41,438 nucleotides of DNA, taken from positions 1 to 41,438 of the forward strand of contig QBWA01000008.1 in assembly GCA_003283745.1 (NCBI GenBank), in the 5' to 3' direction. The notes under the pieces are model-generated. The model ran no database searches, was not told where the DNA came from, and saw only the letters and a list, made by a program, of their open reading frames with translations. The DNA comes from Prochlorococcus sp. AG-315-B03. GTDB taxonomy: Bacteria > Cyanobacteriota > Cyanobacteriia > PCC-6307 > Cyanobiaceae. Of this stretch, positions 1-41,438 are shown in pieces (the first letter of the stretch is position 1; the number at the start of each line of letters is the position of its first letter). The position numbers and the translations under genes were made by a program.

Positions 1-1584
1 AAAGAAGCAGAATTATCCACTCGCAAAGCAATTGAACTTAATCCTGGTTTTGCTGAAGCACATTCTAATCTGGGAAATATATTAAAAAGTCAGGGGAAGT
101 CACAAGAAGCGAAGGAAGAATTCATAGAAGCCCAAAGATTAGACCCAAATAATTTAAATTATTGTCTACAAAATATATTTTGCTTGTCTCCAATTCCATT
201 TAATCGTGAACAAATAGACATAGAAAGAAGTAATCTAAAAGTTGGAATATCAAGAATAAATCAAAATAATAAAATAGAGTTCAAAGATAACATTATTAAC
301 GAAAGTATATTTCTTTTAGCTTACCAAAATTGCGATGACGATAAGGAAATACTAGAAGCCTTAGCAGAATCCTTATCTAATGTTAAGGGCATCCTTAATA
401 AATCATTTAACAAGGAAATATATATAAAAGAAAATAATACAAGAAAATCTATTAGGCTTGGAATATGCTCTGATTATCTAAACAAAGGTCATGCTGTCTA
501 CAATTGGTTTTGGAATATTTTAAAAGATATTTCTTCGTCATCAGAGATTGAAATAATTATCTTTGAGGGCCCTGATTCAAAAAATGAAATTGACAGAGAA
601 TGTATTAATTTAATAAATGGAGAAATTATTAAATTACCGAGCTCATCAAAAAAAGGATGTGAAGTAATCTTAAGTAAATCAATTGATATCTTAATCTATT
701 TAGATATAGGGATGTCGCATTATACATATCTACTTTCATTGTCACGATTAGCATTGGTTCAAGTAAATGCTTTAGGCCATACAAATACAAGCGGCTCTCC
801 AAATATCGATTATGCATTTTCACACTTGGGTGACAATTTTATAGATAATAATCAATATTTTACAGAAAGATTAATTAGATTCAATAGAATACCTATTAAC
901 TATTCTATTCCTTTTAGTAGTGATAGAGATTTTAAACGTTCTGATTTTAAATTGCCTGATGATTCTTACTTAATTGGGTTGCCACATTCTTTATTTAAAT
1001 TGCATCCAGATTTCGACAATGTTTTGCATCAGATCTTACATGAAATACCTCATTCATACCTTATTTTACCTGAGGGAAGTGATAAATACTTTACTAATAA
1101 ATTAAAGGAAAGATGGAAGGGAAATAGTGATTTACTTATTAGTAGGTCACTATTTTACCCACGAGTAAATCTTGATGATTTCAACTCAATGCTAAAAATC
1201 TTTGATATTATATTATGTCCATTTTATTATGGAATGGGCAACACTTTATACCAATCAATGGCTGTGGGGACACCCGTTATAAGCCTTGAATCAAAACGTT
1301 TTTCAAGTATATTCACAAGTGTAGTTTACAAACAAATGAATATAAAAGATCCTCCCGTTGCATATACAACAGGCGATTACATAGATATTTGTAAGAAATT
1401 AGCCTTTGATCTTGATTATAGAAAAAGACTATCTGAGGAAATATTTTACAAATCCAGGGAAACTCTTTTTAACGATGTCAATATCTATATGGAGTATATT
1501 CAATTTTTCTATTCAGCACTAGAAGCTGCTAAGAATGGATCCTACCTTCCCTATAATTGGAGATGTCCATTAAAAAAAGTATAA
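1..1584 (+). CDS. TPR / SPINDLY-type O-GlcNAc transferase-like glycosyltransferase (5' end outside window)
   Basis: The frame is open from base 1, so the true start lies upstream; the first in-window start-like codon (TTG at 184) is inside the protein. The first ~50 codons are tetratricopeptide repeats (KEAELSTRKAIELNPGFAEA), the same repeat type as in the three large proteins downstream. The rest matches the GT41/SPINDLY catalytic region: LGICSDYLNKGH, then DILIYLDIG, then the characteristic QVNALGHTNTSGSPNIDYAF, the IPHSYLILPEG segment, and MGNTLYQSMAVGTPVISLES, which corresponds to the UDP-binding end of the family. It probably transfers a sugar to a protein or surface acceptor in the cytoplasm; donor and acceptor cannot be read from sequence. 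It converges on the dTDP-sugar operon with 15 bp between stop codons, which suggests one glycosylation island. Confidence 0.8.
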   Translation, partial: KEAELSTRKAIELNPGFAEAHSNLGNILKSQGKSQEAKEEFIEAQRLDPNNLNYCLQNIFCLSPIPFNREQIDIERSNLKVGISRINQNNKIEFKDNIINESIFLLAYQNCDDDKEILEALAESLSNVKGILNKSFNKEIYIKENNTRKSIRLGICSDYLNKGHAVYNWFWNILKDISSSSEIEIIIFEGPDSKNEIDRECINLINGEIIKLPSSSKKGCEVILSKSIDILIYLDIGMSHYTYLLSLSRLALVQVNALGHTNTSGSPNIDYAFSHLGDNFIDNNQYFTERLIRFNRIPINYSIPFSSDRDFKRSDFKLPDDSYLIGLPHSLFKLHPDFDNVLHQILHEIPHSYLILPEGSDKYFTNKLKERWKGNSDLLISRSLFYPRVNLDDFNSMLKIFDIILCPFYYGMGNTLYQSMAVGTPVISLESKRFSSIFTSVVYKQMNIKDPPVAYTTGDYIDICKKLAFDLDYRKRLSEEIFYKSRETLFNDVNIYMEYIQFFYSALEAAKNGSYLPYNWRCPLKKV

Positions 1585-1599
1585 ATAATTCTTTCTAAT

Positions 1600-2637
1600 T
1601 TATTTTAAATATTTCTTACACCAATCAATATTATTCAAATACCATTTCACAGTGAATGATAATGCCTCAAGGAAATCATGTTTTGGAACCCAATTTACTT
1701 CTTCTTTGATTTTTTTCGTATCAATTGCATATCTTTTATCATGACCTAATCGATCTTTTATATAAATTTTAAATCTATTATGTGGTGCATTCAAATAATT
1801 CTCTCTATCTAATAGTTCACAAATTACATTCACAATTTCTTCATTACTTTTTTCTTTCTGCCCACCAATGCAGTAAGAGTCCCCTACTTTTCCAGTAAGA
1901 GAAATTTTTATTAAAGCATCTATATGATCTTCAACATATAGCCAATCACGTATATTTTTTCCATCACCAAAAATTGGGATAGGTTTACTTAATAAAGCAT
2001 TCAAAATAATTACTGGTATAAATTTTTCTGGGAATTGTCCTGGCCCGAAATTATTACTTGAGTTGGTAATTATTATAGGTATGCCATATGTTCGGTTCCA
2101 AGATTTAACAAGATGATCACTAGCTGCCTTTGTCGCGGAGTATGGACTACTTGGATTATATGGACTCTCTTCAGAAAAAAAGCCATCAGGTCCAAGTGAT
2201 CCAAATACTTCATCAGTACTTATATGAATTAATCTAAAAAAATCTTTTCTTGTAGGTGAAAGTAATTCCCAATGAGATCTTAACGCCTCAAGCAAATTAA
2301 AAGTTCCAATTACATTACTTTCTAAAAATTTTCTAGGTCCCGAAATTGAGCGATCAACATGACTTTCTGCTGCCAAGTGAAAAACAATATCTGGATTAAT
2401 TAGCTTAATGGCTGTTTTTGTATCTTCAAAATTCGACAAGTCAATCTTTAAAACTTTATATCTATCAAGATATAATTTCTCGTTGAACATATCAAAATTA
2501 CTTGCATAACCTAATTTATCTATATTAAAAATTTTAAGATTTTTTTCTTTAAGTAATCTTCTAACTAATGTCCCTCCGATAAAACCGGAACCTCCTGTGA
2601 TAAGTATTCTATTAAAAGCTTTAGAGAAATTAATCAT
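1600..2637 (-). CDS. rfbB: dTDP-glucose 4,6-dehydratase
   Basis: Converts dTDP-glucose to dTDP-4-keto-6-deoxyglucose in the cytoplasm using bound NAD. It is an extended short-chain dehydrogenase of 345 residues, normal for RmlB. The NAD-binding GGSGFIG is at residues 15-21, catalytic TDE at 141-143 and YSATK (Tyr166, Lys170) in the expected place. HLAAESHVDRS and SNNFGPGQFPEKFIP are family hallmarks. It is the last gene of the minus-strand operon fdtA-like/fdtB-like/rfbA/rfbB, 42 bp after rfbA. No rfbC or rfbD (rhamnose branch) is beside it, and the operon instead carries an isomerase and aminotransferase, so the product probably feeds an amino sugar. Confidence 0.95.
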   Translation of the reverse strand: MINFSKAFNRILITGGSGFIGGTLVRRLLKEKNLKIFNIDKLGYASNFDMFNEKLYLDRYKVLKIDLSNFEDTKTAIKLINPDIVFHLAAESHVDRSISGPRKFLESNVIGTFNLLEALRSHWELLSPTRKDFFRLIHISTDEVFGSLGPDGFFSEESPYNPSSPYSATKAASDHLVKSWNRTYGIPIIITNSSNNFGPGQFPEKFIPVIILNALLSKPIPIFGDGKNIRDWLYVEDHIDALIKISLTGKVGDSYCIGGQKEKSNEEIVNVICELLDRENYLNAPHNRFKIYIKDRLGHDKRYAIDTKKIKEEVNWVPKHDFLEALSFTVKWYLNNIDWCKKYLK

Positions 2638-2679
2638 TACAGTTAAAGAACATTATTATGTAAAATTGTTTAGTAAATT

Positions 2680-3591
2680 TTATCCAGGATGAAAGGACGA
2701 TAATGATTTTCTATCTTCTAATTTCAATAATTTTTCTAAGTATTCTCCATATCCACTAATCATTAAGTCTGCAGCAAGTTGCTCCAATTGGTCATCATTG
2801 ATCCACCCTTGTCTCCATGCAATTTCTTCTGGACATCCCACTTTCAATCCTTGGCGATGTTCCAATGTTCGAATATATAAAGATGCATCTTGAAGTGATT
2901 CAATTGTTCCGGTGTCTAGCCATGCCATCCCTCTTCCCATTATCTCCACTTTTAGAAGCTGATCAATTAAATATTTTCTATTTAAATCAGTTATTTCTAA
3001 CTCACATCTGGCAGAGAAATTTAATTCCTTAGCTCTTTCTATAACAGTATTATCGTAAAAATATAGTCCTGTTATTGCATAGCGACTAGTAGGTTCTTTG
3101 GGTTTTTCTTCTATGCCTACAACATTCCCAGACTGATCAAACTGCACTACACCATATCGTTCCGGATCTCTTACTGGATAAGCAAAAATAGTACCTCCTA
3201 CTGATCTCGAATCAGCTGAACGCAAAAGTTTAACTAAGTCATTCCCATGAAAAATATTATCTCCAAGAGCTATAGCAACACTTTTATCAGAAATGAATTT
3301 TTCTGCAATTAAAATTGACTGAGCTATACCCTCAGGTTTTTGTTGTATGGCATAGCTGAAATTCATTCCCCATCTATTTCCATCACCTAGAAGCTGCTTA
3401 AAATTACTTTGATTATCAGGTGTGGTTATAATTAAAATATCTTTAATTCCACAAAGCATTAGTGTACTAAGTGAATAATAAATCATAGGTTTGTCGTAAA
3501 CAGGGATCAATTGCTTACTAATTGCAGAAGTGATTGGAGCTAATCTTTTGCCTAGCCCACCTGCTAAAATTATCCCTTTCCGAGATGTCAT
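2680..3591 (-). CDS. rfbA: Glucose-1-phosphate thymidylyltransferase
   Basis: Makes dTDP-glucose from glucose-1-phosphate and dTTP, the first step of dTDP-sugar synthesis. The 303-residue length is typical of RmlA. The nucleotide-binding signature GGLGKRLAPIT covers residues 11-21 with the conserved Lys at 26; ALGDNIFHG carries the metal-binding Asp; GIEEKPKEPTS and WLDTGTIESLQDAS are also family motifs. It sits directly upstream of rfbB in the same direction and downstream of the aminotransferase gene (93 bp gap). The start ATG at 3591 gives the usual short N-terminus before the G-rich loop. Confidence 0.96.
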   Translation of the reverse strand: MTSRKGIILAGGLGKRLAPITSAISKQLIPVYDKPMIYYSLSTLMLCGIKDILIITTPDNQSNFKQLLGDGNRWGMNFSYAIQQKPEGIAQSILIAEKFISDKSVAIALGDNIFHGNDLVKLLRSADSRSVGGTIFAYPVRDPERYGVVQFDQSGNVVGIEEKPKEPTSRYAITGLYFYDNTVIERAKELNFSARCELEITDLNRKYLIDQLLKVEIMGRGMAWLDTGTIESLQDASLYIRTLEHRQGLKVGCPEEIAWRQGWINDDQLEQLAADLMISGYGEYLEKLLKLEDRKSLSSFHPG

Positions 3592-3684
3592 TAAACTAAT
3601 AAACTTAAATCCAGCTATTTCTACTCATAAATATATACAGAACAAATCATCTATAAAGTTAATGTATTATATCTTTATTCAATT

Positions 3685-4800
3685 CTAATCTTTTAATTCT
3701 TTTGCAACTTTCTTAACGGAGGAGATAACATAAAGAATTTGGTCTTTGGTCATTGTTTGATATATAGGAAGACTCAAACATTCTCTATGGATTTTTTCCG
3801 ATATAGGTAGATCACCATTTTTAAATTCTAAATGTGAATATGCTTTTTGTAAATGTGGAGGAACAGGATAATGTATTAATGCTTCAACTCCTAATCTTTT
3901 AAGATACTCAATAAAAATGTCTCTTTTTTTATACATAATCATAAAAATATGAAAAGAATGAAGATAGTCTATTGGGATGGTTGGTATTTTTATAGATGTA
4001 ATATGTGAAAAATGACTATTATATTCAACAGCAATCTTTCTACGTTTTATAATGCCTTCATCTAATTTTTCCAATTTAGTAGATAAAAATGCTGCCTGCA
4101 ATTCATCCAACCTTGAGTTCGTTCCAATCCTACTATTCTTATATTTTTCACCAGACCCGTAATTTCTAATCAATTTTGAGTTATTAAATAGCTCTTCGTC
4201 ATTTGTAGTTATAGCTCCACCGTCACCTAATGCGCCTAAATTTTTGGATGGGTAAAAGCTGAAAGCAGCAGCATGACCAAGACTTCCAACCTTTTGGGAA
4301 TGATATTCGGCTCCATGAGCTTGTGCCGCATCCTCTAGAACCTTAAGAGAATATTTATCGGCTATTTTCATTATTTTATTCATCTCACATGGTAATCCAT
4401 ATAAATGAACAACAATAATTGCTTTGGTTTTTAATGTTATTTTGTCTTCAATAAGCTCGGGGTTGATATTGTAAGTTTCAATATTTGGCTCAATTGGTAT
4501 TGGTTTGGCACCAAGTCTTGTAACTGCCAACCAAGTAGCTATGTATGTATTTGAAGGAAGAATGACTTCATCTCCCGAAGATACTCCCCATGATTGAAGG
4601 ACAATCTCAATAGCTTGTAGACCATTTCCAACTCCAACACAATATTTTGAATGACAATACTTTGCGAACGATCTTTCAAATTTTTCTACTTCAGTAGAGA
4701 GTATATAGGATCCAGATTTCAAAACTCTTTTAAAATCGGCGTATAAAATTTCTTCAAATTCCTGATTTATGGAATTAATATCGAAAAAAGGGACTTTCAT
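3685..4800 (-). CDS. DegT/DnrJ/EryC1-family PLP aminotransferase, FdtB/QdtB-like
   Basis: Sugar 3-aminotransferase expected to convert a dTDP-3-keto-6-deoxyhexose to the 3-amino sugar. The ATG at 4800 ([10 protein letters not shown]) is preferred over an in-frame ATG 39 bases upstream, because family members begin with this MKVPFxDxxxxN segment; this gives 371 residues. The PLP-binding Lys186 lies in [23 protein letters not shown] (Asp157) contacts the cofactor nitrogen, and [18 protein letters not shown] is the phosphate-binding region. With the FdtA-like isomerase upstream and rfbA/rfbB downstream, the likely product is dTDP-3-amino-3,6-dideoxy-galactose or -glucose. FdtB and QdtB cannot be told apart by eye. 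Confidence 0.88.
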
Positions 4801-4847
4801 ATATTTTTTTTTATAGATAACTGATCTCTTCGTTATCAAAGATTAAA

Positions 4848-4959
4848 AATCTATAGTTAGTATATCTTATTGAATTCAATCAATTACAAATCCCTTTTAA
4901 ACTTTATAGACATAATAAACAACGTAATACAAAATTCAGGTGTAATCTATAGTTAGTAT
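4848..4959. repeat. 16-bp direct repeat in the fdtA-like/fdtB-like gap
   Basis: The 16-base sequence aatctatagttagtat occurs at 4848-4863 and again at 4944-4959, exactly 96 bp apart. It lies in the very AT-rich 230-bp gap between the aminotransferase and ketoisomerase genes. It may be a paired regulator site, or the scar of a small tandem duplication. No protein-coding potential is evident between the copies. Confidence 0.6.
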
Positions 4960-5033
4960 TTTCCATTAAGATAAATTTATAATAATACACGCACTAATAG
5001 TATATATAGATTAAAAAACGACTATTTAAAATC

Positions 5034-5516
5034 TTACATATTTAATTTTTGATATACAAAATCGTCATAATCTTCTAAATAATCATTTTCATCATAAAGA
5101 GAAGATGCAAAAACTAGTAAAATTGCATCATGACTAAAGTCATAAGTAGAAATCCATGTCATCTCTGGTAAATATAAACCAGTATCAGGATTATTTAAAA
5201 TAATATTACAACTAACTTTACTATCATCTATTCTTATCTTACATGACCCTTTAACACATATTAAAAACTCCTTGCAATCTTTGTGAGCATGGTTTGCACG
5301 ATCCTGGAACAGTGGAACGTTGTAAACTAAAAAACATCTCTTAACTTCAAAAGGAATAATATTAGGTACTTCGCATACACTTAAAGTACCTCTATAATCA
5401 TTAAATGTATTCAAATAGTATATTGCTGATTTATCAACTCCTAATTTAATATGCTTTAAAATTTTCAATTTTTTCCTATCTAAATTATAAAAATTTTTGT
5501 TTATTTGGGGAATCAT
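5034..5516 (-). CDS. WxcM-like cupin: dTDP-4-keto-6-deoxyhexose 3,4-ketoisomerase (FdtA/QdtA-like)
   Basis: Cupin enzyme that moves the keto group of dTDP-4-keto-6-deoxyglucose from C4 to C3, giving the aminotransferase its substrate. The 160-residue protein shows the family pattern in order: YRGTLSVCEVPNIIPFEVKR, then DRANHAHKDCKEFLICVKG with the catalytic pair His76 and His78, then PDTGLYLPEMTW and the C-terminal LLVFASSLYDENDYLEDYDDF. The N-terminus is about 20 residues longer than in many relatives. It is the promoter-proximal gene of the minus-strand sugar operon. A decayed methyltransferase gene ends 2 bp before its start codon. The FdtA (galacto) and QdtA (gluco) outcomes are not distinguishable here. 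Confidence 0.88.
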   Translation of the reverse strand: MIPQINKNFYNLDRKKLKILKHIKLGVDKSAIYYLNTFNDYRGTLSVCEVPNIIPFEVKRCFLVYNVPLFQDRANHAHKDCKEFLICVKGSCKIRIDDSKVSCNIILNNPDTGLYLPEMTWISTYDFSHDAILLVFASSLYDENDYLEDYDDFVYQKLNM

Positions 5517-5518
5517 CG

Positions 5519-5855
5519 TTATTTAGCTAATTTGAGAATTGAAAGAAGATTCACACACAATTCATCAGGTAATGCATCTGAGATCTGATTTAAAGCCCAA
5601 ATAAGTTCCTTTGAAAATTCTTTAATCATCGAATCAAGTATAAACCTCTAAAATTAACTTCTAAAAAACCAGCTATGGATATATCTTTTAGCAAATTTTT
5701 ATCAGTATAGACTCTTTGATGACCTACAACTAAGTCTTTTGGAGGCAAAGCGTCTAGTGAATCATATAAATTCATTATTAAAGTCAAGATTGCTGTGGAA
5801 AGATTCTGAATTGGGAACAGTTGTTATTCTGCCAGATTTTTTTGAAGTTTAAATA
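5519..5855 (-). pseudogene. Remnant of a class I SAM-dependent methyltransferase gene with frameshifts
   Basis: Reading the minus strand from about 5855 gives, in three successive frames, the C-terminal half of a typical sugar-island methyltransferase. First is KKSGRITTVPNSESFH (the GGxxxxxVPNxxSxH element). After a frameshift comes MNLYDSLDALPPKDLVVGHQ followed by RVYTDKNLLKDISIAGFLEV. After a further shift past a TGA comes MIKEFSKELIWALNQISDAL, ending at TAA 5519-5521. The last 36 codons also form a free-standing ATG-started ORF (5519-5629) whose stop is 2 bp from the fdtA-like start, so it might still be translated and couple to it. The 5' half of the gene is gone. The family assignment is by pattern and no catalytic SAM-binding loop remains. 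Confidence 0.65.
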
Positions 5856-6070
5856 AATGTTTTCAGACTTCAATTGGTTTAGCAAAAGGGAATTTAACTA
5901 AAAATAATATCGATATACGAGTGATGCTTAAACAGAATACGGTCTCAAATGTGAGTATTATTGGGTCTCCAAAAGAGGCTGGGGACATCCTAAAAGAATG
6001 GAATGATTTTGTCCCTGAAGTTGAAAATGAGCTGGGACTGGCTCCCTTTGAGCGCACTAGATCACAATGA
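5846..6070 (+). pseudogene. Unrecognised gene fragment lacking a start codon
   Basis: A frame open for about 74 codons after a TGA at 5843 ends at TGA 6068-6070. It has no ATG at its beginning but a coherent protein-like sequence: TSIGLAKGNLTKNNIDIRVM, then GSPKEAGDILKEWNDFVPEV and ENELGLAPFERTRSQ. It faces away from the methyltransferase relic, and its last codons form one arm of a strong hairpin. I do not recognise the family. It is most likely the 3' end of a gene broken by recombination in this island. A shifted frame on the same strand (6003-6320) and an antisense frame look less protein-like. Confidence 0.35.
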
Positions 6071-6085
6071 CGATGATCTAGTGCG
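6053..6085. repeat. 12-bp perfect inverted repeat (hairpin)
   Basis: The arm cgcactagatca at 6053-6064 is followed by a 9-nt loop and its exact complement tgatctagtgcg at 6074-6085. There is no T-run directly after it, so it is not a classical intrinsic terminator. It lies between two gene remnants. Confidence 0.6.
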
Positions 6086-6261
6086 AGGAAATAATTATTC
6101 ATCTACCTCTTACTCTTTGCAAAAAGGAATTAAGCTCACCTTCTGGAGAGCATTTACATTTGCTAACACCAGTGTAAGTGATGACTTTAACTTAAAAGCC
6201 AACAAGGAAAACATCATACTGTTTTCACCCATTCACTCATGTTGGGGTTCTATGGAACGTA

Positions 6262-6475
6262 GACATAACACTATGCTGTCTAGACCACGATGGGTGACTA
6301 ACAGTAGGCAATGTTCGTGACTCTTCTATTGAAACTGTGATTCATAGTGACGCAGCACAAAAATTACGTGCCAGTATGCTTGGGGCCTATCCTCTTCCAC
6401 CTAATCTGCCAAAGCTGGCAACCAAGACCTTTTAAGCATCAAAACGCTTAAATTTAATAAGAAAAGAAAACTCGA
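6262..6475 (+). pseudogene. Relic copy A of an unidentified gene (paired with 8960-9180)
   Basis: Translating the plus strand gives CLDHDG, a stop codon, then LTVGNVRDSSIETVIHSDAA followed by QKLRASMLGAYPLPPNLPKL and ATKTF before the next stop. The same residues occur in copy B about 2.7 kb downstream (DYDGQLKVVNVRDSLIEKYI, then HSEAAQKKF), where Gln replaces the stop. Similarity continues into the A-rich sequence after the stop codon. Copy A is interrupted by TGA where B reads CAA. I cannot name the parent family. Each copy precedes a TPR-protein gene. Confidence 0.55.
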
Positions 6476-6591
6476 AAGTTTTATATCTCCTACTTGTATC
6501 AAACTTACTCAAAAATTATTCTAAATCCGTTATTTTTGCTTAATATCTCCTAATAAAGCATAATATATAATGAAAGATATTTTTTTAAGAC

Positions 6592-8772
6592 TTGGACGCA
6601 AACTTAAATTTAGCTCAATCGCTCTTTAAACAAAATAAATATAAAGAAGCAATTGATACTTGTAATAAAATTTTATCTAATGATATTAACGCAATAGAAG
6701 CCTTAAAGTTAATTGCAAAAAGTTTTTTAGCGACAGGAAAAATAGAAGATGCTCGTTTATATTTAAATAAAGCACTAACTCTTAAACCTGATGATTATGA
6801 GTTAATTAAAGATCTAGGTAATACATTTCAAGCCGTTGGGGATACTAATGGCGCTAAAAAGTACTATCAAAAAGCACTAACCATTAATAGTTCTTATGCT
6901 CCAGCCTTAACCAATCTTGGATGTATTGAACTTAATTCAGATAAAAAAGAAAAAGGATTATCTTTACTAATAAAGGCTACTGAATTTGCCCCTAATCTCG
7001 TCCCTGCTTGGGTGAATCTTTCTACTGGTTATATTCAATTAGGACAATTAAAAAAAGCTGAGATCTCCATCCACAAATCAATAGATCTAAATCCCAACCT
7101 CTTCAATTCTCATTTCCTTCTTGCCTCCATCCTCATTAGGCAAGAGAAACCTAAAGAAGCCGAATCTTCTTTACGCAAAACTATTGACCTTAAGCCTGAT
7201 TTTTTTCAGGCTCATCTAAACCTTGGGGCGGTCTTACTTGACTTAGGAGAATTAGAAGAGGCTGAAAGGGCGATAGAAAAAGCAATTGAACTAAAACCCA
7301 ACATCTTCAATTCTCATTTTATTCATTCCAAAATACTCATTGGGCAAGAGAAACCTAAAGAAGCCGAATTTTCTTTACGCAAAACTATTGAACTTAAGCC
7401 TGATTTTTTTCAGGCTCATCTAAACCTTGGGGCAGTTTTAAAAGACCTCGGAAAACTACAAGAAGCTGAAATCTTCATTCGCAAATCAATAGAGCTAAAT
7501 CCAAATCTCTTTAACTCTCATTTCCTTCTTGGAACAATATTACTTGGACAAAGGAAACTTCAAGAAGCAGAGCAATCCTTACGAAAAAGCATTGAACTTA
7601 AACCTGATTTCTTTCAGTCTCATCTAAACCTTGGAGCAGTATTAACAGAACTCGGAAAACTATTAGAGGCAGAAATCACAACTCGGAAAACCATTGAGAT
7701 TAAACCTGATTGCCTAGATGCTCATAATAATTTAGGAACCATATTAGTAAATCTTGGAAAATTAAAAGAAGCAGAAATATCACAACGCAAAGCTATTGAA
7801 CTTAAACCTGATTTCGCAGATGCCTATTCTAACCTAGGAGGCATCTTACAAGCTCTTAACAAACCTGAAGAAGCAGAAGTTTACACTCGCAAAGCTATTG
7901 AACTTAAACCAAATTGCGCAATTTTTAATTACAATCTGGGAGGAATATTAATAGATCTTAGAAAACTAAAAGAAGCAGAATTCTATACTCGAAATGCAAT
8001 TAGATGCGATTCTAAATCTGCAAAGTTCCATTTAAACCTGGCAATTTGTCAGTACGCACATGGAAATATAATGTCTTCATTAGAAACCCTCGAATTTGCT
8101 TATGGAATAGATCCTAAAAATGAAAGAATTAAACTACTGCTAGCTATCTTCAAGGGAAGAAATGTCAACAATTCTGAAGACTCAAGAGTAGAGAATATAA
8201 TAAATTCTTTACACGAAGAACAATCAAATTGGAATCCACTTGTTTTACATAGATTTGTAGAAGGAGAGCTAATTAATAAGTTATATACAATTAGAACTCA
8301 TGAAGCTTCAAATCAAGATAGATATGAACGTCCAATATTTGGCAATATAAAAGGATCAGACTATGATTTATTCGAGAATGATATTCCCATTGTACAGAAG
8401 TTTAAGGATGATATTATTACAATCCTAAGTGAATGTTTCGATTCAGACATATACATTACTGATTCCTTTTTTAATATAATTACACCTATAAATGGTATCG
8501 GAGGTGGTAATAAGATCCACTACCACCTAACTGACATAGACAAAATACCTGAACTTAATTTATCCAGGAAAAAGTTTAGTTTAGTTTATTATTTATCTAT
8601 AGGAGATCAAGATTGCGAAGAGCAAGGTATATTAAAATTTCATGAACCAGATAAAGAATTTCTACCTGAGGAGGGGATGATCGTAATCTTTCCAGCATCG
8701 CGGTATCATTCAGTATCTTACAACGGAGAAAAAGACAGGGTTGTTGTCGTAATTAATTTCTACCTAATATAA
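6592..8772 (+). CDS. TPR protein with C-terminal 2OG-Fe(II)-oxygenase-like domain
   Basis: This 726-residue protein has about 15 tetratricopeptide repeats (residues ~5-520), mostly of the form EAExxxRKAIELKPDFxxAHxNLGxIL. A C-terminal domain follows (~545-726) with the layout of the 2OG-FeII_Oxy_5-type family: GGGNKIHYHLTDID (first metal ligands), FSLVYYLSIGDQDCEEQG, FPASRYHSVSYNGEKDR (distal His and 2-oxoglutarate-binding Arg) and VVVVINFYL. It is probably a hydroxylase or lectin-like module displayed on a TPR scaffold; the substrate is unknown. Translation must start at TTG 6592, just after an in-frame TAA at 6586, since no ATG precedes the repeats. It is flanked by two relic copies of another gene, which suggests it was inserted or duplicated here. 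Confidence 0.75.
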   Translation: MDANLNLAQSLFKQNKYKEAIDTCNKILSNDINAIEALKLIAKSFLATGKIEDARLYLNKALTLKPDDYELIKDLGNTFQAVGDTNGAKKYYQKALTINSSYAPALTNLGCIELNSDKKEKGLSLLIKATEFAPNLVPAWVNLSTGYIQLGQLKKAEISIHKSIDLNPNLFNSHFLLASILIRQEKPKEAESSLRKTIDLKPDFFQAHLNLGAVLLDLGELEEAERAIEKAIELKPNIFNSHFIHSKILIGQEKPKEAEFSLRKTIELKPDFFQAHLNLGAVLKDLGKLQEAEIFIRKSIELNPNLFNSHFLLGTILLGQRKLQEAEQSLRKSIELKPDFFQSHLNLGAVLTELGKLLEAEITTRKTIEIKPDCLDAHNNLGTILVNLGKLKEAEISQRKAIELKPDFADAYSNLGGILQALNKPEEAEVYTRKAIELKPNCAIFNYNLGGILIDLRKLKEAEFYTRNAIRCDSKSAKFHLNLAICQYAHGNIMSSLETLEFAYGIDPKNERIKLLLAIFKGRNVNNSEDSRVENIINSLHEEQSNWNPLVLHRFVEGELINKLYTIRTHEASNQDRYERPIFGNIKGSDYDLFENDIPIVQKFKDDIITILSECFDSDIYITDSFFNIITPINGIGGGNKIHYHLTDIDKIPELNLSRKKFSLVYYLSIGDQDCEEQGILKFHEPDKEFLPEEGMIVIFPASRYHSVSYNGEKDRVVVVINFYLI
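7096..7707 (+). repeat. Three 204-bp higher-order repeats (double TPR units)
   Basis: Within the TPR/oxygenase gene, a 68-residue block (two TPRs, PN[LI]FNSHF through KPDFFQ[AS]HLNLGAVL) recurs at 7096, 7300 and 7504, exactly 204 bp apart. The first two copies share long identical stretches, e.g. around 7143-7160 and 7347-7364. This is a recent internal tandem duplication preserving the reading frame. Confidence 0.8.
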
Positions 8773-8919
8773 TTTGAATATTTTATGCTTGGAAAAACTA
8801 TTCTTTAAGAAGGTTAATAGGATTTGATTATTAATAATAATTGGTAGCGAGATAAATATAAAAGAGCAAAGTCTTCAACGGCATATACAAAAAATATTGG
8901 ATAAAATAGCAAGACCCCA

Positions 8920-8951
8920 CCACTTAATCCCGCTATTGCGGGATTAAGTGG
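8920..8951. repeat. 14-bp perfect inverted repeat (hairpin)
   Basis: The arm ccacttaatcccgc at 8920-8933, loop tatt, and exact complement gcgggattaagtgg at 8938-8951 form a very stable hairpin. It is not followed by a T-run. A second small palindrome (ggttc...gaacc, 8950-8967) adjoins it. It lies just upstream of relic copy B and could serve as transcription end for the TPR/oxygenase gene, or be a recombination scar. Confidence 0.65.
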
Positions 8952-8959
8952 TTCACCAA

Positions 8960-9180
8960 TAAGAACCATATACTGTCTTGATTACGATGGCCAATTAAAA
9001 GTAGTTAATGTTCGTGACTCTTTGATAGAAAAGTATATCCATAGTGAAGCAGCACAAAAAAAATTCATCCCAGTATGACTGGGTAATAGCCTATTTTACC
9101 TATCTATCAAACTTGCCAGCAAAAACCTTATCACCATAAAAACACTTGATTTTAATAAAAAAACTAAAGCTCGCAAGTTT
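8960..9180 (+). pseudogene. Relic copy B of an unidentified gene (paired with 6262-6475)
   Basis: The plus strand reads DYDGQLKVVNVRDSLIEKYI then HSEAAQKKF and hits TGA, followed by out-of-frame sequence that still resembles copy A (cttgccagcaaaaacctta against ctggcaaccaagacctttt). Copies A and B carry different disabling changes, so both decayed separately after duplication. Together with the hairpin at 8920, this relic accounts for most of the 530-bp gap between the two TPR genes. Confidence 0.55.
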
Positions 9181-9301
9181 AAAAAGCACATCACCGTCAT
9201 ACTTGGTATAGAAATAATGAAAAATAAAAATATTATCCTAAGAAGTTAAAAACAAAGGCAAGATATAATCATTTTAATATATCCCTCAAAAAGAAATAGA
9301 A

Positions 9302-10882
9302 GTGCCTGAGGACAGTAAACAGCAGAAGAAAGAAAACACTGGCTTAAAAACATTCCCGGTTCCATTCTCTTTAGGAGAAATCAAAGGAAACATTGTTAAT
9401 AATCCTTCTAAAGCATCTAAAGAACAAATAATTAAGAAGGCTCTTGATTTTCATTCACAAGGAAATGTTTCAGAAGCAGCAGAATATTATCAATATTTCA
9501 TAAATCAAGGGTTCCAGGACTTCAGAGTTTTTTCTAATTATGGACTCCTTTTGAGAGACCTAGGCAAATTACCAGAAGCTGAATTATTAACTCGCAAAGC
9601 TATTGAAATCAAACCTGATTATGCATTTACTCATTACAATATGGGAAACATAATGCTAGATCTTGACAAATTACAAGAAGCTGAATTATCAACTCGCAAA
9701 GCTATTGAACTTGAACCAGATTTTGCACTTGCTTATAACAACCTGGGAATCATATTAAGAGACCTAGGCAAATTAAAAAAAGCCGAATTATCAACTCGCA
9801 AGGCTATTGATCTTGAACCTGGTATAGCACTTTCTCATAACAATCTGGGAACCATCTTGAGAGATCTTGGCAAGTTAAAAGAAGCAGAATTATCAACTCG
9901 CAAAGCAATTGACCTTAAACCTGATTTCGCAGATGCTTATTTCAATCTTTCATTAATTGAACTTCTTAAAGGAGATTATGAATCTGGTCTAAAGCATTAT
10001 GAATTTAGAGCTAAAAGAAAAAAATATATAACCATACATTCCAATCCAAATATTCAAAAAGTAGAAGATAGAAAGTTAAAAAGTAAAGAAAAGATTTTAG
10101 TTGTTAGCGAGCAAGCTCCTGGTGATGTGATCTTTCATATGCGTTATTTATTACCTCTAAAGAAACAAGGAGTCGATGTATCATTTTGTGCGCCTAAAAA
10201 ATTACATAGCTTGATTAAAGATTCTGGTATTCATCCAAATCCCCTATCACCTGAAGAATGCACTCTTGTGACAGAAGGAGAATGGATTCCGTTGCTGTCT
10301 CTATTGAAGTATTTCAAAGTTAGTCCCAACAACCCCGTAATCAATACTCCATATCTCTCAACAACAGAGACACTAAAAGATAAATGGCGAAAGATTCTAT
10401 CCAATGAAAAAAGACCAATCATTGGTATAAATTGGCAAGGGAGTAAAAAACTTGATGAAACCTTCTATAAGGGGCGTTCTATACCTTTAGAAAAATTCTC
10501 AAAGCTTCTAGAAAAAAATGATATTAGATTTCTTTCCTTCCAAAAAGGTTTTGGTTCAGAACAAATGGAAGAATGTACTTTTAAAGATCATTTTGTGAGT
10601 TGTCAGAAGCAAATTGATGAGATATGGGATTATTCAGAAACAGCTGCAATTATTGAAGGTTGTGATTTAATTATTACCAATGACTGTAGCATTGGTCCTT
10701 TGTCTGCTGGAATGGGTAAAAAAGTTTGGTTGATGCTAAAGAAAATACCTTTTTGGACTTGGGGACTTGAAGGAGAAAGTACATTTTGGTATCCATCTAT
10801 GAGATTATTCCGTCAAAAAGAACTTGATAACTGGGATGAAGTTATGGAAAGAGTTTCAATCGAACTGCAAAAGCAAAATTGA
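9302..10882 (+). CDS. TPR protein with C-terminal GT9-like glycosyltransferase domain (copy 1)
   Basis: A 526-residue protein starting at GTG 9302. The order is an N-terminal segment shared with the next gene (FPVPFSLGEIKGNI...NNPSKASKEQII), about five TPRs (residues ~55-230, TRKAIELEPDFALAYNNLG type), and a GT-B-type domain (~265-520). The catalytic part shows VVSEQAPGDVIFHMRYLLPL, IIGINWQGSKK, GRSIPLEKF, CDLIITNDCSIGPLSAGMGK and FWYPSMRLFRQ. This is the pattern of TPR-linked ADP-heptose-transferase-like (GT9-related) proteins, although the usual ITVDTxxAHLAG is altered to ITNDCSIGPLSAG. It probably acts in cell-surface or protein glycosylation. The last 250 codons are nearly identical in DNA to those of the following gene. 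Confidence 0.8.
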   Translation: MPEDSKQQKKENTGLKTFPVPFSLGEIKGNIVNNPSKASKEQIIKKALDFHSQGNVSEAAEYYQYFINQGFQDFRVFSNYGLLLRDLGKLPEAELLTRKAIEIKPDYAFTHYNMGNIMLDLDKLQEAELSTRKAIELEPDFALAYNNLGIILRDLGKLKKAELSTRKAIDLEPGIALSHNNLGTILRDLGKLKEAELSTRKAIDLKPDFADAYFNLSLIELLKGDYESGLKHYEFRAKRKKYITIHSNPNIQKVEDRKLKSKEKILVVSEQAPGDVIFHMRYLLPLKKQGVDVSFCAPKKLHSLIKDSGIHPNPLSPEECTLVTEGEWIPLLSLLKYFKVSPNNPVINTPYLSTTETLKDKWRKILSNEKRPIIGINWQGSKKLDETFYKGRSIPLEKFSKLLEKNDIRFLSFQKGFGSEQMEECTFKDHFVSCQKQIDEIWDYSETAAIIEGCDLIITNDCSIGPLSAGMGKKVWLMLKKIPFWTWGLEGESTFWYPSMRLFRQKELDNWDEVMERVSIELQKQN

Positions 10883-12751
10883 TAAATGTCATCTATTTTT
10901 TATTAGTAAAACCCAGATAAAAATAATTGTTTACTTTAGCTACTAAACTGGGGATGTTTTTAGGACTAACGTAAAAATGCAGAAACATAGGAATAATCAT
11001 CATGAGAATAAGATAGAGACTGAAACAATTACATTTCCAGTTCAATTAGCCTTAGGAGAAATAAAAGAAAATATATTTAATATAAACAATCCTTCTAAAT
11101 ATTCCAAAGAAGAAATAATTAATCAAGCATTTAAGCTTCACTCAGAAGGAAACATTTTAGAAGCCACAAAATATTATAAGTACTTTATAGCGCAAGGATT
11201 TACAGATGCAGGAGTATTCTCTAATTATGGAGTGATACTTAAACAATCAGGGGCAATATATGAAGCCATAGATCTATATAGGAAGTCAATCAAATTATTC
11301 CCAAATAGACCAGAGGCCTATTACAACCTTGGAATAATTTTAAAAGATCTTGATAAGTTAGAAGAAGCAAAAGAAACAACATGTAAAGCTATTGAAATCA
11401 ATAGAGATTACGCTAAGGCTCATCTGAATCTAGGATGTATATTAAAAGATCTTGGAAAATTAAAAGAAGCAGAAAGATCTACAAGAAAAGCTATTGAACT
11501 TAATCCTAAATTGTCTCAAGCTCATTATAATTTAGGATCAATTCTATTAGATTGTGAAAGAAATAAAGAAGCTGAATTAGCAACATATGAAGCCATTTCA
11601 CTAAATCCAAACTATGCACAAGCTTATAATAATTTAGGGATAATCATGTCAATGAATAAAAAGCAAAAAGAAGCTAAATTATTGTTTCGTAAAGCTATTA
11701 AACTGAACCCTAATTATGCAGAAGCTCACAACAATTTAGGTAATATAATGAGGAATTTAGATAATCTAAAGGAAGCAGAAATACTAACACGAAAGGCTAT
11801 TGAGATTAAAAAAGATTATTCACTTGCTTATTTCAATCTTTCATTAATCGAACTACTCAAAGGAGACTATAAAACTGGTCTAGATCATTACGAATTCAGA
11901 TTTGAAAAACTTAAGCTCAGCTCTCCTTATGGTAGTCCAATCTTAAATAGACATAAGGGAACTCCATTACAAGAAAATGAGAAATTATTAGTCATTAGCG
12001 AGCAAGCTCCTGGTGATGTGATCTTTCATATGCGTTATTTATTACCTCTAAAGAAACAAGGAGTCGATGTATCATTTTGTGCGCCTAAAAAATTACATAG
12101 CTTGATTAAAGATTCTGGTATTCATCCAAATCCCCTATCACCTGAAGAATGCACTCTTGTGACAGAAGGAGAATGGATTCCGTTGCTGTCTCTATTGAAG
12201 TATTTCAAAGTTAGTCCCAACAACCCCGTAATCAATACTCCATATCTCTCAACAACAGAGACACTAAAAGATAAATGGCGAAAGATTCTATCCAATGAAA
12301 AAAGACCAATCATTGGTATAAATTGGCAAGGGAGTAAAAAACTTGATGAAACCTTCTATAAGGGGCGTTCTATACCTTTAGAAAAATTCTCAAAGCTTCT
12401 AGAAAAAAATGATATTAGATTTCTTTCCTTCCAAAAAGGTTTTGGTTCAGAACAAATGGAAGAATGTACTTTTAAAGATCATTTTGTGAGTTGTCAGAAG
12501 CAAATTGATGAGATATGGGATTATTCAGAAACAGCTGCAATTATTGAAGGTTGTGATTTAATTATTACCAATGACTGTAGCATTGGTCCTTTGGCTGCTG
12601 GAATGGGTAAAAAAGTTTGGTTGATGCTAAAGAAAATACCTTTTTGGACTTGGGGACTTGAAGGAGAAAGTACATTTTGGTATCCATCTATGAGATTATT
12701 CCGTCAAAAAGAACTTGATAACTGGGATGAAGTTATGGAAAGAGTTTCAAT
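10104..12751 (+). repeat. Near-identical 757-bp direct repeat: 10104-10860 and 11995-12751
   Basis: From ttagcgagcaagctcctggt to ggaaagagtttcaat the two glycosyltransferase domains match base for base by eye, offset by 1891 bp. The one difference I find is T at 10703 against G at 12594 (Ser to Ala). Flanking DNA in both genes is clearly diverged on either side. The sharp borders and silent-site identity point to recent gene conversion or duplication of a catalytic cassette. Confidence 0.9.
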
Positions 12752-12785
12752 TGAACTAAAGGGAGAAATTAGTGAAAGGGGCTGA
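10977..12785 (+). CDS. TPR protein with C-terminal GT9-like glycosyltransferase domain (copy 2)
   Basis: A 602-residue paralogue of the preceding gene, from ATG 10977. The N-terminal ~90 residues are related but diverged (FPVQLALGEIKENIFNINNP). There are about seven TPRs (residues ~85-310) against about five in copy 1, with different sequences. From VISEQAPGDVIFHMRYLLPL onward (~340-595) the protein equals copy 1 except Ala for Ser in GPLAAGMGK; the C-terminal tail (KGEISERG) differs again. The two proteins thus have the same predicted catalytic domain on different TPR scaffolds, consistent with the same reaction on different acceptors (inference). The gene follows copy 1 by 94 bp in the same direction. 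Confidence 0.8.
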   Translation: MQKHRNNHHENKIETETITFPVQLALGEIKENIFNINNPSKYSKEEIINQAFKLHSEGNILEATKYYKYFIAQGFTDAGVFSNYGVILKQSGAIYEAIDLYRKSIKLFPNRPEAYYNLGIILKDLDKLEEAKETTCKAIEINRDYAKAHLNLGCILKDLGKLKEAERSTRKAIELNPKLSQAHYNLGSILLDCERNKEAELATYEAISLNPNYAQAYNNLGIIMSMNKKQKEAKLLFRKAIKLNPNYAEAHNNLGNIMRNLDNLKEAEILTRKAIEIKKDYSLAYFNLSLIELLKGDYKTGLDHYEFRFEKLKLSSPYGSPILNRHKGTPLQENEKLLVISEQAPGDVIFHMRYLLPLKKQGVDVSFCAPKKLHSLIKDSGIHPNPLSPEECTLVTEGEWIPLLSLLKYFKVSPNNPVINTPYLSTTETLKDKWRKILSNEKRPIIGINWQGSKKLDETFYKGRSIPLEKFSKLLEKNDIRFLSFQKGFGSEQMEECTFKDHFVSCQKQIDEIWDYSETAAIIEGCDLIITNDCSIGPLAAGMGKKVWLMLKKIPFWTWGLEGESTFWYPSMRLFRQKELDNWDEVMERVSIELKGEISERG

Positions 12786-12967
12786 ACCTTTTCTGAATAA
12801 TCATATTATTTTAATTTTATATAATTGAGTTCAGAATCTTTTCTGACTTTGTTTGTTTGTTTGGTTGGTCTATCTATTAAATATCTTTATATATAATACT
12901 AATACTTATGTTAAATCGCTATAATAAAAGTGTGATTCTGACTAAACTTGTTCTTTGTTTTTAATCA

Positions 12968-13432
12968 TTAGTTTTGAATATCTTTTAATGCTCTTATTGC
13001 CTCTTTTATATGTGCTGGTCCATTAAGAAGATCTTCGAAGATGTGTACTATGATTCCTTTTGAATTAATGATATAAGTAACCCTACCTTCTACCATCCCT
13101 AAGAATTTAGGGACTCCAAATATTTTTCTTAGATTATTATTTCTGTCACAAAGTAATGGGTAAGGTAAATTGTTCTTATTAGCGAAAGCTAGATGACTAT
13201 CACGGTCTCCATTACTTATCCCCCATACTTCAGCACCCAGTACTTTAAATAGGTCGTATTTATCACGAAAACCACAAGCCTCTATAGTGCATCCAGGGGT
13301 GTCATCTTTGGGATAGAAAAACAAAACTAGTGGTTTATTTAATCCATCAGGAGTTCTGGGTTTCCCATTTTGATCAAGGACTGAAAATGTTGGGATTTTA
13401 CTACCAATGTCCAACATCACTATGTTACCCAT
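12968..13432 (-). CDS. Peroxiredoxin, Bcp/PrxQ type
   Basis: Thiol peroxidase that reduces hydrogen peroxide and alkyl peroxides with thioredoxin-type donors. The 154-residue protein has the PrxQ active site DDTPGCTIEACGFRD with peroxidatic Cys48 and resolving Cys53 (CxxxxC), preceded by VLFFYPKDD and followed by the YDLFKVLGAEVWGIS segment. An alternative start at Met6 (MLDIGSKIP, base 13417) would fit the usual family N-terminus equally well. It converges with the TPR glycosyltransferase gene, and upstream of it lies the pcb relic. Such a peroxiredoxin is common next to photosynthetic genes but the neighbourhood alone gives no functional link. Confidence 0.93.
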   Translation of the reverse strand: MGNIVMLDIGSKIPTFSVLDQNGKPRTPDGLNKPLVLFFYPKDDTPGCTIEACGFRDKYDLFKVLGAEVWGISNGDRDSHLAFANKNNLPYPLLCDRNNNLRKIFGVPKFLGMVEGRVTYIINSKGIIVHIFEDLLNGPAHIKEAIRALKDIQN

Positions 13433-13555
13433 AATATTCCATAATTATAAGATCTTTTTATTTAATCGAGAGTTACTTATCGGAGAGATAACAACAAATG
13501 CACAAAATATTGATTTTTTCTTTATATTCTAAACAAATATTTTGTTAGGTAAATT

Positions 13556-14135
13556 TATAAAGAAATTCAAGAGCTTTCTGTTTGTGCGATTTTTTTTAAT
13601 TTACATTCTTTCAGGAGTTTTTAGCATCATTGGTAAATGCTATTGTTTTTTTAATACATCCTTCTATTGATCTTCAATGTTAATTGTAATCACAATTATT
13701 ATTTATTGATTTTTGATAGCCTTGAAGATTTTCTGTGAGGATCTGAATTTCTTGCTTACGCTCAAAAAACTTTTGAGCTAAATATTATGACTACATAAAT
13801 TCTCTTAGGATTATTTGGTGTTTATATGTAATTCAAAGGATTTAAACTTTCTTCTGCTGAGACTGTCCTTGGCTAAATGGTTCTTTTTGAAGAATTTTGG
13901 TATGCAAAAGATGATTGTTTTTTCAGTTTAATTATATTTCGGATCTTTTGCTTTGGAATATAAGTCTCTTTTTGTATTGGATTGATAAAGTGATAGTTCA
14001 GCCTCCCTTGGAATATAACTCGTGCTGATTTGTCTGGGGTTCATTGCTATTTGTGATTCTTCTTTTTGAAAACTCATTCGAAGCATGCTATTACCACTTT
14101 AGGATTTGACTTGAAGAAGGCTTCCAAATTTAACT
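13556..14135 (+). pseudogene. pcb: Heavily decayed pcb antenna gene (fifth copy)
   Basis: No open frame survives, but the plus strand follows the 3' two-thirds of a pcb gene in order. aaagaaattcaag at 13559 matches the KKFKLEW region. FNVNCNHNYYLLIF leads into DSLEDFL-stop-GSEFLAY at 13715-13759 (intact genes: DSLEDVMGGHAFLAF). attcaaagg at 13831 matches EFKG, followed by ctttcttctgctgag (LSSEA). ggattgat at 13979 matches YWID. gttcattgctat at 14039 matches VHYY. HAITTLGFDLKKA is at 14094-14132 (intact: HAIRALGFDFKKV). Multiple stops and indels break it. It lies directly upstream of the four intact pcb genes in the same direction. Confidence 0.8.
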
Positions 14136-14574
14136 CGAAACTTAGATGGCCAAAGAATTACTCTTAATGGTAATTAATGAGTTGAAAAGCTGATTTTGTT
14201 AAGTTATTTTGGACCTCGGTATTTTGGGGCGTTTTGCTGCTAAATGAAAAAATATATCCGATGGTGCCTAATGCCAATCCTTTTCGGCTATATTTCTTAT
14301 CTCTTGGAAAGCCATGATTATAGTATTAAATTCTAGATAGTCATTTGAAGTTGGTTTAGACTCGGCGCTGTGATTTTGATTATAGTCTTTCTATGTAAAG
14401 TAAATATCTGGCCTAAAGCCTTTCTATGTAATGATTGATAGCTCTAATCTTTCTTTGGATTACTTCAGGACTACTGCTCTAAGGTAACTAAATTTTGATA
14501 TTAAATAACGATTCCAAGCAAATTACTAGCAGTACTTGTATCCTAGAGCGAATTTCGACTTCAATTCTTTAATT
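14136..14574. other. Non-coding gap before the first intact pcb gene
   Basis: About 440 bp with no credible open frame on either strand. It holds a short direct repeat (ctttctatgtaa near 14386 and 14421). Its end holds the promoter/leader of the next gene, including taacgattcc at 14506, 69 bp before the ATG, which corresponds to the taac[gt]attc motif at 71-73 bp in the other three pcb leaders. The rest of the leader element is not conserved here. Confidence 0.5.
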
Positions 14575-15663
14575 ATGCAGACGTACGGAAACCCAGACGT
14601 CACCTACGGGTGGTGGGTTGGTAATTCTGTTGTAACAAATAAGTCAAGCCGATTTATTGGCTCGCATGTTGCCCATACAGGATTGATTTGTTTCGCAGCG
14701 GGTGCAAACACACTTTGGGAGCTCGCTCGTTACAACCCTGATATCCCAATGGGTCACCAGGGAATGGTAAGTATTCCTCATCTGGCCTCTATAGGTATAG
14801 GTTTTGATCCAACTGGAGCAGTTTTTGATGGCACATCTATTGCTTTTATAGGTGTATTCCATTTGATTTGTTCAATGGTTTATGCCGGTGCCGGTCTTTT
14901 GCATTCCTTAATCTTTAGCGAAGATACTCAGAATAGTTCTGGTTTATTTGCTGAAGGTCGTCCTGAACATACTCAGGCAGCTCGCTACAAGCTTGAGTGG
15001 GATAACCCAGATAATCAGACCTTTATACTTGGTCACCATTTGATTTTCTTTGGTGTTGCCTGTATATGGTTTGTTGAATGGGCTAAATGGCATGGTATTT
15101 ACGATCCTGCTTTAGGAGCTATTAGGCAAGTTGAATACAACTTGAATTTGACTCATATCTGGCAACATCAGTTTGACTTCCTTTCTATTGATAGTTTGGA
15201 AGATGTTATGGGCGGACACGCTTTCTTAGCATTTGTAGAGATCACAGGTGGTGCTTTCCATATAGCAACCAAACAAGTTGGTGAATACACTGAGTTCAAA
15301 GGAAAGAATATTCTTTCTTCTGAAGCAATATTGTCTTGGTCTCTAGCAGGTATTGGTTGGATGGCTATTATTGCCGCTTTCTGGTGCGCAACAAATACGA
15401 CTGTTTATCCAGAAGCTTGGTATGGGGAAACACTAGCTCTTAAATTTGGCATATCTCCTTATTGGATTGATACTGCTGACATGACTGGAGTTGTTAGTGG
15501 TCATACTTCAAGAGCTTGGCTTTCAAATGTTCATTACTATCTTGGCTTCTTCTTCCTTCAAGGTCATCTATGGCATGCAATCCGTGCTTTAGGATTTGAT
15601 TTCAAGAAGGTTACTGATGCTGTAAGTAATCTAGATAACGCTCAAGTTACTCTTTCTGATTAA
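14575..15663 (+). CDS. pcb: Pcb divinyl chlorophyll a/b-binding antenna protein (first intact copy)
   Basis: Prochlorophyte light-harvesting protein of the CP43/IsiA family: six membrane helices binding divinyl chlorophylls in the thylakoid around a photosystem. The start is ATG 14575 (MQTYGNPDVTYGWWVGNSVV), shared by all four copies, and not the TTG 39 bases upstream. The 362 residues include the typical FIGSHVAHTGLICFAAGANT, FILGHHLIFFGVACIWFVEW, DSLEDVMGGHAFLAFVEITG, LSWSLAGIGWMAIIAAFWC and HYYLGFFFLQGHLWHAIRAL. The conserved His residues in these helices are the expected chlorophyll ligands. There is no large lumenal loop as in true CP43. A connector (FAEGRPEHTQAARYKLEW) is longer than in the neighbours. 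A strong terminator follows. Confidence 0.97.
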   Translation: MQTYGNPDVTYGWWVGNSVVTNKSSRFIGSHVAHTGLICFAAGANTLWELARYNPDIPMGHQGMVSIPHLASIGIGFDPTGAVFDGTSIAFIGVFHLICSMVYAGAGLLHSLIFSEDTQNSSGLFAEGRPEHTQAARYKLEWDNPDNQTFILGHHLIFFGVACIWFVEWAKWHGIYDPALGAIRQVEYNLNLTHIWQHQFDFLSIDSLEDVMGGHAFLAFVEITGGAFHIATKQVGEYTEFKGKNILSSEAILSWSLAGIGWMAIIAAFWCATNTTVYPEAWYGETLALKFGISPYWIDTADMTGVVSGHTSRAWLSNVHYYLGFFFLQGHLWHAIRALGFDFKKVTDAVSNLDNAQVTLSD

Positions 15664-15690
15664 TTGATTAGCTTTTAATCTCAAAAAAAA

Positions 15691-15720
15691 GCCTCGTCAT
15701 TTTGACGAGGCTTTTTTTTT
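15691..15720 (+). terminator. Intrinsic terminator of the first pcb gene
   Basis: The stem gcctcgtca / tgacgaggc (15691-15699 and 15703-15711) is followed by ten T bases and preceded by eight A bases, 27 bp after the pcb stop codon. Confidence 0.9.
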
Positions 15721-15734
15721 GATCAGAAATAGTC

Positions 15735-15767
15735 AAAAAAAAAGCAGGAATTGTCCTGCTTTTTTTC
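15735..15767 (-). terminator. Bidirectional terminator between pcb and the small minus-strand gene
   Basis: The stem agcagga / tcctgct with a short loop (15743-15760) is flanked by an A-run on the left and a T-run on the right, so it can stop transcription from both sides. It lies just after the stop of the minus-strand small membrane protein gene. Confidence 0.75.
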
Positions 15768-15779
15768 TAGATTTAATTC

Positions 15780-15983
15780 TTACTTATAATTTTCAGGCTT
15801 GGCCCAAGGATCTATTCTTTTTGAATCATCAGAGTAGTAAAAGAATTGAGATGCACCGAAAACTGCTCCTAGTCCACAAAGAGTTGGAATAATAGCAAAG
15901 CCACCCGAAGGTTTGATTAAACCAATATCAGAAGGGTGAGGTAGCTGAGTGGCAAAATCAAGTAGGTGAGAAAAATCAATCAT
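15780..15983 (-). CDS. Small single-span membrane protein, pcb-cluster paralogue 1
   Basis: A 67-residue protein from the ATG at 15983 (MIDFSHLLDFATQLPHPSDI). The longer frame from 16028 adds 15 residues not shared with the paralogue, so it is not used. It carries FATQLPHPSD and LIKPSGGF, then one predicted membrane helix (FAIIPTLCGLGAVFGASQFF) and a polar tail (YYSDDSKRIDPWAKPENYK). The gene at 17702-17917 encodes a clear paralogue. Both sit on the opposite strand between pcb genes. I do not recognise a named family; a small thylakoid protein associated with antennae or photosystems is a reasonable guess from position only. Confidence 0.75.
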   Translation of the reverse strand: MIDFSHLLDFATQLPHPSDIGLIKPSGGFAIIPTLCGLGAVFGASQFFYYSDDSKRIDPWAKPENYK

Positions 15984-16102
15984 TGATTTAGATGAAAAAT
16001 GTTTTTTATAGATAACCCAGGTGGCCACTATGCCAGACCCGTGTTCATAGATTTTACATTAATATTAGAAGCAACAGAGAAAAACCAAATATTCTTAGTG
16101 AT

Positions 16103-16297
16103 TTAAAATCCTTTTGGTTTACTCTTCTTTTTTTCTGAATTAAGTTGATGTTTTGGTTCTTTGGACTTGAGTTTCTTTCTGATTAATACAATAGCAATTG
16201 CCAACAGACATATTCCAAGAAGTCCAAACCAAATTATTCCTGCAATAAAAGGCAGTCCTTTAAGGTTTTGTAATTCGAGTTGTAACGCTGATTCCAT
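16103..16297 (-). CDS. Small single-span membrane protein of unknown function
   Basis: 64 residues: a short N-terminus (MESALQLELQNLKG), one strong hydrophobic helix (LPFIAGIIWFGLLGICLLAIAIVLI) and a very basic tail (RKKLKSKEPKHQ...KKKSKPKGF). By the positive-inside rule the tail is cytoplasmic. It lies on the minus strand between the first two intact pcb genes, 119 bp upstream of the paralogue-1 start, and might be co-transcribed with it. No family recognised. Confidence 0.65.
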   Translation of the reverse strand: MESALQLELQNLKGLPFIAGIIWFGLLGICLLAIAIVLIRKKLKSKEPKHQLNSEKKKSKPKGF

Positions 16298-16392
16298 TCC
16301 GAAAAAACGACCTTTTTTTTAAAAATTCAAGTAAAACACTAAATTGACCTGTTGATAAAATGTCGTGGATTAAAAAAATTTACTACTTCTAA

Positions 16393-16476
16393 ATAAAGAC
16401 CTTTAACTATTCTGAGCTTTTGAATTGACCTCAATGTAAGGTATGTGCACCGTATAACGCCTAAAACTCTTAAATC
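16393..16476 (+). promoter_or_regulatory. Conserved pcb leader element (second intact pcb)
   Basis: ataaagacctttaactattc starts at 16393, 84 bp before the ATG. The same element precedes the third (83 bp) and fourth (82 bp) copies. Downstream of attctgagc this leader diverges from the other two but keeps gaattga. It probably contains the promoter or transcript start and a 5' UTR control element. Confidence 0.6.
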
Positions 16477-17532
16477 ATGCAGACCTACGGAAACCCGGAT
16501 GTCACCTATGGGTGGTGGGCTGGTAATTCTATGGTAACCAATCGTTCAGGACGATTCATTTCCTCGCATATTGCGCATACAGGAATAATCGCCTTTGCGA
16601 CTGGTGGTAGCACTCTTTGGGAACTAGCTCGCTACAACCCAGAGATACCTATGGGGCATCAAAGCTCTTTATACCTTGCTCATCTTGCTTCTATTGGCAT
16701 TGGCTTTGATGAAGCTGGTGTTTGGACTGGAGCAGGAGTTGCAGCGATTGCAATTGTTCATCTCATTCTCTCCATGGTTTATGGAGGTGGTGGTCTTCTT
16801 CATGCAGTTCTGTTTGTTGAAGATATGCAGGACTCTGAAGTCCCGCAGGCAAAGAAATTCAAGCTGGAATGGGACAACCCTGATAACCAGACTTTCATCC
16901 TTGGCCACCATTTGATTTTCTTTGGTGTAGCAAATATCTGGTTCGTTGAATGGGCCAGAGTCCATGGAATCTATGACCCTGCACTCGAAGCAATTCGTCA
17001 AGTTAATTACAATCTTGACTTGACTCAGATCTGGAATCATCAATTTGACTTCTTAACCATTGATAGCCTTGAGGATGTCATGGGTGGTCATGCTTTCTTG
17101 GCATTCTTCCAGATTGGTGGTGGTGCATTCCACATCGCAACTAAGCAAATTGGCACATATACCAAATTCAAGGGAGCTGGTTTGCTTTCAGCAGAAGCAA
17201 TTCTTTCTTGGTCTTTAGCAGGTATTGGCTGGATGGCAGTTGTTGCTGCTTTCTGGTGTTCACAAAACACTACTGTTTACCCTGTTGAATGGTTTGGCGA
17301 GCCTTTAATACTTAAGTTTGGAATAGGTCCATATTGGGTCGACTCTGTAGCTCTCCCTTCAGATGGTGCATTCTTTGGACACAGTACTCGTTGTGCTTTG
17401 GCTAACGTTCACTATTATTTAGGGTTCTTCTACATTCAAGGCCATTTATGGCATGCATTGCGTGCTATGGGATTTGACTTCAAGCGTTTGCTTGATAGAA
17501 CTGGTCCTTATGGAATACCAAGAACTCCTTAA
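16477..17532 (+). CDS. pcb: Pcb divinyl chlorophyll a/b-binding antenna protein (second intact copy)
   Basis: A 351-residue antenna protein starting MQTYGNPDVTYGWWAGNSMV. All CP43/IsiA-family segments are present: FISSHIAHTGIIAFATGGST, HLASIGIGFDEAGVWTGAG, FILGHHLIFFGVANIWFVEW, DSLEDVMGGHAFLAFFQIGG, LSWSLAGIGWMAVVAAFWCS and HYYLGFFYIQGHLWHALRAM. Compared with its neighbours it has GGST where they read GANT, and its C-terminal loop is distinct (SVALPSDGAFFGHSTRCALA). Which photosystem it serves cannot be settled by eye. It has its own leader and terminator, so it is probably a single-gene transcript. Confidence 0.97.
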   Translation: MQTYGNPDVTYGWWAGNSMVTNRSGRFISSHIAHTGIIAFATGGSTLWELARYNPEIPMGHQSSLYLAHLASIGIGFDEAGVWTGAGVAAIAIVHLILSMVYGGGGLLHAVLFVEDMQDSEVPQAKKFKLEWDNPDNQTFILGHHLIFFGVANIWFVEWARVHGIYDPALEAIRQVNYNLDLTQIWNHQFDFLTIDSLEDVMGGHAFLAFFQIGGGAFHIATKQIGTYTKFKGAGLLSAEAILSWSLAGIGWMAVVAAFWCSQNTTVYPVEWFGEPLILKFGIGPYWVDSVALPSDGAFFGHSTRCALANVHYYLGFFYIQGHLWHALRAMGFDFKRLLDRTGPYGIPRTP

Positions 17533-17587
17533 TTAAAGAATCGTTCTTGTTCTATTTCACCTGATATTAGGTTGAACTATTTTTATA

Positions 17588-17616
17588 CCTCTATCTTTTG
17601 ATAGGGGTTTTTTTTT
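17588..17616 (+). terminator. Intrinsic terminator of the second intact pcb gene
   Basis: The stem cctctatc / gatagggg (17588-17595 and 17600-17607), with a 4-nt loop, is followed by nine T bases. Confidence 0.85.
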
Positions 17617-17640
17617 GAATTTTTTGGAACATTTCCATCA

Positions 17641-17677
17641 AAAAAGGGCAGAGTTAAAAACTCTACCCTTTTAAACT
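17641..17677 (-). terminator. Intrinsic terminator, probably for the small minus-strand gene
   Basis: An imperfect hairpin (aagggcagagtt / aactctaccctt) is flanked by A-rich sequence on the left and T-rich on the right. It sits 25 bp past the stop of the minus-strand gene at 17702 and can act in both directions. Confidence 0.7.
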
Positions 17678-17701
17678 TTTTAAGATTTATATTATCTAGT
17701 T

Positions 17702-17917
17702 TTAAGACTTTGATAATTTTTGTCTTTCTGTTCCTTCAAACTTTTCAGGATCGTTACAGTCTCTTGCATACCAATGAAATTGGGAGACTTGAATTATTGC
17801 AATCACTCCAAAGATTGCTGGAAGTAGTTGCAAGCCACCAGAAGGCTTAACTAATCCAAGGTCTGATGGATGAGGTAATTGGGTTGCAAAATCAAGCAAA
17901 TACGAAAAATCAATCAT
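17702..17917 (-). CDS. Small single-span membrane protein, pcb-cluster paralogue 2
   Basis: 71 residues from the ATG at 17917 (MIDFSYLLDFATQLPHPSDL); seven extra residues from 17938 are not conserved in the paralogue and are left out. It shares FATQLPHPSD and KPSGG with the gene at 15780-15983, then has a hydrophobic helix (LQLLPAIFGVIAIIQVSQF) and a charged tail (HWYARDCNDPEKFEGTERQK). The N-terminal 30 residues are far better conserved than helix and tail, so they are probably the functional contact surface. It lies on the strand opposite the pcb genes, like its paralogue. Family unknown to me. Confidence 0.75.
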   Translation of the reverse strand: MIDFSYLLDFATQLPHPSDLGLVKPSGGLQLLPAIFGVIAIIQVSQFHWYARDCNDPEKFEGTERQKLSKS

Positions 17918-18413
17918 CAAATTAATGAATCTGTACATTAGTTATAGCTGAGAGTTTAGTTTTAAAGAAAGAAATTTGTATTTTTGACATCAGTATTAAT
18001 GACTAAGACGAATTAAGCTTTATTCCTCCTGACTTCATTAAAGAAGATTTTTTGGTTTCAAAAGGTTTTAAAGCGATTACAAGGATTTATTTGCTCTTCA
18101 CCTCAAACTTAGTTAAAAAAACTACTCTAGAAAAAAGTTTTTGGAATTTTTTCGAGATCTTTAGGCTTCTTAGCTGAGTATCTTTGAGTCTTTTTAGATT
18201 TTTTTAATTATTTGTCTTTATATACATAGATTTTATTATTTTTTTATATAGATCAGCTTGGAACTAGTGCTGATTCTTTGATTGATTTCCTAAACCATTG
18301 CGCTGTAGTCTTTCTCAGGCTTCTCTGACGCCATAGAATTTTTAAATAGATTGAAAAATTCCTATTTTAAGCCATTTTTTTTGACTGTTATAAATAAATA
18401 TTTGACTAACTAA
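17918..18413. other. Non-coding AT-rich gap before the third intact pcb gene
   Basis: About 500 bp without a credible frame. I looked for pcb-like residues as in the 13556-14135 relic and found none. It should hold the promoter of the minus-strand small gene at its left end. Confidence 0.4.
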
Positions 18414-18496
18414 ATAAAGACCTTTAACGATTCTGCGCATATCAATTGAGCAGCGTGTAATCTGCATTGCATATTTGCCTGTACTGCTTAAAAATT
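18414..18496 (+). promoter_or_regulatory. Conserved pcb leader element (third intact pcb)
   Basis: ataaagacctttaacgattc begins at 18414, 83 bp before the ATG, and continues ctgcgcatatcaattgagc and gtgtaatctgcat. The last two stretches recur almost unchanged in front of the fourth copy, so conservation spans about 50 nt of presumed promoter and 5' UTR. Confidence 0.7.
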
Positions 18497-19612
18497 ATGC
18501 AGACCTATGGAAATCCAGAAGTTACCTACAAGTGGTGGGCTGGTAATTCTGTGGTTACCAACCGCTCTGGCCGATTCATTGCCTCACATATTGCACATAC
18601 AGGAATGATCTGCTTTGCGGCTGGCGCAAACACACTTTGGGAGTTCGCTCGCTTTGATCCATCTATGCCATTGGGGCATCAGGGTGGATTAGCTCTTGCC
18701 CATTTAGCTGCTATCGGAATTGGCTTTGACGAAGCTGGAGTCTGGACAGGAGCTGGTGTTATCACAATTGGGATTCTCCACCTTATTTTCTCAATGGTTT
18801 ACGCAGGAGGAGGTCTTCTTCATGCGGTTCTCTTTGAAGAAAAAGTTGAAGATAGTGAAGTTTTACAAGCTCAGAAATTCAAGCTTGAATGGAACAATCC
18901 TGACAACCAGACATTTATTCTTGGACACCATTTGATTTTCTTTGGTGTTGCTTGTATATGGTTTGTTGAATGGGCCAGAATCCATGGGATCTATGACCCT
19001 GCTATAGGAGCTGTTCGCCAGGTCAATTACAATCTTGACTTGACTGCTATTTGGAATCATCAATTTGACTTCTTGACTATTGATAGTCTTGAGGATGTCA
19101 TGGGTGGCCACGCATTCCTTGCATTTGCAGAGATTACTGGTGGTGCTTTTCACATTATTGCTGGTTCAACTGCTTGGGAGGAAAAGCGTTTAGGTGAATG
19201 GAGCAAGTTCAAAGGTGCTGAATTACTTTCAGCAGAAGCTGTTCTTTCCTGGTCTTTGGCAGGTATTGGTTGGATGGCAATTGTTGCTGCCTTCTGGTGT
19301 TCGCAAAACACTACTGTTTATCCAGAAGCATTCTTCGGGGATGTCCTTGAATTTAAGTTCACTATCGCTCCATTCTGGAACGATGCTGTTCATCCTGTTG
19401 AAGGAGGGGGCTATGCATATGGTTATTCAACACGTGCTGTTCTTTCAAACTCTCATTATTATCTTGGTTTCTTCGCACTTCAAGGTCATTTTTGGCACGC
19501 TCTTCGTGCTCTTGGCTTTGATTTCAAGCAGATCTCAGGATCTTTTGGTAATCAAAAGGATGCAACTATTAGAGTTGACGGAGCTGGTTTTAATGGAAGA
19601 GCACCTGGATAA
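18497..19612 (+). CDS. pcb: Pcb divinyl chlorophyll a/b-binding antenna protein (third intact copy)
   Basis: 371 residues from ATG 18497 (MQTYGNPEVTYKWWAGNSVV); an upstream in-frame ATG at 18467 falls inside the conserved leader and is rejected. It has FIASHIAHTGMICFAAGANT, FILGHHLIFFGVACIWFVEW, DSLEDVMGGHAFLAFAEITG and LSWSLAGIGWMAIVAAFWCS. It is the longest copy owing to an insertion after AFHI (IAGSTAWEEKRLGEWSKFKG) where the others read ATKQxGxYTxFKG, and to an extended tail (GSFGNQKDATIRVDGAGFNG). The penultimate loop (HPVEGGGYAYGYSTRAVLSN) also differs. These are the places where photosystem-specific Pcb types usually differ, but I do not assign a type. Confidence 0.97.
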   Translation: MQTYGNPEVTYKWWAGNSVVTNRSGRFIASHIAHTGMICFAAGANTLWEFARFDPSMPLGHQGGLALAHLAAIGIGFDEAGVWTGAGVITIGILHLIFSMVYAGGGLLHAVLFEEKVEDSEVLQAQKFKLEWNNPDNQTFILGHHLIFFGVACIWFVEWARIHGIYDPAIGAVRQVNYNLDLTAIWNHQFDFLTIDSLEDVMGGHAFLAFAEITGGAFHIIAGSTAWEEKRLGEWSKFKGAELLSAEAVLSWSLAGIGWMAIVAAFWCSQNTTVYPEAFFGDVLEFKFTIAPFWNDAVHPVEGGGYAYGYSTRAVLSNSHYYLGFFALQGHFWHALRALGFDFKQISGSFGNQKDATIRVDGAGFNGRAPG

Positions 19613-19630
19613 AACTAAATCAAATGAAAA

Positions 19631-19657
19631 AACCTCCTTTATAGGGGGTTTTTTTTT
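19631..19657 (+). terminator. Intrinsic terminator of the third intact pcb gene
   Basis: The stem aacctcc / gggggtt (19631-19637 and 19644-19650) is followed by a T-run through 19657, 18 bp after the stop codon. Confidence 0.85.
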
Positions 19658-19730
19658 GTCTTTTTTTATTCATTGATAAAACGTTTTTTCTTTTAAAAAG
19701 GATTTTTTTTGTGAAAAATGAGATAGACCT

Positions 19731-19812
19731 ATAAAGACCTCTAACTATTCTGCGCATATCAATTGAGCACAGTGTAATCTGCATCGGTATCTCGACTGTA
19801 TCGATTAAAATT
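19731..19812 (+). promoter_or_regulatory. Conserved pcb leader element (fourth intact pcb)
   Basis: ataaagacctctaactattc starts at 19731, 82 bp before the ATG, and is followed by tgcgcatatcaattgagc and gtgtaatctgcat, nearly identical to the third copy's leader. Only 118 bp separate this ATG from the preceding terminator stem, so the promoter must lie within this short interval. Confidence 0.7.
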
Positions 19813-20862
19813 ATGCAGAGCTATGGAAATCCAGATGTCACTTACGGGTGGTGGGTTGGTAATTCTGTAGTGACTAACCGTGCTGGCCGATTCATTGGCT
19901 CGCATGTTGCTCATACAGGATTGATTTGTTTCGCTGCGGGTGCTAACACCCTTTGGGAGGTTGCTCGCTATAACCCTGAAATCCCTATGGGACATCAGGG
20001 AATGGTAAGTATTCCACACTTGGCTTCTATAGGCATTGGCTTTGATGAAGCTGGATTATTTACGGGAGTAGGAGTTGCCACAATAGGTATTTTCCACTTG
20101 ATCTTTTCTTTGGTCTATGGAACTGCCGGCCTTGCACACTCTTTGCTTTTCGATGCTGATCTAAAAGATGGTCCAATCCCAACAACCAAGAAATTTAAAC
20201 TTGAATGGGAAAACCCTGATAATCAGACATTTATTCTTGGCCACCATTTGATTTTCTTTGGTGTTGCGAATATATGGTTTGTTGAATGGGCTAGGTGGCA
20301 TGGAATTTATGACCCTGCTCTAGATGCTGTTCGAACTGTTTTCCCTGGTTATGGAGACTTTGCGATGGTATATGGCCATCAATGGGATTTCCTTCAGATA
20401 GATAGTCTTGAAGAAGTTATGAGTGGTCATGCTTTCTTGGCTTTCTTGGAGATCAGTGGGGGTGCTTGGCATATTGCAACCAAACAACTTGGTGAATACA
20501 CCGAATTTAAGGGAGCAGGACTTCTTTCGGCTGAAGCAGTACTTTCTTGGTCATTGGCTGGAATTGGTTGGATGGCTATGGTTGCTGCTTTTTGGTGTGC
20601 AACAAATACCACTGTTTATCCAGAAGCTTGGTATGGCGAGGTTCTACAGCTGAAATTTGGCATTTCACCCTATTGGATAGATACAGGAGATATGACAGGA
20701 GTTGTGACTGGTCACACTTCTCGTGCATGGCTTTCTAATGTTCACTATTATCTTGGATTCTTTTTTATTCAAGGTCATATTTGGCATGCTCTTAGAGCAA
20801 TGGGCTTTGATTTCAGGCGTGTTCTTGGATCTGTAGCTTCTCTAGCCTCAAGTGATAGTTAG
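19813..20862 (+). CDS. pcb: Pcb divinyl chlorophyll a/b-binding antenna protein (fourth intact copy)
   Basis: 349 residues, starting MQSYGNPDVTYGWWVGNSVV. Its N-terminal half (FIGSHVAHTGLICFAAGANT, MVSIPHLASIGIGFD) and its end (ISPYWIDTGDMTGVVTGHTS) are closest to the first intact copy, so these two look like sister genes at the outer ends of the cluster. The middle is unusual: DAVRTVFPGYGDFAMVYGHQ replaces the AIRQVxYNLxLTxIW segment, and DSLEEVMSGHAFLAFLEISG replaces DSLEDVMGGHAFLAF. A terminator follows. Confidence 0.97.
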   Translation: MQSYGNPDVTYGWWVGNSVVTNRAGRFIGSHVAHTGLICFAAGANTLWEVARYNPEIPMGHQGMVSIPHLASIGIGFDEAGLFTGVGVATIGIFHLIFSLVYGTAGLAHSLLFDADLKDGPIPTTKKFKLEWENPDNQTFILGHHLIFFGVANIWFVEWARWHGIYDPALDAVRTVFPGYGDFAMVYGHQWDFLQIDSLEEVMSGHAFLAFLEISGGAWHIATKQLGEYTEFKGAGLLSAEAVLSWSLAGIGWMAMVAAFWCATNTTVYPEAWYGEVLQLKFGISPYWIDTGDMTGVVTGHTSRAWLSNVHYYLGFFFIQGHIWHALRAMGFDFRRVLGSVASLASSDS

Positions 20863-20890
20863 TTTCTTCTTTAACTAATTTCAATAAAAA

Positions 20891-20918
20891 AGCCTCATCG
20901 TACGGATGGGGCTTTTTT
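20891..20918 (+). terminator. Intrinsic terminator of the fourth intact pcb gene
   Basis: The stem agcctcatc / gatggggct (20891-20899 and 20904-20912), with one G-T pair, is followed by a T-run. An A-run precedes it, so it may also serve the minus-strand gene ending at 20997. Confidence 0.8.
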
Positions 20919-20996
20919 ATTACGAATGAAAAGAGATTATTTTTAAAATCTTTCAATCTTTGATTTAGGAGTTTTGGGGGTGATTGTATTTTGGAA

Positions 20997-21800
20997 TTAA
21001 TCGTTCTTATCGTCCTCATTATTTTTATTTTTGAAAACATCCTCCTCATCAGAAAAAGTATCTAAATCATTGTCGGAGATAATTACAGTTTGATCAGCGG
21101 CCTGCGTTTCATTATTAGAGTTTTCAGGGCTGGATTGAGGAGAAGAAGTATCTAAATCATTGTTGGAGATAATTACAGGTTGATCAGCGGCCTGCGTTTC
21201 ATTATTAGAGTTTTCAGGGCTGGATTGAGGAGAAGAAGTATCTAAATCATTGTTGGAGATAATTACAGGTTGATCAGCGGCCTGCGTTTCATTATTAGAG
21301 TTTTCAGGGCTGGATTGAGGAGAAGAAGTATCTAAATCATTGTTGGAGATAATTACAGGTTGATCAGCGGCCTGCGTTTCATTATTAGAGTTTTCAGGGC
21401 TGGATTGAGGAGAAGAAGTATCTAAATCATTGTTGGAGATAATTACAGGTTGATCAGCGGCCTGCGTTTCATTATTAGAGTTTTCAGGGCTGGATTGAGG
21501 AGAAGAAGTATCTAAATCATTGTTGGAGATAATTTCAGATTCCATTGATGAAGATGATTTAGAGGTCTCTTTATTTATTGAATTGTCTTCGCTTTCCGTT
21601 TCTTCTTTTGAAGTAAGAGATTGGATTAGCCCTTTAAAAATTAAAAACAGCTTTTTAAAATTTAAGAATAGATCCTTCAGATTTTCATATATTTCTTTAA
21701 GAGTACTTTTTATCTCTTGAGCTTTTTCACCTTTATTGAAAAAAAGTAGTCCAGAGATAGTTAAAAGTGAGATTAATATGAAAACAAACAAGGAAACCAT
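20997..21800 (-). CDS. Membrane-anchored protein with acidic/polar 30-residue tandem repeats
   Basis: A 267-residue protein of unknown function. It begins with one membrane helix (MVSLFVFILISLLTISGLLF), followed by an amphipathic, Lys/Leu-rich probable coiled coil (residues ~24-70: IYENLKDLFLNFKKLFLIFK). Five 30-residue repeats follow (IISNNDLDTSSPQSSPENSN then NETQAADQPV), a sixth partial one (IISDNDLDTFSDEED) and an acidic/basic tail. The repeat region is rich in Asn, Ser, Asp and Glu and is surely disordered. Repeats are identical at DNA level apart from the end copies, which implies copy-number change in recent time. It converges on the fourth pcb gene. No enzymatic domain is visible. Confidence 0.75.
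   Translation of the reverse strand: MVSLFVFILISLLTISGLLFFNKGEKAQEIKSTLKEIYENLKDLFLNFKKLFLIFKGLIQSLTSKEETESEDNSINKETSKSSSSMESEIISNNDLDTSSPQSSPENSNNETQAADQPVIISNNDLDTSSPQSSPENSNNETQAADQPVIISNNDLDTSSPQSSPENSNNETQAADQPVIISNNDLDTSSPQSSPENSNNETQAADQPVIISNNDLDTSSPQSSPENSNNETQAADQTVIISDNDLDTFSDEEDVFKNKNNEDDKND
21061..21540 (-). repeat. 90-bp tandem repeats, five full copies and one partial
   Basis: Units start at 21061, 21151, 21241, 21331 and 21421, and a 30-bp partial unit occupies 21511-21540. Inner copies are identical by eye; the first differs by cattgtcgg for cattgttgg and by cagtt for caggt. The period of 90 keeps the reading frame, so gain or loss of units only changes protein length. Confidence 0.95.
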
Positions 21801-22036
21801 TAGTTTTATTTGACAGATATCATAAAGATCCCTCTTTCTGACAAATCAATCAAGTGTTTATTTACATTGAACAATGTCCCTAAACACATTTTAATGATTT
21901 AAGAGCGGTTTAGTTGAACATAAGATTTCCCTAATACATAAATCAGTAGATAAGTGGCGATAGAAACTTACTTTTTTATATCTTTAGGGCAGCTTTCTAG
22001 CAGTAAAGAACTAAAATATATAGCTTAAAAATATAA

Positions 22037-22375
22037 TTAACCAAATGTAGAATTGTTGTACCCCCAGTGAGAAGCTTTAACGTCACTGAATTCAATATAG
22101 ATTCTATTTTGTTTAATATTAGTTTTGGAAGCTATTAAATTACATAGATTGTTTGTCATTGAGGAAGGTTCTAATGAACCAATTGATTTAAATTTGATAA
22201 AGCAGCAGGGTTCCTTTGACCCGGCAAATGTCATTTCCGTATTGGGTTGAAGAATTGTCATTACATAACTTTCTGGCTTTCCAGTTAGTGACGCTACTTC
22301 TTTTGAAATTTCTTTTTGCAAAGAGTCATCTTCAATAATGCTTTTAGTAGAGATGTTTATTTGAATTAAAGGCAT
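22037..22375 (-). CDS. MIF-family tautomerase (phenylpyruvate/dopachrome tautomerase-like)
   Basis: A 112-residue member of the macrophage migration inhibitory factor superfamily, which tautomerises small keto acids; the natural substrate in cyanobacteria is unknown. The N-terminus MPLIQINIST exposes the catalytic proline after Met removal. LTGKPESYVMTILQPNTEMT, FAGSKEPCCFIKFKSIG and the C-terminal RIYIEFSDVKASHWGYNNST match the family from end to end, including normal length. It stands alone on the minus strand. Confidence 0.9.
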   Translation of the reverse strand: MPLIQINISTKSIIEDDSLQKEISKEVASLTGKPESYVMTILQPNTEMTFAGSKEPCCFIKFKSIGSLEPSSMTNNLCNLIASKTNIKQNRIYIEFSDVKASHWGYNNSTFG

Positions 22376-22586
22376 GAAAAACTTTTATATAGGTTTAAAT
22401 TTAAATACCTTCGAACTCAGTGCTTTGCTGAAATATAGAGAAAATATTAAGATTCCCTGTAAGCCCGTCTTCTTCTGAGGGATTTTTAGCTTTACAGGTT
22501 GAAAAATAAAGAAATTATTTTTAATTCTCTTTTTTTGGTCACAATTTTTCATTTTAGTAGTTAAATTATTAAAAATTTTTTATAAG

Positions 22587-22769
22587 ATGAAAAGCCGTAT
22601 TGAAGATACTTATAGCAATAGTTTAGAGGATGATTTTACTTCAGAAACACAGTCTTTAATTTTTGGAGGAGCATTAGTTTTTTTTAATTTGTCGGTGATG
22701 CTTTTTGTTGGTCTTTATTGGATGAATCCAGTTATGCATCAGTTCATCTCTGGAAGACCTCTTTTATAG
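22587..22769 (+). CDS. Small single-span membrane protein of unknown function
   Basis: 60 residues: an acidic N-terminus (MKSRIEDTYSNSLEDDFTSE), one membrane helix (LIFGGALVFFNLSVMLFVGLYW) and a short tail (MNPVMHQFISGRPLL). Composition resembles small thylakoid photosystem-associated proteins, but I recognise no named subunit. It lies 87 bp upstream of the pentapeptide-repeat gene in the same direction. Confidence 0.6.
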   Translation: MKSRIEDTYSNSLEDDFTSETQSLIFGGALVFFNLSVMLFVGLYWMNPVMHQFISGRPLL

Positions 22770-22856
22770 TGATAGAGATAAATTTATACTCATGAACTTT
22801 TAAATACATTAATTTGTTTTATCTTTTTCGATAAATCACTTTATAAGAGGAGATAA

Positions 22857-23456
22857 TTGAGCAATCCAGGCAGTAAAGCAATTCTTGCTATGATCAGAAA
22901 CCGATTTAGCTTAAAGATACTTTCATTTGTTTTAGGTTTATTAATTGTATTTTTCGGGACGGATGCTGTATTTGCTGGAGCAAATGTTGCTACAAAGGGA
23001 GTAGGTGATGAAGTGCCAAGTTATGTACGCTCTAATATCACTGGATTCAATTTTCATGGACAGGATTTACATTTATCTTCAATAGCTGGAGCTGTAGCAA
23101 GGGATGCTGACTTTAGTGATGTTGATCTTCATGGGACAGTATTAACGTTGTCTGATCTTAAAGGTTCGAATCTTAACGGAATAGATCTTACTGATACACT
23201 TTCAGATAGAGTTAATTTCCAAAAAACAGATCTTAGAAACTCAGTACTTGTAAATATGATTGCATCTGGAAGTAGTTTTGCTGGAGCTCAAATTGAAGGA
23301 GCTGATTTCACGTTCGCTGTGCTTGATAGAGATGATCAAACAAACTTATGTAAAATTGCTGATGGTATAAATCCTGTTACAGGAGTCTCTACTAGAGATA
23401 GTCTTGAATGTGTTGGAAATAGTAGTGGTTATAAACCTGCTTTGCCAGGCGCTTAA
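22857..23456 (+). CDS. Exported pentapeptide-repeat protein
   Basis: 199 residues. The start is TTG 22857, supported by a good ribosome site (aagaggag, 4-7 bases upstream); Met12 (ATG 22890) is a weaker alternative. A signal-peptide-like segment (LKILSFVLGLLIVFFGTDAV, ending FAGAN) suggests transport to the thylakoid lumen or periplasm. From ~55 to ~165 come degenerate A(D/N)LxX repeats (GFNFHGQDLHLSSIAGAVAR, DADFSDVDLHG, SDLKGSNLNGIDL, TDLRNSVL, GAQIEGADF) that fold as a right-handed quadrilateral helix. A Cys pair (LCKIADGIN...LECVG) at the C-terminus may form a disulfide, as in lumenal relatives. The role of this family is not established. Confidence 0.8.
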   Translation: MSNPGSKAILAMIRNRFSLKILSFVLGLLIVFFGTDAVFAGANVATKGVGDEVPSYVRSNITGFNFHGQDLHLSSIAGAVARDADFSDVDLHGTVLTLSDLKGSNLNGIDLTDTLSDRVNFQKTDLRNSVLVNMIASGSSFAGAQIEGADFTFAVLDRDDQTNLCKIADGINPVTGVSTRDSLECVGNSSGYKPALPGA

Positions 23457-23546
23457 ATTCTCATATTTACAGTTTTCACCCTTATAAAGAACTTGCATAA
23501 TCAGATTTTTATTGCTTTATTTGATAAATAAATAATATTAGTTCAG

Positions 23547-23792
23547 GTGAAAAATTTCTGGCCGCCCAGGCCTTCGGCTAAAGGATTTTCTATAGAGAGA
23601 TTGGCTCTTAAATATCGAGAAAGACTATCAAAAAAGGTCTCATCATCTAATTTCAGTAAAAATGAATCACCAAAAGAGATAACATCAAATATTGTAAAAA
23701 TTGAAAACAAAGAAATTCTCAAATCTCAGATTTACGCAAATTCAATACACTGGGCTAATCGTGATTTCTCTGAATATAGAGATGCAGCATAA
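23547..23792 (+). CDS. Small hypothetical protein
   Basis: 81 residues from GTG 23547. Soluble and basic, with FWPPRPSAKGFSIERLALKY near the N-terminus and SIHWANRDFSEYRDAA at the end. No membrane segment or known motif. It follows the pentapeptide-repeat gene by 90 bp on the same strand and converges with a very small frame at 23797. Coding status rests on length and protein-like composition only. Confidence 0.5.
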   Translation: MKNFWPPRPSAKGFSIERLALKYRERLSKKVSSSNFSKNESPKEITSNIVKIENKEILKSQIYANSIHWANRDFSEYRDAA

Positions 23793-23796
23793 TTAT

Positions 23797-23964
23797 TTAT
23801 TCGTCTTTTGAAGATGGACCCTTAGAATCTATTATATTTTTAGTAAGAGGTATTGTTGATAAGATAAATGATATAACAAATATAAGAGTTAAACTAACCA
23901 AGCTCCAAAAGGTTAATTTGGATAGCTCTAGCTCTCCAAATGAAATTGTTATGTAATATATCAC
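23797..23964 (-). CDS. Very small single-span membrane protein (possible)
   Basis: A 55-codon frame from GTG 23964, easily missed because of its size. It contains SFGELELSKLTFWSLVSLTL, IFVISFILSTIPLTKNIID and a polar end (SKGPSSKDE). The middle would span a membrane. It ends 4 bp from the stop of the plus-strand gene at 23547-23792, with nothing else in the interval, which is typical tight packing for this genome type. No family recognised. Confidence 0.45.
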   Translation of the reverse strand: MIYYITISFGELELSKLTFWSLVSLTLIFVISFILSTIPLTKNIIDSKGPSSKDE

Positions 23965-24047
23965 TCTTTAAAGAAAGCATTTTACTGAATATAACTTAGC
24001 AAATTAAATTGTATTCGTTACTTAAAATGCTTTTTCCTCTATAGGAT

Positions 24048-24407
24048 CTACACATATTTCTTTTTTCCATCTTTAGTTATTTTGTAAACTCCACCTTTAG
24101 GTCCTGCAAATAGCATTTCCCCATTCATTTTTGACTTCCCGAACTTGCTAAGCCTTGCACGATGAATATCCGCTTTTTCTCTTAGCTCATTCTCTGAGTA
24201 CCAATTACCTATGGAGATGTTTCTCTCAGGGTCAAGGACAAGGGAATTAATAAATTCTTGAGATATTCTCTCTCTCTTAACATTCTTGTTCTTAAATTTC
24301 TCCTTGAATCGATCTAAAAGATCTTTTTTATTTGTTAAAGTCTTTCTTGTTTTTATTAAGTATAAGCATGGAAGAAATATGATAATAACTACAAGAAATA
24401 TACTCAC
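24048..24407 (-). CDS. Membrane-anchored small protein with a C-terminal PBCV-type basic adaptor-like motif
   Basis: 119 residues: an N-terminal membrane anchor (MSIFLVVIIIFLPCLYLI), a lysine/arginine-rich linker (KTLTNKKDLLDRFKEKFKNK), a folded-looking centre (SIGNWYSENELREKADIHRA) and the end FAGPKGGVYKITKDGKKKYV. That ending matches the short GPKGGxYxxxxxGKKxYV pattern of the PBCV-specific basic adaptor domain (PF08789), originally noted in large algal viruses. The match is by eye and covers only about 20 residues. Function unknown. Confidence 0.65.
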   Translation of the reverse strand: MSIFLVVIIIFLPCLYLIKTRKTLTNKKDLLDRFKEKFKNKNVKRERISQEFINSLVLDPERNISIGNWYSENELREKADIHRARLSKFGKSKMNGEMLFAGPKGGVYKITKDGKKKYV

Positions 24408-24497
24408 TATTTGGAAATCGATATCTTCTTAAATTAAAGCAAAATCTTCCAGTTAATGCTACTTTGATTTTAATCTGATTAAAAGATAAATGGATTC

Positions 24498-24725
24498 TTA
24501 GTTTTTTATTTTAATTATTAAATCAAAACCTAGATTGTTATCCTTTGTAAGGGTTTCTTTTCTGTGTATACCTCTATTTATTGAATTTAGCAGTATTAAA
24601 ACTGATTCGTAAAATAAAGTTATAACTATGAAAATTAAAATTATGAATTTATTGGTTATTGAGTTTTTATTATCAAAAATTGGCTGTTTATTCTTTGATG
24701 TTTGTTTGTTTTCTGGAGTTATCAT
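24498..24725 (-). CDS. Small hypothetical membrane protein downstream of the sugar kinase
   Basis: 75 residues from ATG 24725, directly after the kinase stop (TAA at 24727-24729), which suits translational coupling; a second in-frame ATG at 24740 would overlap the kinase end by 14 bases. It contains a polar start (MITPENKQTSKNKQPIFDNK), one membrane helix (FIILIFIVITLFYESVLILL) and a short tail. No motif recognised, and its low-complexity AT-rich composition makes it a weak call. Confidence 0.4.
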   Translation of the reverse strand: MITPENKQTSKNKQPIFDNKNSITNKFIILIFIVITLFYESVLILLNSINRGIHRKETLTKDNNLGFDLIIKIKN

Positions 24726-24726
24726 T

Positions 24727-25569
24727 TTAGTATGGACCATAATGAGTAGAGCATTCTGCGCCGCAGAATGCTCCTAAGTTAACAGCATCTTCAAGATTCC
24801 ATTTTGCTGAAAGAGCAGTTGTAACTCCTCCCGCAAAGCAGTCTCCACAACCATAGCTATCAATTTCTTTAGAAGATGCTTTGATAGAATTAAAACTTTG
24901 ATTAAGAGGATAAATCATTCCTCCAGCTTTCCCTTCTGTTGATATATATATATTGGGCTTTTGAGATAGTTCATCGAAATTTATTTTTTCTCCTGGATCC
25001 AGTCCACTCCCAATTAAAGCATCCAGTTTAGTTCTCGAAATATTTAATATTTTTTTACCGGTTCTTGGGGTGGCAGCAAGAAACTTAGCTTTTCTTGCTT
25101 GTCTTAACCCTTCAGCATCAGTTGCGGTAACAAAAATACCATCATAATCTTTCAATTTATCCCATGGAAGGTTATCTGAAGCAACTGGTTGCAACCTTTC
25201 TCCTATAACTGTGATTGCTCTTTCTCCATTTGTTTCGATTAGACTTATACCTTTTCTTGTTGGCATTTCTCTCCATGCCACACTCAAATTTAAGCCAAGA
25301 TTAGTGAGCCTCTCATAACACTTTTCACCGCAATTATCTTTCCCTAATGATGTTATTAAATCAACTGAACCATTTATTAGCCTCGACATTTGTACAGCTG
25401 TTACTGCAGCACCTCCTGCTGCTTCTTCAAAGTAGTCTTTTGCATGAGAAATTATTCCTGAGGCAGGGAGTTGGTCGACTTTCAGAAAGGTTACCCATTC
25501 GACATGGCCTATTACAGCTAATTTTAGTTTAGGTAGTTTGGATGTATTTTTAATCTTATTAGTATGCAT
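24727..25569 (-). CDS. PfkB-family carbohydrate kinase
   Basis: A 280-residue ribokinase-fold kinase that phosphorylates a sugar or nucleoside-like substrate with ATP. AVIGHVEWVTFLKVDQLPAS, then EAAGGAAVTAVQMSRL (substrate-binding GG region) and LITSLGKDNCGEKCYERL are typical N-terminal elements. The C-terminal signature reads DSYGCGDCFAGGVTTALSA, with the catalytic Asp, where most members have DTTGAGDxF. The Cys residues at this anion-hole motif are unusual. The substrate cannot be predicted. The next gene downstream on the minus strand is a small membrane protein that may be coupled. Confidence 0.87.
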   Translation of the reverse strand: MHTNKIKNTSKLPKLKLAVIGHVEWVTFLKVDQLPASGIISHAKDYFEEAAGGAAVTAVQMSRLINGSVDLITSLGKDNCGEKCYERLTNLGLNLSVAWREMPTRKGISLIETNGERAITVIGERLQPVASDNLPWDKLKDYDGIFVTATDAEGLRQARKAKFLAATPRTGKKILNISRTKLDALIGSGLDPGEKINFDELSQKPNIYISTEGKAGGMIYPLNQSFNSIKASSKEIDSYGCGDCFAGGVTTALSAKWNLEDAVNLGAFCGAECSTHYGPY

Positions 25570-25672
25570 TTAGGACTAGGCATTATTCTTTTTGATATGA
25601 TAAAACGATTTCTTTAGAAAAGACTTTTTCTTTTTTTCTGATAGATTACCTTAATAAAAATAATTACTAATT

Positions 25673-26032
25673 ATGTTAAGTAAGATTAAATGGCTTAAAT
25701 GGGTTTATTTAATACTTTCTTTATTAGGTGCTGTTTTACCTACCCTTGCAAATATAGAATTTGTGAGGACTTATGGTCCATCATTTGATTTTAAATTATT
25801 TTTAAACTTAGCTAGTAATAATCCAGCAGCTCAGTCTCTTTCTAGAGATCTTTTTGTGGGCTCAACAGCTGTATTGATTTGGATATTTTCTGAATCAAAT
25901 CGCTTGAAAATGAAAAATCTATGGATAGTAATACTAACTACATTTACAATCGCATTTGCTTTCTCTGCTCCACTCTTTTTGTTTTTGAGAGAATTAAGAA
26001 TTGAAGAAATGAATAGAGAGACGTTGAATTGA
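25673..26032 (+). CDS. DUF2834 membrane protein
   Basis: 119 residues with three probable membrane helices (WVYLILSLLGAVLPTLANIE; LFVGSTAVLIWIFSES; LWIVILTTFTIAFAFSAPLF). The layout with RDLFVGSTAVLIWI between helices and LPTLANIEFVRTYGPSFDFK after the first is that of DUF2834 proteins, common in cyanobacteria and of unknown function. It reads away from the PfkB-type kinase and converges with the MFS gene with an 18-bp gap. Confidence 0.8.
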   Translation: MLSKIKWLKWVYLILSLLGAVLPTLANIEFVRTYGPSFDFKLFLNLASNNPAAQSLSRDLFVGSTAVLIWIFSESNRLKMKNLWIVILTTFTIAFAFSAPLFLFLRELRIEEMNRETLN

Positions 26033-26050
26033 ATAATGAAGAAAATTATT

Positions 26051-27289
26051 TTATTTGAATCTTTTTGTAATTGGTAAAAATAATAGACATATAATACTAA
26101 TAATAAACCATAATTGAATAGCCGTACCAGAACTATCAATTAACTTGCCAGCTATCCATGGAATAGTTAGAGCACTAATACCAAAACATTGAGAATATAA
26201 AGCTATTGCTGATCCTCTATGTTTTATAGGAGATGATTTAACTATTAAATCTGAAGCTGAGGGTAGAAATGCGCACAATGAAATTGTTATAGGAATTAAA
26301 GCTATTAAAACTAATTGATAGCCATTTATTATTAAATTTGATAGTGATAAAAGAATACAGCCTAAAAATAGATAAAGCAGGCAAAATCTAAACTTAAAAT
26401 CGTTCTCTTTTTTGCTTATCCAGTAGCCAATTGGCCATTGGAAGATTGCAATTAGCAAAAGTTTAATAGAAACTATTGTAGCTACTTCACTTTCTGACAT
26501 TGGTGGCCTTATCTTACCTCCCATTACTAAATCAATAGGTAATATATTTTGAAAAGATGTCATAACACCAGTTGTGAAAAGTGTTAAACAAAGTAATGGA
26601 ATTATTTTGTTTATCCAATTAACTCTTGCTTTTAATTCAAGTTTAATATTAGGTTTGTTTTTGTCTTCTATCTCTTTATTGGATTTTGTTTTGAGTAATG
26701 AATATGGGTTATTTCTTAGGATATAATTTAAATATATCATACAAGAAATATCTATAAAATATACTATTCTCATGAACTCTAAATATGTACCAATTGTTCC
26801 TACTAAGACGCCTAATGTGACTCCTATTGCATCAGCACTTCTCGCAAGTGCATAAGCCTCACTTGAGTTGATCTCTTTATTGCAACTTAGTGGAATTGCT
26901 AGTTCTGCTGAAGGCCAATAGACGCCGGCTGCTGCTCCTAAAGTAAATTGACCTATAAGATATGTTTGATGATTTTGTGAATTAAAGAGGATAAAGTCAG
27001 CAAAAATAGCAAGTAAAGTTGCACTTTTGATTGCATTAGTGCAGCTGTATTTTTTGTCAAGTAAGAAGCCCACGGCGAGCCTTGTGCTGATCCCTGCAAA
27101 TGCAGCGACTGTTATTCCACTTCCAATCTCCTGCGCTGAAAAACCTAGATTATTAAAAATTAGTGGATTTAGATATAAAACACCTCCTGCCCCAAGAGCT
27201 GCCCATAATCGGGTTTTTATGATTACCCTTAGGTTTATTGGAAACCTTTCCCAATATTTTCTTAGACGTGACTTTAAGACCAAAATCAT
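26051..27289 (-). CDS. Major facilitator superfamily transporter
   Basis: 412 residues with about 12 hydrophobic helices. The MFS loop 2-3 region appears as GISTRLAVGFLLDKKYSCTN, the fourth helix as GAAAGVYWPSAELAIPL, and a basic loop separates two six-helix halves (~residues 185-215: TKSNKEIEDKNKPN). The second half repeats the loop as FQWPIGYWISKKENDFKFRF. The substrate is unknown. The start at 27289 lies inside the 5' end of the divergent hydrolase gene if that gene starts at its first TTG. A later start here is unlikely because the first helix would be lost. Confidence 0.85.
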   Translation of the reverse strand: MILVLKSRLRKYWERFPINLRVIIKTRLWAALGAGGVLYLNPLIFNNLGFSAQEIGSGITVAAFAGISTRLAVGFLLDKKYSCTNAIKSATLLAIFADFILFNSQNHQTYLIGQFTLGAAAGVYWPSAELAIPLSCNKEINSSEAYALARSADAIGVTLGVLVGTIGTYLEFMRIVYFIDISCMIYLNYILRNNPYSLLKTKSNKEIEDKNKPNIKLELKARVNWINKIIPLLCLTLFTTGVMTSFQNILPIDLVMGGKIRPPMSESEVATIVSIKLLLIAIFQWPIGYWISKKENDFKFRFCLLYLFLGCILLSLSNLIINGYQLVLIALIPITISLCAFLPSASDLIVKSSPIKHRGSAIALYSQCFGISALTIPWIAGKLIDSSGTAIQLWFIISIICLLFLPITKRFK

Positions 27290-28869
27290 TCATTCAAAGA
27301 TTAGTTGTTTTTGGGATGGTTGGATGCTTAGGCGCTCCTTTATTTCTTAATGATCAAACTAAAGCAGCAGAAAGGTTTGAAATTCACTTTGATGGGATGT
27401 CTATCCCAATATCTATAAAAGAATTGATTGATTGGAGTAATTTTAAGGAAGCTAAGAATTCTGAACTTTCTAATTGGTTAAATCTTCTTGGCTTTAAAGA
27501 CCGAGAAGGCTTAACAAAATTCTTAAATGCACCCTTAGTAAGGGATAAAAGTATGGCAAGGCAGCTTTTAAGGAGCTGGACTGGACGCAAATTAATTGAT
27601 GAAATAAGTGACCTTATTTTCTTGGATGATGATAGTACTGGTTTTAGTGCTCTTGAAACTTTGGAGAATCTTTTAGAGAAACAGGATGTGGTGACAATGT
27701 TTGATCTTCTTAATTCATTCGAGGCAAAAATAATTCATCTTGATTTAGACGGATGGATTGAAGTAGCGAATAATTGGCGGAAGGAGTTAAAGAAGCAAGA
27801 AAAGCTTATTTCAGATCTTTTCTTGATAGATAATAGATCAAATCTAATAGAAAAAAAATATTTTCTTTCCTCAGAGGTTAATGAAACTGATCATAAATTG
27901 ATTCCTATCATTCTCCCACATAGAAAATCTCCTTTGGAGATAGAAATATGGAATCCTTCAATTCAGAATAATTTCAGATCAAATTGGATTATTTTAATGC
28001 CCGGTTTAGGCGGTAATCGATATCACTTCCGTTGGTTGGCTAGAAGTCTTAGTCATCATGGTTGGCCTGTTGTCGTTCTTCAACACCCAGGAAGTGATAC
28101 TAAAGCAGTTGAGTCTTTATTAGATGGGAGTCTCCCACTACCAGGAGCAGAGGTTATTCCAGATCGGCTGAAAGATTTAATGGGAATTATTGAAGCTAAA
28201 AAGTCCGGGGAAATTAATATCCCCGGAAAAAAAATTATATTGATGGGACATTCCTTAGGAGCTCTTACTTCATTTCTAGCTTCTGGAATAAATATAGACG
28301 AACGACTCGAAGATAGATGTAATAAAGTATTAAATAACCTTTCTCTAACTAATTTATCTGCTCTTTTGCAATGTCAATTAGCAGACGTGGATTTGCCAGA
28401 AAGAAAAAATATAAAAAACCTATCGGCAATTGTTGGGATTAATAGTTTTGGTAGTTTATTATGGTCTAAAGATATAGATAACCAAATTAATGTTCCTCTT
28501 TTCTTGACGGGGGGGACTTTTGATTTGATTACACCATCTTTTAGTGAGCAATTTGATCTGTTACTTTCTTCGTCATCAAATCCATTAAGCAGAGTTCTTT
28601 TAATTGAAAGAGCAAGTCATTTTTCACCTATTAGAGTTGAAGGACAAATGAATCAAATTAATGGGCAGGACTTATTTCAGCTTGGAGAATCTGTAGTTGG
28701 TTTTCATCCCCTTTCAGTTCAAAGTATATTGGCCTTCGAGATAATTAATTTCTTGGATAATTTAGAAAGACAAAAGGGAATACCCCCTAATACAAATCAG
28801 ATTAAAGGTGATTTGAAATTTCATATTTTGGACAGAGACATTATTGGTAAACTTATCAATAGTCAATAA
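27238..28869 (+). CDS. Exported alpha/beta hydrolase with N-terminal DUF1400-like domain
   Basis: Up to 543 residues. After a signal-like stretch (IQRLVVFGMVGCLGAPLFLN) comes an N-terminal DUF1400-type domain (AAERFEIHFDGMSIPISIKE and following, ~45-200), then an alpha/beta hydrolase fold: LMPGLGGNRYHFRWLARSLS (oxyanion region), MGHSLGALTSF with nucleophile Ser at about residue 339, GGTFDLITP (Asp) and ERASHFSP (His). It is a probable periplasmic or lumenal esterase or lipase. The TTG at 27238 overlaps the divergent MFS gene by 52 bp; ATG 27316 avoids overlap but truncates the signal peptide. The start is therefore uncertain. Confidence 0.82.
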   Translation: METFPNIFLDVTLRPKSFIQRLVVFGMVGCLGAPLFLNDQTKAAERFEIHFDGMSIPISIKELIDWSNFKEAKNSELSNWLNLLGFKDREGLTKFLNAPLVRDKSMARQLLRSWTGRKLIDEISDLIFLDDDSTGFSALETLENLLEKQDVVTMFDLLNSFEAKIIHLDLDGWIEVANNWRKELKKQEKLISDLFLIDNRSNLIEKKYFLSSEVNETDHKLIPIILPHRKSPLEIEIWNPSIQNNFRSNWIILMPGLGGNRYHFRWLARSLSHHGWPVVVLQHPGSDTKAVESLLDGSLPLPGAEVIPDRLKDLMGIIEAKKSGEINIPGKKIILMGHSLGALTSFLASGINIDERLEDRCNKVLNNLSLTNLSALLQCQLADVDLPERKNIKNLSAIVGINSFGSLLWSKDIDNQINVPLFLTGGTFDLITPSFSEQFDLLLSSSSNPLSRVLLIERASHFSPIRVEGQMNQINGQDLFQLGESVVGFHPLSVQSILAFEIINFLDNLERQKGIPPNTNQIKGDLKFHILDRDIIGKLINSQ

Positions 28870-29885
28870 CTAACTCTTGGATCAATATATGCAATCGCTA
28901 TATCTATTGCAACGCTGAGAATAACAATAAGACTTGAGATTGCAATAACAATTCCTTGGACAGTTGGATAGTCTCTTTGGTTGATTGCCTCTTGAAGTCC
29001 AAGAGCGATTCCTGGCCATGAAAATGTTATCTCAATTAATAGAGCACCTCCAAATAAAGAAGCAACTGTTAATCCAGTAATAGTCAATATTGGAATTAAT
29101 GTATTTGGTAAAGCATGCTTAATTAATATGTTTTTTTTACTGATACCTCGACTTCTAGCAGATTCAATATAACCTTTTTTTAAAACTTTACTCAGGTTTA
29201 ATTTTAAGGACCTACTAAATATTCCACTTAGAAGGATCCCAAGAGTCATAGATGGAAGTACTAAATGTCTAAAAGCACCATTAATATTCTCAATTTTTAA
29301 ACTTAAAAAACTATCCAAAAGAAGAAAACCTGTAACTTGTGATGGAAATGACATTCCCGCAGGGAACCTTCCACCAATTGGAAACCAACCTAGTGTTACG
29401 GCAAAAAGTATTTGTATTAGCATCGCTGCCCAAAATGGAGGAAGAGCATATGTACCAATTCCAAAAATCCTACCAAGAAGGTCTATTTTTCCTTCTGGTT
29501 TTGTCGCTCCTAAATATCCAATTAAATAACCAATAATTGAAGCTATTAGAATTGCACAAATACTAAGTTCCAAACTAGCAGGGAGTGCTTTAGATATAAT
29601 AGATTTTACTGGTTCTTGAGTATTTAGTGATGTTCCTAAATCTCCATGTATTAGATGATTTAAATATTCTAAGTATTGATTTATTAATGGCTTATCTAAT
29701 CCAAGCCTAATTCTTAAACTTTCTCGTGCTAATTCATTCGCTCGGTTGCCAAGTATTGCATCGACAGGATCACCAGGCGCAATCCTTAATAATACAAAAA
29801 CTAGGCTTGATATGATCCATAACATTATGGGTAATAGGGCTAATCTAGAGAGTGTATATTTAAAAATTTCTTTTCTTTTAGTCAT
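28863..29885 (-). CDS. ABC transporter permease, oligopeptide type (DppB/OppB family)
   Basis: 340 residues with six membrane helices. RIAPGDPVDAILGNRANELA and RIRLGLDKPLINQYLEYLNH are the hallmark N-terminal loop of DppB/OppB permeases, and SARSRGISKKNILIKHALPN is the EAA loop that contacts the ATPase. It begins 3 bp after the binding-protein stop, so the two are one operon. No second permease (DppC) or ATPase gene is adjacent; the partner subunits must be encoded elsewhere or the pair works with a shared ATPase. Its last 7 bases overlap the convergent hydrolase gene. Confidence 0.92.
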   Translation of the reverse strand: MTKRKEIFKYTLSRLALLPIMLWIISSLVFVLLRIAPGDPVDAILGNRANELARESLRIRLGLDKPLINQYLEYLNHLIHGDLGTSLNTQEPVKSIISKALPASLELSICAILIASIIGYLIGYLGATKPEGKIDLLGRIFGIGTYALPPFWAAMLIQILFAVTLGWFPIGGRFPAGMSFPSQVTGFLLLDSFLSLKIENINGAFRHLVLPSMTLGILLSGIFSRSLKLNLSKVLKKGYIESARSRGISKKNILIKHALPNTLIPILTITGLTVASLFGGALLIEITFSWPGIALGLQEAINQRDYPTVQGIVIAISSLIVILSVAIDIAIAYIDPRVSY

Positions 29886-29888
29886 TAA

Positions 29889-31469
29889 TTAATCTCTTTT
29901 AAGCCTTTGAAGAATTATCATTCCATCTCTTGAGAATTCTGGCTGGCTTATGTTCTGAAGAGACCAAGCTTTTGGTTTTACAATCCAAACAGGAATGTAA
30001 GCAGCACCTTCAGCTGCAAGTTCCTGAACTTTGATTAAAGTGTTTAATCTTTTCTCTCCATCAATTTCTTCACTTCTTTTTAGCAGAGACTGAACTTTTT
30101 CGTTAGCCCAGAAACTCCCACTAGATACAGCTTCTCCTTCAATACATATGTCTTCTTGTTTTATTAAATTACAGCTTAATAAAGGCGTAAGATAGGATTC
30201 TGGATCAGGGTAATCGCCAGTCCAATCTAATATAATTGCTTCAAAAGAACCCTCTGCAAGTTGTTTATAGACTGTCGTAGATTCTAGTCCATTTAAAGTT
30301 ATATTCATACAATCAGATAAGTCTCTCTTAATTTGATCTTTCCAAGTAAGTGCAAACAACCTATCAGCAGGGACATTAGATCTAAATGTTAGTGGAATTG
30401 TAAGGACCTTTGAGTTGCAAAAACCTTCTTCCTTTAATAATTTCCTTGTTGTTTCAGGGTTATAAGATGGCCAAGGTTGTATAGATTTCTGATGAAAATG
30501 AGGAGGTATTATTGACCTCAGAGGATCTCGAGTTCCAAAACTTACTTGCTGGCTAATTAGTTTTCTATCAATAGAATAAGAAATAGCTTGTCTTATCTTT
30601 TTATTAGATAATGGTAATTTATTGCTTTTTAAGGTTATAAATCCAATCTCTATTGCTTCTCCTTTCCCTTCCTTAAGCTTTCCTTTCTTCACCATATTAC
30701 TTAAGTAGATCCGCTGCATATCATCAATAGAGTTTGAGATAAGAACATCAACTTCTTTTGATTTTATTGCGCCAAAAAGGGTGCTTGAATTATTGAAGTT
30801 AATATAGTCAATCCCCTTGTTTAATGGTTTTTTGTCCCAGTACTTCATATATGGCTGTATTCTTTGTTGACCTGAACTAAAGCTTTTTAAGAAATAGGGA
30901 CCTGTTCCTATAAAGTTCTCGTTATTGAATTTATCTCTATGTTGTGAATATGACTTTGGTGATACTGGAGTTAGATTTACAGAAGTAAGCAGTCCTTTTA
31001 TCGAACTTGAGGGCTTTTTTAACTTTAATCGCAGTACAAAATCTTCTAGTACTTCAATATCTTCTAATTTATCTTTTAATAGATAATTTAAAGTGCCAAT
31101 TTCAATAAAACGTCTAAGACTAAATGCCATTGCATTTGCATTAAATTGACTTCCATCATGGAAAGTAATATCTTCTTTAAGAGAGATATCTATTGTCAAA
31201 CGATCCTTACTTACTTTTGGTAAATCTTTTGCTAAGACTGGATAAAGTTCTCCTTTTTTATTGATTTTATATAAAGTATCTCCTAAAGAACTTAATAACT
31301 GCAGCGTTCTAAGAGTATTAGCTTGAGCTGGATCAAGAGATTCTATTTTCCCTGCACTTGCGACAACAATAGTTTCTCTTTGCTTGTTTTGAGCGCATGA
31401 AAATTGAAGTAGAACTAAAATAATGCTTGAAGCTTTAAGTAATTGACTCAGGCTATTACTTATTTTCAT
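29889..31469 (-). CDS. ABC transporter substrate-binding lipoprotein, family 5 (peptide/nickel type)
   Basis: A 526-residue extracytoplasmic solute-binding protein. The signal peptide ends in the lipobox LLQFSC, with Cys25 as lipid attachment site. The family-5 pattern is clear: SLDPAQANTLRTLQLLSSLG, ITFHDGSQFNANAMAFSLRR, SPKSYSQHRDKFNNENFIGT then GPYFLKSF, and KKIRQAISYSIDRKLISQQV. A Cys-containing loop (LSCNLIKQEDICIEGEA) lies near the end. Substrate could be an oligopeptide, nickel or other small molecule; sequence alone does not decide. It is co-transcribed with the permease that follows. Confidence 0.92.
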   Translation of the reverse strand: MKISNSLSQLLKASSIILVLLQFSCAQNKQRETIVVASAGKIESLDPAQANTLRTLQLLSSLGDTLYKINKKGELYPVLAKDLPKVSKDRLTIDISLKEDITFHDGSQFNANAMAFSLRRFIEIGTLNYLLKDKLEDIEVLEDFVLRLKLKKPSSSIKGLLTSVNLTPVSPKSYSQHRDKFNNENFIGTGPYFLKSFSSGQQRIQPYMKYWDKKPLNKGIDYINFNNSSTLFGAIKSKEVDVLISNSIDDMQRIYLSNMVKKGKLKEGKGEAIEIGFITLKSNKLPLSNKKIRQAISYSIDRKLISQQVSFGTRDPLRSIIPPHFHQKSIQPWPSYNPETTRKLLKEEGFCNSKVLTIPLTFRSNVPADRLFALTWKDQIKRDLSDCMNITLNGLESTTVYKQLAEGSFEAIILDWTGDYPDPESYLTPLLSCNLIKQEDICIEGEAVSSGSFWANEKVQSLLKRSEEIDGEKRLNTLIKVQELAAEGAAYIPVWIVKPKAWSLQNISQPEFSRDGMIILQRLKRD

Positions 31470-31502
31470 TGATAATCAAGATAAAAGAATCTAATTTAAT
31501 GT

Positions 31503-31787
31503 TTAATTCTTTATTTGATTATGACAGATCTGTTTAATGGAGATTTCAAAGACAGGAGACCCCTGAGGATTAAGCGGCCATTCCCTTACCCAGCATTTTT
31601 CATAAGCATTATCAATCCCGATGACTTGGAAAAGTTCTTCTTGATTATTTAAATAAACACAATCACCTTGATTTACGTCATCTTTACTTTCTATATGAGG
31701 TGGTGGGGCAGTTATGTTTTTTGTTGACCTCATGGCTTTATCTTTAAAGCGAAGAAAATAGTTTTTAACCTTTCTTATATTTAGCAA
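31503..31787 (-). CDS. Small hypothetical protein
   Basis: 94 residues from ATG 31787; Met19 (MRSTKNITAPPPHIESKDDV) is a plausible shorter start. It contains GDCVYLNNQEELFQVIGIDN and CWVREWPLNPQGSPVFEISI, which look like a small beta-barrel (SH3-like) fold. Its aromatic and glycine pattern suggests a real folded protein. It lies between homoserine dehydrogenase and the binding-protein gene on the same strand. No named family recognised. Confidence 0.65.
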   Translation of the reverse strand: MLNIRKVKNYFLRFKDKAMRSTKNITAPPPHIESKDDVNQGDCVYLNNQEELFQVIGIDNAYEKCWVREWPLNPQGSPVFEISIKQICHNQIKN

Positions 31788-31817
31788 TGCAATTTAGAAT
31801 TGACCACTCTTAGTTAG

Positions 31818-33131
31818 CTAAAGACAACCCATTGAAGCAGCTATATCTTTTACTTCTGATAAGTTTTTTATGTCAGATAGCGCTTCATTAAGCTGACCTT
31901 TTGTTATTTGATGAGTTATCACAACTATCTCGGCTTCCAAATTACTTGCATCAAACTGGACAATCGATTCAATAGATATTTTCCTTTGGCCAAAAAGAGT
32001 ACCAATCTTACCAATGACTCCAGGAGTATCGTCTGTGATTAAACGGATATAATTTTTTTTACTAATTTTATTCTCTTCTGCTACGTAACAATCTCGCCAA
32101 CTTTCTGCTGATAGCAGTGGATCTAAGTTTGAGTTTGAATTTCCCATTAATTTAATGCCGGCTATATTTAGGATGTCTGCAACTACGGCGGAAGCTGTGG
32201 GACCTGAGCCTGCTCCTGGTCCAAAAAACATTACTTGGCCTATAGGAATTCCTTCGACAAGAATTGCATTGTTAACTCCATTTACTCCGGCTAAAGGATG
32301 TTCTCCAGGTACCAGGGTTGGTTCAACCCATACTGATAAAGGCAAACTATCTTTAGTTGTTGTTTGATGTTCGTTTCTTTCAGATATTGCTAGGAGCTTT
32401 ATTACGTAACCAAGGCGCTTAGCGTAATCTACGTCTTTACTTTTTAAACAATTAATTCCTTTTACTGGGATATCAGATCGTTTTATTGGTCCGCCAAATG
32501 CAAGACCGCTGAGGATTGCAATTTTGTCTGCGGCATCTAGACCTTCTACATCAGCGGCAGGATCAGACTCTGCATAACCAAGGTCCTTAGCATCTTTTAA
32601 AACTTCATCATAATTTGCACCTTCTTTATCCATCCGAGAGAGAATGTAATTGGTGGTTCCATTAATTATTCCGCTTACTTTTGTTATTTGATTTCCGCCG
32701 AGAGACTGTTTTAAAGGCTCAATAATTGGAATTCCCCCACCTACCGCAGCTTCAATAAGAACATAGACACCAGCGGCTTTTGCTTCATTTGCGATTTCAT
32801 AACCATGCCTAGCTATTACGGCTTTATTTGCAGTTACAACTGATTTCCCAGCTCTGATGGCCTTGATAATTAACGATCTTGCTGGCTCTATCCCTCCCAT
32901 TACCTCAATAACGATTTGAACTGAAGGGTTCTCAATTACTTCTAATGGATTTGATGTGAGTATTGATTCTGAGAAGGCAAGATCTCTCTTTTTCTTGAGA
33001 TCTTTGACTGCAACACCAATTAGTTCAAGTTGAGCAACTAAAGGGTGTCTCCCAAGGGGAGTGTTAATAATGCTTGCCACACCTGAACCAACTGTGCCAA
33101 GACCTAGCAAACCAATACCAATTTTTTTCAT
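31818..33131 (-). CDS. hom: Homoserine dehydrogenase
   Basis: Reduces aspartate semialdehyde to homoserine, the branch point to threonine, methionine and isoleucine. The 437-residue monofunctional form has the NAD(P)-binding GLGTVGSG (10-17), VTANKAVIARHG, GGGIPIIEPLKQSLGGNQIT, GIINGTTNYILSRM and the signature AESDPAADVEGLDAADKIAI. The C-terminal ~80 residues form an ACT domain (IRLITDDTPGVIGKIGTLFG), normally the site of threonine feedback. There is no aspartokinase fusion. It lies just downstream of sufE (39-bp gap) in a run of minus-strand housekeeping genes. Confidence 0.97.
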   Translation of the reverse strand: MKKIGIGLLGLGTVGSGVASIINTPLGRHPLVAQLELIGVAVKDLKKKRDLAFSESILTSNPLEVIENPSVQIVIEVMGGIEPARSLIIKAIRAGKSVVTANKAVIARHGYEIANEAKAAGVYVLIEAAVGGGIPIIEPLKQSLGGNQITKVSGIINGTTNYILSRMDKEGANYDEVLKDAKDLGYAESDPAADVEGLDAADKIAILSGLAFGGPIKRSDIPVKGINCLKSKDVDYAKRLGYVIKLLAISERNEHQTTTKDSLPLSVWVEPTLVPGEHPLAGVNGVNNAILVEGIPIGQVMFFGPGAGSGPTASAVVADILNIAGIKLMGNSNSNLDPLLSAESWRDCYVAEENKISKKNYIRLITDDTPGVIGKIGTLFGQRKISIESIVQFDASNLEAEIVVITHQITKGQLNEALSDIKNLSEVKDIAASMGCL

Positions 33132-33170
33132 GTTTTTATTAAAGGCAATTTTTCTTCAGGATTTTTTATC

Positions 33171-33629
33171 TTAAGAAGGATTATGCAGAGAAAGATTTTT
33201 AGCTTGGGCTTTCATTTTTAGGAAAATGTTTAGAAATCCATTTGCTCTTGATGGAGTTAAGCTTTTACTGAGACCAGTCATTTCAATAAAATTTTCATTA
33301 ATTGAGAGTACTTCAATAGGAGTTAGATCGTTTAGTCCTTTTATAAGTAAGGCAAGTAATCCTTTTGTTATTAAGGCATCTGAATAACCTTTCCATTGAA
33401 TCTTTCCATTTGCAAGAGTTCCAAGAACATATACCTCAGAGATACAGCCTTTCACTTTTGTAGTTTCTAGATGAAGCTCTTTGGATAAAATTGGGAGGCT
33501 TTTGGCTAGCCAAAGAACATATTCGTAACGCCTTTTTAGATTTGAAGTTGATTGAAGCCGCTCTATAAGATTGTCTAACGACTTGCTTCCATAAGTATCT
33601 ATTAAAGAATTAGCTTTGATTTGAGCCAT
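33171..33629 (-). CDS. sufE: SufE-like cysteine desulfurase sulfur acceptor
   Basis: Accepts persulfide sulfur from cysteine desulfurase SufS and stimulates it for Fe-S cluster assembly. 152 residues with the acceptor Cys62 in VKGCISEVYVLG, followed by KIQWKGYSDALITKGLLALL and the C-terminal GLSKSLTPSRANGFLNIF, all diagnostic. It sits between the folate ligase gene (30-bp gap) and hom on the minus strand. Confidence 0.94.
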   Translation of the reverse strand: MAQIKANSLIDTYGSKSLDNLIERLQSTSNLKRRYEYVLWLAKSLPILSKELHLETTKVKGCISEVYVLGTLANGKIQWKGYSDALITKGLLALLIKGLNDLTPIEVLSINENFIEMTGLSKSLTPSRANGFLNIFLKMKAQAKNLSLHNPS

Positions 33630-33659
33630 CTGAACTTGATAGTTTTTCTATCTTATCGC

Positions 33660-34256
33660 TTAACTAAGTTGTTTAGTTTGTTTGATTTTATGGAGTCCGT
33701 TTTCATTGATCCAACCGTTAAAAGGAATATCCCATGGATCACGAGGTAAGGGACTTTCAGATACACAGTTATCGCTAATGATAACAAAAGAAGGAATGGA
33801 CCTCCATGATTTGTTTTGTCGAAGACGATCAAAATATCCGCCTCCATATCCTAATCGGTACCCTTCTTGATCAATTGCTAATGCTGGCACAAGTAAAATT
33901 GATAGATCATTATGACTTAGAATGTTCTCTTTAAGTGGAGAAGGGATATTATTTGAGTCAGAAATAAGATTCTTTTCAGACCAATGATGATATGTTATTG
34001 ATCCATTATTTGAGCTCGCTGGTAAAGCTAATTTCTGATTTGTTTTTTCTTTTAAGAACCTAATATCAAATTCACCTTTTAAAGGCCAATAGATACCTAG
34101 ATACTTATTTGTGCTTTTATTTTCTGATAATAGTTCCATTAAGGCATTATTAATACTTATTTTTATTTTTTCTTGAATTATCAAAGGGATTGATTGGCGA
34201 ATCAAATTATATTCTTTCCTTTTAATTTCTTTTTTTAATTTGATTTCATTGAACAT
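33660..34256 (-). CDS. 5-formyltetrahydrofolate cyclo-ligase
   Basis: Converts 5-formyl-THF to 5,10-methenyl-THF with ATP, returning a storage folate to the one-carbon pool. 198 residues; a basic N-terminus (KKEIKRKEYNLIRQ), IYWPLKGEFDIRFL in the middle and the family signature VPALAIDQEGYRLGYGGGYF-DR near residues 123-145. It lies between ruvC (47-bp gap) and sufE, all in the same direction. Confidence 0.93.
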   Translation of the reverse strand: MFNEIKLKKEIKRKEYNLIRQSIPLIIQEKIKISINNALMELLSENKSTNKYLGIYWPLKGEFDIRFLKEKTNQKLALPASSNNGSITYHHWSEKNLISDSNNIPSPLKENILSHNDLSILLVPALAIDQEGYRLGYGGGYFDRLRQNKSWRSIPSFVIISDNCVSESPLPRDPWDIPFNGWINENGLHKIKQTKQLS

Positions 34257-34303
34257 TATGATGAAACTTACAAAGAAATTGTTTTCTTTGATTATACCTT
34301 TAG

Positions 34304-34768
34304 CTATTTAAGAAAAATCCCTGTTAATGCAATCGCTAGTGCATCTGCAGCATCATCAGGTTTTGGTGGTGATGCTAAATTTAGTTCGTACATAACTGAC
34401 TTTAAAACTTCATTTTTACTCGAATGTCCATAGCCTGTTACGGCAAGCTTGATCTGCATTGGCGGAAATTCTAATATTGAAAGATTATATTTTGCTAAAG
34501 TCATAATGATTACCCCCCGAGCTTGAACAACACTTATTGTCGAGCTTGAACGATAGAAAAAAAACTTCTCTACAGAAGCTATTTCGGGATTCCATTTGCT
34601 TACTATTGAACTCAGATCTTTAGAAATTTCTAAAAGTCTTTCTTCTTCTTTTTGCGTTGATTTTGTTTCTATAATCCCACAATCTAGGAGAACTTTATTA
34701 CCTTTTATCTCATCAATTATTCCATAGCCTACTCTTGCAAGTCCTGGATCGATTCCTATTATTCTCAC
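34304..34768 (-). CDS. ruvC: Holliday junction resolvase RuvC
   Basis: Endonuclease that cuts Holliday junctions together with RuvAB. 154 residues, with the acidic active site intact: Asp7 in [12 protein letters not shown], Glu67 in ASVEKFFF, and the C-terminal cluster in [14 protein letters not shown] (Asp138/139, Asp142). [14 protein letters not shown] and [11 protein letters not shown] also match. Its start codon abuts the chlI stop codon, so the two are translated from one message. Confidence 0.97.
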
Positions 34769-35857
34769 TTAACTTGAGGCGGCTAGTTCAAATTTAGTTA
34801 AATCAGTAGTTTCGCTTTTTTCGAAAATTTTACAAAAAGCTTTTATCACCCGATCACCAGAATCGACTTGTTCCAGTGGATCTTTACGTAGCCTATGTCT
34901 TAAAGCTGTTGAAATAACACGAGCAATATCTCCTTCCGAGACCTCTTTTCTTCCTTCAAATGCTGCAAGAGCTCTTGCAGACCTATTCGTCACAATATCT
35001 CCTCTTAATCCATCAACATCTAGTTCACCGCAAACCGCAGATATTCTTAGTCTTAGATCTTCGTCGATGCTGACATCATTAAGTAAATTCTGAGCATTAA
35101 TTACTCTTGTTTGAAGGGAATTCTGATTTTCTTTTACAGAATCGCTAAAAGTTTCAGGATCATTATCAAAAGCTGTTCGTTGATCAACAACTTGTACGCG
35201 AAGTTTTGCTTCCCTTACTGTCCTGACTTCAACGCTCATGCCAAAACGGTCAAGTAATTGCGGCCTCAATTCTCCTTCTTCGGGATTTCCGGATCCAATT
35301 AATACAAATCTTGCAGGATGCCTAACTGAAATACCTTCACGTTCAACTGTATTCCAGCCTGAAGCTGCTGAGTCTAGAAGAACATCAACGAGATGATCAT
35401 CGAGTAGGTTAACTTCATCAACATAAAGTAATCCGCGATTAGCTTTTGCTAATAGACCTGGTTCAAAAGCACGAACTCCTTCACTTAGAGCCTTTTCAAT
35501 ATCGATAGTTCCACAAAGTCTGTCTTCTGTTGCCCCTAAAGGGAGGTCAATCATTGGAACTTGCTTTTCCGTTTTTGCTATGTCAGCACCGACTTCTAAT
35601 TTTTCTCTAACTTCATTGCTTTGAAGATCAGGATCATCTAGTGAACTGTTATAGGGGTCACCCTCTACAACTTCAATAGCAGGAAGGAGATCTGCAAGTG
35701 CACGTATTGTGGTGGATTTACCCGTGCCTCGATCTCCCATGATCATTACCCCTCCAATTCTTGGGTCTATCACGTTGAGAAGAAGAGCCAATTTCATCTC
35801 TTCTTGGCCAATCACTGCAGTGAATGGAAAAACTCTGCGTTTTCTAATTGAACTCAC
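34769..35857 (-). CDS. chlI: Magnesium chelatase subunit I
   Basis: AAA+ ATPase that with ChlD and ChlH inserts Mg2+ into protoporphyrin IX, the first committed step of chlorophyll synthesis. 362 residues: [20 protein letters not shown], Walker [10 protein letters not shown] (41-49), [20 protein letters not shown], Walker [21 protein letters not shown] and the sensor [24 protein letters not shown]. All are intact and the length is normal. It leads a compact minus-strand run with ruvC. Confidence 0.98.
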
Positions 35858-35960
35858 TTTCTTATTTCTGATGAGTTGATTGTTTCATAGGTAGGTCTCT
35901 TTAGATTGCTAATTTTCAAAAAACTAGATAATGAAAAGCTGATTTTCCTTTTTAAGCGTT

Positions 35961-37022
35961 TTATTCTTCTTTGAAAAAGGGAATTAATTCTGCTGATAGG
36001 TTTCTTATTAGTTCAGGAGAACGAGGATCATTAAATGGACCTTTAACAATGAAACTTGCAATTGCACTTGAATTGTAAGGTGTTTGAATTAGGCCAGTAT
36101 CAGAGTAAGAGATTCCAATATCGCCAGTTTTATTATAAATAATATAACCTTCTATTGAAAGTCTGTAATCAATTTCATCTGTATCTTTCCCTAGACCTTT
36201 TAGTATTCCCTTTGGAATTAGGCTGTTTGTTTGAGATGTGCTCATTATCTCTCTAAAAATATCCCTGGATCTACCATTTAGAAAGTAACCTGTATCCACT
36301 AAGGCCATTGCGAGCGATAAATCTTTTGTTGTTATGAGGTTTGTACCTTCTAAATCAGGTAGGTAATTATTTACTTTTGTGTTTTTTAGCCCTAACTTTT
36401 TCATACGACTATTAAGTAATTCAATCCCACCAATCCTTTTTATTAATAAATTAGTAGCAGTGTTATCGCTTACCCTAATCATTTCAGAGGCCACTTCAAA
36501 TATAGGGAATTTCTTCCCAATATTTTCATAGGCCATCCATCCAGATCCACTTGCTATAACTTCTTGAGTAAGTGTTAATTCTTCATTCCATAAAACTTCT
36601 CCACTATCAAGCATTGAAAGTAAAACAATAAGAATAGGAACCTTAATACTGCTTGCTGCAGGTAATAAAGTCTCAGAATTTATCTCTGCATACTCATTTT
36701 TATCTGTGAAGAGAATAAAAGCACTTGCTTCTAAATCAGGATTGTCTTTGATAATTTCTTTCCATTTTAATATTAATGGTTCTAATCTTTTAACGTCTGC
36801 ATTTCTGCTATTAGAATTCTCTAATAGTCCTAACAGGTAATTATTACTATTTTTAATTCTCTTATTAAAGAATTTTTTAGGGTTACTTTTTGTGTTTAAC
36901 TTTTGATCGGTTTGATACCTATAAAAAATAGGTCCCATTATACTTAGGAATGAACCAAGAGTAACTGATAATCCTATACTCATTAATAATGTATTAATTG
37001 TTATTTTAAGATATTTTCTCAA
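35961..37022 (-). CDS. Class A beta-lactamase-like serine hydrolase, membrane anchored
   Basis: 353 residues with an N-terminal membrane anchor or signal (ITINTLLMSIGLSVTLGSFL) followed by the beta-lactamase/transpeptidase-like fold. The three active-site elements are present: SxxK as PAASSIKVPI (Ser124, Lys127), SDN in RVSDNTATN (185-187) and KTG in YNKTGDIG. Proteins of this type are ubiquitous in marine picocyanobacteria and need not confer drug resistance; a peptidoglycan-related role is as likely. A linker rich in Lys and Asn precedes the domain. It lies just downstream of the RNA methyltransferase gene (40-bp gap). Confidence 0.85.
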   Translation of the reverse strand: MRKYLKITINTLLMSIGLSVTLGSFLSIMGPIFYRYQTDQKLNTKSNPKKFFNKRIKNSNNYLLGLLENSNSRNADVKRLEPLILKWKEIIKDNPDLEASAFILFTDKNEYAEINSETLLPAASSIKVPILIVLLSMLDSGEVLWNEELTLTQEVIASGSGWMAYENIGKKFPIFEVASEMIRVSDNTATNLLIKRIGGIELLNSRMKKLGLKNTKVNNYLPDLEGTNLITTKDLSLAMALVDTGYFLNGRSRDIFREIMSTSQTNSLIPKGILKGLGKDTDEIDYRLSIEGYIIYNKTGDIGISYSDTGLIQTPYNSSAIASFIVKGPFNDPRSPELIRNLSAELIPFFKEE

Positions 37023-37062
37023 TCTTTTGCCTCAATAGTATAGTGATTTTAGTTTGAAGATT

Positions 37063-37809
37063 TCAATTGATTTGATTGTTCTTGTTTTTAATAGCCCATT
37101 TGGCTTGTTGAACTATCCCTCTTATTAAAGCAACTTCTTCATCTCTAATCTCTGCTCTTTGAAGTAATTTTTTTATTTTTGACATTCTTGCTTTGGAGGT
37201 GTGACTCATTAGAAAACCTATATCCAGGAGAAAGCGTCCTAAATCATTGAGGCAATCTTCTAGTTGAATTATATTTGCTGGATTATTTTGGGACTTATAT
37301 TTTTCAAATGAATTGAAATTATTTAATTCATTTAATTGATGGAGAATAATGGCTACCGCATGAGAAAGATTTAGAGATGGGTATTTATGATTTGTATCTA
37401 GGCTGATTACTTTATGAGCTTTTAGAAGTTCTTCATTAGATAGACCGTGATCTTCTCTGCCAAAAATCAAAGCTATTGTTTCTTTCTTCCTTGATCTGGT
37501 TGCCCATTTCAAGGCTTTTTTATTTGGTAATAGTGGAATATCTCCATGTTCTTTTCTCCCACAAGTAGCAATTATTCTTGAGCAATCAGATAGAGCATCT
37601 GATAACTGATCATATACTTTTGCTTCTTCTAGAAATCTTTTTCCTTTAACAGCCATTCTTTTTGCTTCACTGTCTAAATGGTTGCATTTAGGTGAAGCTA
37701 GTCTTAACTCATCAACCCCAAAATTTTCACAGAGTCTTGCAATACTTCCTACATTTAATGTCCCAGCAGGTTCAACAAGTATAACTTTTACAATATTATT
37801 AGTTTCCAC
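37063..37809 (-). CDS. TrmH/SpoU-family (SPOUT) RNA 2'-O-methyltransferase, TrmJ-like
   Basis: Transfers methyl from SAM to a ribose 2'-OH of tRNA or rRNA. 248 residues with the three SPOUT motifs: VEPAGTLNVGSIARLCENFG (motif 1, Asn and Arg), ALIFGREDHGLSNEEL (motif 2) and SLNLSHAVAIILHQL (motif 3). The extra C-terminal helical part (SKARMSKIKKLLQRAEIRDE) is as in TrmJ/LasT-type members, which methylate tRNA position 32; that specificity is inferred only. It starts 3 bp after the cytochrome gene's stop codon. Confidence 0.9.
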   Translation of the reverse strand: METNNIVKVILVEPAGTLNVGSIARLCENFGVDELRLASPKCNHLDSEAKRMAVKGKRFLEEAKVYDQLSDALSDCSRIIATCGRKEHGDIPLLPNKKALKWATRSRKKETIALIFGREDHGLSNEELLKAHKVISLDTNHKYPSLNLSHAVAIILHQLNELNNFNSFEKYKSQNNPANIIQLEDCLNDLGRFLLDIGFLMSHTSKARMSKIKKLLQRAEIRDEEVALIRGIVQQAKWAIKNKNNQIN

Positions 37810-37812
37810 TAT

Positions 37813-38202
37813 TTATTCTAAAGAGTGCATATATGACAATAAGTCAGCCATAGATTGGGCCTCTATTTCAAAGCTTGGCATGGGAGGGGTCCGACCTTTA
37901 ATTATTTGATTAATGATTTTTTTATCATTTAACTTATCAGTAACATCATTCAGATCAGGTCCAACAAGGCCTTGAGCAGTAATTCCATGACAACCTACAC
38001 AATTGATTTTAAATAATTTGCTTCCTGATGTTTTTTCACCTTGGATAGCTAAAGTTTCAGATATAAATGGATCTGTTTTAAAGTTTCCTATTATCCAAAT
38101 TAAGAATAAAAAGGCAAAAATAGTTGTACTTACTAAAACTGTTCTCCAAGTATTGATCTTCTTATCAATGCTTATTAATGCTTTTGATGACGGGTTGCTC
38201 AC
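37813..38202 (-). CDS. cytM: Cytochrome c, CytM type
   Basis: Small membrane-anchored c-type cytochrome. The start is GTG 38202 (MSNPSSKALI), backed by a ribosome site (aagagg, six bases upstream); the longer ATG frame from 38256 runs up against petG. The 129 residues have one helix (VSTTIFAFLFLIWIIG, ~24-40), heme motif CVGCH (68-72) and the distal Met in PPMPSF (Met108). In cyanobacteria CytM affects respiratory and photosynthetic electron flow, especially under stress or darkness. It is divergent from petG with 54 bp shared promoter space. Confidence 0.9.
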   Translation of the reverse strand: MSNPSSKALISIDKKINTWRTVLVSTTIFAFLFLIWIIGNFKTDPFISETLAIQGEKTSGSKLFKINCVGCHGITAQGLVGPDLNDVTDKLNDKKIINQIIKGRTPPMPSFEIEAQSMADLLSYMHSLE

Positions 38203-38256
38203 GAAAACCTCTTCGGCATGAAATAATTGTAGAAATACTTTCTTAAAAGCTAGCAA

Positions 38257-38376
38257 ATGATTGAGCCCCTTCTATGCGGGATTGTTCTTGGACTAGTTCC
38301 TATAACAATATTAGGTTTATTTATTAGTGCATGGAATCAGTATCGTCGAAGTAGCGCAATGCCAGATTGGGAGTAA
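38257..38376 (+). CDS. petG: Cytochrome b6f complex subunit 5 (PetG)
   Basis: A 39-residue single-helix subunit required for assembly and stability of the cytochrome b6f complex in thylakoids. The sequence is unmistakable: [20 protein letters not shown], then [19 protein letters not shown]. It is the only plus-strand gene in the last 12 kb, read divergently from cytM. Its last 53 bases overlap the 3' end of rsmD on the other strand, so the two transcripts are complementary at their ends. Confidence 0.96.
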
Positions 38377-38959
38377 GAAAGATAAGAGTGGTATTTCCAT
38401 AAACCTTTTTTTTATTTATTATCCATTTATTATTTATAGGTATAATTGCCTTTGACGAGCATTCGCAAATCAAAGTCGAAGTAGGTTTAATCCACTTCTG
38501 AACTTGTAGGATCTCTAAACAATCTTTATATATAGATGATTCATATGGCGGGTCTAGAAAAATAAAATCAAATCGATTATCATTTTCAGGGAAATCTCTT
38601 ATAAATTTAATTGAGTAGTTTTTAGGTCCTTTTTTAAGAAATGAAATTACGTCTTTGCAGATGACCTCTAACTGAATTGGATCATAAATTTGTTTTGAAA
38701 TATCAGTAAGGTTTGATCTACATATTAGGGCTGTTTTTTTCTGATGTTCGACAGCTAGAACTCTTTCTACTCCTTGGAGCATGGCCTCGCAGGCCATTAC
38801 TCCGCTTCCACTGCATAGGTCTAACCAACTAGCCCCTTGAAGAGACTTGCCAAGAATGTTTATGAGTGCCTCTCTTACTCTTGATGTCGTAGGCCTTGTT
38901 TTGCTATCTAAGGGGCTTCGAATTCTTTTGCCAGATATAAGCTTGAGATTTCCTTTCAA
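38324..38959 (-). CDS. rsmD: 16S rRNA (guanine966-N2)-methyltransferase RsmD
   Basis: 211 residues. The RsmD N-terminus [20 protein letters not shown] then [12 protein letters not shown] is diagnostic, followed by the SAM site [19 protein letters not shown] and the catalytic [13 protein letters not shown]. It methylates G966 of 16S rRNA in the small subunit. The stop is inside petG (convergent overlap of 53 bp), and its start follows hisH by 1 bp. Confidence 0.95.
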
Positions 38960-38960
38960 T

Positions 38961-39590
38961 TTAATAATTACAATCTTTTAGCCATTTAATCCAACGATAA
39001 AGAAGCCTTTGTCCTGCATTCCCTGATTTTTCAGGATGAAATTGACATGCACCTGAATTATTGTGCCAAACAATCGCCGTTACATCGCTATTACCAAACT
39101 TTGCAGTGGCTATCAAATTTTTGTTTTCTAATGGAGAGGCTGCGTATGAATGAACGAAATACATCCATTTTGAATCAATATCATCTTTCAGAAGAGGACA
39201 TTCATTAATCTTTGATATGGGAGACCAACCCATATGAGGAATTCTTTCACCTGGTTCTTGAGGAAGTCGATTAATATTTCCTTTTATTAGTCCTAAACCT
39301 GCTGATTTTCCTTCATCACTACTTTCAAATAAAAGCTGTAAACCTAAGCAGATGCCTAAAAGTGGTTTTCCATTATTTACCCAATTTTTAATATGCGGAA
39401 TAAGATCAGTTTTCTCTAAATTAACCATTGCAGGATCAAAAGCTCCAACACCAGGGAGAATCAATGCATCACATCCTTTTAATTCATTTAAATTACTAAC
39501 AATATCAATAGGTTGGTTTAACCTTTTAAAGGCTTGTTGGACTGAATAAAGATTGCCCATTCCATAATCTATTAAACCAATTTTTGACAA
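38961..39590 (-). CDS. hisH: Imidazole glycerol phosphate synthase, glutaminase subunit HisH
   Basis: Supplies ammonia from glutamine to HisF in histidine synthesis. 209 residues of a class I glutamine amidotransferase: IDYGMGNLYSVQQAF, PGVGAFDPAM (oxyanion strand), the nucleophile Cys81 in GICLGLQLLFESS, and the His/Glu pair in CQFHPEKSG. HMGWSPISK and YFVHSYAA are HisH-specific. It is followed immediately by rsmD. Confidence 0.97.
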   Translation of the reverse strand: MSKIGLIDYGMGNLYSVQQAFKRLNQPIDIVSNLNELKGCDALILPGVGAFDPAMVNLEKTDLIPHIKNWVNNGKPLLGICLGLQLLFESSDEGKSAGLGLIKGNINRLPQEPGERIPHMGWSPISKINECPLLKDDIDSKWMYFVHSYAASPLENKNLIATAKFGNSDVTAIVWHNNSGACQFHPEKSGNAGQRLLYRWIKWLKDCNY

Positions 39591-39654
39591 GGGATAACTA
39601 TACCTCGGGATTTATAAAGAAATTTTCGAAATCAAAATTCATAGATTTTATGCT

Positions 39655-39978
39655 CTATAGATGTTTTGAAATTGTGCCCGAAAGAGTTGCTTTAGGCACT
39701 GCACCTACAACAGTATCAACTTTTTGCCCTCCTTTAAAGATCATTAACGTAGGAATGCTTCTTATCCCATATTGACTAGCAACATTTGGGTTCTCATCTG
39801 TATTTAATTTGAAAACTTTTATTTTACCTTCAAAATCTTTTGAGATTTCTTCAACAATAGGAGCGACCATTCTGCAAGGTCCGCACCAAGGCGCCCAGAA
39901 ATCTACTAAAACAGGCACGTCGCTCTGGAGGACCTCCTGTTCGAAGGAGGAATCAGTTACGGCAGCAGCTGTTGACAT
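39655..39978 (-). CDS. trxA: Thioredoxin
   Basis: 107-residue thioredoxin with the active site WCGPC (31-35) in [20 protein letters not shown], the buried Asp (VDFW), the cis-Pro in [14 protein letters not shown] and the C-terminal [16 protein letters not shown]. It reduces disulfides in the cytoplasm and links photosynthetic electron flow to enzymes through ferredoxin- or NADPH-thioredoxin reductase. The gene for Yfr1 RNA lies 110 bp upstream on the same strand, as in other marine cyanobacteria. Confidence 0.97.
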
Positions 39979-40087
39979 ACCTTATAAGTCTTAAGAATTT
40001 GATCATAACAATTGTATTTTGCCTGATTACTGATTTGATGCCATTTCTTACATGAAGTTTGAATATTGATAAGTGCCTTTTATTGAG

Positions 40088-40147
40088 AAAAGCCCGAAAA
40101 AATCGGGCATTAGGTTGTGTGAGGAGTGTGAAAGCAAAGGCTCTCAC
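40088..40147 (-). ncRNA. yfr1: Small RNA Yfr1
   Basis: On the minus strand the guaB-trxA gap contains the ultraconserved single-stranded motif ACTCCTCACAC (plus strand 40117-40127). It is preceded by a 7-bp stem (gtgagag / ctttcac, 5' end at 40147) and followed by a terminator hairpin (gcccga / tcgggc) with a T-run ending near 40088. A -10-like tagtat lies 7 nt before the presumed first base. Structure, motif and position all match Yfr1, an abundant cyanobacterial small RNA that base-pairs with outer-membrane protein mRNAs. Confidence 0.93.
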
Positions 40148-40194
40148 TATTGAATACTAGCTCTTGTTCTTAATTGTGAAGTCTTTCAGTATAT

Positions 40195-41358
40195 TTATTT
40201 CCCCATTCCAAGTCGTTGAGCTTTTTGGTAAACCTTTCCTTCTGTTAGTAGCGAGGGGGCTACAACCACTTCTACTCTCTGCATCTCTTTAATATCAAGG
40301 GCACCAAGTGTTCCCATTGAGGTTTTAATTGCTCCGAGTAAATTATGTGTTCCATCATCAAGAACTGCAGGCCCTTGAAGAATACTTTTTAAACTTCCTG
40401 TTGTTCCAACTTTGATTCTCGTTCCTCTTGGAAGTACTGGACTGGGAGTTGCCATACCCCAATGAAATCCTTTACCAGGGGCTTCTTTGGACCTGGCAAT
40501 TGGAGATCCAATCATTACTGCATCAGCTCCACATGCAATACATTTGCATATATCTCCTCCTGTGATAATTCCACCATCACCAATAATTGGAATATATTTA
40601 CCTGTTTCTTTCATGAAATCATTTCTTGCTGCAGCACAATCGGAAATAGCAGTAGCTTGAGGTACTCCTACTCCTAAAACACCTCTAGAAGTACATGCTG
40701 CACCAGGACCTATACCAACCATTACCGCTGAAGCTCCTGCTCTCATAAGATTCAAGGCCACCTCATAAGTAACACAATTTCCAACTGCTACTGGTATACC
40801 GATGTTTTTACAGAGTTCAGAAAGATCTAAATTTTGATTCCCTTCTTTACCAATATGTTCAGTTGATACAACTGTGGCTTGAAGGAAAAATAAATCTGCA
40901 CCTGAGTCTTTTATGACTTCCCTGTACTTAATTGCAGCTAATGGGGTTCCACTTACAGCCGCTATACCTCCTTTTTGACTTATTTCTTGAATTCTTTTTT
41001 TTATTAATTCTTCTTTAATGGGTTGACTATATATTTCTTGCATTAGGTGTACAAAATCTTCTTTTCCCGTTTCAGTTATTTTATCTAGTACAGGCTTTGG
41101 GTTTTCATACCTTGTTTGCACTCCCTCCAGATTTAAAACGCCCAAAGCACCCATCTTTGATAACTCTACTGCCATATTTACGTCGACAACTCCGTCCATA
41201 GCGCTGGCAATAATTGGAATATCCCTTTCAAAACTTCCAATTTTCCAATTCGTTTTTGTAATTTCAGGATCAACTGTTCTATTGCCTGGAACCAATGCTA
41301 TTTCATCGATTCCGTATGCTCTTCGTACAGTTTTGGTGCGGCCTAGTTGAAAATTCAC
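40195..41358 (-). CDS. IMP dehydrogenase/GMP reductase family protein, GuaB3 type
   Basis: A 387-residue TIM-barrel protein of the IMPDH family without the CBS domain insertion. It has the loop with the catalytic Cys (MVGIGPGAACTSRGVLG), the IMP-phosphate-binding IPIIGDGGIITGGDICKCIA and AVMIGSPIARSKEAPGKGFH, and an N-terminal IPIIASAMDGVVD. This shorter form is usual in cyanobacteria and actinobacteria as GuaB3 or 'IMPDH-related'; whether it acts as IMP dehydrogenase or reductase here is not decided by sequence. It stands upstream of Yfr1 and trxA on the minus strand. Confidence 0.9.
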   Translation of the reverse strand: MNFQLGRTKTVRRAYGIDEIALVPGNRTVDPEITKTNWKIGSFERDIPIIASAMDGVVDVNMAVELSKMGALGVLNLEGVQTRYENPKPVLDKITETGKEDFVHLMQEIYSQPIKEELIKKRIQEISQKGGIAAVSGTPLAAIKYREVIKDSGADLFFLQATVVSTEHIGKEGNQNLDLSELCKNIGIPVAVGNCVTYEVALNLMRAGASAVMVGIGPGAACTSRGVLGVGVPQATAISDCAAARNDFMKETGKYIPIIGDGGIITGGDICKCIACGADAVMIGSPIARSKEAPGKGFHWGMATPSPVLPRGTRIKVGTTGSLKSILQGPAVLDDGTHNLLGAIKTSMGTLGALDIKEMQRVEVVVAPSLLTEGKVYQKAQRLGMGK

Positions 41359-41438
41359 ACCTAAATTAAATAAGTTCTCGTCAAACTACTCACTTAAGAG
41401 CCAAATTGAGTAATTGTTGGCAATAGATAATTAACAGT

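Follow-up and report, generated by a model that had tools for sequence, protein, structure and literature searches.

A decayed fifth pcb antenna gene beside a photolyase-related stump upstream of pcbA in Prochlorococcus sp. AG-315-B03

Does the seemingly empty DNA in front of the pcb antenna genes of Prochlorococcus sp. AG-315-B03 hold what is left of a fifth pcb gene, and if so, how was that gene lost? The question arises on contig QBWA01000008.1 of assembly GCA_003283745.1, a 957-kb draft in 61 contigs that is 56% complete; our window is the whole stretch of DNA analysed, 41,438 nucleotides in length. Four intact pcb genes, each assigned to PF00421, lie on its plus strand: pcbA (14575–15663), which matches the relatives' orthologue at 94–95%, p2 (16477–17532), p3 (18497–19612, its ATG lying inside the listed frame 18467–19612) and p4 (19813–20862). 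The left neighbour is an intact bcp-like peroxiredoxin gene (12968–13432, minus strand; AhpC/TSA, PF00578, 3.9e-31), also recognized by synteny, and divergent from the pcb cluster both in the host and in the 21 relatives' loci that show the two together. Across the interval from 13433 to 14574, no frame of 60 codons is listed besides one that runs into pcbA.

Within this interval, positions 13684–14167 of the plus strand are the relic of a fifth pcb gene, here called pcb5, corresponding to codons 186–353 of 354. We compared the relic with nucleotide profiles, one per pcb class, all built without the window sequence. The profile of intact pcb5 orthologues scored 80.2 bits over 168 codons (E 8e-27; 81.9 bits when G008, a relative that it had taken in, was omitted), whereas pcbA, p2, p3 and p4 scored 49.3, 50.1, 51.2 and 45.0 bits, a margin of 29 bits for pcb5 over its nearest competitor. 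Although these scores carry large bias terms (53–55 bits), 1,000 shuffles per class that preserved dinucleotide composition reached at most −0.5 bits for pcb5 and 3.3 bits for any class, and the window outside 13433–20870 scored −0.1 at best, so that the homology to a functional gene exceeds chance. Direct searches against the window's own pcb genes agree (blastn, 55–58% identity, E 2e-12 to 2e-16; tblastn, E 6e-14 to 1e-16), the tblastn match to pcbA (E 1e-16) spanning 156 residues with in-frame stops.

A preliminary description of this DNA had proposed just such a gene upstream of the four intact pcb copies, too far decayed for any open frame, and had set a frameshift-tolerant alignment of more than 150 residues as its threshold; the profile and BLAST matches bear out the proposal and exceed that length. 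Its borders, 13556–14135, do enclose pcb homology and need redrawing to the alignable part, 13684–14167, and the surviving part amounts to the 3'-terminal 47% of the gene, reaching to within one codon of the pcb5 stop, rather than the last two-thirds. Of its motifs, DSLEDFL followed by a stop (13715–13738), NHNYYLLIF (from 13688) and VHCY (from 14039) are present, while HAITTLGFDLKK begins at 14084 instead of 14094. The left border of the relic is uncertain, envelopes of the pcb profiles reaching back to 13661.

An intact fifth gene at the same locus in relatives, which the preliminary description had also anticipated, proved to be the rule. A genus-wide search covered 41 genomes including the host, and the cluster was taken from 27 relatives, the other 13 genomes having no cluster among the matches listed. 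In 21 of these 27 loci pcb5, directly upstream of pcbA, has a frame open across more than 90% of the gene; among the remaining six it carries one TGA (G008), is absent (G009), is rearranged at a contig end and broken, one piece being inverted (G029), or falls off the contig (G001, G020 and G036). A separate set of named loci (586 had a bcp relative; the best 80 were retained and the first 15 of them examined) contained seven with the pcb cluster beside bcp and eight without pcb in the stretch examined; all seven have a fifth pcb directly 5' of the pcbA orthologue, and since they match seven of the genus genomes they are not extra evidence. Intact pcb5 (for example L038:6373–7437, from Prochlorococcus sp. 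AG-402-P16), a member of the Pcb/IsiA family in the PF00421 group, thus shares with the relic both its class-specific sequence and its place 5' of pcbA, and because the best match is the pcb5 class and the place is the same, the relic is assigned as the orthologue of pcb5 rather than of pcbA or p2–p4. Unlike the intact gene, it has no start, promoter or frame, and only the last 47% remains. The host assembly, at 56% completeness, yielded no intact pcb5, the best match being pcbA at 76%; one may lie elsewhere in the host.

The relatives' cluster offers several observations in its own right. The pcb5 of G008 (L125:6813–7871) is open but for one TGA, at codon 80; two of the other 21 copies read TCA at this codon and 17 read GCA, and the stop could be either a real loss or an amplification error. 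By eye, the 3' half of pcb5 in G008 and in G024 (L137) resembles pcbA, which suggests gene conversion between neighbouring pcb genes. The p4 of G014 (L127:135–1181) is 94.8% identical to that of the window, against 83.6–84.9% in other relatives, a possible exchange of pcb alleles between lineages. A second pcb pseudogene suspected in G043, where two stops were flagged, was discarded, as the stops fall beyond the normal gene end. Solved structures did not tell which photosystem pcb5 served: the leading PDB matches are chains of IsiA and others named 'High light inducible protein', followed by CP43.

How did the relic decay? Beyond the missing 5' half, it is disabled by 12 indels, nine of them frameshifting, and by four in-register stops (13736, 13829, 13874 and 14054), and it retains 60–65% identity to the 21 open copies over 466 aligned columns. 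At columns invariant among those copies, it matches at 93 of 128, 104 of 143 and 19 of 26 sites for codon positions 1, 2 and 3, that is, at 72.7, 72.7 and 73.1% (chi-square p 0.999). The window's pcbA, by contrast, matches its 25 orthologues at 315 of 329, 345 of 350 and 106 of 115 invariant sites, a difference from the relic with p 3e-27 at positions 1 and 2. Decay that is even across the three codon positions marks neutral drift, and purifying selection is accordingly absent from the relic. Its base composition has moved as well, GC standing at 31.2% as compared with 40.8% in the same segment of relatives, with GC-to-AT changes at 48 of 134 sites and AT-to-GC changes at 17 of 162.

Differences at the invariant columns correspond to a Jukes–Cantor (JC) distance of 0.34 since loss. 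At fourfold sites, the JC distance between host and relatives is 0.50 for pcbA, 0.68–1.03 for the other three pcb classes, 0.95–1.00 for two housekeeping genes and 1.26 for bcp, which puts the host's own half of synonymous divergence at roughly 0.25–0.6. The two figures are comparable, and the loss of pcb5 is therefore old within the host lineage, in keeping with the word 'ancient' in the preliminary description; the age is rough, and the alignment behind it favours matches. A near sister of the host was sought and not found: with two housekeeping proteins, the best match per genus genome reached 75–81% and 85–89% identity (30 of 41 genomes matched in each case, host included, one match being a contig-end fragment). 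In a tree of 26 genomes built from five proteins (some rows without one or two of them), rooted by midpoint only and with a bootstrap that had not fully settled, the host's end branch is by far the longest, at 0.39.

The DNA to the left of the relic has a different origin. On the minus strand, 13549–13675 is the decayed 3' stump of a photolyase-related gene (DPRP, PF04244), one of two genes that lie between pcb5 and bcp in relatives, the other being a small DUF2805 gene. The stump covers about the last 43 codons and, in the gene's frame, carries one 4-base deletion and three in-register stops in 41 codons. The gene's own profile gives 19.7–21.5 bits over 13549–13674/13675, against 0.2 for the best of 1,000 shuffles; this homology to the gene's 3' end rests on a short, AT-rich match with a modest score and a strong composition bias (19.7 bits, bias 26.2), and its invariant-column matches (15 of 19, 22 of 26 and 6 of 6) are too few for a codon-pattern test. 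A profile of the region extends the match over 13403–13674 (47.5 bits, bias 47.9), and on 13433–13720 alone it scores 37.1 bits, the best of 1,000 shuffles reaching 0.1. In blastn, 13433/13444–13680 aligns with the bcp flank and the photolyase 3' end at 62–64% in all seven named loci, taking in the spacer upstream of bcp (13433–13548, GC 22%), and 13513–13680 matches G005 beside its bcp, more than 2 kb from the pcb5 of that genome. The first 100–128 bases of what had been described as pcb thus come from another decayed gene, one on the opposite strand. A pcb origin for 13433–13660, obtained by forcing an alignment on pcb5, was rejected in favour of the bcp flank and photolyase 3' end, to which the profiles and the better blastn matches point; weaker blastn matches to pcb remain over part of it. 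No second copy of the photolyase-related gene was found in the host, in a search of the 56% complete assembly run without a positive control.

Between the two relics there is almost nothing. The profile alignments stop at 13675 (photolyase) and start again at 13684 (pcb5), about 8 bases apart, and the position of the joint between them is known only roughly, because the envelopes overlap over 13661–13694, the photolyase profile running forward to 13694, and because pcb genes give weaker blastn matches farther left, at 13650–13757 in several loci and, for pcb5 itself in L038, at 13453–13757 (58%, E 2e-5). By arithmetic on the coordinates of G016, about 2,860 bases are missing. The interval is very probably a gene graveyard: a deletion spanning about 2.9 kb probably joined the photolyase stump to the surviving 3' half of pcb5, after which the two remnants drifted. 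In the common ancestor of the host and its relatives the order would have been bcp, photolyase-related gene, small DUF2805 gene, pcb5, pcbA and the other three pcb genes; the deletion would have removed most of the photolyase gene, the DUF2805 gene, and the promoter and codons 1–185 of pcb5; and the stumps would afterwards have gathered frameshifts, stops and a GC-to-AT bias, the last measured for pcb5, as the pcbA leader stayed conserved. The 5' half of pcb5 was most likely deleted rather than merely eroded. We infer that a single deletion joined the two stumps and that it was this deletion that killed pcb5, a loss presumably tolerated owing to the remaining paralogues.

A stepwise course, with two or more separate deletions and erosion, the photolyase gene perhaps being lost first and pcb5 truncated later, is a possibility to be taken seriously, if on the improbable side. 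Two relatives, G014 and G026, have just such a state, with the photolyase gene broken or gone and pcb5 open; yet relics lying some 8 bases apart, or overlapping in their envelopes, leave no room for remnants of the DUF2805 gene or of the pcb5 promoter. It is very unlikely that the relic instead arose as a copy of pcbA, p2, p3 or p4 and then decayed. All five classes do match it significantly, and gene conversion, as hinted by the pcbA-like 3' halves seen by eye in some relatives' pcb5, may blur the classes, but pcb5 leads every other class by at least 29 bits, and the place, directly 5' of pcbA and adjoining the bcp and photolyase flank, is that of pcb5.

Still less can be said for an artefact of assembly or amplification, which we regard as highly improbable even in a draft of 61 contigs and 56% completeness, and even though the inverted pcb5 piece of G029 resembles such an artefact: over 484 bases the relic diverges by 35–40%, carries 12 indels, has decayed evenly across codon positions and has shifted towards AT, all of which is unlike amplification error. 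The joint alone could be artificial, and may be a chimera. That the relic, lying directly upstream of pcbA, is a conserved regulatory or RNA element with a chance resemblance to pcb is scarcely credible, given its neutral decay, the lack of any Rfam match within 12700–14997 up to E 0.1, and the presence of the pcbA leader in G009, where neither a pcb5 nor a photolyase remnant was detected.

Downstream of the graveyard, a decayed spacer (14168–14504; alignment A1) separates the relic from the pcbA leader and promoter region (14505–14574, plus strand), which is conserved though the sequence upstream of it has decayed (81–83% over 94–96 bases, into the coding start, in all seven named loci; 37.9 bits). 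A degraded terminator near 14210–14240 is possible, as alignment A1 suggests; a decayed terminator 3' of the relic, expected after pcb5, was not upheld by a profile of the spacer, which matched the pcbA leader side only. A regulatory RNA in the relic was likewise dropped, the 10 sub-threshold Rfam matches all lying at 14998 onward. Sub-threshold matches to IsrR, the isiA antisense RNA, on the minus strand opposite two pcb genes (14998–15167 and 18890–19061; 33.0 and 33.7 bits, cut-off 52) probably reflect homology to isiA and nothing else. A leader motif, ATTCTGMGC-N5-AATTGANC, occurs exactly at 16409–16430, 18430–18451 and 19747–19768, beginning 66–68 bases 5' of the ATG in three of the four intact pcb genes; with two mismatches there is a fourth match at 35832, and four matches were reached in none of 100 shuffles. 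In a looser form, at times at another distance, it precedes p3 in all 26 relatives compared, pcbA in 19 of 24, p4 in 6 of 25, p2 in 1 of 25 and pcb5 in none of 22.

Is the host alone in having lost DNA here? Of the 22 loci that show the interval from bcp to pcbA, five (the host, G008, G009, G014 and G026) lack an intact photolyase-related gene: it is frameshifted in G014 (L127), survives in pieces in G008 (L125) and G026 (L139), and between bcp and pcbA in G009 (L126) no remnant of it or of pcb5 was detected. The pieces in G008 and G026 have different end points, which speak for independent deletions. All three losses of pcb5 (host, G008 and G009) fall among these five loci (Fisher p 0.0065, a post hoc value uncorrected for kinship that rests partly on the single-base stop of G008). 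G009 groups in the tree with G026 (98/95), in which pcb5 is open, and its loss is therefore most likely separate from that of the host. Tentatively, and with rather more doubt than belief, we suggest that bcp–pcbA is a site of recurrent erosion in this group of Prochlorococcus, where independent lineages (the host, G009 and perhaps G008) lose first the photolyase-related gene and then pcb5, so that the antenna set would have undergone repeated, real reduction tied to changes of light niche, partly hidden under the label of partial genomes.

The kind of event is known, namely a pseudogene formed during gene loss, and the case is a clear but fairly ordinary one; what is new is the instance, its likely mechanism and the signs of repeated erosion of the interval. 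Luo et al. are said to have described the deletion of paralogues in Prochlorococcus in 2011. As in such losses from streamlined genomes, a single paralogue has gone under redundancy, whereas here an old relic can still be aligned, which one would expect to be unusual in compact genomes. The titles and abstract beginnings of the literature searched mention no pcb pseudogene, weak evidence of absence, with subscription papers mostly outside the search. The preliminary description held that antenna copy number is usually discussed as gain, an emphasis not shared by the passages we draw on from Becker et al. 2024 (PMC11559063), which place an expansion of pcb from the LLVII grade on and, in the ancestor of the high-light clades, the loss of every pcb gene except pcbA, and which name partial genomes as the most likely source of fine-scale variation within clades. 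As far as those passages go, the high-light loss and the present one are both reductions of an expanded antenna set; here, by contrast, one copy was lost in another group, which keeps several pcb genes, and a readable relic was left.

Antenna copy number, then, also falls within a group that retains several pcb genes, and the likely route is a deletion across two light-related genes followed by neutral rot. The relic provides a small neutral yardstick of how far GC content falls without selection in the host lineage. The absence of a pcb gene from a draft genome is not always an assembly gap, the host case being a real loss; and recurrent erosion of the interval, if true, would mean repeated reduction of the antenna set linked to changes of light niche.
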